Shown here: piece after piece, positions 1-42,909 of the stretch
Layout of the letters: the number at the start of each line of letters is the position of its first letter
Position numbering within the stretch: the first letter of the stretch is position 1
DNA from: Pararcticibacter amylolyticus
GTDB lineage: Bacteria; Bacteroidota; Bacteroidia; Sphingobacteriales; Sphingobacteriaceae
DNA: 42,909 nt
Assembly: GCF_003130405.1 (NCBI RefSeq)
Contig: NZ_QEAS01000010.1
Coordinates: 7,893-50,801, forward strand
Reading direction: 5' to 3'
Program-made: the position numbers and the translations under genes
Notes under the pieces: generated by a model
Databases searched by the model: none
Told to the model about the DNA's origin: nothing
What the model saw: only the letters and a program-made list of their open reading frames with translations

Positions 1-856
1 TAAGGTGCTTCACAGTAAGCCCATTATTAATAAGCTGTTCCAGTGAATCAATACCTATCCGAAGATGAGTTTCCACAAATTTTTCTGTAACTTTTGAATC
101 ACTTTCAGCTGTCTTAACACCTTCCGGGATCATTGGTTGATCCGATACCAGCAGCAGTGCTCCTGTAGGGATCTTATTAGCAAATCCTGTAGTAAAGATC
201 GTAGCCGTTTCCATGTCCACAGCCATTGCTCTTAGTGACTTCAGATATCTCTTGAATTCTTTATCATGCTCCCATACGCGACGGTTTGTTGTATAAACCG
301 TACCAGTCCAGTAGTCCCTGGAATGATCCCTGATAGTTGTAGAGATCGCTTTTTGCAGGGCGAACGCCGGCAGCGCAGGTACTTCAGCAGGCAGGTAATC
401 ATTAGATGTACCCTCACCTCTTATTGCTGCTATCGGAAGGATCAGATCACCTATACTGTTTTTCTTCTTTAACCCTCCGCATTTTCCAAGAAAAAGCACA
501 GCCTTTGGCTGAATGGCGCTAAGCAGATCCATCATAGTAGCCGCCAGGGGACTTCCCATCCCAAAATTGATAATGGTGATCCCGGCAGCCGAAACACTCT
601 GCATAGGTTTATCAAGCCCCATTATCGGAGCATTATCATGCCACTCAGAAAAAAGCTGCAAATACTTAGAAAAGTTAGTCAGGATAATAAATTCCGTAAA
701 CTGATTTAGCGGTCTTCCTGTATATCTCGGAAGCCAGTTAGTAACGATCTCCTCTTTGGTCTTCAAGCCTTTTTTTACCGGTGTTTCCACCTCTTTTATC
801 TTCTTTGCCTGTTCTACCACTTCAGGATCTTTCTTTATTTCCTTTTCTTCATTCAT
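1..856 (-). CDS. amn: AMP nucleosidase, 3' end cut off by window edge
   Basis: Cleaves AMP to adenine and ribose 5-phosphate in the cytoplasm, in purine salvage. Reading from the ATG at 856 gives 285 codons open to the window edge. The N-terminal ~30 residues are rich in Lys and Glu. The nucleoside-phosphorylase-like fold follows, with a GMGSP glycine motif near residue 112, GKCGG near 135, the AVDMETAT stretch near 229 that in this superfamily contacts the ribose, and SDQPM near 254. The short Bacteroidota form of the enzyme is about 290 residues, so only a few codons should be missing; the long E. coli form has an extra N-terminal domain that is absent here. It lies downstream of clpX, separated by an intrinsic terminator, so it probably has its own promoter, although I find no clear one in the ~20 bp available. 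The family call is from motif recognition only. Confidence 0.9.
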   Translation of the reverse strand, partial: MNEEKEIKKDPEVVEQAKKIKEVETPVKKGLKTKEEIVTNWLPRYTGRPLNQFTEFIILTNFSKYLQLFSEWHDNAPIMGLDKPMQSVSAAGITIINFGMGSPLAATMMDLLSAIQPKAVLFLGKCGGLKKKNSIGDLILPIAAIRGEGTSNDYLPAEVPALPAFALQKAISTTIRDHSRDYWTGTVYTTNRRVWEHDKEFKRYLKSLRAMAVDMETATIFTTGFANKIPTGALLLVSDQPMIPEGVKTAESDSKVTEKFVETHLRIGIDSLEQLINNGLTVKHL

Positions 857-876
857 AATTATAAACTTTTATATAC

Positions 877-900
877 AAAAAACCCCGAATCTCTTCGGGG
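877..900 (-). terminator. Intrinsic terminator downstream of clpX
   Basis: A perfect 7-bp GC-rich stem (CCCCGAA at 883-889 with TTCGGGG at 894-900) closes a 4-nt loop. On the minus strand it is followed directly by six T (877-882). It begins 6 bp past the clpX stop and so ends the tig-clpP-clpX transcript before amn. Confidence 0.9.
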
Positions 901-906
901 CTCTTG

Positions 907-2148
907 TTATGCAACTTTAAGTTTTTTAATATCCGACTTTGCGAACTTTTCAACCGCATAGTCGAGTGTGATAAACAACTCCTTCCCTTGCGGCTTGTCC
1001 GACGGCAGCTCAAACATTGCGTCAATCATGATAGCTTCACATATGGAACGGAGTCCCCTTGCACCAAGCTTAAACTCCATGGCCTTGTCCACTATAAACT
1101 CAAGCACTTCTTTTTCAAACTCGAGTTGTATCGTCTCGTACTCAAACAGCTTCTTGTATTGTCTGACGAGTGAATTTTTAGGTTCTGTCAAAATATTCAG
1201 CAAAGCAGCCCGGTCCAGCGGGTTCAAATGTGTAATTACTGGCAGACGACCTATAAGCTCCGGAATTAATCCGAAAGACCGAAGATCCTGGGGAGTGATG
1301 TACTTGTACAGGTTCTTAAGATCTATATTGACATCATCCTTCTTTACCTTGTAACCAACAGTTTGAGTTCTCAGACGGTTAGCAATCTTTTTCTCAATTC
1401 CATCAAAAGCTCCGCCACAGATAAACAGAATATTATTCGTGTTCACTGCTATCATCTTTTGATCAGGATGCTTGCGCCCCCCCTGAGGCGGAACATTCAC
1501 AATAGTTCCTTCCAGGATCTTAAGAAGCGCCTGCTGCACACCTTCACCCGATACATCCCTTGTAATAGATGGATTATCGCTCTTCCTTGCAATCTTATCA
1601 ACCTCATCGATATAGACGATCCCCCTCTCAGCTGCTGCTACATCATAATCAGCCGCCTGAAGAAGCCTGGTCAAAATACTCTCAACATCCTCTCCTACAT
1701 ATCCGGCCTCTGTAAGCACAGTTGCATCACAGATACAAAAAGGAACATGAAGGATTTTTGCTATAGTTTTAGCCAGTAAGGTCTTTCCCGTTCCTGTTTC
1801 CCCAACCATGATGATATTAGACTTCTCAATCTCAACCTCGTCTTTCTCAATCTTCTGGTTTAATCTCTTATAGTGGTTGTAAACAGCAACAGATAAAACC
1901 TTTTTAGCATCATCCTGACCTATTACATACTGGTCGAGATGACTCTTTATCTCAAGCGGCTTCATCAGTGTAAGCGCCGAATGAGCAGTTTTACTCTTTC
2001 TGGTAGACAGTTCCTCCGCAAGAATCTGATTAGCCTGGGCAACACATTTATCACATATGTGTGCATCAAGCCCTGCTATAAGCATCAGTGTATCCTGCTT
2101 ACCTGAACCGCAGAAAGAGCATTTTATATCCTTTGAACTTTTACTCAT
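907..2148 (-). CDS. clpX: ATP-dependent Clp protease ATP-binding subunit ClpX
   Basis: AAA+ unfoldase that recognises tagged or damaged proteins, unfolds them and feeds them to ClpP. The 413 residues match the usual length. The N-terminal zinc-binding domain has the four cysteines C10, C13, C32 and C35. The AAA+ module shows Walker A GETGTGKT (116-123), the GYVG pore loop (149-152), Walker B IVYIDE (about 177-182) and the sensor-2 motif GARGLRS near residue 369. The ClpP-docking loop reads VGY rather than the IGF of proteobacteria. The start codon lies inside the end of clpP (8-bp overlap), which implies translational coupling. Order of transcription is tig, clpP, clpX, as in many bacteria. 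Confidence 0.98.
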
Positions 2149-2845
2149 TGTTTACTTTGTTTTCCCCAAGGACTTCATCAATCATTCCGAATTCCTTAGC
2201 TTCACTTGCAATCATCCAATAGTCCCTGTCCGAAGCATCGTGAACTTTCTGATATTCCTGTCCCGAGTGACTTGAAATAATATCGTAAAGCTCTCTCTTC
2301 AGCTTTAAAATCTCGCGGGCTGTAATCTCGATGTCAGATGCCTGCCCCTGCACTCCTCCAAGAGGTTGATGAATCATTACTCTTGAATGAGATAATGCGG
2401 CTCTTTTACCGGCAGCTCCCGCGCAAAGTAGAACAGCAGCCATTGAAGCAGCCATACCTGTACAGATTGTTGCAACATCCGGCGAAATATATTGCATGGT
2501 ATCATATATTCCTAAGCCGGCATACACCGACCCTCCTGGAGAGTTCACATAAATCTGAATATCGCGTTTCGCATCAGTCGACTGAAGAAACAACAACTGA
2601 GCCTGAATGATGTTCGCATTACTATCATAAATCGCATCCCCAAGGAAGATAATTCTGTCCATCATCAACCTCGAGAAAACATCCATCTGCGCAACATTAA
2701 GCTGGCGCTCCTCGATAATATAAGGAGTCATTGACATAGGAAGAGCGTTTTTTTCTACCCTGGCAATGAAACTATCTACATGCTGACTGCCGATGCGATG
2801 ATGTTTAACTGCGTATTTACGAAATTCGTTTTTATCAATATTCAT
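2141..2845 (-). CDS. clpP: ATP-dependent Clp protease proteolytic subunit ClpP
   Basis: Serine protease that forms the tetradecameric chamber which degrades substrates delivered by ClpX. The catalytic triad is visible: Ser134 in GMAAS, His159 in MIHQP and Asp208 in SDRDYW, plus the NSPGG segment (101-105) that forms the oxyanion strand. At 234 residues it is somewhat longer than the ~200-residue E. coli protein because of an N-terminal extension of about 30 residues, common in Bacteroidota and probably removed in part. The gene overlaps clpX by 8 bp. It lies 106 bp downstream of tig, and I see no convincing promoter or terminator in that gap, so co-transcription with tig is likely. Confidence 0.98.
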
Positions 2846-2951
2846 TCGATTAAAAGTTATGTGGTTACTAAGTTAATTTAATTCATGTACAATGCCGGTA
2901 ATAATTCTGTAAAAGATTAATGGCATAAGTACCACTTATAACCAATATCTT

Positions 2952-4298
2952 TTAATTCAGTTCCAGAAACTTGCTATATTCTATGTCCTGCTTATCTAAT
3001 GTAACAACAGTTTTCAGGAAATCAAGGACTTTCGCAGTCTTCACCTCTTCAAAGATCTTGTTTGCATTTTCCTTGTTCTGTAAAAACTGAACAGTATACT
3101 GTGCCAACTGATCTTCAGGAAGAGCCTGAGGACTATACATCTTGAACTGAGCATCTAATCTTTGTTTTGCCGTTTCAAAGACGTCTTCATACTTAATTTC
3201 CAGGCTATTTGCAGTGATAACTTTGTTTTCAATGAGAGTCCATCTCAAATTACGCGCAAAATCATCGTACCCTTTTTCCAGCTCATCATCCGTCAAATTC
3301 TGATTAGTAGCCTTCAGCCAGCGTTTCAGAAAATCATCAGGGAGCTCAAGCTGAAACTTTTCAAGTCCGAATTTTACAATATCATTATGCAGTTTCTGGT
3401 CTGCATTCTGAGCCATCATAGATTCGATTTCCGCGCGGATTTTCTCTACAAACTCTTCCTCACTTGTCACCACACCAGCACCAAACAGCTTGTCGAAAAA
3501 CTCCTGATCCAAATCAGCTTCTTCCAGCCTGTTAACATTTTTTACAGTAAGGCTGAATTTCGATTTAAGCTCACGGGCGTCCTCTTCAGAAATATTCAGA
3601 AGCTTCGAAATCTGAAATGCATCACCATCAAATGCTTTCTGAACATCTAATTCAACAACATCATCCTTTTTAAGACCGGTTAACGACTTCTTGATCTCTT
3701 CGTCCTTTATCTGGTCGAGTCTCACAGAAGCTGTGCTGTTTATTCCATCTTCAAAAACAGAGCCATCCGGAGATAACTGCGCCAACTGGGCATAAAGAAC
3801 ATCGTCATCTGACGAAACTTCCGGATTTGACATTTTGCCATAACTTTTTCTCAGGTTTTTAATCCTTGATTGAAGTGTTTCTTCATCTGCCTGGATATTG
3901 TAATAAACAAGCTTATCAGCCGAAGAGAAATCCAGTTCGAACTCAGGAGCAAGCCCAATCTCGTAATCAAACTCGAAATCGTCATTGTAATCCCAGTTAA
4001 ACTCTTTACTTTCATCTACTTTAGGAAGCGGCTGCCCAAGAACATCGAGTTTACTTTCAGTAATATAGTTTGTAAGAGAATCGTTCAGGAGGTTATTTAT
4101 CTCATCAACCAGTATACTTTTGCCGTACATCTTTTTAATATGTGCAGACGGCACCATACCGGGTCTGAAACCAGGAAGTTTTGCCTTCTTCGCCTGGACC
4201 TTAATAGCCTTCTCAACCCTATCGCGGTAGTCTTCAGGTTTAATACTTACTTTAACTACAGTGTTCAGGTTATCGATTTTCTCTTGTGTGATATTCAT
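2952..4298 (-). CDS. tig: Trigger factor, ribosome-associated chaperone
   Basis: Binds near the ribosome exit tunnel and shields nascent chains. The N-terminal domain carries the ribosome-docking signature as GFRPGMVP (43-50), a variant of the proteobacterial GFRKGKVP. The middle third (about 150-250) occupies the place of the FKBP-type prolyl isomerase domain but I cannot see the usual FKBP active-site aromatic residues, so isomerase activity may be weak or absent, as expected for the Bacteroidota form. The C-terminal ~200 residues are helical, charged and chaperone-like. Length 448 is normal. The gene leads the tig-clpP-clpX run and lies just downstream of the tRNA-Leu gene and its terminator. 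Confidence 0.93.
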   Translation of the reverse strand: MNITQEKIDNLNTVVKVSIKPEDYRDRVEKAIKVQAKKAKLPGFRPGMVPSAHIKKMYGKSILVDEINNLLNDSLTNYITESKLDVLGQPLPKVDESKEFNWDYNDDFEFDYEIGLAPEFELDFSSADKLVYYNIQADEETLQSRIKNLRKSYGKMSNPEVSSDDDVLYAQLAQLSPDGSVFEDGINSTASVRLDQIKDEEIKKSLTGLKKDDVVELDVQKAFDGDAFQISKLLNISEEDARELKSKFSLTVKNVNRLEEADLDQEFFDKLFGAGVVTSEEEFVEKIRAEIESMMAQNADQKLHNDIVKFGLEKFQLELPDDFLKRWLKATNQNLTDDELEKGYDDFARNLRWTLIENKVITANSLEIKYEDVFETAKQRLDAQFKMYSPQALPEDQLAQYTVQFLQNKENANKIFEEVKTAKVLDFLKTVVTLDKQDIEYSKFLELN

Positions 4299-4329
4299 TT
4301 TGCGACATTTAATTCATTTAGCTCTATAC

Positions 4330-4359
4330 AAAAATTCCCCCCGCTCTGCGGAGGGAATT
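4330..4359 (-). terminator. Intrinsic terminator after tRNA-Leu
   Basis: Inverted repeat 4333-4344 against 4348-4359 with a 3-nt loop and one C/A mismatch (4340/4352). The AATTCCC arm pairs with GGGAATT. On the minus strand it runs into a T tract (complement of 4330-4334). It starts 3 bp past the tRNA 3' end and therefore probably ends the tRNA transcript; some read-through into tig is possible. Confidence 0.7.
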
Positions 4360-4362
4360 AAG

Positions 4363-4444
4363 TGCGGAAGAAGGGACTCGAACCCCCACGCCTCTCGGCG
4401 CCAGATCCTAAGTCTGGTGCGGCTACCAATTACGCCACTTCCGC
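4363..4444 (-). tRNA. tRNA-Leu (anticodon UAG)
   Basis: The minus strand folds as a class II tRNA of 82 nt. The acceptor stem pairs GCGGAAG (4438-4444 read in reverse complement) with CTTCCGC, with discriminator A at 4363. The anticodon stem CCAGA/TCTGG holds the 7-nt loop CTTAGGA, giving anticodon TAG. The long variable arm has a CGCC/GGCG-type stem, and the T arm contains GGTTCGAGTCC. The CCA end is not encoded. A matching promoter lies just upstream and a terminator just downstream, so this is a single-gene transcript. Confidence 0.97.
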
Positions 4445-4468
4445 ATTAGGATTAATTAATTTGGAATG

Positions 4469-4499
4469 CAAAAGTACGTTTTCCTCGCATATCTTCCAA
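4469..4499 (-). promoter_or_regulatory. Bacteroidota-type promoter for tRNA-Leu
   Basis: On the minus strand the -7 element TACTTTTG (4476 down to 4469) fits TAnnTTTG exactly. A TTG (4499-4497) lies 20 bp upstream, the spacing of the -33 element in this phylum. The predicted start is about 15-20 nt upstream of the mature tRNA 5' end. This is the best promoter match I found in the window. Confidence 0.75.
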
Positions 4500-4590
4500 T
4501 ATTTTTTTTCCAAAAGATTAAATAAAAAACATATCTCATTGTTTATCTGAAAGATGCAGTTATCAAAAAAAGAGGGAAAAGTTAAATTCA

Positions 4591-5475
4591 TTATGCAATA
4601 CCGCCTATTCGCGTATATTTTACTATCCGGCTATGCAGAATTTCCGGATCAAAGGGCTTGGTAAGAACTTCGTCAGCTCCGGATCTCAGCGCTTCAGTTC
4701 TCTCTTCTTCCAGGATAGACGCCGTCAGTGAAATGATCGGAATCCTATTAATTTCATCTGTCTGCTGCGATCTTATTATCCTGGTCGCTTCAAATCCACC
4801 CATCACAGGCATATAGGTATCCATCAGGATCAGATCGTATTTATTCTCACTTACTTTAGCAAGCACCATCTCGCCGTTATCTGCTATATCTACATCAATG
4901 TTCCAGGAAGACAATACTTTTTTTATCATAAACTGGCTGATGGAATTATCTTCCGCAACCAGTATACGTAGATTTTCAAACTTACTAAGCTCCTTCCGAA
5001 CACTCTTCCTCTCCGGAACACACCTGTCCTTCAGAAGCGTAAGTTCATTTTGAACCCTGCCAGCCTCTGCCTTTTGCTGTTCCAGCTCATTCTTAAGCCT
5101 CACTAATGAAAGAAAAAGATCAAATTTAGCATTGACGATATCCGGATTTAAAGGCTTATATAAATAATCAACCCTGCCAACAGAAAACCGGTTAAACGTA
5201 TTGCGCGAACCAATCAGATTCGTAGTCAGAAATATAAAGGACATATCCTTCAAATAACTGACACTATTAATATTTTTAACAACCGACAGATCGGTCATTT
5301 CAGCCATCTCAAGATCCACAACGGCAATAGCAATACTGTCCTCCGAACAAACTTTAAGAGCCTCGGCAACGCTGGAGGTTTTCACCAGTTCAACATTATC
5401 GCGTTTTAATAATGTCTCAAGTAAAAGAACATCTTCTGTCTTTTCACAGACCAACAAAACCTTCATCATGTTCAT
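4591..5475 (-). CDS. Double-receiver response regulator, no output domain
   Basis: Two CheY-like receiver domains joined by a coiled-coil linker (about 127-165). The first (4-125) keeps the phosphoacceptor Asp54 and Lys107 but its acidic pocket reads CE instead of the usual pair of acids, so it may be poorly phosphorylated. The second (169-290) is canonical: E175/D176, Asp219 in LMDTYMP, Thr251 and Lys273. There is no DNA-binding or enzymatic domain, so it would act through protein contacts or as a relay. The ATG at 5475 is used, but ATG codons at 5469 and 5466 are equally possible. A TAAATTTG box (5488-5481) lies only 5 bp upstream of the first ATG. No partner kinase is adjacent; the hybrid kinase 2.7 kb away is a candidate. 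Homologues may be annotated simply as response regulators. Confidence 0.85.
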   Translation of the reverse strand: MNMMKVLLVCEKTEDVLLLETLLKRDNVELVKTSSVAEALKVCSEDSIAIAVVDLEMAEMTDLSVVKNINSVSYLKDMSFIFLTTNLIGSRNTFNRFSVGRVDYLYKPLNPDIVNAKFDLFLSLVRLKNELEQQKAEAGRVQNELTLLKDRCVPERKSVRKELSKFENLRILVAEDNSISQFMIKKVLSSWNIDVDIADNGEMVLAKVSENKYDLILMDTYMPVMGGFEATRIIRSQQTDEINRIPIISLTASILEEERTEALRSGADEVLTKPFDPEILHSRIVKYTRIGGIA

Positions 5476-5480
5476 CGTAT

Positions 5481-5488
5481 CAAATTTA
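5481..5488 (-). promoter_or_regulatory. Possible -7 element before the double-receiver gene
   Basis: TAAATTTG on the minus strand fits TAnnTTTG. No TTG stands 19-21 bp upstream, so support is partial. If used, the transcript would start within a few bases of the first ATG, favouring a leaderless message or use of the ATG at 5469/5466. Confidence 0.35.
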
Positions 5489-5719
5489 GTCTTTGCTATT
5501 CATGAATACTATGACATAAGTCAATTTACGGCTAAAAAAAGCTATTAATCGACAAACGCCTGGTATCTAATCATTATTCCGGCATTAAACCGCCGCACAA
5601 CGCTCAGTCCTGTATACGTTTTTGCCTGTTAAAAAGGTTTCAAAAATCAAGTTACACTTTACAAAAACTCTTTATCACCTCCCCTGTTAAAACGTAAAAC
5701 AACCTTAAAACTAAATACC
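5489..5719. other. Intergenic region between divergent genes
   Basis: About 230 bp that must carry the promoter of the rightward ferritin-like genes. It is AT-rich. A near match to a -7 box (a TACG followed by a T run and G near 5620-5629) is present but has extra bases. I see no open frame, repeat or hairpin that I would call. Confidence 0.4.
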
Positions 5720-6259
5720 ATGAAAAAACAAGAATCAAAGACAAGCAACATGCAAATGGAAGAGTCAGGGTTAAAAAACCTGTTTAAAGATGAACTAAAA
5801 GACATCTATTGGGCTGAAAAACACCTGGCAAAAGCACTGCCGAAGATGGCAAAAGGAGCTACTTCTGAAGAGTTGAGGACATCTATTGAGCAGCATTTAA
5901 CCGAAACGGAAAATCAGATAGCCAGACTCGAACAGGTCTTCGAAATACTGGGAGTAAAAGCTGCGGGTAAAAAATGCGAAGCCATGGAAGGGCTCGTTGA
6001 AGAAGGCAAAACCATGCTGGAAGAAACCGAAACCGGAAGTATGACCCGAGATGCGGCTATTATCTCTTCTGCGCAAAAAATAGAGCACTACGAAATAGCG
6101 TCTTATGGCACTCTTCGCACCCTCGCTAATACCCTTGGACTTACAGAGGCTGCAAATCTTCTTGAGCAAACACTGAACGAAGAAAAGAACACAGATGTGA
6201 AGTTAACACAAATCGCTGAAAGCTTTGTTAACGAATCTGCAGGTAGCGAAAAAGAATAG
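5720..6259 (+). CDS. DUF892 / YciE-type ferritin-like protein
   Basis: Ferritin-like four-helix-bundle protein of the DUF892 (YciE) family, 179 residues against a family norm of 160-190. After a 15-residue charged start, the conserved opening LKNLFKDELKDIYWAEKHL (about 19-37) is typical. Two repeats of acidic/His positions follow: EQHLTETENQIARLEQVF (about 57-74) and AQKIEHYEIASYGTLRTLA (about 117-135), where E and H residues could bind two metals. Members are induced by osmotic, starvation or oxidative stress, but their biochemical role is not settled. The next gene, 12 bp downstream, encodes another four-helix protein, and both probably form one transcript. No signal peptide, so cytoplasmic. 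Confidence 0.9.
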   Translation: MKKQESKTSNMQMEESGLKNLFKDELKDIYWAEKHLAKALPKMAKGATSEELRTSIEQHLTETENQIARLEQVFEILGVKAAGKKCEAMEGLVEEGKTMLEETETGSMTRDAAIISSAQKIEHYEIASYGTLRTLANTLGLTEAANLLEQTLNEEKNTDVKLTQIAESFVNESAGSEKE

Positions 6260-6271
6260 CCTGAAAATTAT

Positions 6272-6730
6272 ATGGAAAACACGAATGAAAGAACAGTAGC
6301 CAATTTAAAACATCTTCTTTCTATATGTAATGATGGAAAAGAAGGATATAAAACTGCTGCTCAAAATTCTGACTCAGATGAACTCAAAGCACTCTTCTCA
6401 ACCTACTCAATCCAGCGGGCAGGTTTTGAGATGGAGTTAAAGAAGTGTATTCATCAGTGCAACGCCGATCCGGATAATGAGATCGGAGGCCCGCTGGGCG
6501 TTCTTCACAGGGCCTGGATGGAGATCAAGACAATGCTGACCGCCAACGATAACAAAGCCATACTGGAAGCTTGTGTTACGGGTGAAAAAGCAGCAGTAGA
6601 GTCTTATTCAAAAGCGCTGGAAGATCCGGAACTTCAGACAGAGGTCAGGGAAATCCTGCTCGTACAATTAAACGGTGTCAGAGACTGCCTAAAGAATATT
6701 GAGTCACTTCAGCAGCGCTATGCTGCTTAA
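6272..6730 (+). CDS. DUF2383 / PA2169-type four-helix-bundle protein
   Basis: 152-residue protein matching the PA2169 family (DUF2383, ferritin-like superfamily). Typical features are the opening NLKHLLSICNDGKEGYKTAA (about 11-30), the central GGPLGVLHRAWMEIK (about 73-87) and the late CVTGEKAAVESYSKAL (about 101-116), with a ferritin-like spread of Glu residues. The function is unknown; in this phylum it often accompanies DUF892 proteins and stress genes. It starts 12 bp after the DUF892 gene and ends just before a strong terminator, so the two form a closed two-gene operon. Confidence 0.88.
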   Translation: MENTNERTVANLKHLLSICNDGKEGYKTAAQNSDSDELKALFSTYSIQRAGFEMELKKCIHQCNADPDNEIGGPLGVLHRAWMEIKTMLTANDNKAILEACVTGEKAAVESYSKALEDPELQTEVREILLVQLNGVRDCLKNIESLQQRYAA

Positions 6731-6739
6731 AAATTCGGA

Positions 6740-6772
6740 AATGGGGTGCATACTTTATGCCCCCATTTTTTT
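6740..6772 (+). terminator. Intrinsic terminator after the ferritin-like operon
   Basis: The stem pairs ATGGGG-T-GCATA (6741-6752) with TATGCCCCCAT (6756-6766); the single T is bulged. It is followed by a run of seven T (6766-6772). It lies 10 bp past the stop codon of the DUF2383 gene. Confidence 0.88.
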
Positions 6773-6803
6773 CGGCTAATCCCGATTAATATTCAGCTTT
6801 TCT

Positions 6804-6811
6804 TATTTTTG
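6804..6811 (+). promoter_or_regulatory. Possible -7 element for the sigma-54 regulator gene
   Basis: TATTTTTG fits TAnnTTTG and lies 29 bp upstream of the ATG at 6841. No TTG is found 19-21 bp upstream, because that position falls next to the preceding terminator. A TATAAT 8 bp further downstream is probably fortuitous in this phylum. Confidence 0.4.
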
Positions 6812-6840
6812 TCACGGGGTATAATAGCCCCTTTTCTAAT

Positions 6841-8169
6841 ATGGCCGATATCTTACTGGTTGAAGACGATACAACATTTTCCCTGATCCTTGAAAACTAT
6901 TTACAAAAAAAAGGGCATAAGATTGTAGCTAAATATGATGTTAAGAGTGGTATAAAAGCACTCGAACAGAAACAATTCGATCTTCTCTTGCTTGATTATC
7001 GTCTTCCTGATGGAAATGGACTCCAGGTATTGTCTGCCGCCGGAGAAAAAGGACAACAAGTTCCGGCAGTTATCATGACCAGCTTTAATGATGTAAGAAC
7101 TGCAGTGAGGGCAATGAGATCAGGAGCGTTCGATTACATCACTAAGCCGGTGAACCCAGATGAACTCAGCATGATTCTGAACGAAGCTCTCGAAGAGAAA
7201 GAGCCGGCTCAACCTAAACGAAAAAGCTCGCCATCTCCGTTTATAGAAGGAGAAAGCGAAGCATCCAGGAAACTTCACGAATATATCGGACTCGTTGCCC
7301 CTACTGATATGACGATCATCATCCAGGGGGAAAGTGGAACGGGGAAAGAATATGTAGCCAGTTCGATTCATAAGGCGAGTAAAAGAACGGATCAGCCGTT
7401 TATCGCTATCGACTGCGGATCTTTATCCAAAGATCTTGCAGCGAGTGAATTATTCGGGCACATAAAAGGCGCTTTCACCGGAGCCCTGCAGGACAAAAAA
7501 GGCCAGTTTGAAGCAGCAAACGGCGGAACGCTTTTCCTTGATGAAGTTGGCAATCTCAGCTACGATGTTCAGGTTCAACTATTAAGGGCCATACAGGAAA
7601 GGGTCATTCAGCCGCTTGGCAGCAACAACCGGATAAAAGTAGATGTACGGATCATCACTGCTACCAATGAAGATTTGTTAAGCGCAGTCAGCAAAGGGGA
7701 TTTCCGTGAAGATCTTTATCACCGCCTGAATGAGTTTAAAATCCAGGTCCCGGCGCTCAGGAACCGGGAAAACGATCTCTCTATATTTATAAAGCATTTT
7801 ATTGACCTCGCTAACACAGAACTCGACCGGAATGTTAAACGGCTTTCACCCGAAGTGAGCGGAATTCTAATGAAATACGACTGGCCGGGAAACCTGCGGG
7901 AACTTAAAAACGTGATTAAAAGGATGGTGCTGCTCACAAAAGGAGAAGAAGCAGGAGTAGAAGCTCTGCCGGACGAAATGATAAGCTCCGTTAATCAGGT
8001 TTCAAAACCGTCTGGTTCTGATCTTAAAGCGATCAACGAGGCAAACGAAAAAGAGCTGATCATTGAGACTCTCAGGAAAGTGAAATACAACAAATCGCAG
8101 GCAGCCAAACTGCTTAACATAGATCGCACAACCCTTTACAATAAAATAGAAAAATACCAGATAGAATAA
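6841..8169 (+). CDS. Sigma-54-dependent NtrC-family response regulator
   Basis: Three-domain enhancer-binding activator. The receiver (1-118) has D9/D10, phosphoacceptor Asp52 and Lys102. The AAA+ domain (about 135-365) has Walker A GESGTGKE (163-170), the sigma-54-contacting GAFTGA loop (210-215), Walker B LFLDE (231-235) and the arginine-rich segment after FREDLYHRL (about 288-296). A FIS-type helix-turn-helix ends the protein (about 416-440, NKSQAAKLLNIDRTTLYNKI). It should activate sigma-54 promoters when phosphorylated. The gene is convergent with, and only 4 bp from, a hybrid histidine kinase on the other strand; the pairing suggests but does not prove a phosphorelay. Target genes are not evident in the window. 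Confidence 0.95.
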   Translation: MADILLVEDDTTFSLILENYLQKKGHKIVAKYDVKSGIKALEQKQFDLLLLDYRLPDGNGLQVLSAAGEKGQQVPAVIMTSFNDVRTAVRAMRSGAFDYITKPVNPDELSMILNEALEEKEPAQPKRKSSPSPFIEGESEASRKLHEYIGLVAPTDMTIIIQGESGTGKEYVASSIHKASKRTDQPFIAIDCGSLSKDLAASELFGHIKGAFTGALQDKKGQFEAANGGTLFLDEVGNLSYDVQVQLLRAIQERVIQPLGSNNRIKVDVRIITATNEDLLSAVSKGDFREDLYHRLNEFKIQVPALRNRENDLSIFIKHFIDLANTELDRNVKRLSPEVSGILMKYDWPGNLRELKNVIKRMVLLTKGEEAGVEALPDEMISSVNQVSKPSGSDLKAINEANEKELIIETLRKVKYNKSQAAKLLNIDRTTLYNKIEKYQIE

Positions 8170-8173
8170 GCTT

Positions 8174-10654
8174 TCAAAGCCTGAGGGAATCAAGTTCTTC
8201 CGTATACCCGGCAATTCTTCCTTTCAAAGCATTGTCGAGTATAGGGTTATTATTCAAATTTATTTCTTCAGCTCTGAATTTAGCAGCAAGATCTTTAGCT
8301 CCTACCTGAGCTGTCCGGCCTGCAATCCTGTGCAACAGTAAGGATACCTCTTCTATTTCATCCTTTTTTATCGCTTCTTTCAATTGAAGGATATCCAGAC
8401 TTGTATCCTGTTCAAAACGCTGAATGATTCTGGCGATCAGATCCTGGTCACCAAAAGCCATTTTCTCTATCACGCTCCGTTCGGCTTTCGCATTCTTAAC
8501 TTCATCTTTTTCTGCCGGAATCTTATTACTTCCTGGGCTCAAAAGACCAATCAGCTCAAATTCACGAAAGGGCTTCATCAGCAGTCCATCAAACCCGTAT
8601 TCCAGGATCTTCGCCCGCTCTTCAGGCAGAGCCTGAGCAGTAAGGGCATAGATCTTCACATGGTTTTTTAGTTTTTTCCTCAAAAGTCCGCACAGTTCTG
8701 AACCGTTCATCTGAGGCATTCTCATATCCATTAAAACCACTTGCAGATCTTCCGGCGGCTCCTCGTTCAGAATATCTTCCGGCAATCGAAAACAGTTGTG
8801 TCTGATATGATGCTTATCAAACAAAGAACAACACAATTGCAGGATAAATTCATCATCATCTACAATCCACACAAGTCCCTCGAACTCATCATGCCCGGGC
8901 TTCATCCCTTCAGCCTTCTTACCAGTCTCCTTCACAGCCACATACTTTAGTTTCACAGTAAAACACGACCCCTTACCCGCTTCACTGCTTGCTTCCACAG
9001 TACCGCCCTGGCCTTCAGTCAAAGCTCTTACAATGCTCAGACCGAGTCCCGTACCATTGGCATTAACAGACACCGGCTCCTCGCCCTGCTCAAATTCATT
9101 AAAGATCTTTTTTAAGTCCTCATCTTTTATCCCCCTGCCGGTATCCCGTACTTCAAAAGTAAAAAACTGCTTCCTTTTGACGCCGCGGTTATGTACAGTT
9201 AAAGATACCTCGCCATCCCGGGTAAACTTAATCGCGTTTCCCAGTAGGTTAAATAAAATCTGTTTCAGCCTGAAAGGATCTCCTATAATAAAATCTACGT
9301 CCGAAATCTCTTTTACTAAAACTAAACGCAGCAACTTTCTTTCGGCCTGGGGGCGCATTACCATCATCACTTCATCAAGCAACCTTGAGATACTGAATGT
9401 GCTCCTTGTAAATTTAAACTTACCTGAAGTGATCCTGCTATAGTCCAGAACCTCATTCACGATATGAAGCAGATGCACAGACGAATGATAAATGGCATCC
9501 AGATCCTTCCTGTCTGGTTTTTCCTGCCCTCTCACCTGCTCCGCATAGCCGATAATGGATTGAAGCGGAGTGCGGATTTCATGACTCATGCTCGACAGGA
9601 ATCGTTGTTTTGCAGTACTGTGATATTCTGCTTCATCCCTGGCAGTTTCAAGTTCTTCACGATATACGTTGCTTCTGCTGATATCCGTAAGAATAAGGTA
9701 AGCAAAAAAAGCAGTCACCAATATAAAACCGATCATAATCAGCTCAATGCTTCTGGCACTTCTGTTCACTACATCTGTAGCTCTCCCATTGTTAAGATCA
9801 ACCTGCCGTATAGCCTCCTTTTCCACCTCCTGGAGAACGATTAACATTTGGTTGATTAAAATATTTCCCGCATTTGACAGCTCAATCTCCCGGTTTATAA
9901 ATATAGAACTGCGTTGCCTCTGCTTCTTTTCAATGGTCTTCACAGCCTTCTCCATCGCCTGGATCACGCTGTCAGAACTGGCATGTGCAACCGTATCAAC
10001 CGTTATGCTGACCTCTTCTTTTACAACCTGCTGCTCCTTGTCATTCTTCTTTCTCCCGAAGAGCTTGTTAAAGAATCCCCGGTCTTTGTCCTTTTTATTT
10101 TCACCTTCGGGTACAACAGTAGTAGTAGAGAACTTCTGCTCTGTTGTTACAACCGTGCTGTCTATCTCCGTAGAACTTTTACCAATAAGGTCGTTAAGAG
10201 AACTAAGCTGGGTTGTAAAATCTTTTCCATTTACCAGTCCTTCCCTCACCTTAAGATAACTGATAAATAAGCGGTCCCGCTCAGCAAGCAGCCCTCTGAT
10301 TTCTTCAATACGCTGAATCTGGGAAGAATCTGAATGATAGAGTTTTTTAAGGGAATCCAGGCTGGCCCTCAGTGAATCAGATTCTCTAAGAAAGGCCCTG
10401 GAAGAAACAGATTTATTCCTGAAAGCCTGCGAACGCTGCACCTGGTCCAGTCTGGTGATATCACGAAAAAGATTATTCACAAGAGTAAGTTTCTTGTCCG
10501 GCGCTGAAATACTTTGAACAGTAGAAAGCATTTCATTAAACGCCACCTTACTTACCGCCCAGGCCAGAATTAACGCAACGAGACCAACACCAAAAGCGAT
10601 AATGACCTTTCTCTTGATCGTATTGGTATAAGTACTACTTTCAGGATTTGCCAT
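8174..10654 (-). CDS. Hybrid sensor histidine kinase with receiver and Hpt domains
   Basis: Membrane-bound hybrid kinase of 826 residues. Two membrane helices (about 17-37 and 303-323) flank a ~265-residue extracytoplasmic sensor region that is helical in character and not assigned to a family. It contains a strongly basic insert (about 187-210, KKDKDR...FGRKKNDKEQ). The cytoplasmic part has a HisKA helix with phosphoacceptor His358 in SHEIRTP, a HATPase domain (N-box with N473, G1 DTGRGIK 504-510, G2 NGTGLGLS 533-540), a receiver (D599/D600, Asp643, Thr672, Lys694) and a C-terminal Hpt with His775 in LLHRIAGR. All four relay sites are intact. It follows the exonuclease gene by 24 bp on the same strand and converges on the sigma-54 regulator, its likely partner. 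Confidence 0.93.
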   Translation of the reverse strand: MANPESSTYTNTIKRKVIIAFGVGLVALILAWAVSKVAFNEMLSTVQSISAPDKKLTLVNNLFRDITRLDQVQRSQAFRNKSVSSRAFLRESDSLRASLDSLKKLYHSDSSQIQRIEEIRGLLAERDRLFISYLKVREGLVNGKDFTTQLSSLNDLIGKSSTEIDSTVVTTEQKFSTTTVVPEGENKKDKDRGFFNKLFGRKKNDKEQQVVKEEVSITVDTVAHASSDSVIQAMEKAVKTIEKKQRQRSSIFINREIELSNAGNILINQMLIVLQEVEKEAIRQVDLNNGRATDVVNRSARSIELIMIGFILVTAFFAYLILTDISRSNVYREELETARDEAEYHSTAKQRFLSSMSHEIRTPLQSIIGYAEQVRGQEKPDRKDLDAIYHSSVHLLHIVNEVLDYSRITSGKFKFTRSTFSISRLLDEVMMVMRPQAERKLLRLVLVKEISDVDFIIGDPFRLKQILFNLLGNAIKFTRDGEVSLTVHNRGVKRKQFFTFEVRDTGRGIKDEDLKKIFNEFEQGEEPVSVNANGTGLGLSIVRALTEGQGGTVEASSEAGKGSCFTVKLKYVAVKETGKKAEGMKPGHDEFEGLVWIVDDDEFILQLCCSLFDKHHIRHNCFRLPEDILNEEPPEDLQVVLMDMRMPQMNGSELCGLLRKKLKNHVKIYALTAQALPEERAKILEYGFDGLLMKPFREFELIGLLSPGSNKIPAEKDEVKNAKAERSVIEKMAFGDQDLIARIIQRFEQDTSLDILQLKEAIKKDEIEEVSLLLHRIAGRTAQVGAKDLAAKFRAEEINLNNNPILDNALKGRIAGYTEELDSLRL

Positions 10655-10678
10655 TTTTTTCCTTTTCCCGGTATATCC

Positions 10679-12097
10679 CTAAACTAAAAACTCCGGCTGA
10701 ATGTTTGAAACGGCGATTGCTTCCTCCTTACTCTTCGAAACTACCTTCCATGGAAATCTTGAAGCATGATCAAGGATTAAATTCCTGATGTAGTCATTCG
10801 ACGGACAAGGATTCAGAAGTACTTTAACAGCCCCTAAGTCTGTAACAGGATGAGCAGAAGGCACATACCCCATTCCGTAAAGATTCCCCTGCTCCATCAG
10901 AATAACACCCTTTTCATCATTATTCCGCCCTTTATCAACCAGTAAAAACGACGGTGAAGAGACCTTTAGATAAGAAATCGACTCTGCAACCCTCGCATTG
11001 TAATCTTCATATAACTCATTTCCTTCACACACTCCCCGGCAATAATGGTTCGATATGCCGGTACACGGATCATTGTTCACCTGAATGAAACATAGCTTAG
11101 GGCACAACTCAAACTTTCTAACCAGAGACATCAGGATATTTCTTCCCTCGCTAAGGCTATTGAAAGAAAATAAAGGAAAGGAGTTCTTCCGCCGTTTGTC
11201 AATCATCAGTCGCGAATATCCTCTCTGATCTTCATAGCTATACAAACCATAGAGCTGTTCATAACGCTTCATCGCCCGGTTATTGGAAGGCCATAAGCGT
11301 TTAATCTCAATCGCTTCCAGAATAAAGGCCATCAGCTCGGTACCACATGGCTCATAACTTACAGAACATATATTTTTCAGGAACTCCTGCCTTTGCCTTC
11401 CGGGATTGTTGCCGGTAAAATGCGACACCACACGCTTTTTAATATTAACCGCTTTCCCGACATAGATCACACGTCCTTTACTGTCTTTAAAATAATAAAC
11501 ACCCGGCGTAGAGGGCAATGCATCAATATCATCTCTGCAAAGGCCCGGAGGCAACTGTTGTTCTTTCAGCTTACCATTAAGCAGCAGGTTGACATAACCA
11601 CTACTATCCTTCTGCAACAAAAGTGTAAAAAGCGTAGCTGTGGCCTTTGCGTCCCCGGCTGCCCGGTGTCTGCTGTCATTCAGAATATTAAGATGAGAAC
11701 AAAGCTTCCCCAGACTGTAAGAAGATAATCCCGGAAAAATCTTCCGGCACAGACGGACAGTGCAAAGCTTCTTACATTGAAGATCGAACCCATATAACGA
11801 AAGATGATGTTTCAAAAATGAATAGTCAAAATTGACATTATGGGCAACGAATATTTTGTCACAGAGCAGTTCATAAATTTCGGATGCAACATCTTTAAAT
11901 TCAGGGGCGTCCGCAAGCATCCCGTCATGAATTCCGGTAAGAGCGCGAATATAAACAGGAACTGGGATCCCCGGATTGATCAGGGTCTCATAATGGCGCA
12001 CAACATGATTACCGTCATGTATTAAAACGGCAATTTCAGTGATACCGTTGGCAGATGCATGCCCTCCCGTTGTCTCAATATCCACTATTGCATACAT
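10679..12097 (-). CDS. DnaQ-type 3'-5' exonuclease fused to UvrC-like GIY-YIG domain
   Basis: Probable DNA-repair nuclease of 472 residues. Residues 1-165 are a DEDDh exonuclease: D6/E8 in VDIETTG, D91, and H144/D149 in HRAAGDA. Residues about 193-275 are a GIY-YIG endonuclease domain (GVYYF 199-203, IYVGK 211-215) like the N-terminal half of UvrC or the E. coli Cho protein. After it come cysteines C336, C345, C353 and C357 (C332 is also near); the C-x7-C-x3-C end matches the iron-sulfur cysteines of E. coli UvrC. The UvrC C-terminal RNase H-like nuclease and HhH domains are missing. The ATG at 12097 starts directly at the exonuclease core. Such fusions are often annotated as DNA polymerase III epsilon, which is probably misleading. 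Confidence 0.88.
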   Translation of the reverse strand: MYAIVDIETTGGHASANGITEIAVLIHDGNHVVRHYETLINPGIPVPVYIRALTGIHDGMLADAPEFKDVASEIYELLCDKIFVAHNVNFDYSFLKHHLSLYGFDLQCKKLCTVRLCRKIFPGLSSYSLGKLCSHLNILNDSRHRAAGDAKATATLFTLLLQKDSSGYVNLLLNGKLKEQQLPPGLCRDDIDALPSTPGVYYFKDSKGRVIYVGKAVNIKKRVVSHFTGNNPGRQRQEFLKNICSVSYEPCGTELMAFILEAIEIKRLWPSNNRAMKRYEQLYGLYSYEDQRGYSRLMIDKRRKNSFPLFSFNSLSEGRNILMSLVRKFELCPKLCFIQVNNDPCTGISNHYCRGVCEGNELYEDYNARVAESISYLKVSSPSFLLVDKGRNNDEKGVILMEQGNLYGMGYVPSAHPVTDLGAVKVLLNPCPSNDYIRNLILDHASRFPWKVVSKSKEEAIAVSNIQPEFLV

Positions 12098-12101
12098 CTT
12101 A

Positions 12102-12109
12102 CAAAGATA
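12102..12109 (-). promoter_or_regulatory. Possible -7 element before the exonuclease/GIY-YIG gene
   Basis: TATCTTTG on the minus strand fits TAnnTTTG and ends 4 bp before the ATG at 12097. No -33 TTG at the right distance was found. If real, the message would be leaderless or nearly so. The alternative is read-through from the antiporter gene 21 bp upstream. Confidence 0.35.
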
Positions 12110-12118
12110 AATATAAGC

Positions 12119-14194
12119 TTACAACTCTCCTATCGAGCCCAGGGGAGTGTCCTCGTACGAATAAACACTCACCTTTGGGTAGACAAGGATCTTGGTCACC
12201 GATCCCAAATAACGTTCCAGTTTGGTCTGCAATCCGTCAAATGCTTTCTGGTAAGATTGTGATTCTTTTCTTGCCGCAACAAAAACGAGAAGATCATCAG
12301 GTTTAAGCCGGCTCTTTATTGCATCTGTATCTTCCAGATCAAACTGATCCGCAAAGTTAAAATGCGCCGTAATCTTTCTTTCATCCAGGAAACTTGTTAC
12401 AGCCGCCTGGGTCTTCAGATTACAATAGCAATAAACCGGGGCTGAGAGTTCTTTAGCCAAAAGGCAAACTTTTGATAACCACACAGAAAAACCAGCTTCC
12501 GATTCAGACAGGGGGGGACATAAAAGGACGATCCTGTCATGCACCGCAATCGGTCTCGTCAAATGACAAATAAACAGGTTCTTATCTGTACCTTCTATAA
12601 TGGTTTCCGTTTTGTCCCCCATAAACTTATTCAGAAAAGTCGTCTTCCGCGGCCAGCCCGACATAATAATGGTGGCTCCCTTCTCTCTCGCTGTGCGGAT
12701 CACACCGCTTGCTGCATTATAATCAATGGTGGTGATCACGTCGATGCCGGCTTCTGCCGCCGCTGCATAATGCAGTAAACCGTCCAGCCTCTTGCGGGCA
12801 AGTCTCAGATTATTCTCGGCATCTTCGTTATTATGAACTACAGATAAAAGCCTTATAGGATTTGCAGAACCCTTTTCCTTCAGCAGCACAGCCAGATCAA
12901 GCATCGCTTCCAGCTTATCAAAATTGGCTATCGGTACAAGAATATTCTCCGGTTCTTCCAGGTCTGTATTCTCCGGCAAATATTCTTCCTCTGTAGCCAT
13001 GATTTTTTTAGCAGCATGCTCTGTAGCAAACGACGCAACAATACATGTTGCAAGAATAAGAATGATGGTACCATTAAGAATGCTTTTATCGATAATTCCT
13101 GCATTATATCCTACCAGAATAATTGCCAGCGTAGCAGCGGCGTGGGCACTGCTCAAACCAAATATCAGCAGAGATTGAGCTTTCGTGTATTTGAACACCG
13201 CACCTGTCAGCACAGAAGCAAGCCATTTACTTGAAATTGCTACTGTAGTCAGCGCTCCGGCAACAATTAACGCCTCCGGCCCTTCCAGCAACACTCTTAG
13301 ATCTACAATCATCCCGACACTGATCAGGAAGAACGGAATAAACAGGGCATTACCAGTGAATTCTATTCTATTCATTAATGAAGAAGAGGACGGAATGAGC
13401 CGGTTAAGAGCCAACCCCGCAACAAAAGCCCCGATAATAGGCTCAACCCCTGCGAGCTGCGCCAGGAAAGCAGCAAAAAACACAACCGAGAGGACGAAGA
13501 TATAGTGAGATGTCTTCTCACTCTCAAGTCTGGTAAAAAACCACTTGGTTATCTTCGGTATGAACAGGAACATGATTACAGAAAAAAGGGCCAGCGAAAG
13601 AACCAGTTGAATCCAGAACTGGTAATTCAACGATCCCTCACTTGATCCCATGATCACAGCCAGAATAATCAGCACAGCAGTATCAGTAAGGATCGTTCCC
13701 CCTACAGTTATTGCCACAGCCTCATTTCTTGATACGCCGTAACGCGTAACTACCGGATAAGCTACCAGGGTATGAGTAGCAAACATGCTCGCTGTCAGAA
13801 TAGATGTAGACCAGGAGAAGCCAAGAAGATAATAACATACTGGCAATCCCAGCATCAGTGGTATAATAAAGGTGAAAAAGCCAAATGCAAAACTCTTATA
13901 CTTTTTCTTCCTGAACTCATTCATATCAAGCTCCAATCCGGCGATAAACATGATGTAGAGGAGCCCGATGGTGGAAAAAAGATTAACTGCAGAATTTTTC
14001 TCCAGTACATTAAATCCGTTAGGCCCTATCACGATTCCAGATACGATGAATCCTATAATACCGGGCACCTTTATCTTCCCCAGGATCAAAGGAGCCAGCA
14101 GGATAATAAAAAGAATCACGGAAAATACAAGGACTGGACTTTTTAAAGGGAGTTGAAATTCAGACAGAAGATGATTAACGACACTATTACTCAT
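12119..14194 (-). CDS. CPA2-family cation/proton antiporter with UspA-like C-terminal region
   Basis: Inner-membrane Na+/H+ or K+/H+ exchanger. Residues about 18-405 contain some 12 hydrophobic helices with the family motifs LLYIMFIAGLELDMNEF (about 79-95), the TD pair T170-D171 in the ion-binding helix, and GAFVAGLALNRL near 265. The soluble tail (about 415-691) has two stretches like universal stress proteins (ILVPIANF..., then RIVLLCPPLSESEAGF...), likely regulatory nucleotide-binding modules. Length 691 is typical of this Bacteroidota subgroup. The ion cannot be decided from sequence alone. The gene stands upstream of the exonuclease and hybrid kinase genes on the same strand. Confidence 0.9.
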   Translation of the reverse strand: MSNSVVNHLLSEFQLPLKSPVLVFSVILFIILLAPLILGKIKVPGIIGFIVSGIVIGPNGFNVLEKNSAVNLFSTIGLLYIMFIAGLELDMNEFRKKKYKSFAFGFFTFIIPLMLGLPVCYYLLGFSWSTSILTASMFATHTLVAYPVVTRYGVSRNEAVAITVGGTILTDTAVLIILAVIMGSSEGSLNYQFWIQLVLSLALFSVIMFLFIPKITKWFFTRLESEKTSHYIFVLSVVFFAAFLAQLAGVEPIIGAFVAGLALNRLIPSSSSLMNRIEFTGNALFIPFFLISVGMIVDLRVLLEGPEALIVAGALTTVAISSKWLASVLTGAVFKYTKAQSLLIFGLSSAHAAATLAIILVGYNAGIIDKSILNGTIILILATCIVASFATEHAAKKIMATEEEYLPENTDLEEPENILVPIANFDKLEAMLDLAVLLKEKGSANPIRLLSVVHNNEDAENNLRLARKRLDGLLHYAAAAEAGIDVITTIDYNAASGVIRTAREKGATIIMSGWPRKTTFLNKFMGDKTETIIEGTDKNLFICHLTRPIAVHDRIVLLCPPLSESEAGFSVWLSKVCLLAKELSAPVYCYCNLKTQAAVTSFLDERKITAHFNFADQFDLEDTDAIKSRLKPDDLLVFVAARKESQSYQKAFDGLQTKLERYLGSVTKILVYPKVSVYSYEDTPLGSIGEL

Positions 14195-14379
14195 AAGCTA
14201 GCTTCCTTACGGAAAATTCACACTTTTAAAGATGCTGAAATGCCTTAGCAGCATACCAGTTTTTATAAGCTATCCGTAAAGGTAGTAAATAATAGTAAAG
14301 GCAAAAACGCATCTAAGATGTCCGCAACTTAAGCCGCAGTTCTAAAAACGGACCGGGCATCTCCAGTTGACATCGGATC
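14195..14379. other. Intergenic region between GH3 and antiporter genes
   Basis: 185 bp that should hold the end of the GH29-GH3 transcript and the promoter of the antiporter. A 6-bp ATGCTG/CAGCAT hairpin occurs near 14241-14263, followed on the plus strand by a T run a few bases later, but it is weak and on the wrong strand for either gene. No clear TAnnTTTG box was found. Confidence 0.35.
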
Positions 14380-16737
14380 TTAAAGCTCCAGAACTCTCTG
14401 TAACCTTATATCTTCAGAAGAAGCTCCGATCATGACGGTAAATTCTCCGGGCTCGGTTACCCACTTCATTTCTGAGTTCAGCAACATAAAATCTTCCGTG
14501 TTTAAATCAAAACTCAGGTCTTTTTGTTCGCCTGCTTTCAGGTGCACCCGTTTAAACCTCTTCAGTTGCTTCAAAGGAGTGACCACCGAACTTACATGAT
14601 CCCTTAAATACAACTGCACCACTTCATCTCCATCTTTCGAACTGCTGTTTCGGATCCTGCATCTTACTCTAACTGCAAGGCTGTTATTGCTTCCGCTCTT
14701 TTCTATTGACAAACCCGAATACCCGAAACTGGAATAGCTCAATCCATATCCAAAGCAATAAAGCGGTTTAGAATCTACTTCTACATAATCATGGGGAGTT
14801 GGTTTCTTCTGATTGTAATACACCGGCAATTGCCCAACAGACTTCGGCACAGATACGGGTAGTCGCCCGGCTGGGTTATAATCACCAAACAAGACATCAG
14901 CAATCGCATTCCCTCCCTCCTGCCCCGGATACCAGGCATCCAGAATAGCCGGTACATTACTTGCTGCCCAGTTAATATTAAGAGGCCGTCCTTTAATCAA
15001 CACCAGCACTACCGGAGTTCCTGTTTTAACCACTGCCTTCAAAAGTTGAAGTTGTCTGCCCATTAAGTCAAGAGAAGACCGGTCGAACCCTTCCCCGCTT
15101 TCCATGTCACTCACCTTAACGTCCGATGCAGTAACTTTAGCAGCCCCAGTGCTCTGGTATTCCGTTTTAAAGTCTCTGGCACTTGATCCGCCTAGCACAA
15201 CCACTGCTACCTCAGCGTTCCTGGCAGCTTCCGCAGCCTTTGCAATTTCATCTATTGTTGTATCTCTTATAGCACAGCCTTTCACATAGCGTACACTTAC
15301 TGTTTTTCCTACCCTGGCTCTGATCCCTTTCAGTACAGTCACAATGGCCTGATCAGACTGGGGTGCTGTATAATCACCAAGCTGGTTATATATATTATCA
15401 GCATTCGGACCAATCACGGCAATACTTTTCACATCTTTCTTAAGTGGCAACAGGTTATTTTCATTTTTCAAAAGGATCAGGGACTCTTGTGCAACCTTCC
15501 TGGCCATTTCAACATTTGCAGCTTTTCCAACCTCTCTTGCTGCTTTTGCCGGATCAACATACGGGTTTTCAAACAAGCCCATCTCAAATTTTATCCTGAG
15601 CACTCTTGCCAAAGCGGTATCCAGCACCGCCTGACTTACTTTTCCTTTCTTCACCGCGTCAGCCAATGCACTTCCATACCCATAACCGCTTAAATCAGCA
15701 TCCAATCCCGCATTGATAGCCAGAGACGCTGCGTCAGCGGCTGTAGCCGCCACCTGGTGGTTATTTACTAGTCCTGAAATGCTACCCAGATCAGATACTA
15801 CAAATCCGTTGAATCCCCAATCTGCACGCAAAATATCTTTCAGCAATACAGGATTAGAAGAACAGGGTATCCCGTCTACCGAATTATAAGCGGTCATAAC
15901 AGACAAGGCTCCTGCCTTTACAGCCCGCTTAAACGGCGGCAGATACGCTTGATGAAGCTCTCTCTCTCCAACGGTCACGCTTCCACCATTATGCCCACCC
16001 TCGGGTACTCCATATACAGCAAAATGCTTCAGGGTAGCAACCACGTTCTTCCCCGACTTGAGGTCGCTTCCCTGAAACCCCTGAACCATCGCCTCTCCCA
16101 TTGCGCCATTCAAGACAGGGTCTTCTCCATACGTTTCCTCCACACGCGACCATCGCGGTTCGCGTGCCAGGTCCAGGACAGGTCCGTATCCGATATGAGC
16201 CCCCTGGAGTCTCGCCTCCGAAGCAATAACTTCAGCCATCCGTTTTATTAGTTCAGGATTCCAGGTACTGCTCTGACCTATCGATGTAGGAAACACAGTT
16301 GTACCGATTGCCATATGACCATGCGGACACTCTTCTGCAAGCAGAAGAGGAATACCCAAACGTGTTTTTTCCACGGCATATTTCTGTAGGGCATTGGTCG
16401 CCTTAGCTGCAAGGAACGGGTTCAGTCCCGTCTTCAGCGTTTTCTTCGTCCATGGATCAGCCCTCAACGTAGCCCATAACATCCCGGTATGCTGGTCCGC
16501 CTGCGCCTTCCGGTATACATCGCTGACAGAAACTTTATCCCCCTGCTTTTCATACATTTCCCACCCCAGCAGAACAGAAAGCTGTCCAACTTTCTCCTCA
16601 AGAGTCATACGTCCGATAAGATCACTGACCCGGCTTTCTACGGAAGCCTTGGCGTCTTTGTACAGGGGGCTTCTTTGCCCGCGAACAACAATGCTGAAAA
16701 AAAACAGGGAAACACAAAGCAACAACGATCTCTTCAT
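14380..16737 (-). CDS. Glycoside hydrolase family 3 (BglX-like), secreted
   Basis: Retaining exo-beta-glycosidase. An N-terminal signal peptide (about 1-20, ending VVRG-QR) sends it to the periplasm. The (beta/alpha)8 domain shows the substrate-binding KHFAVYG (237-243) and the nucleophile Asp316 in GFVVSDLGS. The alpha/beta sandwich (about 410-640) and a C-terminal fibronectin III-like domain (about 690-785) follow, the usual BglX layout and length (785). The SDLGS context differs from the common SDW. Substrate could be beta-glucosides, beta-xylosides or N-acetylglucosaminides; the locus suggests a glycoprotein-derived sugar, but that is inference. The start is 3 bp after the GH2 stop, so it is the last gene of the GH29-to-GH3 run. 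Confidence 0.92.
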   Translation of the reverse strand: MKRSLLLCVSLFFFSIVVRGQRSPLYKDAKASVESRVSDLIGRMTLEEKVGQLSVLLGWEMYEKQGDKVSVSDVYRKAQADQHTGMLWATLRADPWTKKTLKTGLNPFLAAKATNALQKYAVEKTRLGIPLLLAEECPHGHMAIGTTVFPTSIGQSSTWNPELIKRMAEVIASEARLQGAHIGYGPVLDLAREPRWSRVEETYGEDPVLNGAMGEAMVQGFQGSDLKSGKNVVATLKHFAVYGVPEGGHNGGSVTVGERELHQAYLPPFKRAVKAGALSVMTAYNSVDGIPCSSNPVLLKDILRADWGFNGFVVSDLGSISGLVNNHQVAATAADAASLAINAGLDADLSGYGYGSALADAVKKGKVSQAVLDTALARVLRIKFEMGLFENPYVDPAKAAREVGKAANVEMARKVAQESLILLKNENNLLPLKKDVKSIAVIGPNADNIYNQLGDYTAPQSDQAIVTVLKGIRARVGKTVSVRYVKGCAIRDTTIDEIAKAAEAARNAEVAVVVLGGSSARDFKTEYQSTGAAKVTASDVKVSDMESGEGFDRSSLDLMGRQLQLLKAVVKTGTPVVLVLIKGRPLNINWAASNVPAILDAWYPGQEGGNAIADVLFGDYNPAGRLPVSVPKSVGQLPVYYNQKKPTPHDYVEVDSKPLYCFGYGLSYSSFGYSGLSIEKSGSNNSLAVRVRCRIRNSSSKDGDEVVQLYLRDHVSSVVTPLKQLKRFKRVHLKAGEQKDLSFDLNTEDFMLLNSEMKWVTEPGEFTVMIGASSEDIRLQRVLEL

Positions 16738-16740
16738 AAC

Positions 16741-19401
16741 TTATTTCACCGGTATTTTTTGTTCAGCCACATTCCAGCCTTTTACCGAAACAACAGGTAC
16801 AATAGTCGAAGATGCCGGATAGTCAATGCGGATAGTCTTCTCCGATCCGGGGACAACAGATACATAATTATCGTCAAAAAATGACGGCAGAATCCGCTTG
16901 CCTGTCGACTGATCCAGCACCGATATCCGGTTAAAAAATGCAACAGGACTATGTGAAGGATTTCTCAGTTTCACTTCTATCTTACCCCTGCCTGTAGTTT
17001 TTACTTCTGTCACCACCGCTGCCTGTTTCATCTTGCCAAGACCCGAGTATTTGCCATTCTGATCCGGAAACCAGTAAAAATTATCACAAAGCACTTTTTG
17101 ATCCTTATCCAGCACCTGCAATAAAAGAAAAGCGCCATCATCCTTACCCATCTCATCCAGCTCTTTTTTCACCGATAAGATCTTTTTTACTGACGAGGGT
17201 TCCATATAGGCAAAAACCTGGGTAATAAGCTTCTCCTTTCCAGCCATATCGAATGATTTAATCACCACCATCAGGTCCCTGTGTTGCTTAAAACCATTGT
17301 TCACCAGCATAACAGTTCCGTCAACAGGATTGCACATCAGGTTTAAAGGCCGGCTCCCGGCACGAAGCCCATACAGGCAGGCATTGGGATCAAGGTAATA
17401 ATCATACATCTGCCCCCTCATTGCCGTCCATGGATTCTGTGTTTTCCAGATGATGACACCGGTATACCAGTCCCACATATGCGAACTGAATCCCTCAATA
17501 AGTCCCCGGTACTGATCATAATTTACCAGCTGAGCCTTCATAGCGAAATCATGAATATCATCAGGCTTCCCGTAAGGTTCAATAGACTGTTCATAACCAA
17601 CCCCGGTATAAGTATGATACGTCCAGACAGAATCAGCTTCCTCCGAAGGTTGCTGGCCAGGACGAGGAACAGGAACTTTCATATTCTCTTTCGGAATAAA
17701 TCGCTCAAGCGATTCATAATCTCCTACTCCCACAGACCCAACCTCTGAGTTAAAAGGCCAGGTCCTCTTTTCCCAGAATGAACTGACCGGCTGAATGGTA
17801 TAAGGGCCGTCCCCGTTTCCGCCGATAAAATTATACGACATCTCGTCGGAATTAGAATAATCTATAAACCAACGGGTGCCGTCAAGTTTGGGAAGAATAG
17901 AATCCCTTAAGGGGACAAGGATATCGTCAGGGGGCATGATCTCATTCCCCCCGCACCACATAGCAAGCGACGGATGATTACGAACCATTTTGATCATTTC
18001 TGCCGCAGATTCAAGGAACAAACCATGGTCATCCGGATATTTCCGACGGGTCCATTGATCCTCCTTTTTCATCGGATCCAGCCAGCGCCCGTTACAATCA
18101 CCCGACATCCAGAAATCCTGCAATACGAGTAAACCATACCGGTCACACGCTTCATAAAACTCAGGCCGTTCCACCAGCGCTCCCCCCCAGATCCGGATCA
18201 GGTTGAGGTTCATATCCCGGTGATAGCGGATCTCCGCATCATACCGTTCTTTAGAAAAGCGAAGCATAGCATCCGAAATAATCCAGTTCCCTCCTTTAAT
18301 AAATATCTTTTGCCCGTTAACCAAAATCTGCTTGCTTCTTGTAAGCGGATTCCAGTCCGTCTGAATTTCTCTCACGCCGAAACTCAACGCCTCCTTATCA
18401 GACACACTGCCATTCTCAATAAACTGTAACTCCGTGGAATAAAGATTTTGAGGACCATATCCCGCAGGCCACCACAACCTGGGGCTCTTAAGGTTCAGAC
18501 CTGGTAAATCAACCTGCACTGTTCGCCGCGCAGCGATACTCACCTTCTTGGATATTTTATTTCCTTCCAGTACATATTGAAGTACTCCTTCAACCACCCG
18601 GTCAGACGTATTTTCCACCTCCGCCGACATCCTGATGATTGCCGGACTTTGTGTGCCCTCCGGCAACCTCTTTCCCGGAACCCGCGTCACCAAATGCGGA
18701 TCCTTTATATTCACAGTACCGGTTCGCTCGATATAAACTTTATCCCAGATACCCGTGTTGCGGTCACGAATAGGTCTGATCCAGTCCCATCCGGCAACAT
18801 ACTGATGCGATACATTCCGGGCAATTATTCCATCTCCTCCCTGCCCGCCATTAGGGTTTCCAACAGGATCGGGAGGATATACAATCACCGCCAAACGATT
18901 ATTCCCCGTCTTTGATAAAAGCCGCGTAATATTAAACGACTTCCGTAGAAACATCCCTTTAAAAGGCTCTGCATTCACCTTTTTCCCGTTCAGGAAGATC
19001 TCACAGCTATAGTTAATACCCCTGAAGGTCAGCCAAACCTGTCTGCCGCCCCCCGGATAACCTTCTTTAAAATCTTTCGCAAACCAATAAGTATAATAAT
19101 CCCTTCCTGTGTGATAAATGTCCGGAATCCTCTCATTGTTCATTCCCCAGAACGGATCAGGTACTTCCTTATTTTCCAGCATAGACCCGAGAACCGTTCC
19201 CGGAACCACGGCAGGTTTCCATCCGGTCAGTTGATAAGTGTCAGCAGAGATCGCCGTTCCCCTCTCCTTTACCTCCCCTGCGAGCCTCATCTTCCAGCCC
19301 GAATTCAGTTCATACCGGTCTTGCCCGTAAACCAGCGTACCAACCATCAGCCCAGTCAGCACAGGCATCAAATACTTAAAAATACCAGGTTTTCTAAACA
19401 T
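16741..19401 (-). CDS. Glycoside hydrolase family 2, beta-mannosidase-like, secreted
   Basis: Exo-acting GH2 enzyme of 886 residues with a signal peptide (about 1-26, ending LVYGQ). It has the sugar-binding jelly-roll domain (about 30-225), an immunoglobulin-like domain, a TIM barrel (about 350-640) and C-terminal beta domains. The acid/base is probably Glu487 in CGGNEIMPP and the nucleophile Glu553 in FNSEVG. Overall architecture (LRLWGGA-like RIWGGALVERPEFYEACDRYG, 403-423) is that of the beta-mannosidase / exo-beta-glucosaminidase branch. In the exo-glucosaminidase CsxA the acid is an Asp, so the Glu here leans towards beta-mannosidase. That would fit removal of the core beta-mannose of N-glycans. 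It lies 101 bp after GH92 and 3 bp before GH3. Confidence 0.88.
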   Translation of the reverse strand: MFRKPGIFKYLMPVLTGLMVGTLVYGQDRYELNSGWKMRLAGEVKERGTAISADTYQLTGWKPAVVPGTVLGSMLENKEVPDPFWGMNNERIPDIYHTGRDYYTYWFAKDFKEGYPGGGRQVWLTFRGINYSCEIFLNGKKVNAEPFKGMFLRKSFNITRLLSKTGNNRLAVIVYPPDPVGNPNGGQGGDGIIARNVSHQYVAGWDWIRPIRDRNTGIWDKVYIERTGTVNIKDPHLVTRVPGKRLPEGTQSPAIIRMSAEVENTSDRVVEGVLQYVLEGNKISKKVSIAARRTVQVDLPGLNLKSPRLWWPAGYGPQNLYSTELQFIENGSVSDKEALSFGVREIQTDWNPLTRSKQILVNGQKIFIKGGNWIISDAMLRFSKERYDAEIRYHRDMNLNLIRIWGGALVERPEFYEACDRYGLLVLQDFWMSGDCNGRWLDPMKKEDQWTRRKYPDDHGLFLESAAEMIKMVRNHPSLAMWCGGNEIMPPDDILVPLRDSILPKLDGTRWFIDYSNSDEMSYNFIGGNGDGPYTIQPVSSFWEKRTWPFNSEVGSVGVGDYESLERFIPKENMKVPVPRPGQQPSEEADSVWTYHTYTGVGYEQSIEPYGKPDDIHDFAMKAQLVNYDQYRGLIEGFSSHMWDWYTGVIIWKTQNPWTAMRGQMYDYYLDPNACLYGLRAGSRPLNLMCNPVDGTVMLVNNGFKQHRDLMVVIKSFDMAGKEKLITQVFAYMEPSSVKKILSVKKELDEMGKDDGAFLLLQVLDKDQKVLCDNFYWFPDQNGKYSGLGKMKQAAVVTEVKTTGRGKIEVKLRNPSHSPVAFFNRISVLDQSTGKRILPSFFDDNYVSVVPGSEKTIRIDYPASSTIVPVVSVKGWNVAEQKIPVK

Positions 19402-19471
19402 AAAAATACTTTATAAACAATCCCCTCACTCGCACAACCCCACATCTCCTTACCCAGACTCCCCCATCCCT

Positions 19472-19506
19472 AACTTTAAACTTTTAACTCTCCACTTTTA
19501 ACTCAC
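19472..19506 (+). repeat. Degenerate 7-bp period repeat, AACTTTW type
   Basis: Five consecutive heptamers in exact phase between the GH92 and GH2 genes, the first two being AACTTTA and AACTTTT and the rest with one to three changes. The last unit overlaps the GH92 stop codon (19503-19505). The surrounding plus strand is strongly pyrimidine-rich (19411-19506). Confidence 0.6.
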
Positions 19507-21788
19507 AAAGGTCTGTCCCCCCTTCCAGTCCCCCACCCCGACGGCTTACTGCCCATTACAACAGACATCGTTCCACCCTTCACAATATCACTATACAGGA
19601 TATACGACTTGCTATAAGGCTTACCATTCAGCTCAATACTTTGAACATATTTATTGGAGACTGAATTGTTTTTCACACTTATCCTGAAAGACTTTCCTTC
19701 CCCGACATTCAGCGTAGCATCATTCATCACAGGGCTTCCAATTACAAAAACTCCGTTCGTTGGGTTAACCTGGTAAAGCCCGAGAGCCGAAAGAACATAC
19801 CAGGCCGACATCTGCCCTACATCCTCATTCCCGCACAGACCATCAAACTTATCCGTGTACAAATGATCGAGAATATATCTTACCCTGTCCGCAGTCCTCC
19901 ATGGTTTTCCTGCATAATGATATAAATAAGCGATATGATGACTCGGCTCATTGCCATGAGCATATTGACCGATCAACCCGCTGATATCTGGAGACGCATG
20001 CGCGCCCAGATCCCCTTTGATCGTAAACAAAGAATCAAGCTTTTTCAAAAAGCGGTCCTCTCCTCCAAGAAGTCCGATCAGTCCGTATGGATCCTGAGGT
20101 ACAAGCCAGGTATACTGCCAGGCATTTCCCTCGGTATAATCATTCTTCCCGTGAATAGATTCAAAAGGATTAAAAGGATCACGCCACTCATTATCCGAAA
20201 TCCTTCCCCGCATGAAGCCGGCTTGCTTGTCGAAGTAGTTCTGGTAATAACGTCCTCTCTTATCGAAATACGCAAAGTCCTGCTGTTTTCCCAATTTCTT
20301 CGCGACCTGTGCGATTCCCCAATCTGCAATAGCATATTCAAGTCCCATCGCAACCGACTCAACCGTGCTGTCAGCCGGTATATATCCATACCTTTTAACA
20401 TACTTAAGCCCCCGTTCATCCAGCATGGCAGAATTTTTCATTGCTTCAAAAGCCAGATTAGAATCAAATCCCTTAAACCCCTTCATGACAGCATCTGCCA
20501 CAACTATAATTCCGGGATTGCCAACCATACAATCCGTCTCGTTGCCCATCAGGTGCCATACAGGCAACTTCCCCTGTTGCTGATAGATTGCGAGCATGGT
20601 ATTGATCATATCATTCACCTTATCACCATGAAGAATAGTAAAGAGAGGATGTGCAGCGCGGTAGGTATCCCACAAAGAGAACGTAGTCAGATTATTAAAA
20701 GAAGCGTTTTTATACACCTTTTTATCCGTACCAAGATAGTCTTTATTATGATCGTTAAAATAAGAAGGAGCAATCATGGTATGATAAAGCGCTGTATAAA
20801 AAGTACGCAGCCTTGCAGGATCATCAGAATGAACCAGTGCTCTCGACAGCTCTTTATTCCAGGCGGTATCCGCAGCCTCTGCAACCTTATCAAAATTCCA
20901 GCCGGGTACTTCCGCATTCATATTATCAGCGGCATTCTCAACACTAACAGGAGACAGGGCGACCTTCACCTTGACGATTTCTCCGGGCTTCGTCGCAAAG
21001 CTGACCCTTCCGAACACGAACTTCCCTTTAAACCTGTCCCCCGTTTGAGCAGAAGTGCTGTCTGATACCAAAAATGACTTTATTGGTTTTGAAAAGATCA
21101 TTTTGAACCAGATCCGCTGGTCTCTTGCCCAGCCGGACGAAAAACGATAACCGGCAAGAGTGGTATCATTTACCTTCTCCAGGTAAGTCTCCTTCGCCAG
21201 GTCCCAGCCAATGCCCTGCCTTAGATCTATGACGAAACCCGCATTATCTGATTGAGGGAATGTATAGCGATGAAAGCCCACACGGGCTGTTGCAGTCAGT
21301 TCAGCCTTTATATTATATCTTTTCAGACGTACCGAATAGTATCCCGGGTTTGCCTTCTCCTCTTTATGAGAGAATAATGAGACAAACCCGCTTTTAGGAT
21401 CTTCCACGTTTCCCTTTGAAAACCGCACATCACCGGTAACCGGCATGACCGCAATATCACCGAGATCTCCGATTCCGGTGCCGCTTAAATGTGTATGAGA
21501 AAAACCAACAATTGTAGAGTCTGAATAATGATAACCCGAACACCAGTCCCAGCCCTCTGAAAGGTTCACCGGCCCCAGCTGTACAAGTCCGAATGGAACA
21601 TTCGCACCAAGAAATACATGTCCGTGGAAACCGGTTCCAATGTAAGGATCTACGTAGCGGGTAAGGCACTCCGGTTTATCCGGTGTCACCCCGGGCTTCC
21701 GTTTTTGCTGTGCCAGAACACCCGTTGCCACCAGGCCAGTTAGAACAAAGAAAATACTCTTCCTGAAAATATCTGATAATTTATGCAT
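19503..21788 (-). CDS. Glycoside hydrolase family 92 alpha-mannosidase, secreted
   Basis: Calcium-dependent exo-alpha-mannosidase that inverts configuration; characterised members trim alpha-mannose from N-glycans. I start at the ATG at 21788 (761 residues) rather than the GTG at 21812, because a clean signal peptide (about 1-26, ending GVLAQ) begins there. Family signatures: YVDPYIGT near 45, FSHTHLSGTG near 96, WDTYR near 373, EGNAWQY near 553 (region of the general acid in studied members), GNEPSHH near 612 and GNEDVGQMSAW near 653. Length is normal for GH92. The linkage (1,2, 1,3 or 1,4) cannot be fixed by eye. It lies in the middle of the GH29-to-GH3 run but has a 139-bp upstream gap that may hold its own control site. 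Confidence 0.93.
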   Translation of the reverse strand: MHKLSDIFRKSIFFVLTGLVATGVLAQQKRKPGVTPDKPECLTRYVDPYIGTGFHGHVFLGANVPFGLVQLGPVNLSEGWDWCSGYHYSDSTIVGFSHTHLSGTGIGDLGDIAVMPVTGDVRFSKGNVEDPKSGFVSLFSHKEEKANPGYYSVRLKRYNIKAELTATARVGFHRYTFPQSDNAGFVIDLRQGIGWDLAKETYLEKVNDTTLAGYRFSSGWARDQRIWFKMIFSKPIKSFLVSDSTSAQTGDRFKGKFVFGRVSFATKPGEIVKVKVALSPVSVENAADNMNAEVPGWNFDKVAEAADTAWNKELSRALVHSDDPARLRTFYTALYHTMIAPSYFNDHNKDYLGTDKKVYKNASFNNLTTFSLWDTYRAAHPLFTILHGDKVNDMINTMLAIYQQQGKLPVWHLMGNETDCMVGNPGIIVVADAVMKGFKGFDSNLAFEAMKNSAMLDERGLKYVKRYGYIPADSTVESVAMGLEYAIADWGIAQVAKKLGKQQDFAYFDKRGRYYQNYFDKQAGFMRGRISDNEWRDPFNPFESIHGKNDYTEGNAWQYTWLVPQDPYGLIGLLGGEDRFLKKLDSLFTIKGDLGAHASPDISGLIGQYAHGNEPSHHIAYLYHYAGKPWRTADRVRYILDHLYTDKFDGLCGNEDVGQMSAWYVLSALGLYQVNPTNGVFVIGSPVMNDATLNVGEGKSFRISVKNNSVSNKYVQSIELNGKPYSKSYILYSDIVKGGTMSVVMGSKPSGWGTGRGDRPL

Positions 21789-21927
21789 AATATGGCTTTT
21801 ATTGGAATACACTAACGTACCTTCTGCATCGCATTAATTATAACGATTTAGCAAGAGTAAAATTAAACATTAATCGCATCACTAATTCCAAAAAAACAAA
21901 TCCTTTTTCCACAGCCCGAACTAATTA
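21789..21927. other. Intergenic region upstream of GH92 with TTTAGCARG word
   Basis: AT-rich 139 bp. It contains TTTAGCAAG (21847-21855), also found upstream of the GH29 and ROK genes, and an AAATTAAAC-type stretch just after it that loosely resembles the ROK palindrome. No TAnnTTTG box was seen. Confidence 0.35.
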
Positions 21928-23013
21928 TCAAGCTCTTACATTTGCCGAAGCCTTAGCCAGGCAAGCGAGCACGTCATCATTAACATCACCGAACAAAGAG
22001 ACCCCGCGGGCGCCCCGGCTAAGAGCCAGTTCTATCCCCTTCTGCATTTCTTCCAAACCTTTAAAGTCCGGAATAAACAACCCGGCATAGAGAGGAAACT
22101 TTCCGTTTAACCAGTTCACCCCCTCCGCCACAGCATTCCCTATCCAAGCCACATTCTCCCTATAAAAACAGTGATAGATCATCGGGCAAACCCCATTTAG
22201 TTTCCAGTTAGTCCAGTCCTGTCTCACATTTCTCCGGGCAACCTCAGGAGTTGGAAATACGGCGGCCGTAAGCGGTTTCCTAAAAGAAGAAGCAACCTTT
22301 GATATTTCACTAACGATATCTGTAACCGCATGATACCTGAACTCCCGCCAGGACAGACTTGCCTCCGGATACCGGACATCATCGATTGAAATCCCCCGCC
22401 ATGACCTAAATTTGTCCCGGCAGGCATCGCAATAGCAATAATCATACTCAGGAAGCTCACGGGTCTGCTCAATATGATAGTTATCCCATAAATTAACAGG
22501 AAGAATAACATCACAAAACCTCACATAATCAAGATGGATCCCATCAACGTAATCTTTGCTCAGGATAGATTTTACATCGTCAGTGAGATACTGCTTCACC
22601 TCCGGTTTCGAGGGACAGAGCCAGCGGTAATAGTCGACATAAGGAGGCTTATCAGCACACGATTCTCCTTTCCTGTTGACAGCGTACCATTCGGGATGAG
22701 ATTCCAGCAATGACTTTTCACCCCTGTTCATCGTCCACATCCATCTGTGGGCCTCGAGCCCTTCTGCCTTAGCCGCCCTGAAATGCAGTTCGCTGTCAGC
22801 CTCAAAAAAGATTCCCCTGATTCCCGCTTTATAATATTTCTTATAACGGTTTCTAAGATCCGTCTCTTTTTCTTTCTTGTCAGGATTTGTCCAGACCCAG
22901 TGTTTCCACCCGTTACCCGAAGGAACAGGCACAGCCAGAACAGAGGAAGGTTTTAAACCTGCCGTTACTCCTGCAACACAACCGGCTATAATAAATTTTC
23001 TCCTGCTTGTCAT
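21928..23013 (-). CDS. Putative glycoside hydrolase, GHL10/DUF187-like TIM barrel, exported
   Basis: 361-residue exported protein. The N terminus has twin arginines (R4-R5 in SRRKFI) and a short hydrophobic run to about 27, suggesting Tat export; Cys12 sits in a lipobox-like IAGC but the hydrophobic stretch before it is too short to be sure. The body resembles the hypothetical-glycosidase-like TIM-barrel family GHL10: GIRGIFFEAD near 64-73, WLCPSKPEVKQYL (131-143) and the strand GIHLDYVRF (158-166) with Asp162. A YCYCDAC cysteine cluster lies at 192-198. No activity is established for close relatives as far as I know. It overlaps the CBM9-like gene by 4 bp (ATGA), so the two are translationally coupled and may work together on one ligand. 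Confidence 0.7.
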   Translation of the reverse strand: MTSRRKFIIAGCVAGVTAGLKPSSVLAVPVPSGNGWKHWVWTNPDKKEKETDLRNRYKKYYKAGIRGIFFEADSELHFRAAKAEGLEAHRWMWTMNRGEKSLLESHPEWYAVNRKGESCADKPPYVDYYRWLCPSKPEVKQYLTDDVKSILSKDYVDGIHLDYVRFCDVILPVNLWDNYHIEQTRELPEYDYCYCDACRDKFRSWRGISIDDVRYPEASLSWREFRYHAVTDIVSEISKVASSFRKPLTAAVFPTPEVARRNVRQDWTNWKLNGVCPMIYHCFYRENVAWIGNAVAEGVNWLNGKFPLYAGLFIPDFKGLEEMQKGIELALSRGARGVSLFGDVNDDVLACLAKASANVRA

Positions 23014-24107
23014 TGTCTCGTTTTTATTACCTGCACCAGGCCATCCTCGTTTATCTCAATACTTTCACTACCTTCTGAATCTACCGACACGCAAAACTGT
23101 CTCGTGGAAGCAGTCATCGTCAATCTGTTAAGTTTATCACCAAGCCAAAAATCAGGATGGATCCCTAAGTCCTTCAGCGTAGGTGCATATCTTCTGTTTT
23201 TTTCAAAATACGCTCTTTGACGGTAGTAAGCCAGCCATAAATAACGTCTCTGCCGTTCACCGTAAGGTAAACTGAAAGAAGATCCTTTCCCCCTGCTAAA
23301 CTGAACGTAGCCCCAGCGTTCAGGATAGTGCATATTGACAATCCCCTGTGGCGACCATACCCAATTATGTTCTGAAAGCTCTCTTCCGTCCCCCCCCCTC
23401 TTCTTCCTGTATTTTCCATTCTTAACGTCGCAATCCCATTCAACCCTGGAAAAATTAACGCGCCATAAATCACCCTCTTCCGGAACCCTTGTTTCATTCC
23501 CGATAGTTACCGCTTTAAATGGAATTGCCATTTCAACCGTCCATCCCTTATCTGTATCATCCGGCTGGTTAATGGTACCTGAAACTCTCACTGCTGACTT
23601 TAAGCCTGGCGCATCCCAGCTGATAAGCGCACCTGAGTTGTTTCTGTAGGGCTTGGACAGGAACAAGTCGAAAATGGTGTTCAGCGCATTTACCTCAATC
23701 TCAAAATACTGATGTGTATTATTATCAGGATCAATAAATATTTCAAAATCATTATCATGAAAGATCACCTGATCACGTTTAGAGAGATTTGCCCAAACAT
23801 GAGGTTCTTCAAGCTCCGCTGCAATAAAGAGGCAACTGTCATTCCACAGCATTTTCACTCTGGTTTTCAGATAAGGGTCAGGTTTCTTATCTCCTTCTAT
23901 ATCTTTAAAAAAATCAGTCCAGGCAGCATTACTCCAGACATCTTCTTCAATATCTCCGTCTATAACCGGTGATAACGAAGAATAATAGCACATATAATGC
24001 CTGGGCTCTGTAAACAAATGCTCCAGCCCTTTGAACGAGGTCTGACCCATCGCAGAACAGCACAGGAGGATTGATAAAGCCCAAACACATGTATACCTTT
24101 TTACCAT
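23010..24107 (-). CDS. CBM9-like carbohydrate-binding protein, secreted
   Basis: 365 residues with a signal peptide (about 1-22, ending SAMGQ). From about 45 to 240 it resembles the family 9-like carbohydrate-binding domain: IDGDIEEDVWSNAAWTDFF, then a beta strand VKMLWNDSCLFIAAELEEPHVWA, then FHDNDFEIFIDPDNN with acidic calcium-binding type residues, and later VEMAIPFKAV. The last ~120 residues are unassigned. Such proteins bind sugars or act as sensors at the periplasm or cell surface; no catalytic site is visible. It lies 14 bp after GH29 and overlaps the GHL10-like gene by 4 bp. Confidence 0.8.
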   Translation of the reverse strand: MVKRYTCVWALSILLCCSAMGQTSFKGLEHLFTEPRHYMCYYSSLSPVIDGDIEEDVWSNAAWTDFFKDIEGDKKPDPYLKTRVKMLWNDSCLFIAAELEEPHVWANLSKRDQVIFHDNDFEIFIDPDNNTHQYFEIEVNALNTIFDLFLSKPYRNNSGALISWDAPGLKSAVRVSGTINQPDDTDKGWTVEMAIPFKAVTIGNETRVPEEGDLWRVNFSRVEWDCDVKNGKYRKKRGGDGRELSEHNWVWSPQGIVNMHYPERWGYVQFSRGKGSSFSLPYGERQRRYLWLAYYRQRAYFEKNRRYAPTLKDLGIHPDFWLGDKLNRLTMTASTRQFCVSVDSEGSESIEINEDGLVQVIKTRQ

Positions 24108-24121
24108 TTTTTAGTGCACCG

Positions 24122-25546
24122 TTAGTTTACGTCAAATGAAAAAGCAAGAGCAGGACTTGCCTTTAACGATGCAGGAAGACTTACATTCACCGCACTGCCG
24201 TCCGTATTCCACTTTACAGCTTTTCCAGTTTCCAGGAGGACCATCCTGCTCCCCTTCTTTGGAATGTTTCCCTTCCACGAAACTTTCCCTGGCATAGCAG
24301 CACCCTCTTTCAGGCAAACCATTGCAAAACACTTTTTCCCGTCTTTGCTTTGAGTAAACCAGGCATCCCCGTCATTATAGTTTCTGGTTATCCTTGTATT
24401 ATAGATAGCTTCTCCATTAAGTGATGTCCACTTTCCGATTTCCTCAAGACGACGTACGGCTTCTGAAGGGATCGTACCATCAGCCCCGGGGCCAACCCCA
24501 AGAAGGAGACTCCCCCCCTTGGCAACTATCTCAATAAGAGAATGAATAACCTGGGAAGCTGATTTATACTGATCATTTGCCACATATCCCCAGGCATTAC
24601 CCAATGTCATACAACTCTCCCAGGGATGCCCGATCTGCTTCTCAGGAATCCGTTGTTCGGGCGTCTGATAATTTTCGTAAGGGCCGTGAACCGTCCTGTC
24701 AACAATCAGTATTCCCGGCTGAGCACTCCTGGCCATTGATGCGATCTTGGGCATATCAATATCCTGGCTCCATGCAGGTATGGCAGCCCCCCATGAACGA
24801 ACTTCTTCATTCACTGTCTCCAGCGGTCTCACCCATCCACCGTCCAGCCAAAGAATATCTACCGGCCCGTAATGATGCATCAGTTCGCCAACCTGGTTAA
24901 ATGTATACTCTTTGTATTTATTCCATCTCCACGGATGTTTCCGGATATCATAATTATTGTTCCGGTCAGGAGTTGCATACTTAGGCCACCAGTAATATTC
25001 AGTATGCCAGTCGGGTTTGGAAAAGTATGCCCCTATCATAAAATCCTGTTTCCTGAACGCATCAAATACATACTTAGCTACATCAGCACGGGCATTTCCC
25101 GCGAACGGCCCCTTTGCAATACTAAAATCCGTCTGCTTCGTATCAAACATGCAGAAGCCATCGTGATGTTTGGTTGTAAACACAAGGTACTTCATCCCAG
25201 CATCCTTTCCGGCCTTTGCCCATTGCTCCGGATTAAACTTCACAGGATCGAATTTCCTGCTCAATCCCCAATACCATTTTTTAAAGTCATCATAAGACTG
25301 GGTACTATCCCGTTCTATCCAGTCCTCAGAACACAACGCCCATGACTCGATCATTCCCGGTACCGCATAGAGCCCCCAGTGAATGATCATCCCAAACTTC
25401 CGATCCTGCCACTTATCAAGCTTTTTTTTGACAGCAGGGTCTGAGGGCCACTCATATTCGTTTGATTGAGGATGAACGTTCGGTTGAGCATGCAGCAGAT
25501 GAAAGGGAAGAAAAAATAATATAAGAAAGAAAAAGGATCTCACCAT
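24122..25546 (-). CDS. Alpha-L-fucosidase, glycoside hydrolase family 29, secreted
   Basis: Retaining alpha-fucosidase of 474 residues with a hydrophobic signal peptide (about 1-20, ending LLHAQ). Typical GH29 landmarks are FGMIIHWGLYAVPG (51-64), KHHDGF (126-131), and the nucleophile Asp235 in ILWLDGGW. A C-terminal beta-sandwich domain (about 385-474) completes it. Substrate linkage is unknown; core alpha-1,6- or antennary fucose on N-glycans would suit this locus. It is the first gene of the run that ends with GH3 and is separated from SusD by a terminator, so a promoter is expected in 25547-25652. Confidence 0.93.
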   Translation of the reverse strand: MVRSFFFLILFFLPFHLLHAQPNVHPQSNEYEWPSDPAVKKKLDKWQDRKFGMIIHWGLYAVPGMIESWALCSEDWIERDSTQSYDDFKKWYWGLSRKFDPVKFNPEQWAKAGKDAGMKYLVFTTKHHDGFCMFDTKQTDFSIAKGPFAGNARADVAKYVFDAFRKQDFMIGAYFSKPDWHTEYYWWPKYATPDRNNNYDIRKHPWRWNKYKEYTFNQVGELMHHYGPVDILWLDGGWVRPLETVNEEVRSWGAAIPAWSQDIDMPKIASMARSAQPGILIVDRTVHGPYENYQTPEQRIPEKQIGHPWESCMTLGNAWGYVANDQYKSASQVIHSLIEIVAKGGSLLLGVGPGADGTIPSEAVRRLEEIGKWTSLNGEAIYNTRITRNYNDGDAWFTQSKDGKKCFAMVCLKEGAAMPGKVSWKGNIPKKGSRMVLLETGKAVKWNTDGSAVNVSLPASLKASPALAFSFDVN

Positions 25547-25652
25547 AAGAGTAATCTTAGCAAATAAAAGTTTATCGGTTTAGCAGGATAAAAATAACGA
25601 CTTAATGTTATAAAAGTGCTAAAACCAATAAGAAGTTATGTTACGCTTCTGC
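25547..25652 (-). promoter_or_regulatory. Upstream region of the GH29-to-GH3 run
   Basis: About 106 bp between the GH29 start and the SusD terminator. It contains TTTAGCAGG (25579-25587) and an inverted TGCTAAA (25617-25623), plus TTTATTTG (minus strand, 25568-25561), one base off a TAnnTTTG box. The regulatory reading is inference. Confidence 0.35.
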
Positions 25653-25683
25653 AAAAAAGAGGCTGTCGTTACCCGACAGCCTC
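25653..25683 (-). terminator. Intrinsic terminator after susD
   Basis: Perfect 10-bp stem (25659-25668 with 25674-25683, GAGGCTGTCG type) around a 5-nt loop, followed on the minus strand by six T (complement of 25653-25658). It lies 16 bp past the SusD stop and separates the sigma-FecR-SusCD transcript from the glycosidase genes. Confidence 0.93.
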
Positions 25684-25699
25684 AACTTAAGATCATCAA

Positions 25700-27316
25700 T
25701 TATCTTACATCCCAGAAAATCTTATTTGTCCGGACATCCTTCGATCTCACAGCCTCATAAGAACTATTGTACGTTTGTTCAACACTGGGATAGGTAAGGC
25801 GGGAAGGAGGCCGCTCATAACCAGCACGTGTTGCATTAGGAAAAGTTAACTGAGGATACTTGGTACGCCTGTATTCTGCCCAAGCCTGCACGGACTGCAG
25901 GAACCCGAAATGCAGCCACTTTTGAGTCCAGGTCTTTGCCAGTTTTTGTTCACTCGTGCCCGTATACGCGATGGTTGGCTTGCTCAGAAAACTCGAAATC
26001 TCTGATTCCGTTGGTTTTTCTAGGGGAGCTTTGGGACCGTTGCCCAAACTGTTAAGATAATAATAGAATACAACTGACTGCCTGACAGCTGTTTCATATG
26101 TAACCTGAGCATCTCCACCGCCCCAACGCTCAAAAGCCTCTGACTTAAGAAAATTACCTTCAGACGCTGTGAACAGGATTCCAGGCAGTTGCAGGTTATT
26201 CATAAACGTAGAAGAGTCAACAATTGAGTACTTTCTAAAATTTGCAGTCTGCTCTTCTGAAGTAAACGAAACCGGCATTGCACGGTATTCTGCATTCGGA
26301 ACAAATTTATTCTGTACTGTTTCCCCAAATTTATCGAACATCACAGGGATGCGTGGATCATTTGCCGGCAGCATAACTGTATTAAGCATATAATCCGGAG
26401 CGTAATAGCTGGCAATCTCAAAAAGAGCACTGTTTAGATTTTTATTATTAGTTGTCAATTGTGCTAGCAACACATCCTTAGTTACGGGATTATAACTTCC
26501 AGAGTTATCTCCGTCGATAATTGGAAAATCTCCAGGACTTCCAAGCATTTCCATAACTTGCTGTCTTGCAGTCGACTCATCAGAAAAAGATATCCTCATT
26601 AACAGTCTGAGCCGGATGGAATTTGCATATTTCCTCCACATCGGCATATCTCCTTTTATAATTATATCCTGCTTCTTGAATCCTGAAGAAGCCACTGTCG
26701 ACAAAGAGGCGGTGGCAAAATAAGTAGCTTCATTCTTCAATTCATTCAGGAATAAACTATAAAGCTCTTTTGCATCATCGAATTTAGGATTAGAAATAGT
26801 GCTGTTCTCTATCAGGCTGCCCGTCTCAGAAAACGGAATATCGCCCCACATATCAACCATTTGGGATGCCTGATCATAAACAAACACACGAGCGGCATGC
26901 ATGAACACTTCATTGTTTGCTTTTTCAGCCTCGGGCAACTCGTTAAATGATTTCTCCATCTGACGATAGATTGCCAGGATACCCGTACCATCCTTATTTT
27001 CGTCATTATATGTCACTGAATAGAAATCTCTCCATCTTTCTCCGCTATATTTATCATCTTGGAGATAAGTATTCATTCCTCTTGGAAAAGCAATCGTTTG
27101 ACTATATACCGAAGCATGCTGAAACAAAAAGGTCCTGAATTCATAATACGACGGCCTTACACGGTTGTTGTTGATCAAAGCGGTAAAGTACCCGGGAATC
27201 GAAGGGACGGAGCTCTGTTCGGGATTATTATATCGCTCTTCCAATTCATTTTCACATCCCAGGACAGTTATTAGCATCAGTCCTAGAAATGATATTTTGA
27301 TTATAAGTGTCTTCAT
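25700..27316 (-). CDS. SusD/RagB-family glycan-binding outer-membrane lipoprotein
   Basis: Cell-surface lipoprotein that caps the SusC pore and binds the glycan. The 538 residues begin with a lipoprotein signal (about 1-20) and lipobox LGC with Cys21, followed by ENELEE, an acidic stretch of the kind that directs surface export in Bacteroidota. The rest resembles the SusD-like type 2 subfamily (helical TPR-like repeats, e.g. YRQMEKSFNELPEAEKANNEVFMHAARVF split over several helices, and the C-terminal YERPPSRLTYPSVEQ region), often found with FecR/sigma-linked SusC proteins. It begins 18 bp after susC. The ligand cannot be read from sequence; context suggests protein-linked glycans. Confidence 0.92.
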   Translation of the reverse strand: MKTLIIKISFLGLMLITVLGCENELEERYNNPEQSSVPSIPGYFTALINNNRVRPSYYEFRTFLFQHASVYSQTIAFPRGMNTYLQDDKYSGERWRDFYSVTYNDENKDGTGILAIYRQMEKSFNELPEAEKANNEVFMHAARVFVYDQASQMVDMWGDIPFSETGSLIENSTISNPKFDDAKELYSLFLNELKNEATYFATASLSTVASSGFKKQDIIIKGDMPMWRKYANSIRLRLLMRISFSDESTARQQVMEMLGSPGDFPIIDGDNSGSYNPVTKDVLLAQLTTNNKNLNSALFEIASYYAPDYMLNTVMLPANDPRIPVMFDKFGETVQNKFVPNAEYRAMPVSFTSEEQTANFRKYSIVDSSTFMNNLQLPGILFTASEGNFLKSEAFERWGGGDAQVTYETAVRQSVVFYYYLNSLGNGPKAPLEKPTESEISSFLSKPTIAYTGTSEQKLAKTWTQKWLHFGFLQSVQAWAEYRRTKYPQLTFPNATRAGYERPPSRLTYPSVEQTYNSSYEAVRSKDVRTNKIFWDVR

Positions 27317-27334
27317 TGCCTAAATTTTAATCTC

Positions 27335-30300
27335 TTAAAAATTTGCATTAATTGTAAATCCAAAGCTGCGGGTGGATGCACTCGACCCTTCGTCAATTCC
27401 CTGACGATACCATTGCGATCCTATAGGAGCTTCCGGATCGAGATCTTTAAGTGTTCTGTGTAAATAGAACAAATTACGGCCAATTAAAGAAATCCTCATA
27501 TTACTAACCTTCATCTTATTAGATATAGATGATGGTAAACGAAAACTCAGAGTTACTTCCCGTAATTTAATGTAATTGTTCTTATAAATCGCTCCTCTCT
27601 CGTTGTATGCATCGCTACCCCAGTAGAAGCTGTTAATATAATAACCCGCAGCATCCACAACAACCTTGTTTTCTTCTCCGTTTTCTGTCACTCCCGGAAT
27701 GATAACCCCATCGTGGTATACTGTTGTTCCATTAGGCGCTGAAGCATTATGAGTAGGAAGAAGTGTTTTGATATCTTTCATCACAGGCTGGCCATTTCCG
27801 TCAACCCTGGGCACGCCATTTTCGTCCCTTTCTTGCTCCTGCCTGACATAATAAGGCAAACCTCCATGAGCTTCATCCCTGTATTGCATAGAATTCTCAT
27901 ACAGTCCAGCACTAAGCGCATATTTTAATGGCGTAGAGATCATTTTTCCCCCGAACCTGTAATCAATCATAAAGTCGAGTGAAACATTCTTGAAAGACAA
28001 CGTATTTGAAAAACCGCCTACAGCTTTCGGCATAATATTACCTGCTTTTTTATACTGTGTCTTATCGATAGTATAATATCCTAAACTATTGATCACAGGA
28101 GTCCCGGAAGCGTCTGCCTTCAATGGATAAACATAAATATTTCCAATTTCTTGTCCCGGCTCGGCAAATATCCTTATCGCACTCTGATCAGCGTCGTAGA
28201 AAGATAAACGTTCAATTCCCGGTGCTAAAGATTCAACTTTAGATTTGTTAAATGCATAGTTAAAGCGTGTATCCCATCTGAACTTTCCGCTAACGGGAGT
28301 TGCGTTAAGTGCAATCTCGATCCCACTGCTCCTTATTTCACCGGCATTAACAATCTGACTTGTTGCTCCTATTGTCGGAGCTGTGTTCAAGTCCATGATC
28401 ACTTTTTTAACGCGACTGTTATATACGCTTAAATCCACCCCAATCCGGTCATTCATAAACTTACTCTCCAGACCGAACTCCATTTCGTATTTCTTTTCTG
28501 GTTCCAACTGATTATTACCCCATTTAGATGGTAGTGTAAGAGAAGGAACAGAACCATTGACAGATTGAAGCGAGATCTGATTGTAAAGAATGTTCGCACG
28601 GTACATTGGTGGAGCGTTGCCTACGATTCCGTAAGATGCTCTTAGTTTTCCGTAACTCATAAAGTCTGGCAATTTAAAAGCATCACTAAAAACAAAGCCT
28701 GCATTTACGGAAGGATAAAAGTAGTGGTTGTTCGCAGGGGGCAGCGAAGATGCATACTCCTGCCTTGCAGTCCCTTCAAGAAATAAATAATCTTTAAAAC
28801 TAAGATTTAGTATACCAAGATAAGCATACTTCAGTAATGATGCACGCGTGGCTGTGGTAGACAGAATTCCGTATGAATTGTTCAAAGTGAACCAGTTTGC
28901 CGTAACAAGTCCAGCCTGAGTGCCAGAGAATTGATCCCGGTAGTTTTCATCTCTGCCCTGGAACCCACCACTTACGGTAAAATCTAAATCAGAGAACAGC
29001 TTATTTGAATAGGTTAACAAGGCATCTCCATAGAATACTGAATAGCGCCCCTTCGATACACTGAAATTTCCGGTACTTGAACTAGTCCCGTTGAAAGCAA
29101 TAGGATATTCGTTGAACTCTTCTTTTTGAATCGCCCGGGTAGTAAAATCATTCCCGACTCTTCCTCTGAATTTCAGGTTCTTCACCAACTCCCAATTTAA
29201 AGTTACGGTGGATAAGAAACGATCCTCATCCTCATCTTCATTATTTTTTAGCTGATTCCAAAAGAAATTTAAGATTTCTGGCTTCGTATTATAAAGAAAA
29301 GCTTCCTGCGGGTTTCTTTGAGAATCTGACGGGCCAACCCATTTATATCCTTCCGAAGTCTGATACTTCTGAAGAAATAGATTCATATCATCGGAACGAT
29401 TAAAGAACCCATCATAAGAAGCCGTAAGCCTGTTAATTTGATATGGCCTGTTATGAACCTGAGTGTTAACATAACTTACAATCACATCCGTGCTGATCTT
29501 ATCACTTAATTTAAGGCTACTGTTCAGATTAAACGTATTTTTAGCATACTTGCCACCTCTCTGAATGCCTTTGTAATCGTTACGGGACGCTGAGAATCTA
29601 TAATTTACCTTATCTGTTTGGTTTGAAACAGCGACATTTAAATTGGAGTTAAACCCTGTCCTGAAAATGTCTTTATAGTTATCTGGCTGGGGAGACAGGG
29701 GCCTTTCCACGCCGTCCCACCACGTAATCATTCTGCCATCTAGTTTAGGCCCAAAATTTGCCCATGCGCTGAACCAGGGCCGGTAACCGACAACTGTTCC
29801 ATTTGGACCGGGAACTGGTAACATCCCTTCCTCGTTTGTGTTATTCGCAACCCGGGTCTCCATATCATAACCAGGACCATACTCATTTTGAAATCTGGGG
29901 GTAAAAGCTACTTTTTCGACGTTTCCAACATAATTAAAATCAACACCGAAACCTCTCTCCTTTGAACCTTTTTTGGTAGTAATCACAATTACCCCGCTGG
30001 CAGCATCGGATCCATAAAGGGCCGTAGCACTAGCACCTTTAAGTACTGTCAGACTTTCAATATCGTTTGGATTAATATCCAGGATACCGTTACCCCGAAT
30101 TCTTTGATCATCCCAGTAACCACCATTATTTAGGCCGATCTCTCCACCTTTTGGATTAACATTCTTTTCCTCAGCATTTCTGATCATCACCCCATCAACC
30201 ACATACAAAGGCTGCGTATTAAAATTCAAAGAATTAATCCCTCTTATCTGCACATTCACAGCACTGCTTGCTCCGCCAGGTGCAGTTGTAATTTTTACCC

Positions 30301-31036
30301 CTGCCGCTTTTCCATATAAAGCAGATGCAAAATTGGTATTGCCGGCCTGGGTGATCTCCTTTGAAGACACTGTACTTACCGCATATCCCAGGGATTTCTG
30401 CTGCCTTTGGATACCCAAAGATGTAACAACCACCTCACTCAACGCCGTCGCGTCTTCCTTCAGCACCACATTAAGCGTCGTTCTGCTTCCAACAGTGACT
30501 TCCTGCTTTTGAAATCCAACAAACGAGAACACCAGTATATCGGTTGGCTGTGCTGAAATCGTAAATGTGCCCTGAGGCCCGGTCGAGGTCCCCTTTGTTG
30601 TTCCTTTAATAATCACACTTACTCCAGGAAGAGGCTGCCCCTGTGCATCTTTAACCGTCCCCTTGACCGAAACCTGCTTTGCAGCTCCACCCTCCACGAT
30701 CAATTTGTCTTTCAGCACCGCAAACTGCAATCCTGTCTGTTCTGTAATCTCGTTCAGAAGAGAATTAACAGGAGCATTCTTCACATTTAACGATACACGG
30801 TTGCTGTTCTTCAAAACAGAGCGATCATAATGTACCTTCATTCCCGTCTTAGTCCCTATAGAAGCGAGTACATTCTCTACGGGAGAATTCTCCACATCCA
30901 CACTGACCTTGGTTGAATCAGCCCATTTTCCAGCACTGGCTGACGCCGGCACTGCATACGCAAACGACCACAGTGAAAGGAGGGCCATCACTCTGCCGGC
31001 GCATTGTCTTGTGAGTAAATTAATTTTCATACACAT
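27335..31036 (-). CDS. SusC/RagA TonB-dependent transporter with STN signalling domain
   Basis: Outer-membrane importer of 1,233 residues. After the signal peptide (to about 36) comes an STN domain (about 45-115), which in this class contacts a FecR-type anti-sigma factor. A carboxypeptidase-regulatory-like domain follows (about 122-193, VKGTVKDAQGQPLPGV), then the SusC hallmark ALSEVVVTSLG (198-208), the plug (VQIRGINSL at 262-270, YVVDGV at 278-283) and a long beta-barrel ending in ...ANF with the terminal aromatic residue. ATG codons at 31036 and 31030 are both possible starts. It is 5 bp from the FecR stop and 18 bp from susD. The STN domain plus adjacent FecR and sigma genes make a trans-envelope sensing circuit likely. 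Confidence 0.97.
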   Translation of the reverse strand: MCMKINLLTRQCAGRVMALLSLWSFAYAVPASASAGKWADSTKVSVDVENSPVENVLASIGTKTGMKVHYDRSVLKNSNRVSLNVKNAPVNSLLNEITEQTGLQFAVLKDKLIVEGGAAKQVSVKGTVKDAQGQPLPGVSVIIKGTTKGTSTGPQGTFTISAQPTDILVFSFVGFQKQEVTVGSRTTLNVVLKEDATALSEVVVTSLGIQRQQKSLGYAVSTVSSKEITQAGNTNFASALYGKAAGVKITTAPGGASSAVNVQIRGINSLNFNTQPLYVVDGVMIRNAEEKNVNPKGGEIGLNNGGYWDDQRIRGNGILDINPNDIESLTVLKGASATALYGSDAASGVIVITTKKGSKERGFGVDFNYVGNVEKVAFTPRFQNEYGPGYDMETRVANNTNEEGMLPVPGPNGTVVGYRPWFSAWANFGPKLDGRMITWWDGVERPLSPQPDNYKDIFRTGFNSNLNVAVSNQTDKVNYRFSASRNDYKGIQRGGKYAKNTFNLNSSLKLSDKISTDVIVSYVNTQVHNRPYQINRLTASYDGFFNRSDDMNLFLQKYQTSEGYKWVGPSDSQRNPQEAFLYNTKPEILNFFWNQLKNNEDEDEDRFLSTVTLNWELVKNLKFRGRVGNDFTTRAIQKEEFNEYPIAFNGTSSSTGNFSVSKGRYSVFYGDALLTYSNKLFSDLDFTVSGGFQGRDENYRDQFSGTQAGLVTANWFTLNNSYGILSTTATRASLLKYAYLGILNLSFKDYLFLEGTARQEYASSLPPANNHYFYPSVNAGFVFSDAFKLPDFMSYGKLRASYGIVGNAPPMYRANILYNQISLQSVNGSVPSLTLPSKWGNNQLEPEKKYEMEFGLESKFMNDRIGVDLSVYNSRVKKVIMDLNTAPTIGATSQIVNAGEIRSSGIEIALNATPVSGKFRWDTRFNYAFNKSKVESLAPGIERLSFYDADQSAIRIFAEPGQEIGNIYVYPLKADASGTPVINSLGYYTIDKTQYKKAGNIMPKAVGGFSNTLSFKNVSLDFMIDYRFGGKMISTPLKYALSAGLYENSMQYRDEAHGGLPYYVRQEQERDENGVPRVDGNGQPVMKDIKTLLPTHNASAPNGTTVYHDGVIIPGVTENGEENKVVVDAAGYYINSFYWGSDAYNERGAIYKNNYIKLREVTLSFRLPSSISNKMKVSNMRISLIGRNLFYLHRTLKDLDPEAPIGSQWYRQGIDEGSSASTRSFGFTINANF

Positions 31037-31041
31037 GATTT

Positions 31042-32037
31042 TTAGTTGATTTGAATGGAATCTTTTGATATCACTTTATATGTTACACCCTCTGTCAGGC
31101 AAATTGTCTCCAGTACTTCTGTTAAGCCTTCCTCCCGGAACATGCCGGTATACTTCCAGTCCTTGATACTGCTTTTATTCTCAATGGTCACATTAAAGCG
31201 GTTTTCTATACTGGTAATCACCTCCTCGGCAGATGCATTATCAAAGCTCAATACGCCTTTCCTCCAGCCGTTTACTACAAGGGGATCTGAAAATGTTTTA
31301 TTCTGAACTTGTGCTGAACCTTTTCTCAGCACAACCTGTTCATGAGGCTCAAGAAAACTTGATTTCGATGCAGCTCCGGGAGAATGCAGGTTGTCTACCC
31401 TCACCTTTCCTTCCACTAGGGCCACTGTGACTTTGTGTTCCTTCTGATAGTTCCTGACATCGAATGAGGTGCCCAGTGCAGTTGTGGCACACCCGGCTGT
31501 ATATACAGTAAAAGGTTTCCTCCGGTCGCTTGCAACTGAAAAATAAGCTTCTCCCTCGTCCAGATACACCGGGCGCACTGGTCCGTCAAACCGGGAAGGA
31601 TACCTGATGACACTGGAAGCATTAAGTGCAACCGGGCTGCCGTCTGGCAGGGTAAATGAATGAGTAAGCCCCTTTGGTGTCGTTATTATAACCCATCCGC
31701 CCTTTTCTGTTTTTGTAACAGCAAGTTTTACACCAGGCCCGATCCGGTTTTCAACCAGACTGCTGTAAAGAAAAAACGCTCCTGCACCGGCAAAAACCAG
31801 GAACACGGCCGCCACGCTTAAAAGTCGCCTCAGGTTGATCCGCCTGCTCTTTACGTGACGGTCAATCCCCGACTTTATTTGTTTAAGCCGCTCTTCAGTA
31901 TCGTCATCCTCAATAACATCCTTATTCAAAAATACCGGGTCTTTATCCAGCCATTCATCGATCAATACACGCTCCTCGTCATTGACCCGACCCTCCTGGT
32001 ACTTCTTCAGCAACTCTTTGATCTGATTAATATCCAA
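31042..32037 (-). CDS. FecR-family anti-sigma factor, TTG start
   Basis: Inner-membrane anti-sigma factor that relays the SusC signal to the ECF sigma factor. The cytoplasmic N-terminal part (1-70) is helical and charged, one membrane helix spans about 71-92, the periplasmic FecR domain covers about 119-213 (VYLDEGEAYFSV, FTVYTAG...LGTSFDVRNY) and a DUF4974 domain about 258-331 contacts the STN side in this family. 331 residues is normal. The N-terminal family pattern (QIKELLKKYQEGRVNDEERVLIDEW, split here over residues 5-29) begins right at a TTG codon; an in-frame stop lies upstream and no ATG or GTG intervenes, so TTG appears to be the true start. It is 125 bp after the sigma gene. Confidence 0.93.
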   Translation of the reverse strand: MDINQIKELLKKYQEGRVNDEERVLIDEWLDKDPVFLNKDVIEDDDTEERLKQIKSGIDRHVKSRRINLRRLLSVAAVFLVFAGAGAFFLYSSLVENRIGPGVKLAVTKTEKGGWVIITTPKGLTHSFTLPDGSPVALNASSVIRYPSRFDGPVRPVYLDEGEAYFSVASDRRKPFTVYTAGCATTALGTSFDVRNYQKEHKVTVALVEGKVRVDNLHSPGAASKSSFLEPHEQVVLRKGSAQVQNKTFSDPLVVNGWRKGVLSFDNASAEEVITSIENRFNVTIENKSSIKDWKYTGMFREEGLTEVLETICLTEGVTYKVISKDSIQIN

Positions 32038-32162
32038 TTTATTAAGATTTAAAAGTGAAGTCGCAGATAAGCGAACCCGGTACTATTTCAACGGTAAATT
32101 TTTTTTCATAAAAAGGCAGTAATGGAAATGGTAGAATTCAGCAGCGCACAGTAAAAAGGATG

Positions 32163-32753
32163 CTACTTAAGTTTTTCAAAAAGAAACATCAATATAGTCA
32201 TGTTAGTCAGGTAAGTTTCTGCATGATGTTCCCTCAGAATACTGAGGGCCTTGGTAAGTTGGTTTTTTACTGTTTGAGGCGAAATCGATAACTTCTCAGC
32301 TATTGAATTTACCGAAAGATGCTCAAACCTGCTAAGAATAAATATTTCTTTCATCCTGCAGGGAAAACCGTCGATGGTATGCATAACCCCTTTTAACTGG
32401 TTCTTTTGATCAATATTATCAACCGGGGCGGTAAAATGGGTATTCACGTAATCGCCAAGTTCGGTCAGGTATTTCTGATACTTGTAATTTCTCCTGTACT
32501 GATCGGTTATTTTATATTTGATGGCCTGGAAAAGATAAGACTTTAAAGATGCTTCAATCCGAATTGTTTCTCTTTTTTCCCAGAGCGATATGAAAACATC
32601 CTGAAGAATATCGCTGCAAAGATCCTGATCATCCAGTCTTGCATACAGATAGGTATAAAGCATTTTGCTATAAGTGGTATAGATCCTGTCAAATGCAAAG
32701 GCTTCTCCCGCTTTCAGCGAAATCAGCAAATGTTCTTCATTAATCAATTTCAT
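32163..32753 (-). CDS. ECF RNA polymerase sigma factor
   Basis: Sigma-70 family group IV protein of 196 residues. Region 2 covers about 20-88 (FDRIYTTYSKML, then DLCSDILQDVFISLWEKR for -10 recognition) and region 4 covers about 122-175 with the helix-turn-helix SVNSIAEKLSISPQTVKNQL (147-166). This is the type paired with FecR and SusC-STN, held inactive until the transporter binds its glycan. It would drive the SusCD genes and perhaps the glycosidases. The gene lies 41 bp downstream of the ROK gene, so it may be co-transcribed with it. A TA-nnn-TTTG box (one base too long) lies at about 32776-32784. Confidence 0.95.
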   Translation of the reverse strand: MKLINEEHLLISLKAGEAFAFDRIYTTYSKMLYTYLYARLDDQDLCSDILQDVFISLWEKRETIRIEASLKSYLFQAIKYKITDQYRRNYKYQKYLTELGDYVNTHFTAPVDNIDQKNQLKGVMHTIDGFPCRMKEIFILSRFEHLSVNSIAEKLSISPQTVKNQLTKALSILREHHAETYLTNMTILMFLFEKLK

Positions 32754-32794
32754 AACTTGATCGTTAGTTAGATTTCAAACCGTAAATCAGCACC

Positions 32795-33979
32795 TTACTG
32801 AAAATCGCAATTATCAATTACAAGTCCTGCTGCACCAACTAATTCTGCTTCGTGAGCGAGTTCCGAAACCACTATAGTAGTCTGTTCAGCAATTTTGGGT
32901 ATACAAAATTCATTTATAGCTTGTTGAATCACAGGCAGGAACATTTTACCTGCTACAGCTCCGCGGCCGCTTAAAACAATCCTTTCAGGATTCATAATAT
33001 GAATCAATGTAGAAATGCCCTTTCCCAGAAGATATCCGGACTCGGCCAAAACTGATAAAGCGAGGGGATCTCCCTTTCTGGCAGCTTCGAGAAACTGCTC
33101 TCCGCTAATCCTGGCAGAATCTTCAGAATATCGCTTAAGAACTGAATCCGCCCCTGAAGCCATGGCTGTCCTTGCTTTTTCTATCATCGCAAGAAGCGAA
33201 GTTTCAACTTCCAGGCAACCACGTTTTCCACAGGAGCAAAGGTTGTTGGTTTGCGACAGCGGAATATGACTAAATTCGCCTGCATATCCGCTATAGCCTT
33301 TGAATGGGCGTCCGTTAACGATCATTCCCAAACCTGTTCCCCATCCAATATTGACAACTAAGAGCTCTTTGATGCCCGCACCTGCTCCAAATCTGTGTTC
33401 TGCAAGGGCAACCAGGCTGGAATCATTATCTATAAATACAGGGAGACCGGTTTCATCCGACAGATATTGTCTTAAGCTAATCCTCTCTGTATAAAAAAAC
33501 GATTCGTTAATCCCCTTTTCTGAATTTACAAAGCCCGGCATCCCGATCCCAGCACCCAGGATCTCTTTTTGAGACAGGCCGGAAGCCTTTATATGGCTCT
33601 TGATAAATGAGATCAGTTTATCCAGGCCGTCCCCGTCCTCAAATGGATTTAGTTCCATCTGCTGTACAGGGTAGACACAGTTCTTAAACAGATCGTATAT
33701 AGCGATACGCGTCAAAAGCTGATCCATTGCCACAGAGACAATATACCTGGGCTTCTCTCTGTTAAAGAGGAATACAGCTGGCCTCCGCCCGCCGGTTGAA
33801 GGAGCAAGACCATGCTCTGCCAGAAAGCCATCCTGAATCAATTCACTTACCGTAGCTGTTATTAAAGGAAGACTTTTATTGGTTAGTTTGCTGAGTTCAG
33901 TAAGCGATAAACAATCTTTATAATATACGTTACGAAGTATATCAGCCCTTAATTGTTTATTCTTAACGTCGCTGGTCAT
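32795..33979 (-). CDS. ROK-family transcriptional regulator (NagC/XylR type)
   Basis: Sugar-responsive repressor of 394 residues. A winged helix-turn-helix occupies about 10-60 (LSLTELSKLTNKSLPLITATVSELIQ region, 24-49). The ROK sugar-binding domain follows, with GIGMPG (144-149), DND (184-186), GWGTGLG (212-218), EFSH (235-238, where kinases have ExGH) and the zinc motif C248-x-C250...C255 in CSCGKRGC. The ATP-site DxGGT motif is replaced by DQLLTR (86-91), so it should bind but not phosphorylate sugar. GlcNAc or mannose would be logical effectors in this locus, but this is inference. A perfect palindrome begins 3 bp upstream of its ATG, suggesting autoregulation. It precedes the sigma/FecR/SusCD genes. 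Confidence 0.93.
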   Translation of the reverse strand: MTSDVKNKQLRADILRNVYYKDCLSLTELSKLTNKSLPLITATVSELIQDGFLAEHGLAPSTGGRRPAVFLFNREKPRYIVSVAMDQLLTRIAIYDLFKNCVYPVQQMELNPFEDGDGLDKLISFIKSHIKASGLSQKEILGAGIGMPGFVNSEKGINESFFYTERISLRQYLSDETGLPVFIDNDSSLVALAEHRFGAGAGIKELLVVNIGWGTGLGMIVNGRPFKGYSGYAGEFSHIPLSQTNNLCSCGKRGCLEVETSLLAMIEKARTAMASGADSVLKRYSEDSARISGEQFLEAARKGDPLALSVLAESGYLLGKGISTLIHIMNPERIVLSGRGAVAGKMFLPVIQQAINEFCIPKIAEQTTIVVSELAHEAELVGAAGLVIDNCDFQ

Positions 33980-33981
33980 AT

Positions 33982-34006
33982 AATTAAAGTAAACTTAACT
34001 TTAATT
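33982..34006. promoter_or_regulatory. Palindromic candidate operator of the ROK regulator
   Basis: Perfect inverted repeat: AATTAAAGT (33982-33990), a 7-nt spacer, then ACTTTAATT (33998-34006). It ends 3 bp before the ROK start codon. Size, symmetry and AT-richness suit a dimeric winged-helix repressor such as NagC/Mlc relatives. Its position would block transcription or initiation of its own gene. Binding by this protein is inferred. Confidence 0.6.
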
Positions 34007-34094
34007 TCACAAACAATCAAGAACTTTTTAATTTTTTATAAAAGTTTAGCAAGGTTTTATAATAAAACAACAAGTGGATGCCAATAAAACAGCA

Positions 34095-34823
34095 TTACAC
34101 AGACGCTTTCATTAACAATTTTCTCATCTCTTCAACCAGATCACTGGATGTTTGATAAAATTCAGATGAAATTATTGACTTTATTTTAAATTCACCACCT
34201 TCACCCTTTAGTACTTTCGCTGTACTATGAAGCTCATTTGCCCTGCTTTCTTTAGCTACAGACACTACGTTTGCTACATTCACCCCCGCGCCAGCCATCA
34301 CAATGATCCGTCCATCCGCCTGCTCAACCAGTCGCCTTATTTTATCTCTTCCTTCATAAGCAGAAGTTTCACCTCCGGAAGTAAGCACCCTTTCACAACC
34401 AAGTGATATAATATCCTCCAGTGCCTCACGCTGATCCTTACTACAATCAAAAGCGCGATGGAACGTTACTTCCATTGGGCGGGCCAGGGTAATCAGTTCA
34501 GTGCATCTTTCCATGTCAACACAACTGTCAGTGTCAAGCACTCCCAAAACTACCCCTTTACAACCCAGTGCTTTACAAATCCCAATCTCCTCCTTCATTA
34601 CCTCAAATTCCTCATCCGTATAAACGAATCCGCCTCCGCGCGGACGAATAATAGGAAAAACGGGAATATTCAGCAGATCGATACATCTTTTAATAAGGCC
34701 GTAAGAAGGAGTTGTTCCTCCCTCCGCCATATTATCACACAATTCAATCCGGTCTGCTCCACCCTTCTGGGCAGCTAAAGCCGATTCGATCGAATTAGCA
34801 CAAATTTCAAGTTTATAGCTCAT
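34095..34823 (-). CDS. cutC: CutC family protein
   Basis: TIM-barrel protein of the CutC family, 242 residues, normal length. Family signatures are LEICANS (5-11), the RIELCDNMAEGGTTPSYG stretch (about 25-42), IRPRGGGFVY (about 59-68), VTFHRAFD near 118-125 and RVLTSGG near 145. CutC was named for copper tolerance, but its biochemical role is disputed and the original phenotype has been questioned. No signal peptide, so cytoplasmic. It lies 26 bp after the PAS gene and is the last member of the RsbQ-PAS-CutC unit. Confidence 0.93.
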   Translation of the reverse strand: MSYKLEICANSIESALAAQKGGADRIELCDNMAEGGTTPSYGLIKRCIDLLNIPVFPIIRPRGGGFVYTDEEFEVMKEEIGICKALGCKGVVLGVLDTDSCVDMERCTELITLARPMEVTFHRAFDCSKDQREALEDIISLGCERVLTSGGETSAYEGRDKIRRLVEQADGRIIVMAGAGVNVANVVSVAKESRANELHSTAKVLKGEGGEFKIKSIISSEFYQTSSDLVEEMRKLLMKASV

Positions 34824-34849
34824 AAATAAGAAACAACAGGTTATCTGGC

Positions 34850-35479
34850 TTAGGTTCTCGCCTTATTGACAATCTTCTTGATCACATTATCAAGCTGGCC
34901 GGTACTTTCCTTTAATAAGGCAATAATGCTCCTGATGTCCTGATCATTACGCCCATGTTCCAGAATCTCAACCAGCCCTAATATATTTGCTAACGGTGCG
35001 CGGACAAGATGCGACTGGTAGAACGCGACTTCATCCAGTGCGTCCTCTTTCTTCTGTCTCTCTTCTTCTGCTAACGTTTTCCTTTTCAGTAATTCCGCCT
35101 CATATTTTTTCCGGTCTTCTACCTTATAGATGGTAGCATGAACGATAGGATCCTGCATTCCCGGATGCAAACAAGCTCTGGCGCTAAATAAACAGGCAAA
35201 GCCTGTCTTCTCTGTAATAATCTGAAAACTTATTTCTTTTGCTTCCTGCTCCACACGGAGCAGGGGATAAACAAATAACTGGTAATAAAGACGCCCGCCC
35301 CGGTCAAGCAGTTCAGTAAAATGTATCCCCCTTATCTCATGCTCAGTCACATCAAGCCAGCCAAGCAAGGTCTTGTTGGCATGAAGGATCCGCCCTCCTT
35401 TAAGGGCATAGGATACCAATCCGCAGGGCGACTGATGGTATAACTGCTTAAAATCTATGATTTCGTCGCCCTCACTCAT
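34850..35479 (-). CDS. PAS protein with a phosphoacceptor helix but no ATPase domain
   Basis: 209-residue soluble protein. Residues about 8-120 fold like a PAS domain (YHQSPCGLVSYALKGG, then ILHANKTLLGWLDVTEHEIRG split over 31-51, and a later beta sheet). A coiled coil (about 121-152) leads to a histidine-kinase dimerisation-like helix with His157 in SHLVRAPLANILG (156-168) and a second helix to the end. The kinase ATPase domain is absent and the stop codon is followed by another gene, so it is not a simple frameshift of a larger kinase. It starts 5 bp after an RsbQ-like hydrolase gene. In Bacillus, RsbQ acts on the PAS domain of RsbP, so this PAS is the likely partner. The output is unknown: it may be phosphorylated in trans or act by binding. 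Confidence 0.8.
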   Translation of the reverse strand: MSEGDEIIDFKQLYHQSPCGLVSYALKGGRILHANKTLLGWLDVTEHEIRGIHFTELLDRGGRLYYQLFVYPLLRVEQEAKEISFQIITEKTGFACLFSARACLHPGMQDPIVHATIYKVEDRKKYEAELLKRKTLAEEERQKKEDALDEVAFYQSHLVRAPLANILGLVEILEHGRNDQDIRSIIALLKESTGQLDNVIKKIVNKART

Positions 35480-35484
35480 CCTGA

Positions 35485-36285
35485 TTAATTTATTCCCAGA
35501 TATGCACTGATAGCCTCAACGGTTTCCTCGGGTGCACTCAGATGAGGACAGTGTCCGCTGGCATTCATAACGTAGAGTGTATTTCCAGGAGTATTCTTCT
35601 CAATATAATGCCCAACCGCAACTGGTGCCAGAATATCCTCAACACATTGGAGTGTCAGGCTCGGCACAACCACATTCTTGAGGTCCTTCCGGTTATCAGA
35701 AAGGAAAGTAACACGTGCAAACTCTCTGGCGATTTCCGGGTCCGTCGCACAGAAATTAGAATTGAGCTCTTCAGAAAGCTCAGGTTTTTCAGGATTTCCC
35801 ATGATAAGCGGCGCCATTGTGCCCGACCACCCCAGGTAGTTACTGTCCATCATATCCAAAAGAGCTTCCAGATCTTCCTTACTTATCCCTCCGGTATAAT
35901 CATCTTCATTTATATAACAGGGAGATGGTGTCACAAATATGAGGCTTTCAAAAAGTTCGGGGCGCATAATAGAAGCGCGGAGTCCGATCATGCTGCTTAC
36001 GGAATGTCCCACGAACACGGTAGCCTTTATATTCAGGGCGTCCAGGATCTCTATAATGTCTTTCGCATAGCCATCCAGCGAATTATATCTGACAGGATTG
36101 TAAGCATCCAGGTCAGATTGACCGGCGCCAACGTAATCAAACAGAACAAGACGGAAGCGGGTTTTGAATGCATTGATAAGGTACCGCCAAACATTCTGGT
36201 CACATCCAAAGCCATGAGCCAGAACCATTGTCCGGGTCCCTTCTCCGATCACCCTTACGTTATTTCTTTTAATTACATCGACCAT
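35485..36285 (-). CDS. RsbQ-like alpha/beta hydrolase
   Basis: 266 residues from the ATG at 36285; a TTG at 36312 would add nine residues but overlaps a promoter box and is not needed for homology. It is strikingly like Bacillus RsbQ: GFGCDQNVW, LFDYVGAGQSDL, YNSLDGYAKDI, VGHSVSSMIGLRASI, TPSPCYIN, FCATDPEIAREFA and SGHCPHLS. The catalytic triad is Ser95, Asp217 and His245. RsbQ and its plant relatives D14/KAI2 are small-ligand hydrolase-receptors. In Bacillus, RsbQ is required for the PAS phosphatase RsbP to sense energy stress. Here the next gene, 5 bp on, is a PAS protein, supporting the same partnership. No signal peptide, so cytoplasmic. Confidence 0.9.
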   Translation of the reverse strand: MVDVIKRNNVRVIGEGTRTMVLAHGFGCDQNVWRYLINAFKTRFRLVLFDYVGAGQSDLDAYNPVRYNSLDGYAKDIIEILDALNIKATVFVGHSVSSMIGLRASIMRPELFESLIFVTPSPCYINEDDYTGGISKEDLEALLDMMDSNYLGWSGTMAPLIMGNPEKPELSEELNSNFCATDPEIAREFARVTFLSDNRKDLKNVVVPSLTLQCVEDILAPVAVGHYIEKNTPGNTLYVMNASGHCPHLSAPEETVEAISAYLGIN

Positions 36286-36309
36286 AAAACCCGTCAGCTC
36301 AAATTGTAT

Positions 36310-36317
36310 CAAACGTA
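36310..36317 (-). promoter_or_regulatory. Likely -7 promoter element for the RsbQ-PAS-CutC unit
   Basis: TACGTTTG on the minus strand fits TAnnTTTG exactly and ends 24 bp before the ATG at 36285. No clear TTG lies 19-21 bp upstream. It sits in the 79-bp gap after the glycosylasparaginase gene and indicates that the three-gene unit has its own promoter. Confidence 0.5.
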
Positions 36318-36364
36318 TACGATAAAAGCTAACATAAGTTTTTTTTGTTATTTACGCAATTATT

Positions 36365-37387
36365 CTAGTAGTAGCTCCTACCCTTTATAATTAAATCCTG
36401 CTTATTAACATCACAAACCGCAAACGAAAATCCTTTCTGTATAGCGTAAGCTCCGTATTCGCCTTTTTTATTCAAAGCAAGAAAGCCTACCTGGATTTCT
36501 TTTGCTGTTTCAGGCTTTTTCCTGATAATCCTCATTACCGCCTCCTTACATGCTTCCTCTGGCCTATAGCCCTGCCGCATGAGTTCAACCACCAGAAAGC
36601 TGCCCACATTCCGGATCACTTCTTCCCCAACTCCCGTGGATGTCGCAGCGCCTACTTCGTTATCTACATAAAGGCCAGCACCTATAATTGGAGAATCTCC
36701 AACTCTCCCGCGCAGCTTAAACGCCATACCACTGGTTGTACAGGCTCCGGAGAGATTTCCTTTCGAGTCAAGTGCCAGCATACCGATCGTATCATGATTA
36801 TATTGATTACCAGGCAGTTTCCTCGGAGCGAATGATTTATTTTCGATATTGATAACAGGCTTGTACTGAGACGTTTTCAACCATTCTTTCCAGGCCTTTT
36901 CCGATTGGGGAGTGAGAAGATCTTCCTTCTTAAATCCCTGTTCAAGGGCAAATTGCAATGCACCTTCTCCTACCAGCATCACATGCGGTGTCTTCTCCAT
37001 CACCCTTCTGGCTACTGATATGGGATGAACGATGTGTTCAAGCGCAGCAACACTTCCGCAATTCCCCTTCTCATCCATGATGCAGGCATCCAGTGTAACT
37101 TTCCCATCCCGGTCCGGAAAGCCTCCGAGGCCTACTGTTTGATTCGCTGGATCTGCCTCCGGTACCCATACGCCCTGTTCAACTGCATCAAGAGACCGGC
37201 CTCCTTCTTTCAGCACTTTCCATGCCTCTGCATTAGCAGCAACGCCAAAGTCCCATGTTGAGATCACTATCGGACCACCTGATCCCATATTTTTAATACT
37301 CCTGGCCCCAGCCAGAAGATCTGCACCCGACAAAAGTGGAATCCCAAGCGCCGACAGCCCTATAAACTTCCTGCGGTTATATTTCAT
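36365..37387 (-). CDS. N4-(beta-N-acetylglucosaminyl)-L-asparaginase (aspartylglucosaminidase), exported
   Basis: Ntn-hydrolase that cuts the bond between GlcNAc and asparagine in glycoasparagines, the last step of N-glycoprotein breakdown. The 340 residues match the Elizabethkingia enzyme in length. The precursor self-cleaves before the nucleophile Thr200 in NHDTIGML; downstream GRVGDSPIIGAG (227-238) and the TSTG (249-252) segments bind substrate. The N terminus has a twin-arginine motif (R5-R6 in NRRKFIG) and hydrophobic run, so Tat export to the periplasm is likely. The start overlaps the stop of the preceding esterase-like gene by one base (TAATG), so it is translationally coupled to it. 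Plain asparaginase or isoaspartyl peptidase is less likely, given the residues around Thr200. Confidence 0.92.
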   Translation of the reverse strand: MKYNRRKFIGLSALGIPLLSGADLLAGARSIKNMGSGGPIVISTWDFGVAANAEAWKVLKEGGRSLDAVEQGVWVPEADPANQTVGLGGFPDRDGKVTLDACIMDEKGNCGSVAALEHIVHPISVARRVMEKTPHVMLVGEGALQFALEQGFKKEDLLTPQSEKAWKEWLKTSQYKPVINIENKSFAPRKLPGNQYNHDTIGMLALDSKGNLSGACTTSGMAFKLRGRVGDSPIIGAGLYVDNEVGAATSTGVGEEVIRNVGSFLVVELMRQGYRPEEACKEAVMRIIRKKPETAKEIQVGFLALNKKGEYGAYAIQKGFSFAVCDVNKQDLIIKGRSYY

Positions 37388-38559
37388 TATATATCTGTTA
37401 CCTTTCCGTTTACAATAACAATCTCAGCTGAAAATATAAGATCCGGATCTTTTCTCTCCCCTGCCGTTTTCCGGATAACAGAGGCCAGCCGTTTCAGCTT
37501 CCCCCGGAAGATCTCTTTTCCAAGGTAGTTCACTTTAACCGGCTTATCAAGATCAGTCATCTTATCATTTAACCGTACAACCAGTGTATCACTAGAACTC
37601 TGATCAATCCTGATTTCGTTACCATTTCGCGAGGCAACGATCAGCCCTCCTGTTTTAACACTTTTTTCCGGAACGAAAAGCCAGTAAAAGTCTGAATGAT
37701 GAACATCATCCTGCTTCCAGACAATCTTATCAGGCAAGGCATTTCTTCTGAATTCAGACATCCATTTTACAGCGACAGAATCCTCCCGGTTCATCCAGTG
37801 CCCCCGGCCTTCGTGTAATTGCACATGATGCCTGTATCCGCCGGGATCTGACGCACTTAAGCTATCGAGCATCACTGCCCACTTCCGGGCAATCCCATTC
37901 CGGTTGTAAGCACTGTCCAGTGCCCCCATATGAAGTGAAAACCCGATATTTCTTAACCCTAACGGGGATGTTTCGTTCGGATGTCCGGCCATCATCGAAG
38001 CCGCAGCCCAGCGATCTGCCATCCTAGGAGCAAGCTGGTAAACTCCGTCTCCTCCCGCAGAATATCCCATTAGATACACCTTGTTAGGATTTACATCCTG
38101 AAAGGCCATCGCAGCCTCTATCACCCTGTCAAATAAAGTGTCGATATGAGCCTCATGCCACAAATTCCATGTGTTGGTCGGCGCCCGCGGAGCCAGATAT
38201 ACACCTTCCGCTGGTGAATAAAGCTTAATCTGGTTATTCCATTGCTGATCGTTCAGCTCTTTTGTCGCATTTCCTCCTCCGTGCATAGATATATACAGGC
38301 TCCTTCCATCAGCAGGTTTTTCTCCCGATATCCTGTACTTAAATTTCATAATGCGGGCGCCTGACCGGATTTCTCCTGCCTCCCATTCCTGCTTCAGTTG
38401 AGTCCTGATCTCTTTCAGGCAATCCAGCCACACAGACTGACTGATTTCCTCAGCTTGTTTTCTGCTTAAAGCTTTTTCAGGCATCTTCTTCTGACCATAC
38501 ACGAATGAAGATAATCCGATCAGAACTATCCCTAATACCGCTATTTTGATATGATTCAT
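37387..38559 (-). CDS. Secreted alpha/beta hydrolase, esterase-like
   Basis: 390 residues from the ATG at 38559, chosen over the ATG at 38601 because a clean signal peptide (about 1-22, ending SSFVYGQ) starts there and the gene then follows the previous stop by 4 bp instead of overlapping it. The serine-hydrolase core has the oxyanion region SMHGGGNAT, a LAPRAPTNTWNLW segment, nucleophile Ser167 in GYSAGG and His in GRGHWMN. The C-terminal ~110 residues are a small beta domain. It resembles the core of the preceding 818-residue protein, so the two look like diverged paralogues. Substrate unknown: deacetylation of sugars or peptide cleavage are both possible. Confidence 0.78.
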   Translation of the reverse strand: MNHIKIAVLGIVLIGLSSFVYGQKKMPEKALSRKQAEEISQSVWLDCLKEIRTQLKQEWEAGEIRSGARIMKFKYRISGEKPADGRSLYISMHGGGNATKELNDQQWNNQIKLYSPAEGVYLAPRAPTNTWNLWHEAHIDTLFDRVIEAAMAFQDVNPNKVYLMGYSAGGDGVYQLAPRMADRWAAASMMAGHPNETSPLGLRNIGFSLHMGALDSAYNRNGIARKWAVMLDSLSASDPGGYRHHVQLHEGRGHWMNREDSVAVKWMSEFRRNALPDKIVWKQDDVHHSDFYWLFVPEKSVKTGGLIVASRNGNEIRIDQSSSDTLVVRLNDKMTDLDKPVKVNYLGKEIFRGKLKRLASVIRKTAGERKDPDLIFSAEIVIVNGKVTDI

Positions 38560-38563
38560 AGAA

Positions 38564-41020
38564 TTAATTAAACACTGCATCCTCGCCAAGAGCCCATTCA
38601 TTGTTATAAAAACCGGCTGCTTTTACTCCTTTGCCTCCGGTTGAAAGCATATCCAGTGAAAAGATCATGAAATCCGGAAACCCGCTCGCACCGGCGAAAT
38701 ATTGGTTAGCCTCCGCCGCTTTCATACCTTTCAAGCCGCTGCCCCCTATAACAGCGACTGAATTCGCATTTGTATCCTTTAGCGGCCAGATAAAATAAGT
38801 CCCCAGATCATCTCCGCTCCATTCACGACTTCCGGCCTTCACCGAATTTCTCGAAACCTGCACCGGGCATCCCTTCAGAAGCCTGTTGTAGGCACCATTG
38901 GTCGAAGCATTTCCATAAATGATCACATTGCGCCCGGCATATCTGCTTTCAGAATAGTCTTTATCGGCAATCACATCAACAGCTCCGTTTCCGCGGTAAT
39001 ACCAGGCCTCAGCATCATAACGGGCTTTATTGATACTCCATTCATTTTCCTCCCTGCTGCCTCTGGTCCCGTAAACGAAGATCATTTTTTTACTGAAAGG
39101 TTCCTTAAAAGTTCCGTAACGGTGAGGGCCTTTCTCACTGAGAGAGGCAGCAGCACTGATAGCCCAGCTATTCCCGCTTTTACGAAGAACCAGGGTATCT
39201 GTGCTTCCCTTTGCTGTATAGGTCAATGCATTAAGAGAATCAAGTACTACGGTAACCTTCTTCCCGGATCCAAAATCAGAAAGTGCCAGTTTAAGTACCC
39301 TCACGTTAACAGTAGAACCGTTTATCACGCCCGCACTTTTATCTCTCTTCAGAATAAGCCTGCTGTATTCAAGTGGGTGTTCCTGCTGAACAACAGACGC
39401 CCAGCGATAGGTTGAACTGATGCCCGGACTGGCAGTCTTAAAATCGATTATGTTCACAGCTGTATCCGCAAGCCTCTTATGCCATTTAAAGAACTCAAAC
39501 AAAGGTTTCCAGTCCACACTCTCACTGCCGTACCAGTGACTCCCGCCGGGGTATTCGTAATAGCTGAAATCCGGATGAAACTCAGCCAGGATCTTCTTCA
39601 TCTGCCGCGCATAATCTACAGACACAACGGGATCAGCATCCCCATGATTAATATAGACTCCAAAAGGTTTATAATTGGTAGCCAGGGCCGGGACATCACT
39701 TTGATTGCTGGATCTTAGTAATACTTGTTCGATAGCAGAAGCTCCCTGATCGGGGATCAGGCCATCAGCCGAACCATATCCCTTTAATGTGGGATATCCG
39801 GCACAAGGAGCTATGGAAGCCCAGTTACCAGGATAGGTCGCTCCGAGGAACCAGGTGCCGTGCCCGCCCATAGAATGCCCTGTGAGATAAACCCTGTCAG
39901 GATCCGGATCAAATCTGCTCCTGGCAATATTCAATACTTCAAGCGCATCAAGCCGTCCCCAGTCTTCCCAGTTAAAACCCCGGGGTCTGCGGTTTGTCGG
40001 AGCAACCAGAGTGCCCCAGTCTTTTGCCTGGTAAGCCTTCGCCTGACCAATGGCTTCAACTCCTGCTCCATGAACAGAGAAAAACAAGGACGATCCTTTA
40101 ACCACACCGCCTGCCTGGGGAGATACAGCATAGTATTGAAGACTTCCGTCTATGCCGCTTTCAAAGGTGCTCATATATTTATCCGTGGAAGACACACATT
40201 CCAGTTCCACTTTATTATCATCTATAACTTTACCATCCCGTAATAATTCAATCCTGCACAAAACCTTGCCTGTTGACTGTACGTTCCCTGCATCAAACGA
40301 GAATGCAACCTTCCTGCTCATCATACCGCTCACCGCCGGCAGCCTGCTTAACACTTCACTACCGGCAACGGTTGTCCGGATTGACAGGTCTTTTAAATCA
40401 CTGCTCCCCGTATTAATTACCACCACTGCCGCCTTCAGATTTTTATTACCAGCTCCCTGGATGATATTCGAAACCGTAGGATCTTCCACATTCAGCATTA
40501 TCTGCTTTGATGGAAATAAAAGACGTGCCGAGGAATATTGCCCTCTCACATAAAACTCATTCGTCCCTTTCTTTAACTGAACAGGAATGTACATCCAGCC
40601 AGACTGGTAAGGATCGCCGAAATGGATAGCCCCATTCACATAGACCGCGTTATTCCCCTGAACGTTCAACAAAGCTACCTTTGGCCCATCGGAAGGATAA
40701 GTTAGATACAGATATCCATTTCCCCAGTATCCGGCACCACCGAACCTTCCTGCCGAATCAGCAACACTTTTCTCCCATTTCATCACCGTCCCATCGCCAT
40801 CACTGCCAAATATCCCTCCTTCAACGGGAGCCTTCAAAGTCCCCCGGTACATTTGCACAGCAAGCGCATCCGAATACAATGCTTCCCGTCCATACCTGTG
40901 TACCTTCTTCAGAATCAGCCCCTCTTTAAACTGGTACACGGACTGCGCCTGTGCAATCCCCGGGATTAACAAGGCAAGCAGGGACATAGCTATCCCGGAT
41001 TTAAAAAAATCTATATTCAT
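38564..41020 (-). CDS. Large secreted alpha/beta hydrolase with N-terminal beta domains
   Basis: 818 residues with a signal peptide (about 1-26, ending IAQAQ). The first ~300 residues are beta-rich, including a jelly-roll-like part (GNNAVYVNGAIHFGDPYQSG, 122-141) that could bind sugar. A serine hydrolase domain (about 310-520) has HGAG oxyanion residues (317-320), nucleophile Ser383 in GHSMGGHGTW, an acid in HGDADPVV (459-466) and His495 in GGSHWYG. A C-terminal ~300-residue beta region follows. It is like prolyl-oligopeptidase-family or PHB-depolymerase-type esterases, but the specificity is open. It lies 4 bp before the second hydrolase and 157 bp after GH20. Confidence 0.78.
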   Translation of the reverse strand: MNIDFFKSGIAMSLLALLIPGIAQAQSVYQFKEGLILKKVHRYGREALYSDALAVQMYRGTLKAPVEGGIFGSDGDGTVMKWEKSVADSAGRFGGAGYWGNGYLYLTYPSDGPKVALLNVQGNNAVYVNGAIHFGDPYQSGWMYIPVQLKKGTNEFYVRGQYSSARLLFPSKQIMLNVEDPTVSNIIQGAGNKNLKAAVVVINTGSSDLKDLSIRTTVAGSEVLSRLPAVSGMMSRKVAFSFDAGNVQSTGKVLCRIELLRDGKVIDDNKVELECVSSTDKYMSTFESGIDGSLQYYAVSPQAGGVVKGSSLFFSVHGAGVEAIGQAKAYQAKDWGTLVAPTNRRPRGFNWEDWGRLDALEVLNIARSRFDPDPDRVYLTGHSMGGHGTWFLGATYPGNWASIAPCAGYPTLKGYGSADGLIPDQGASAIEQVLLRSSNQSDVPALATNYKPFGVYINHGDADPVVSVDYARQMKKILAEFHPDFSYYEYPGGSHWYGSESVDWKPLFEFFKWHKRLADTAVNIIDFKTASPGISSTYRWASVVQQEHPLEYSRLILKRDKSAGVINGSTVNVRVLKLALSDFGSGKKVTVVLDSLNALTYTAKGSTDTLVLRKSGNSWAISAAASLSEKGPHRYGTFKEPFSKKMIFVYGTRGSREENEWSINKARYDAEAWYYRGNGAVDVIADKDYSESRYAGRNVIIYGNASTNGAYNRLLKGCPVQVSRNSVKAGSREWSGDDLGTYFIWPLKDTNANSVAVIGGSGLKGMKAAEANQYFAGASGFPDFMIFSLDMLSTGGKGVKAAGFYNNEWALGEDAVFN

Positions 41021-41031
41021 TGTTTGTTAGC

Positions 41032-41073
41032 GATCAGTTTTGAGCCTTTGGCAATCGGCTATCATCCTCCTGC
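41032..41073 (+). repeat. Degenerate 7-bp period repeat, ATCRGC type (copy 1)
   Basis: Six consecutive heptamers in phase just upstream of the 818-residue hydrolase gene, best unit AATCGGC (41053-41059). Units share the form n-A/T-T-C/T-R-G-C with one to three changes. Confidence 0.55.
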
Positions 41074-41119
41074 TTACGTCTTACTTTCAATTGCACCTTT
41101 ATGCAGAAAATGATTAAGT

Positions 41120-41147
41120 TGTCAGCAATCGGCTGTCAGCTCCTGCC
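41120..41147 (+). repeat. Degenerate 7-bp period repeat, ATCRGC type (copy 2)
   Basis: Three clear heptamers in phase (TGTCAGC at 41120-41126, AATCGGC, then TGTCAGC again) followed by a decayed unit. It lies in the same 157-bp gap as copy 1, between GH20 and the large hydrolase. Confidence 0.6.
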
Positions 41148-41177
41148 TGCCACTCAACTTCAGTATTGTAAGTCGCC

Positions 41178-42812
41178 TTACATCTCTGTCACCACGGGAC
41201 CATAATGGGCCTTCCATAGATCGTATCTTTTAAGCTGTTCACGCAGTCTCGGTTCAAAGTCATTCCAGTCACGTGTTTGCTTCGGGCTCCATAAGACCTC
41301 ACTTAAAGCGCTCATCCTTGGAAACACCTGGTACTCTACCTTAGATGGATACTCCATATATTCAGACCAAACGTTTGCCTGTGCTCCCATTACATACTTT
41401 GATTCTGCTGCCGACAATTGCCGGGGGACAGGCTCGTAAGAATACACCTTTCTTACTGTCGTATATCCACCAATAGTCAGTGAATCATCCTGCTTCACCT
41501 GGGAATGATCAAAATAAACGTGGCTTCCCGGCGTCATAATAACGTAGTGACTTTGTTTAGCCGCTGCAATTCCGCCTTCCTCGCCTCTCCAGCTCATTAC
41601 CATGGCATTCGGAGCCAACCCACCTTCAAGAATCTCATCCCATCCGATAATGGTTCTTCCCTTGTTGTTGATATATTTCTCCATCCTTTGGATAAAATAG
41701 CTCTGAAGCTCATGCTCATCCTTTAAGCCCTTTTCCTTCATGAGCTGCTGGCAAAACTCCGAACGTTTCCAGTTATCTTTCGGACATTCATCACCACCGA
41801 TGTGTATATATTTTGAAGGGAATAGATTAACAACTTCATCAATCACGTCCTGCAAAAAAGCAAATGTCTTTTCTGTCGGGACAAACACGTCCTCAAACAC
41901 CCCCCAGGTTTGCTGAACATGCTTCCTTGTGGTGTCACCCGCCCATACTGTCTTCGGAGGAAACTTCGTAGATTCATTTGGAAAACAACTTAGCTCCGGG
42001 TAAGCCGCGATAGCTGCTGATGCATGTCCCGGCATCTCGATCTCCGGCACAACTGTTATGTAACGCTTAGCTGCATAATTCACTATTTCCTTCACCTCTT
42101 CCTGCGTATAAAACCCTCCGTAACGTTTATTATCGTTGCCGGTCCCGGGGAAATGCCCGATGACCGTTCCATTGCGGTATCCCCCAACCTGTGTCAGCTT
42201 AGGATACTTCTTGATTTCAATCCTCCAGCCCTGATCATCAGTAAGATGCCAGTGGAAATAATTGAACTTATGGAGAGCCAGATAATCTATATACTTCTTC
42301 ACAAAGGAAACAGGAAAGAAATGACGCGCTACATCCAGGTGCATCCCCCTGTATGAAAAACGCGGGGCGTCATTAACCGTAACAAACGGAACACTCAGGG
42401 AAGTGCTTTTCGCAGACGGCAGAAGCTGAATTAAAGTTTGTACCCCGTAAAACACTCCCGCAGCATCATTTCCCCGAATTCTCACCCCCTTTTTATCTAC
42501 ACTCAATGAATAAGATCCACTGGTTTGATTTCCGTCTTTCTTGATACTCAAATGGACACCAACTGCCCCGCTCTTCTCCACCCGGCTTTTAAGCAGGAAC
42601 CCATAATACTGCACCAGGTAATCATTCAGAAAATCCGCTGAACTCTGCAATGCCGCTTCAGCGACCGTTACCGGCGTCTTCGCATTAATTGTTAAACTCT
42701 GTCCCCCATCTGCCATTACCATATTAACCGGCTTTGGAATGATACTTACCTGCGCAAATCCGCTAAAGAAAAACGTCTGCATAAGAATAACAAAAAGTGT
42801 ATTTTTTTTCAT
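41178..42812 (-). CDS. Beta-N-acetylhexosaminidase, glycoside hydrolase family 20, secreted
   Basis: Exo-hexosaminidase using substrate-assisted catalysis, 544 residues. A signal peptide spans about 1-20 (ending FSGFAQ). The GH20b-type N-terminal domain covers about 22-150. The TIM barrel has YRGMHLDVARHF (154-165), HWHLTDDQGWR (187-197), PEIEMPGH (256-263) and the catalytic pair Asp341-Glu342 in HIGGDECPK, then WDE near 393 and late barrel residues lined with Trp. It would remove terminal GlcNAc or GalNAc from N-glycan antennae or core. It is upstream of two hydrolases and the glycosylasparaginase, and is flanked on both sides by 7-bp period repeats. Confidence 0.95.
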   Translation of the reverse strand: MKKNTLFVILMQTFFFSGFAQVSIIPKPVNMVMADGGQSLTINAKTPVTVAEAALQSSADFLNDYLVQYYGFLLKSRVEKSGAVGVHLSIKKDGNQTSGSYSLSVDKKGVRIRGNDAAGVFYGVQTLIQLLPSAKSTSLSVPFVTVNDAPRFSYRGMHLDVARHFFPVSFVKKYIDYLALHKFNYFHWHLTDDQGWRIEIKKYPKLTQVGGYRNGTVIGHFPGTGNDNKRYGGFYTQEEVKEIVNYAAKRYITVVPEIEMPGHASAAIAAYPELSCFPNESTKFPPKTVWAGDTTRKHVQQTWGVFEDVFVPTEKTFAFLQDVIDEVVNLFPSKYIHIGGDECPKDNWKRSEFCQQLMKEKGLKDEHELQSYFIQRMEKYINNKGRTIIGWDEILEGGLAPNAMVMSWRGEEGGIAAAKQSHYVIMTPGSHVYFDHSQVKQDDSLTIGGYTTVRKVYSYEPVPRQLSAAESKYVMGAQANVWSEYMEYPSKVEYQVFPRMSALSEVLWSPKQTRDWNDFEPRLREQLKRYDLWKAHYGPVVTEM

Positions 42813-42822
42813 AATTATTGGT

Positions 42823-42890
42823 TATCGGCAATTGGCCATTAGCAGTCAGCTTATTATTTGGCTAGCAGCATTCAGCCATCGGCCATCAGC
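42823..42890 (+). repeat. Degenerate 7-bp period repeat, ATCRGC type (copy 3)
   Basis: About nine heptamers just upstream of the GH20 gene with one phase break near 42858-42862. Units include TATCGGC (42823-42829), AGTCAGC (42844-42850), CATCGGC (42877-42883) and CATCAGC (42884-42890). It is the longest copy of the family in the window and may continue beyond 42909. Confidence 0.65.
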
Positions 42891-42909
42891 TTCCTGTTTA
42901 TCGCTCATA

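Follow-up and report, generated by a model that had tools for sequence, protein, structure and literature searches.

An RsbQ-PAS gene pair in Pararcticibacter amylolyticus and related Bacteroidota with a DHp output that lacks an ATPase domain and may act by phosphotransfer

Nadezhdin, Brody and Price (2011; PMC3183031) described 45 RsbQ/RsbP-PAS gene pairs with three outputs, i.e., a PPM phosphatase, a histidine kinase and a diguanylate cyclase, and gave a contig end and a frameshift as the reasons for two pairs without an output. These pairs show that a sensing head with varied outputs is already known; an output without an ATPase domain is not among these three. For archaea, PMC5847659 reports "possible incomplete histidine kinases", in which PAS/GAF sensors are combined with a C-terminal HisKA-like domain with a conserved His and no HATPase, and likewise receivers joined to PAS/GAF and HisKA in the absence of HATPase. 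There, HisKA proteins without an ATPase are stated to be mostly misannotated as kinases, and phosphoacceptor, phosphotransfer or phosphatase roles are put forward for them only as suggestions. Finally, PhyT, Spo0B and ChpT are described as kinases that degenerated into phosphotransferases, and PhyT keeps a degenerate ATPase-like domain (PMC5898713).

Here, we present an analysis of an RsbQ-PAS locus in a 42,909-nucleotide stretch of the Pararcticibacter amylolyticus genome (contig NZ_QEAS01000010.1, positions 7,893 to 50,801; referred to as the window). An initial annotation, made from the sequence alone, had listed genes for an RsbQ-like hydrolase, a PAS protein and CutC, and their order and spacing match the coordinates in the window, with the whole locus lying on the minus strand. 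Based on the open reading frames, rsbQ, the PAS-DHp gene and cutC follow one another in that order, with gaps of 5 bp between rsbQ and the PAS-DHp gene and 26 bp between the PAS-DHp gene and cutC. The features, in window positions, are as follows.

36365 to 37387, minus strand: asparaginase-family gene (PF01112), which in relatives usually precedes CutC (Pfam, genome survey)
36310 to 36317, minus strand: TACGTTTG, possible promoter element 24 nt 5′ of the hydrolase ATG (count in window; weak)
35485 to 36285, minus strand: RsbQ orthologue by sequence, alpha/beta hydrolase of 266 aa with the triad Ser95/Asp217/His245 (structure-database match, alignment)
34850 to 35479, minus strand: PAS-DHp protein of 209 aa without an ATPase domain (Pfam, model, fold search)
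35120 to 35452, minus strand: predicted RsbP-type PAS domain, approximately residues 10-120 of the PAS-DHp protein (model secondary structure, diagnostic positions)
34856 to 35071, minus strand: DHp (HisKA-like) helical hairpin, approximately residues 137-208, the C-terminal output (Pfam, model)
35009 to 35011, minus strand: codon of His157, a conserved phosphoacceptor-type residue inside SHLVRAPLANILGL (alignments of relatives)
34095 to 34823, minus strand: CutC gene, a neighbour that, in most genomes carrying the two genes, pairs with the asparaginase gene (Pfam, genome survey)

The hydrolase most likely starts at the ATG at 36285, giving 266 aa; an alternative TTG start at 36312 is possible and overlaps the TACGTTTG box. 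We take this box to resemble the Bacteroidota −7 promoter element (consensus TAnnTTTG). The box reported in front of the hydrolase is indeed present, but chance could account for its abundance in the window: it occurs three times versus 0.86 expected, and because 9 of 100 shuffles also reach three, the box by itself is weak evidence. A promoter scan gave eight sigma-70-like sites versus 6.7 in shuffles.

The best match of the hydrolase among solved structures is B. subtilis RsbQ (PDB 1wom; E 3.7e-95, residues 1-263 of 266), and KAI2/D14-type proteins fill most rows below 1wom in the match list. The Ser, Asp and His motifs align with those of B. subtilis RsbQ, and in our alignment Asp217 and His245 are kept in 12 of 12 sequences and Ser95 in 11 of 12. 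Judged by sequence, the hydrolase is an RsbQ orthologue over its full length, as the annotated likeness and Ser-Asp-His triad had suggested.

The gene directly 3′ of rsbQ encodes the 209-aa protein, in which the PAS domain is the most N-terminal domain. The PAS_9 match of this protein is below the Pfam cut-off (15.1 versus 27 bits); scanned one by one, 9 of 10 aligned proteins, including that of the window, match PAS_9, and 9 of 10 match HisKA. The residues diagnostic of RsbP-type PAS domains are C10, L13, L48, Q53, F55, C56, Y59, E72 and P86, with P62 likewise conserved; we mapped these positions by spacing from the numbering printed in PMC3183031, without the RsbP sequence itself. By this mapping, the window PAS domain fits at Cys19 (C10), Leu58 (L48), Tyr65 (F55), Phe69 (Y59), Pro72 (P62) and Glu82 (E72), has a hydrophobic residue, Val22, at the L13 equivalent, and differs at the Q53 and C56 equivalents (Arg63 and Tyr66), while the P86 equivalent has no assignment. 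Among 20 ATPase-less RsbQ partners, the C10 position is Cys in 16, L48 is Leu in 18, F55 is Tyr in 20, P62 is Pro in 19 and E72 is Glu in 20; the Y59 position is aromatic in just 11, and the Q53, C56 and P86 positions show no clear carry-over in these 20 proteins. The gene order, the domain position and these residues fit an RsbQ-PAS module, with a PAS domain that, to go by these correspondences, is orthologous to the RsbP type.

The output of this module is different from those described. The HisKA match of the 209-aa protein is below the Pfam cut-off (21.2 versus 26.9 bits), and HATPase, PP2C/PPM and GGDEF are all without a Pfam match; thus, none of the three published RsbQ-PAS outputs is present. 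HATPase is also absent at E ≤ 0.1 from all 10 aligned proteins, that of the window included, when scanned singly with Pfam, while HisKA is matched at E ≤ 0.1 in 32 of 32 ATPase-less C-termini, several of which, like that of the window, score under the Pfam cut-off. An AlphaFold model of the protein (mean pLDDT 84.5, pTM 0.56, eight aligned rows) predicts a PAS fold followed by a 52-residue helix (residues 123-174) with His157 and by a second helix (residues 180-208). With this model, Foldseek returned LOV/PAS histidine kinases first; the match to 8a7h (E 4e-10, 207 columns) is informative on the individual parts but not on how they are arranged relative to one another, because the TM score is just 0.49 and the rmsd 11 Å. 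Of the parts of a sensor kinase, the protein therefore has the phosphoacceptor His in a DHp hairpin and lacks HATPase_c; its C-terminus lies 52 aa past His157, leaving no degenerate ATPase-like domain of the kind found in dimeric histidine phosphotransferases. It does have the sensor domain, the C-terminal HisKA and the conserved His that, together with the absence of HATPase, define the archaeal class. Pfam and the model thus agree with the annotated PAS protein with a phosphoacceptor-like helix and neither a kinase ATPase nor a PP2C domain.

A frameshifted or cut-off kinase was ruled out for the window and the inspected ATPase-less loci, none of which has an HATPase downstream. We also considered a split kinase with a separate ATPase-only partner: among 87 HATPase_c matches in the genome, one lies in a frame of less than 290 aa. 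This 142-aa frame, judged by eye from its neighbours, looks like the RsbT of an RsbRST-like module, and therefore there is no obvious split-kinase partner among the HATPase_c frames of less than 290 aa.

The gene pair is conserved. RsbQ matches at E ≤ 1e-30 are present in 97 of 399 genomes of the family. We collected 80 stretches, nearly all around RsbQ matches (not every match), and 54 named loci retrieved by searching with the PAS-DHp alignment, removed eight duplicate loci, and left out RsbQ matches shorter than approximately 180 residues and rows of less than 220 aa. The 93 remaining RsbQ rows are followed by a kinase-like gene (55; by motif or length >350 aa), an ATPase-less DHp gene (21), an uncertain gene (1; L102, broken by Ns) or no such partner (16). 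One of the latter 16 sits at a contig end. In the RsbQ tree, the window falls among 11 ATPase-less rows that form one clade (support 100/99); its members include loci that match records of Arcticibacter, Mucilaginibacter and Desertivirga as well as two Pontibacter loci from another family, Hymenobacteraceae. A second ATPase-less clade, apart from the first, has 10 rows, one of which is the uncertain row (support 96/88); its PAS-DHp proteins are mostly 339-360 aa and, by eye, seemingly have a second PAS domain. One further ATPase-less case, L143, lies in a paralogous RsbQ clade. On this tree, the ATPase-less label needs four changes, of which at least three are forced by well supported branches. 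Conserved RsbQ-PAS pairs in related genomes were a check set beforehand, and their presence in two supported clades and a paralogue bears out the idea that the RsbQ-PAS sensing head has been joined to a different output, namely an ATPase-less DHp.

The ATPase-less pair is not a truncation accident. Kinase-like partners are the commonest among the RsbQ rows (55/93), as might be expected if the PAS-DHp protein were a decaying remnant of an RsbQ and histidine-kinase pair that has lost its ATPase and does little. However, the ATPase-less pairs form supported clades with several genera and a second family, PAS-DHp relatives with 36-56% identity to the window protein share its invariant residues, and the C-termini of the RsbQ partners end at a near-constant point, 48-64 aa past the His. 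We therefore regard decay as extremely improbable.

We then compared the DHp domains across the phylum with a profile built from 32 ATPase-less C-termini, RsbQ-linked and not. The profile matches 169 of 198 phylum genomes at E ≤ 1e-5, with complete kinases counted in. Among 30 loci (the top matches in the genomes with the highest scores), 25 are ATPase-less by tail length and five are long-tailed, all 30 have the His, and the nearest ATPase-bearing DHp domains, at five of the 30 loci, are of the SHNLRAPLSN type. The 139 distinct DHp matches comprise 87 that are ATPase-less and short (tail 48-89 aa; one gene, L265/L324, is counted twice), one that is ambiguous and 51 that bear an HATPase as called by a profile built for this analysis. 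All 87 ATPase-less relatives, and all other DHp matches, retain the phosphoacceptor His, a count favoured to some extent because the His was invariant in the profile and part of the motif by which its seed was chosen; the His is likewise kept in 55 of 55 ATPase-less relatives outside the seed.

The H+1 acid serves autophosphorylation in HisKA kinases, and a Thr or Asn at H+4 serves their phosphatase activity. An acid at H+1 is present in 12 of 87 ATPase-less relatives (E 12, D 0) compared with 37 of 51 ATPase-bearing ones (E 24, D 13; the other 14 have N), and H+4 is T in 1/87 and N in 0/87 compared with T or N in 35/51; Arg at H+3 is present in 87/87. At 80% identity (82 ATPase-less and 41 ATPase-bearing representatives), the picture is unchanged. 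The sole ATPase-less relative with Thr at H+4, L201, is from a MAG and seems to be an ordinary kinase whose frame is broken. The kept His and Arg at H+3, together with the loss of most residues for autophosphorylation and dephosphorylation, point to phosphotransfer.

The same pattern bears on two other roles. A regulated phosphatase or a phosphate sink for a receiver would also keep the His, and a phosphatase possibility has been raised for the archaeal HisKA proteins without HATPase (PMC5847659). The near-complete lack of Thr or Asn at H+4 argues against a phosphatase and weighs less against a sink; we consider this role unlikely. A little less unlikely, in our view, is that the PAS-DHp protein forms mixed dimers via its DHp with at least one complete histidine kinase and, under RsbQ control, is phosphorylated in trans or tunes the kinase. 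The genome with its 87 HATPase_c matches offers many possible partners, and the ATPase-bearing DHp domains nearest in the phylum scan are of the SHNLRAPLSN type, but no single kinase gene is found repeatedly next to RsbQ-linked members, and a pure scaffold would need no His.

We also surveyed the operons at 51 further loci chosen for ATPase-less DHp proteins (56 proteins). Eight of the 56 carry an N-terminal receiver (REC-(PAS)-DHp), and all eight have a small receiver gene at most two genes away; a nearby HATPase gene is on the same strand in seven of these stretches and on the opposite strand in the eighth (L322). One such case, L329, is in the genome of the window, where Pfam identifies a PAS-HisKA-HATPase kinase together with a receiver and a receiver-HisKA protein; this arrangement looks like a phosphorelay. 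Among ATPase-less DHp proteins without their own receiver, a small receiver lies within two genes in 3 of 48 (47 plain proteins and the second DHp protein of L110, which is not RsbQ-linked; L347 is the L143 gene), i.e., without enrichment over a background of 94 in 832 genes in RsbQ loci. No small receiver turned up within two genes of the RsbQ-linked pairs (0 of 18 ATPase-less members). Because receivers are not enriched, what speaks for phosphotransfer in the case of the window is domain kinship and residue pattern rather than linkage.

Altogether, we lean toward the explanation that in this pair an RsbQ-PAS sensing module drives a kinase-less DHp output, which acts by phosphotransfer, with most of our doubt concerning the phosphotransfer step and the missing receiver. 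In B. subtilis, the F55A substitution in RsbP-PAS abolishes RsbQ contact (PMC3183031). By analogy, we propose that in this two-gene signalling cassette RsbQ would bind or hydrolyse some small molecule and touch the RsbP-type PAS domain at its F-alpha region, and that the resulting change would travel along a coiled coil to the DHp bundle of a dimer. Because there is no ATPase, the DHp is not expected to autophosphorylate; instead, it may be a gated histidine phosphotransfer node, in which His157 would be phosphorylated in trans, taking a phosphoryl group from a receiver or kinase whose gene lies elsewhere, and the DHp would hand it on to a receiver or, alternatively, take it off a receiver. 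More tentatively, a large Bacteroidota family of kinase-less DHp outputs might consist of sensor-gated phosphotransfer or phospho-switch nodes to which RsbQ-PAS was joined at least two times, such that a D14/KAI2-type receptor gates a relay without a kinase of its own; this broader proposal we hold to be somewhat less probable than not.

CutC (PF03932, E 1.5e-75) is apparently part of a different gene cluster, and the suggested role for CutC downstream of the cassette found no support. Among 101 sampled genomes, 69, including that of the window, have both an asparaginase gene and CutC; in 43 of these, CutC comes no more than 250 bp 3′ of the asparaginase gene and on its strand, whereas the two are 0.7-1.6 kb apart in five and unlinked in 21. 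The five interrupted junctions are those of the window (RsbQ and PAS-DHp), three genomes of one genus (a gene of approximately 290 aa in two; G013 by distance alone) and G097, in which an ATPase-less PAS-DHp gene without RsbQ lies at the junction. Curiously, an ATPase-less PAS-DHp gene sits in two separate interruptions, and this is the sole result favouring a link to CutC. RsbQ, PAS-DHp and CutC as a functional operon that controls CutC, in copper or other metabolism, would agree with this G097 junction and with the 26 bp between the PAS-DHp gene and cutC on one strand. However, the asparaginase gene directly precedes CutC in the 43 genomes; in two congeners (L220, L221), asparaginase-CutC-ROK is uninterrupted; and in one of these two (G066), the RsbQ-PAS pair lies approximately 0.67 Mb from asparaginase-CutC-ROK on the same contig. 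Moreover, among 30 CutC loci with 1.5-kb flanks, RsbQ is found at that of the window alone, and CutC is beside RsbQ at none of the other RsbQ loci examined. We consider such an operon very unlikely; the simplest account is that the RsbQ-PAS-DHp cassette entered an older asparaginase-CutC cluster.

Searches of open-licence papers brought up no previous description of RsbQ paired with a partner that lacks an ATPase, nor of proteins of this kind in Bacteroidetes. If our interpretation is true, the window protein represents a fourth output class for the RsbQ-PAS module, and because it is small (209 aa), it provides a handle on what RsbQ tells its PAS partner; in addition, the residue pattern of a kept His with kinase and phosphatase residues mostly lost would predict the role of ATPase-less HisKA proteins. 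The locus resembles the RsbQ-RsbP-PAS module in that rsbQ and the PAS gene are neighbours arranged in the same order, the PAS domain is the most N-terminal one, most of the diagnostic PAS residues are present and a helix leads from PAS to output; its PAS domain ends in VEDRKKYE without a DIT motif, which is likewise missing in the RsbP-PAS set of PMC3183031. Unlike the pairs described there, with a PPM phosphatase, a full kinase or a diguanylate cyclase, its output is a DHp without an ATPase. By description, not by sequence, it shares with the archaeal class of PMC5847659 the make-up of a sensor and a conserved-His HisKA; unlike that class, our set is from Bacteroidota, has the motif QSHxVRxPLANIxGL and is in part coupled to RsbQ. 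By analogy with Spo0B, ChpT and PhyT, a kinase-derived DHp may serve phosphotransfer without kinase activity, which is proposed here and was shown there. Spo0B and ChpT keep a degenerate ATPase-like domain, and, unlike in these proteins and PhyT, nothing follows the DHp in the window protein. Finally, RsbQ belongs to the same hydrolase family as the plant receptors D14 and KAI2, its close sequence relatives; these receptors act through F-box proteins, whereas RsbQ acts on PAS proteins.

In the RsbQ tree, 12 orthologues (those of loci L101, L103, L106, L107, L129, L131, and L133 to L138) form a supported clade, and gene order shows that the downstream PAS partner is absent from their loci. In 9 of these 12 loci, RsbQ is adjoined by a long gene on the opposite strand encoding a protein of about 690 to 850 amino acids.

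In genome G097, an ATPase-less PAS-DHp gene that is not accompanied by RsbQ (L226:821-1489, contig C58) lies between the asparaginase gene and CutC, and it thereby occupies the same junction as the cassette of the window. This junction is interrupted in about three independent cases, two of which contain an ATPase-less PAS-DHp gene.

We also found that the RsbQ gene of the window is overlapped by an antisense frame:

35542-36390, plus strand: open frame of 282 amino acids, antisense to the RsbQ gene

This frame is probably not a gene; it misled simple longest-frame gene calling, and the window locus is consequently absent from the resulting table of RsbQ loci.

Diverged RsbQ paralogues (38-45% identity) were observed in L139 to L142, L144, L145, and L148, and directly downstream of them are kinases of 820 to 834 amino acids, which, as judged by eye, also contain receiver domains. 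This pairing is an additional RsbQ-like arrangement. In a Sphingobacteriales MAG, an RsbQ in which the catalytic Ser is replaced by Cys (GHCVSS; L157:4161-4949) adjoins an ATPase-less DHp protein of 360 amino acids.

An operon on contig C2 of the organism's own genome (L329:1066-4283) combines the gene for a PAS histidine kinase with those for one receiver and an ATPase-less receiver-DHp protein; receivers adjoin receiver-DHp proteins at seven loci besides this one.

Elsewhere in the window are the following genes, those of the first row being named by eye:

27335-32753, minus strand: consecutive genes for a large outer-membrane receptor-like protein, a FecR-like protein, and a small sigma-factor-like protein
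41178-42812: GH20 gene

The first row adjoins the ROK-CutC cluster, with the GH20 gene fairly near, and its region looks like a glycan-use locus. Finally, contig C137 of the same genome carries five consecutive genes on one strand (L349:2693-6581) with no linkage to RsbQ; by eye, two encode further ATPase-type proteins, and the other three correspond to RsbR, RsbS, and RsbT of a stressosome-like module.
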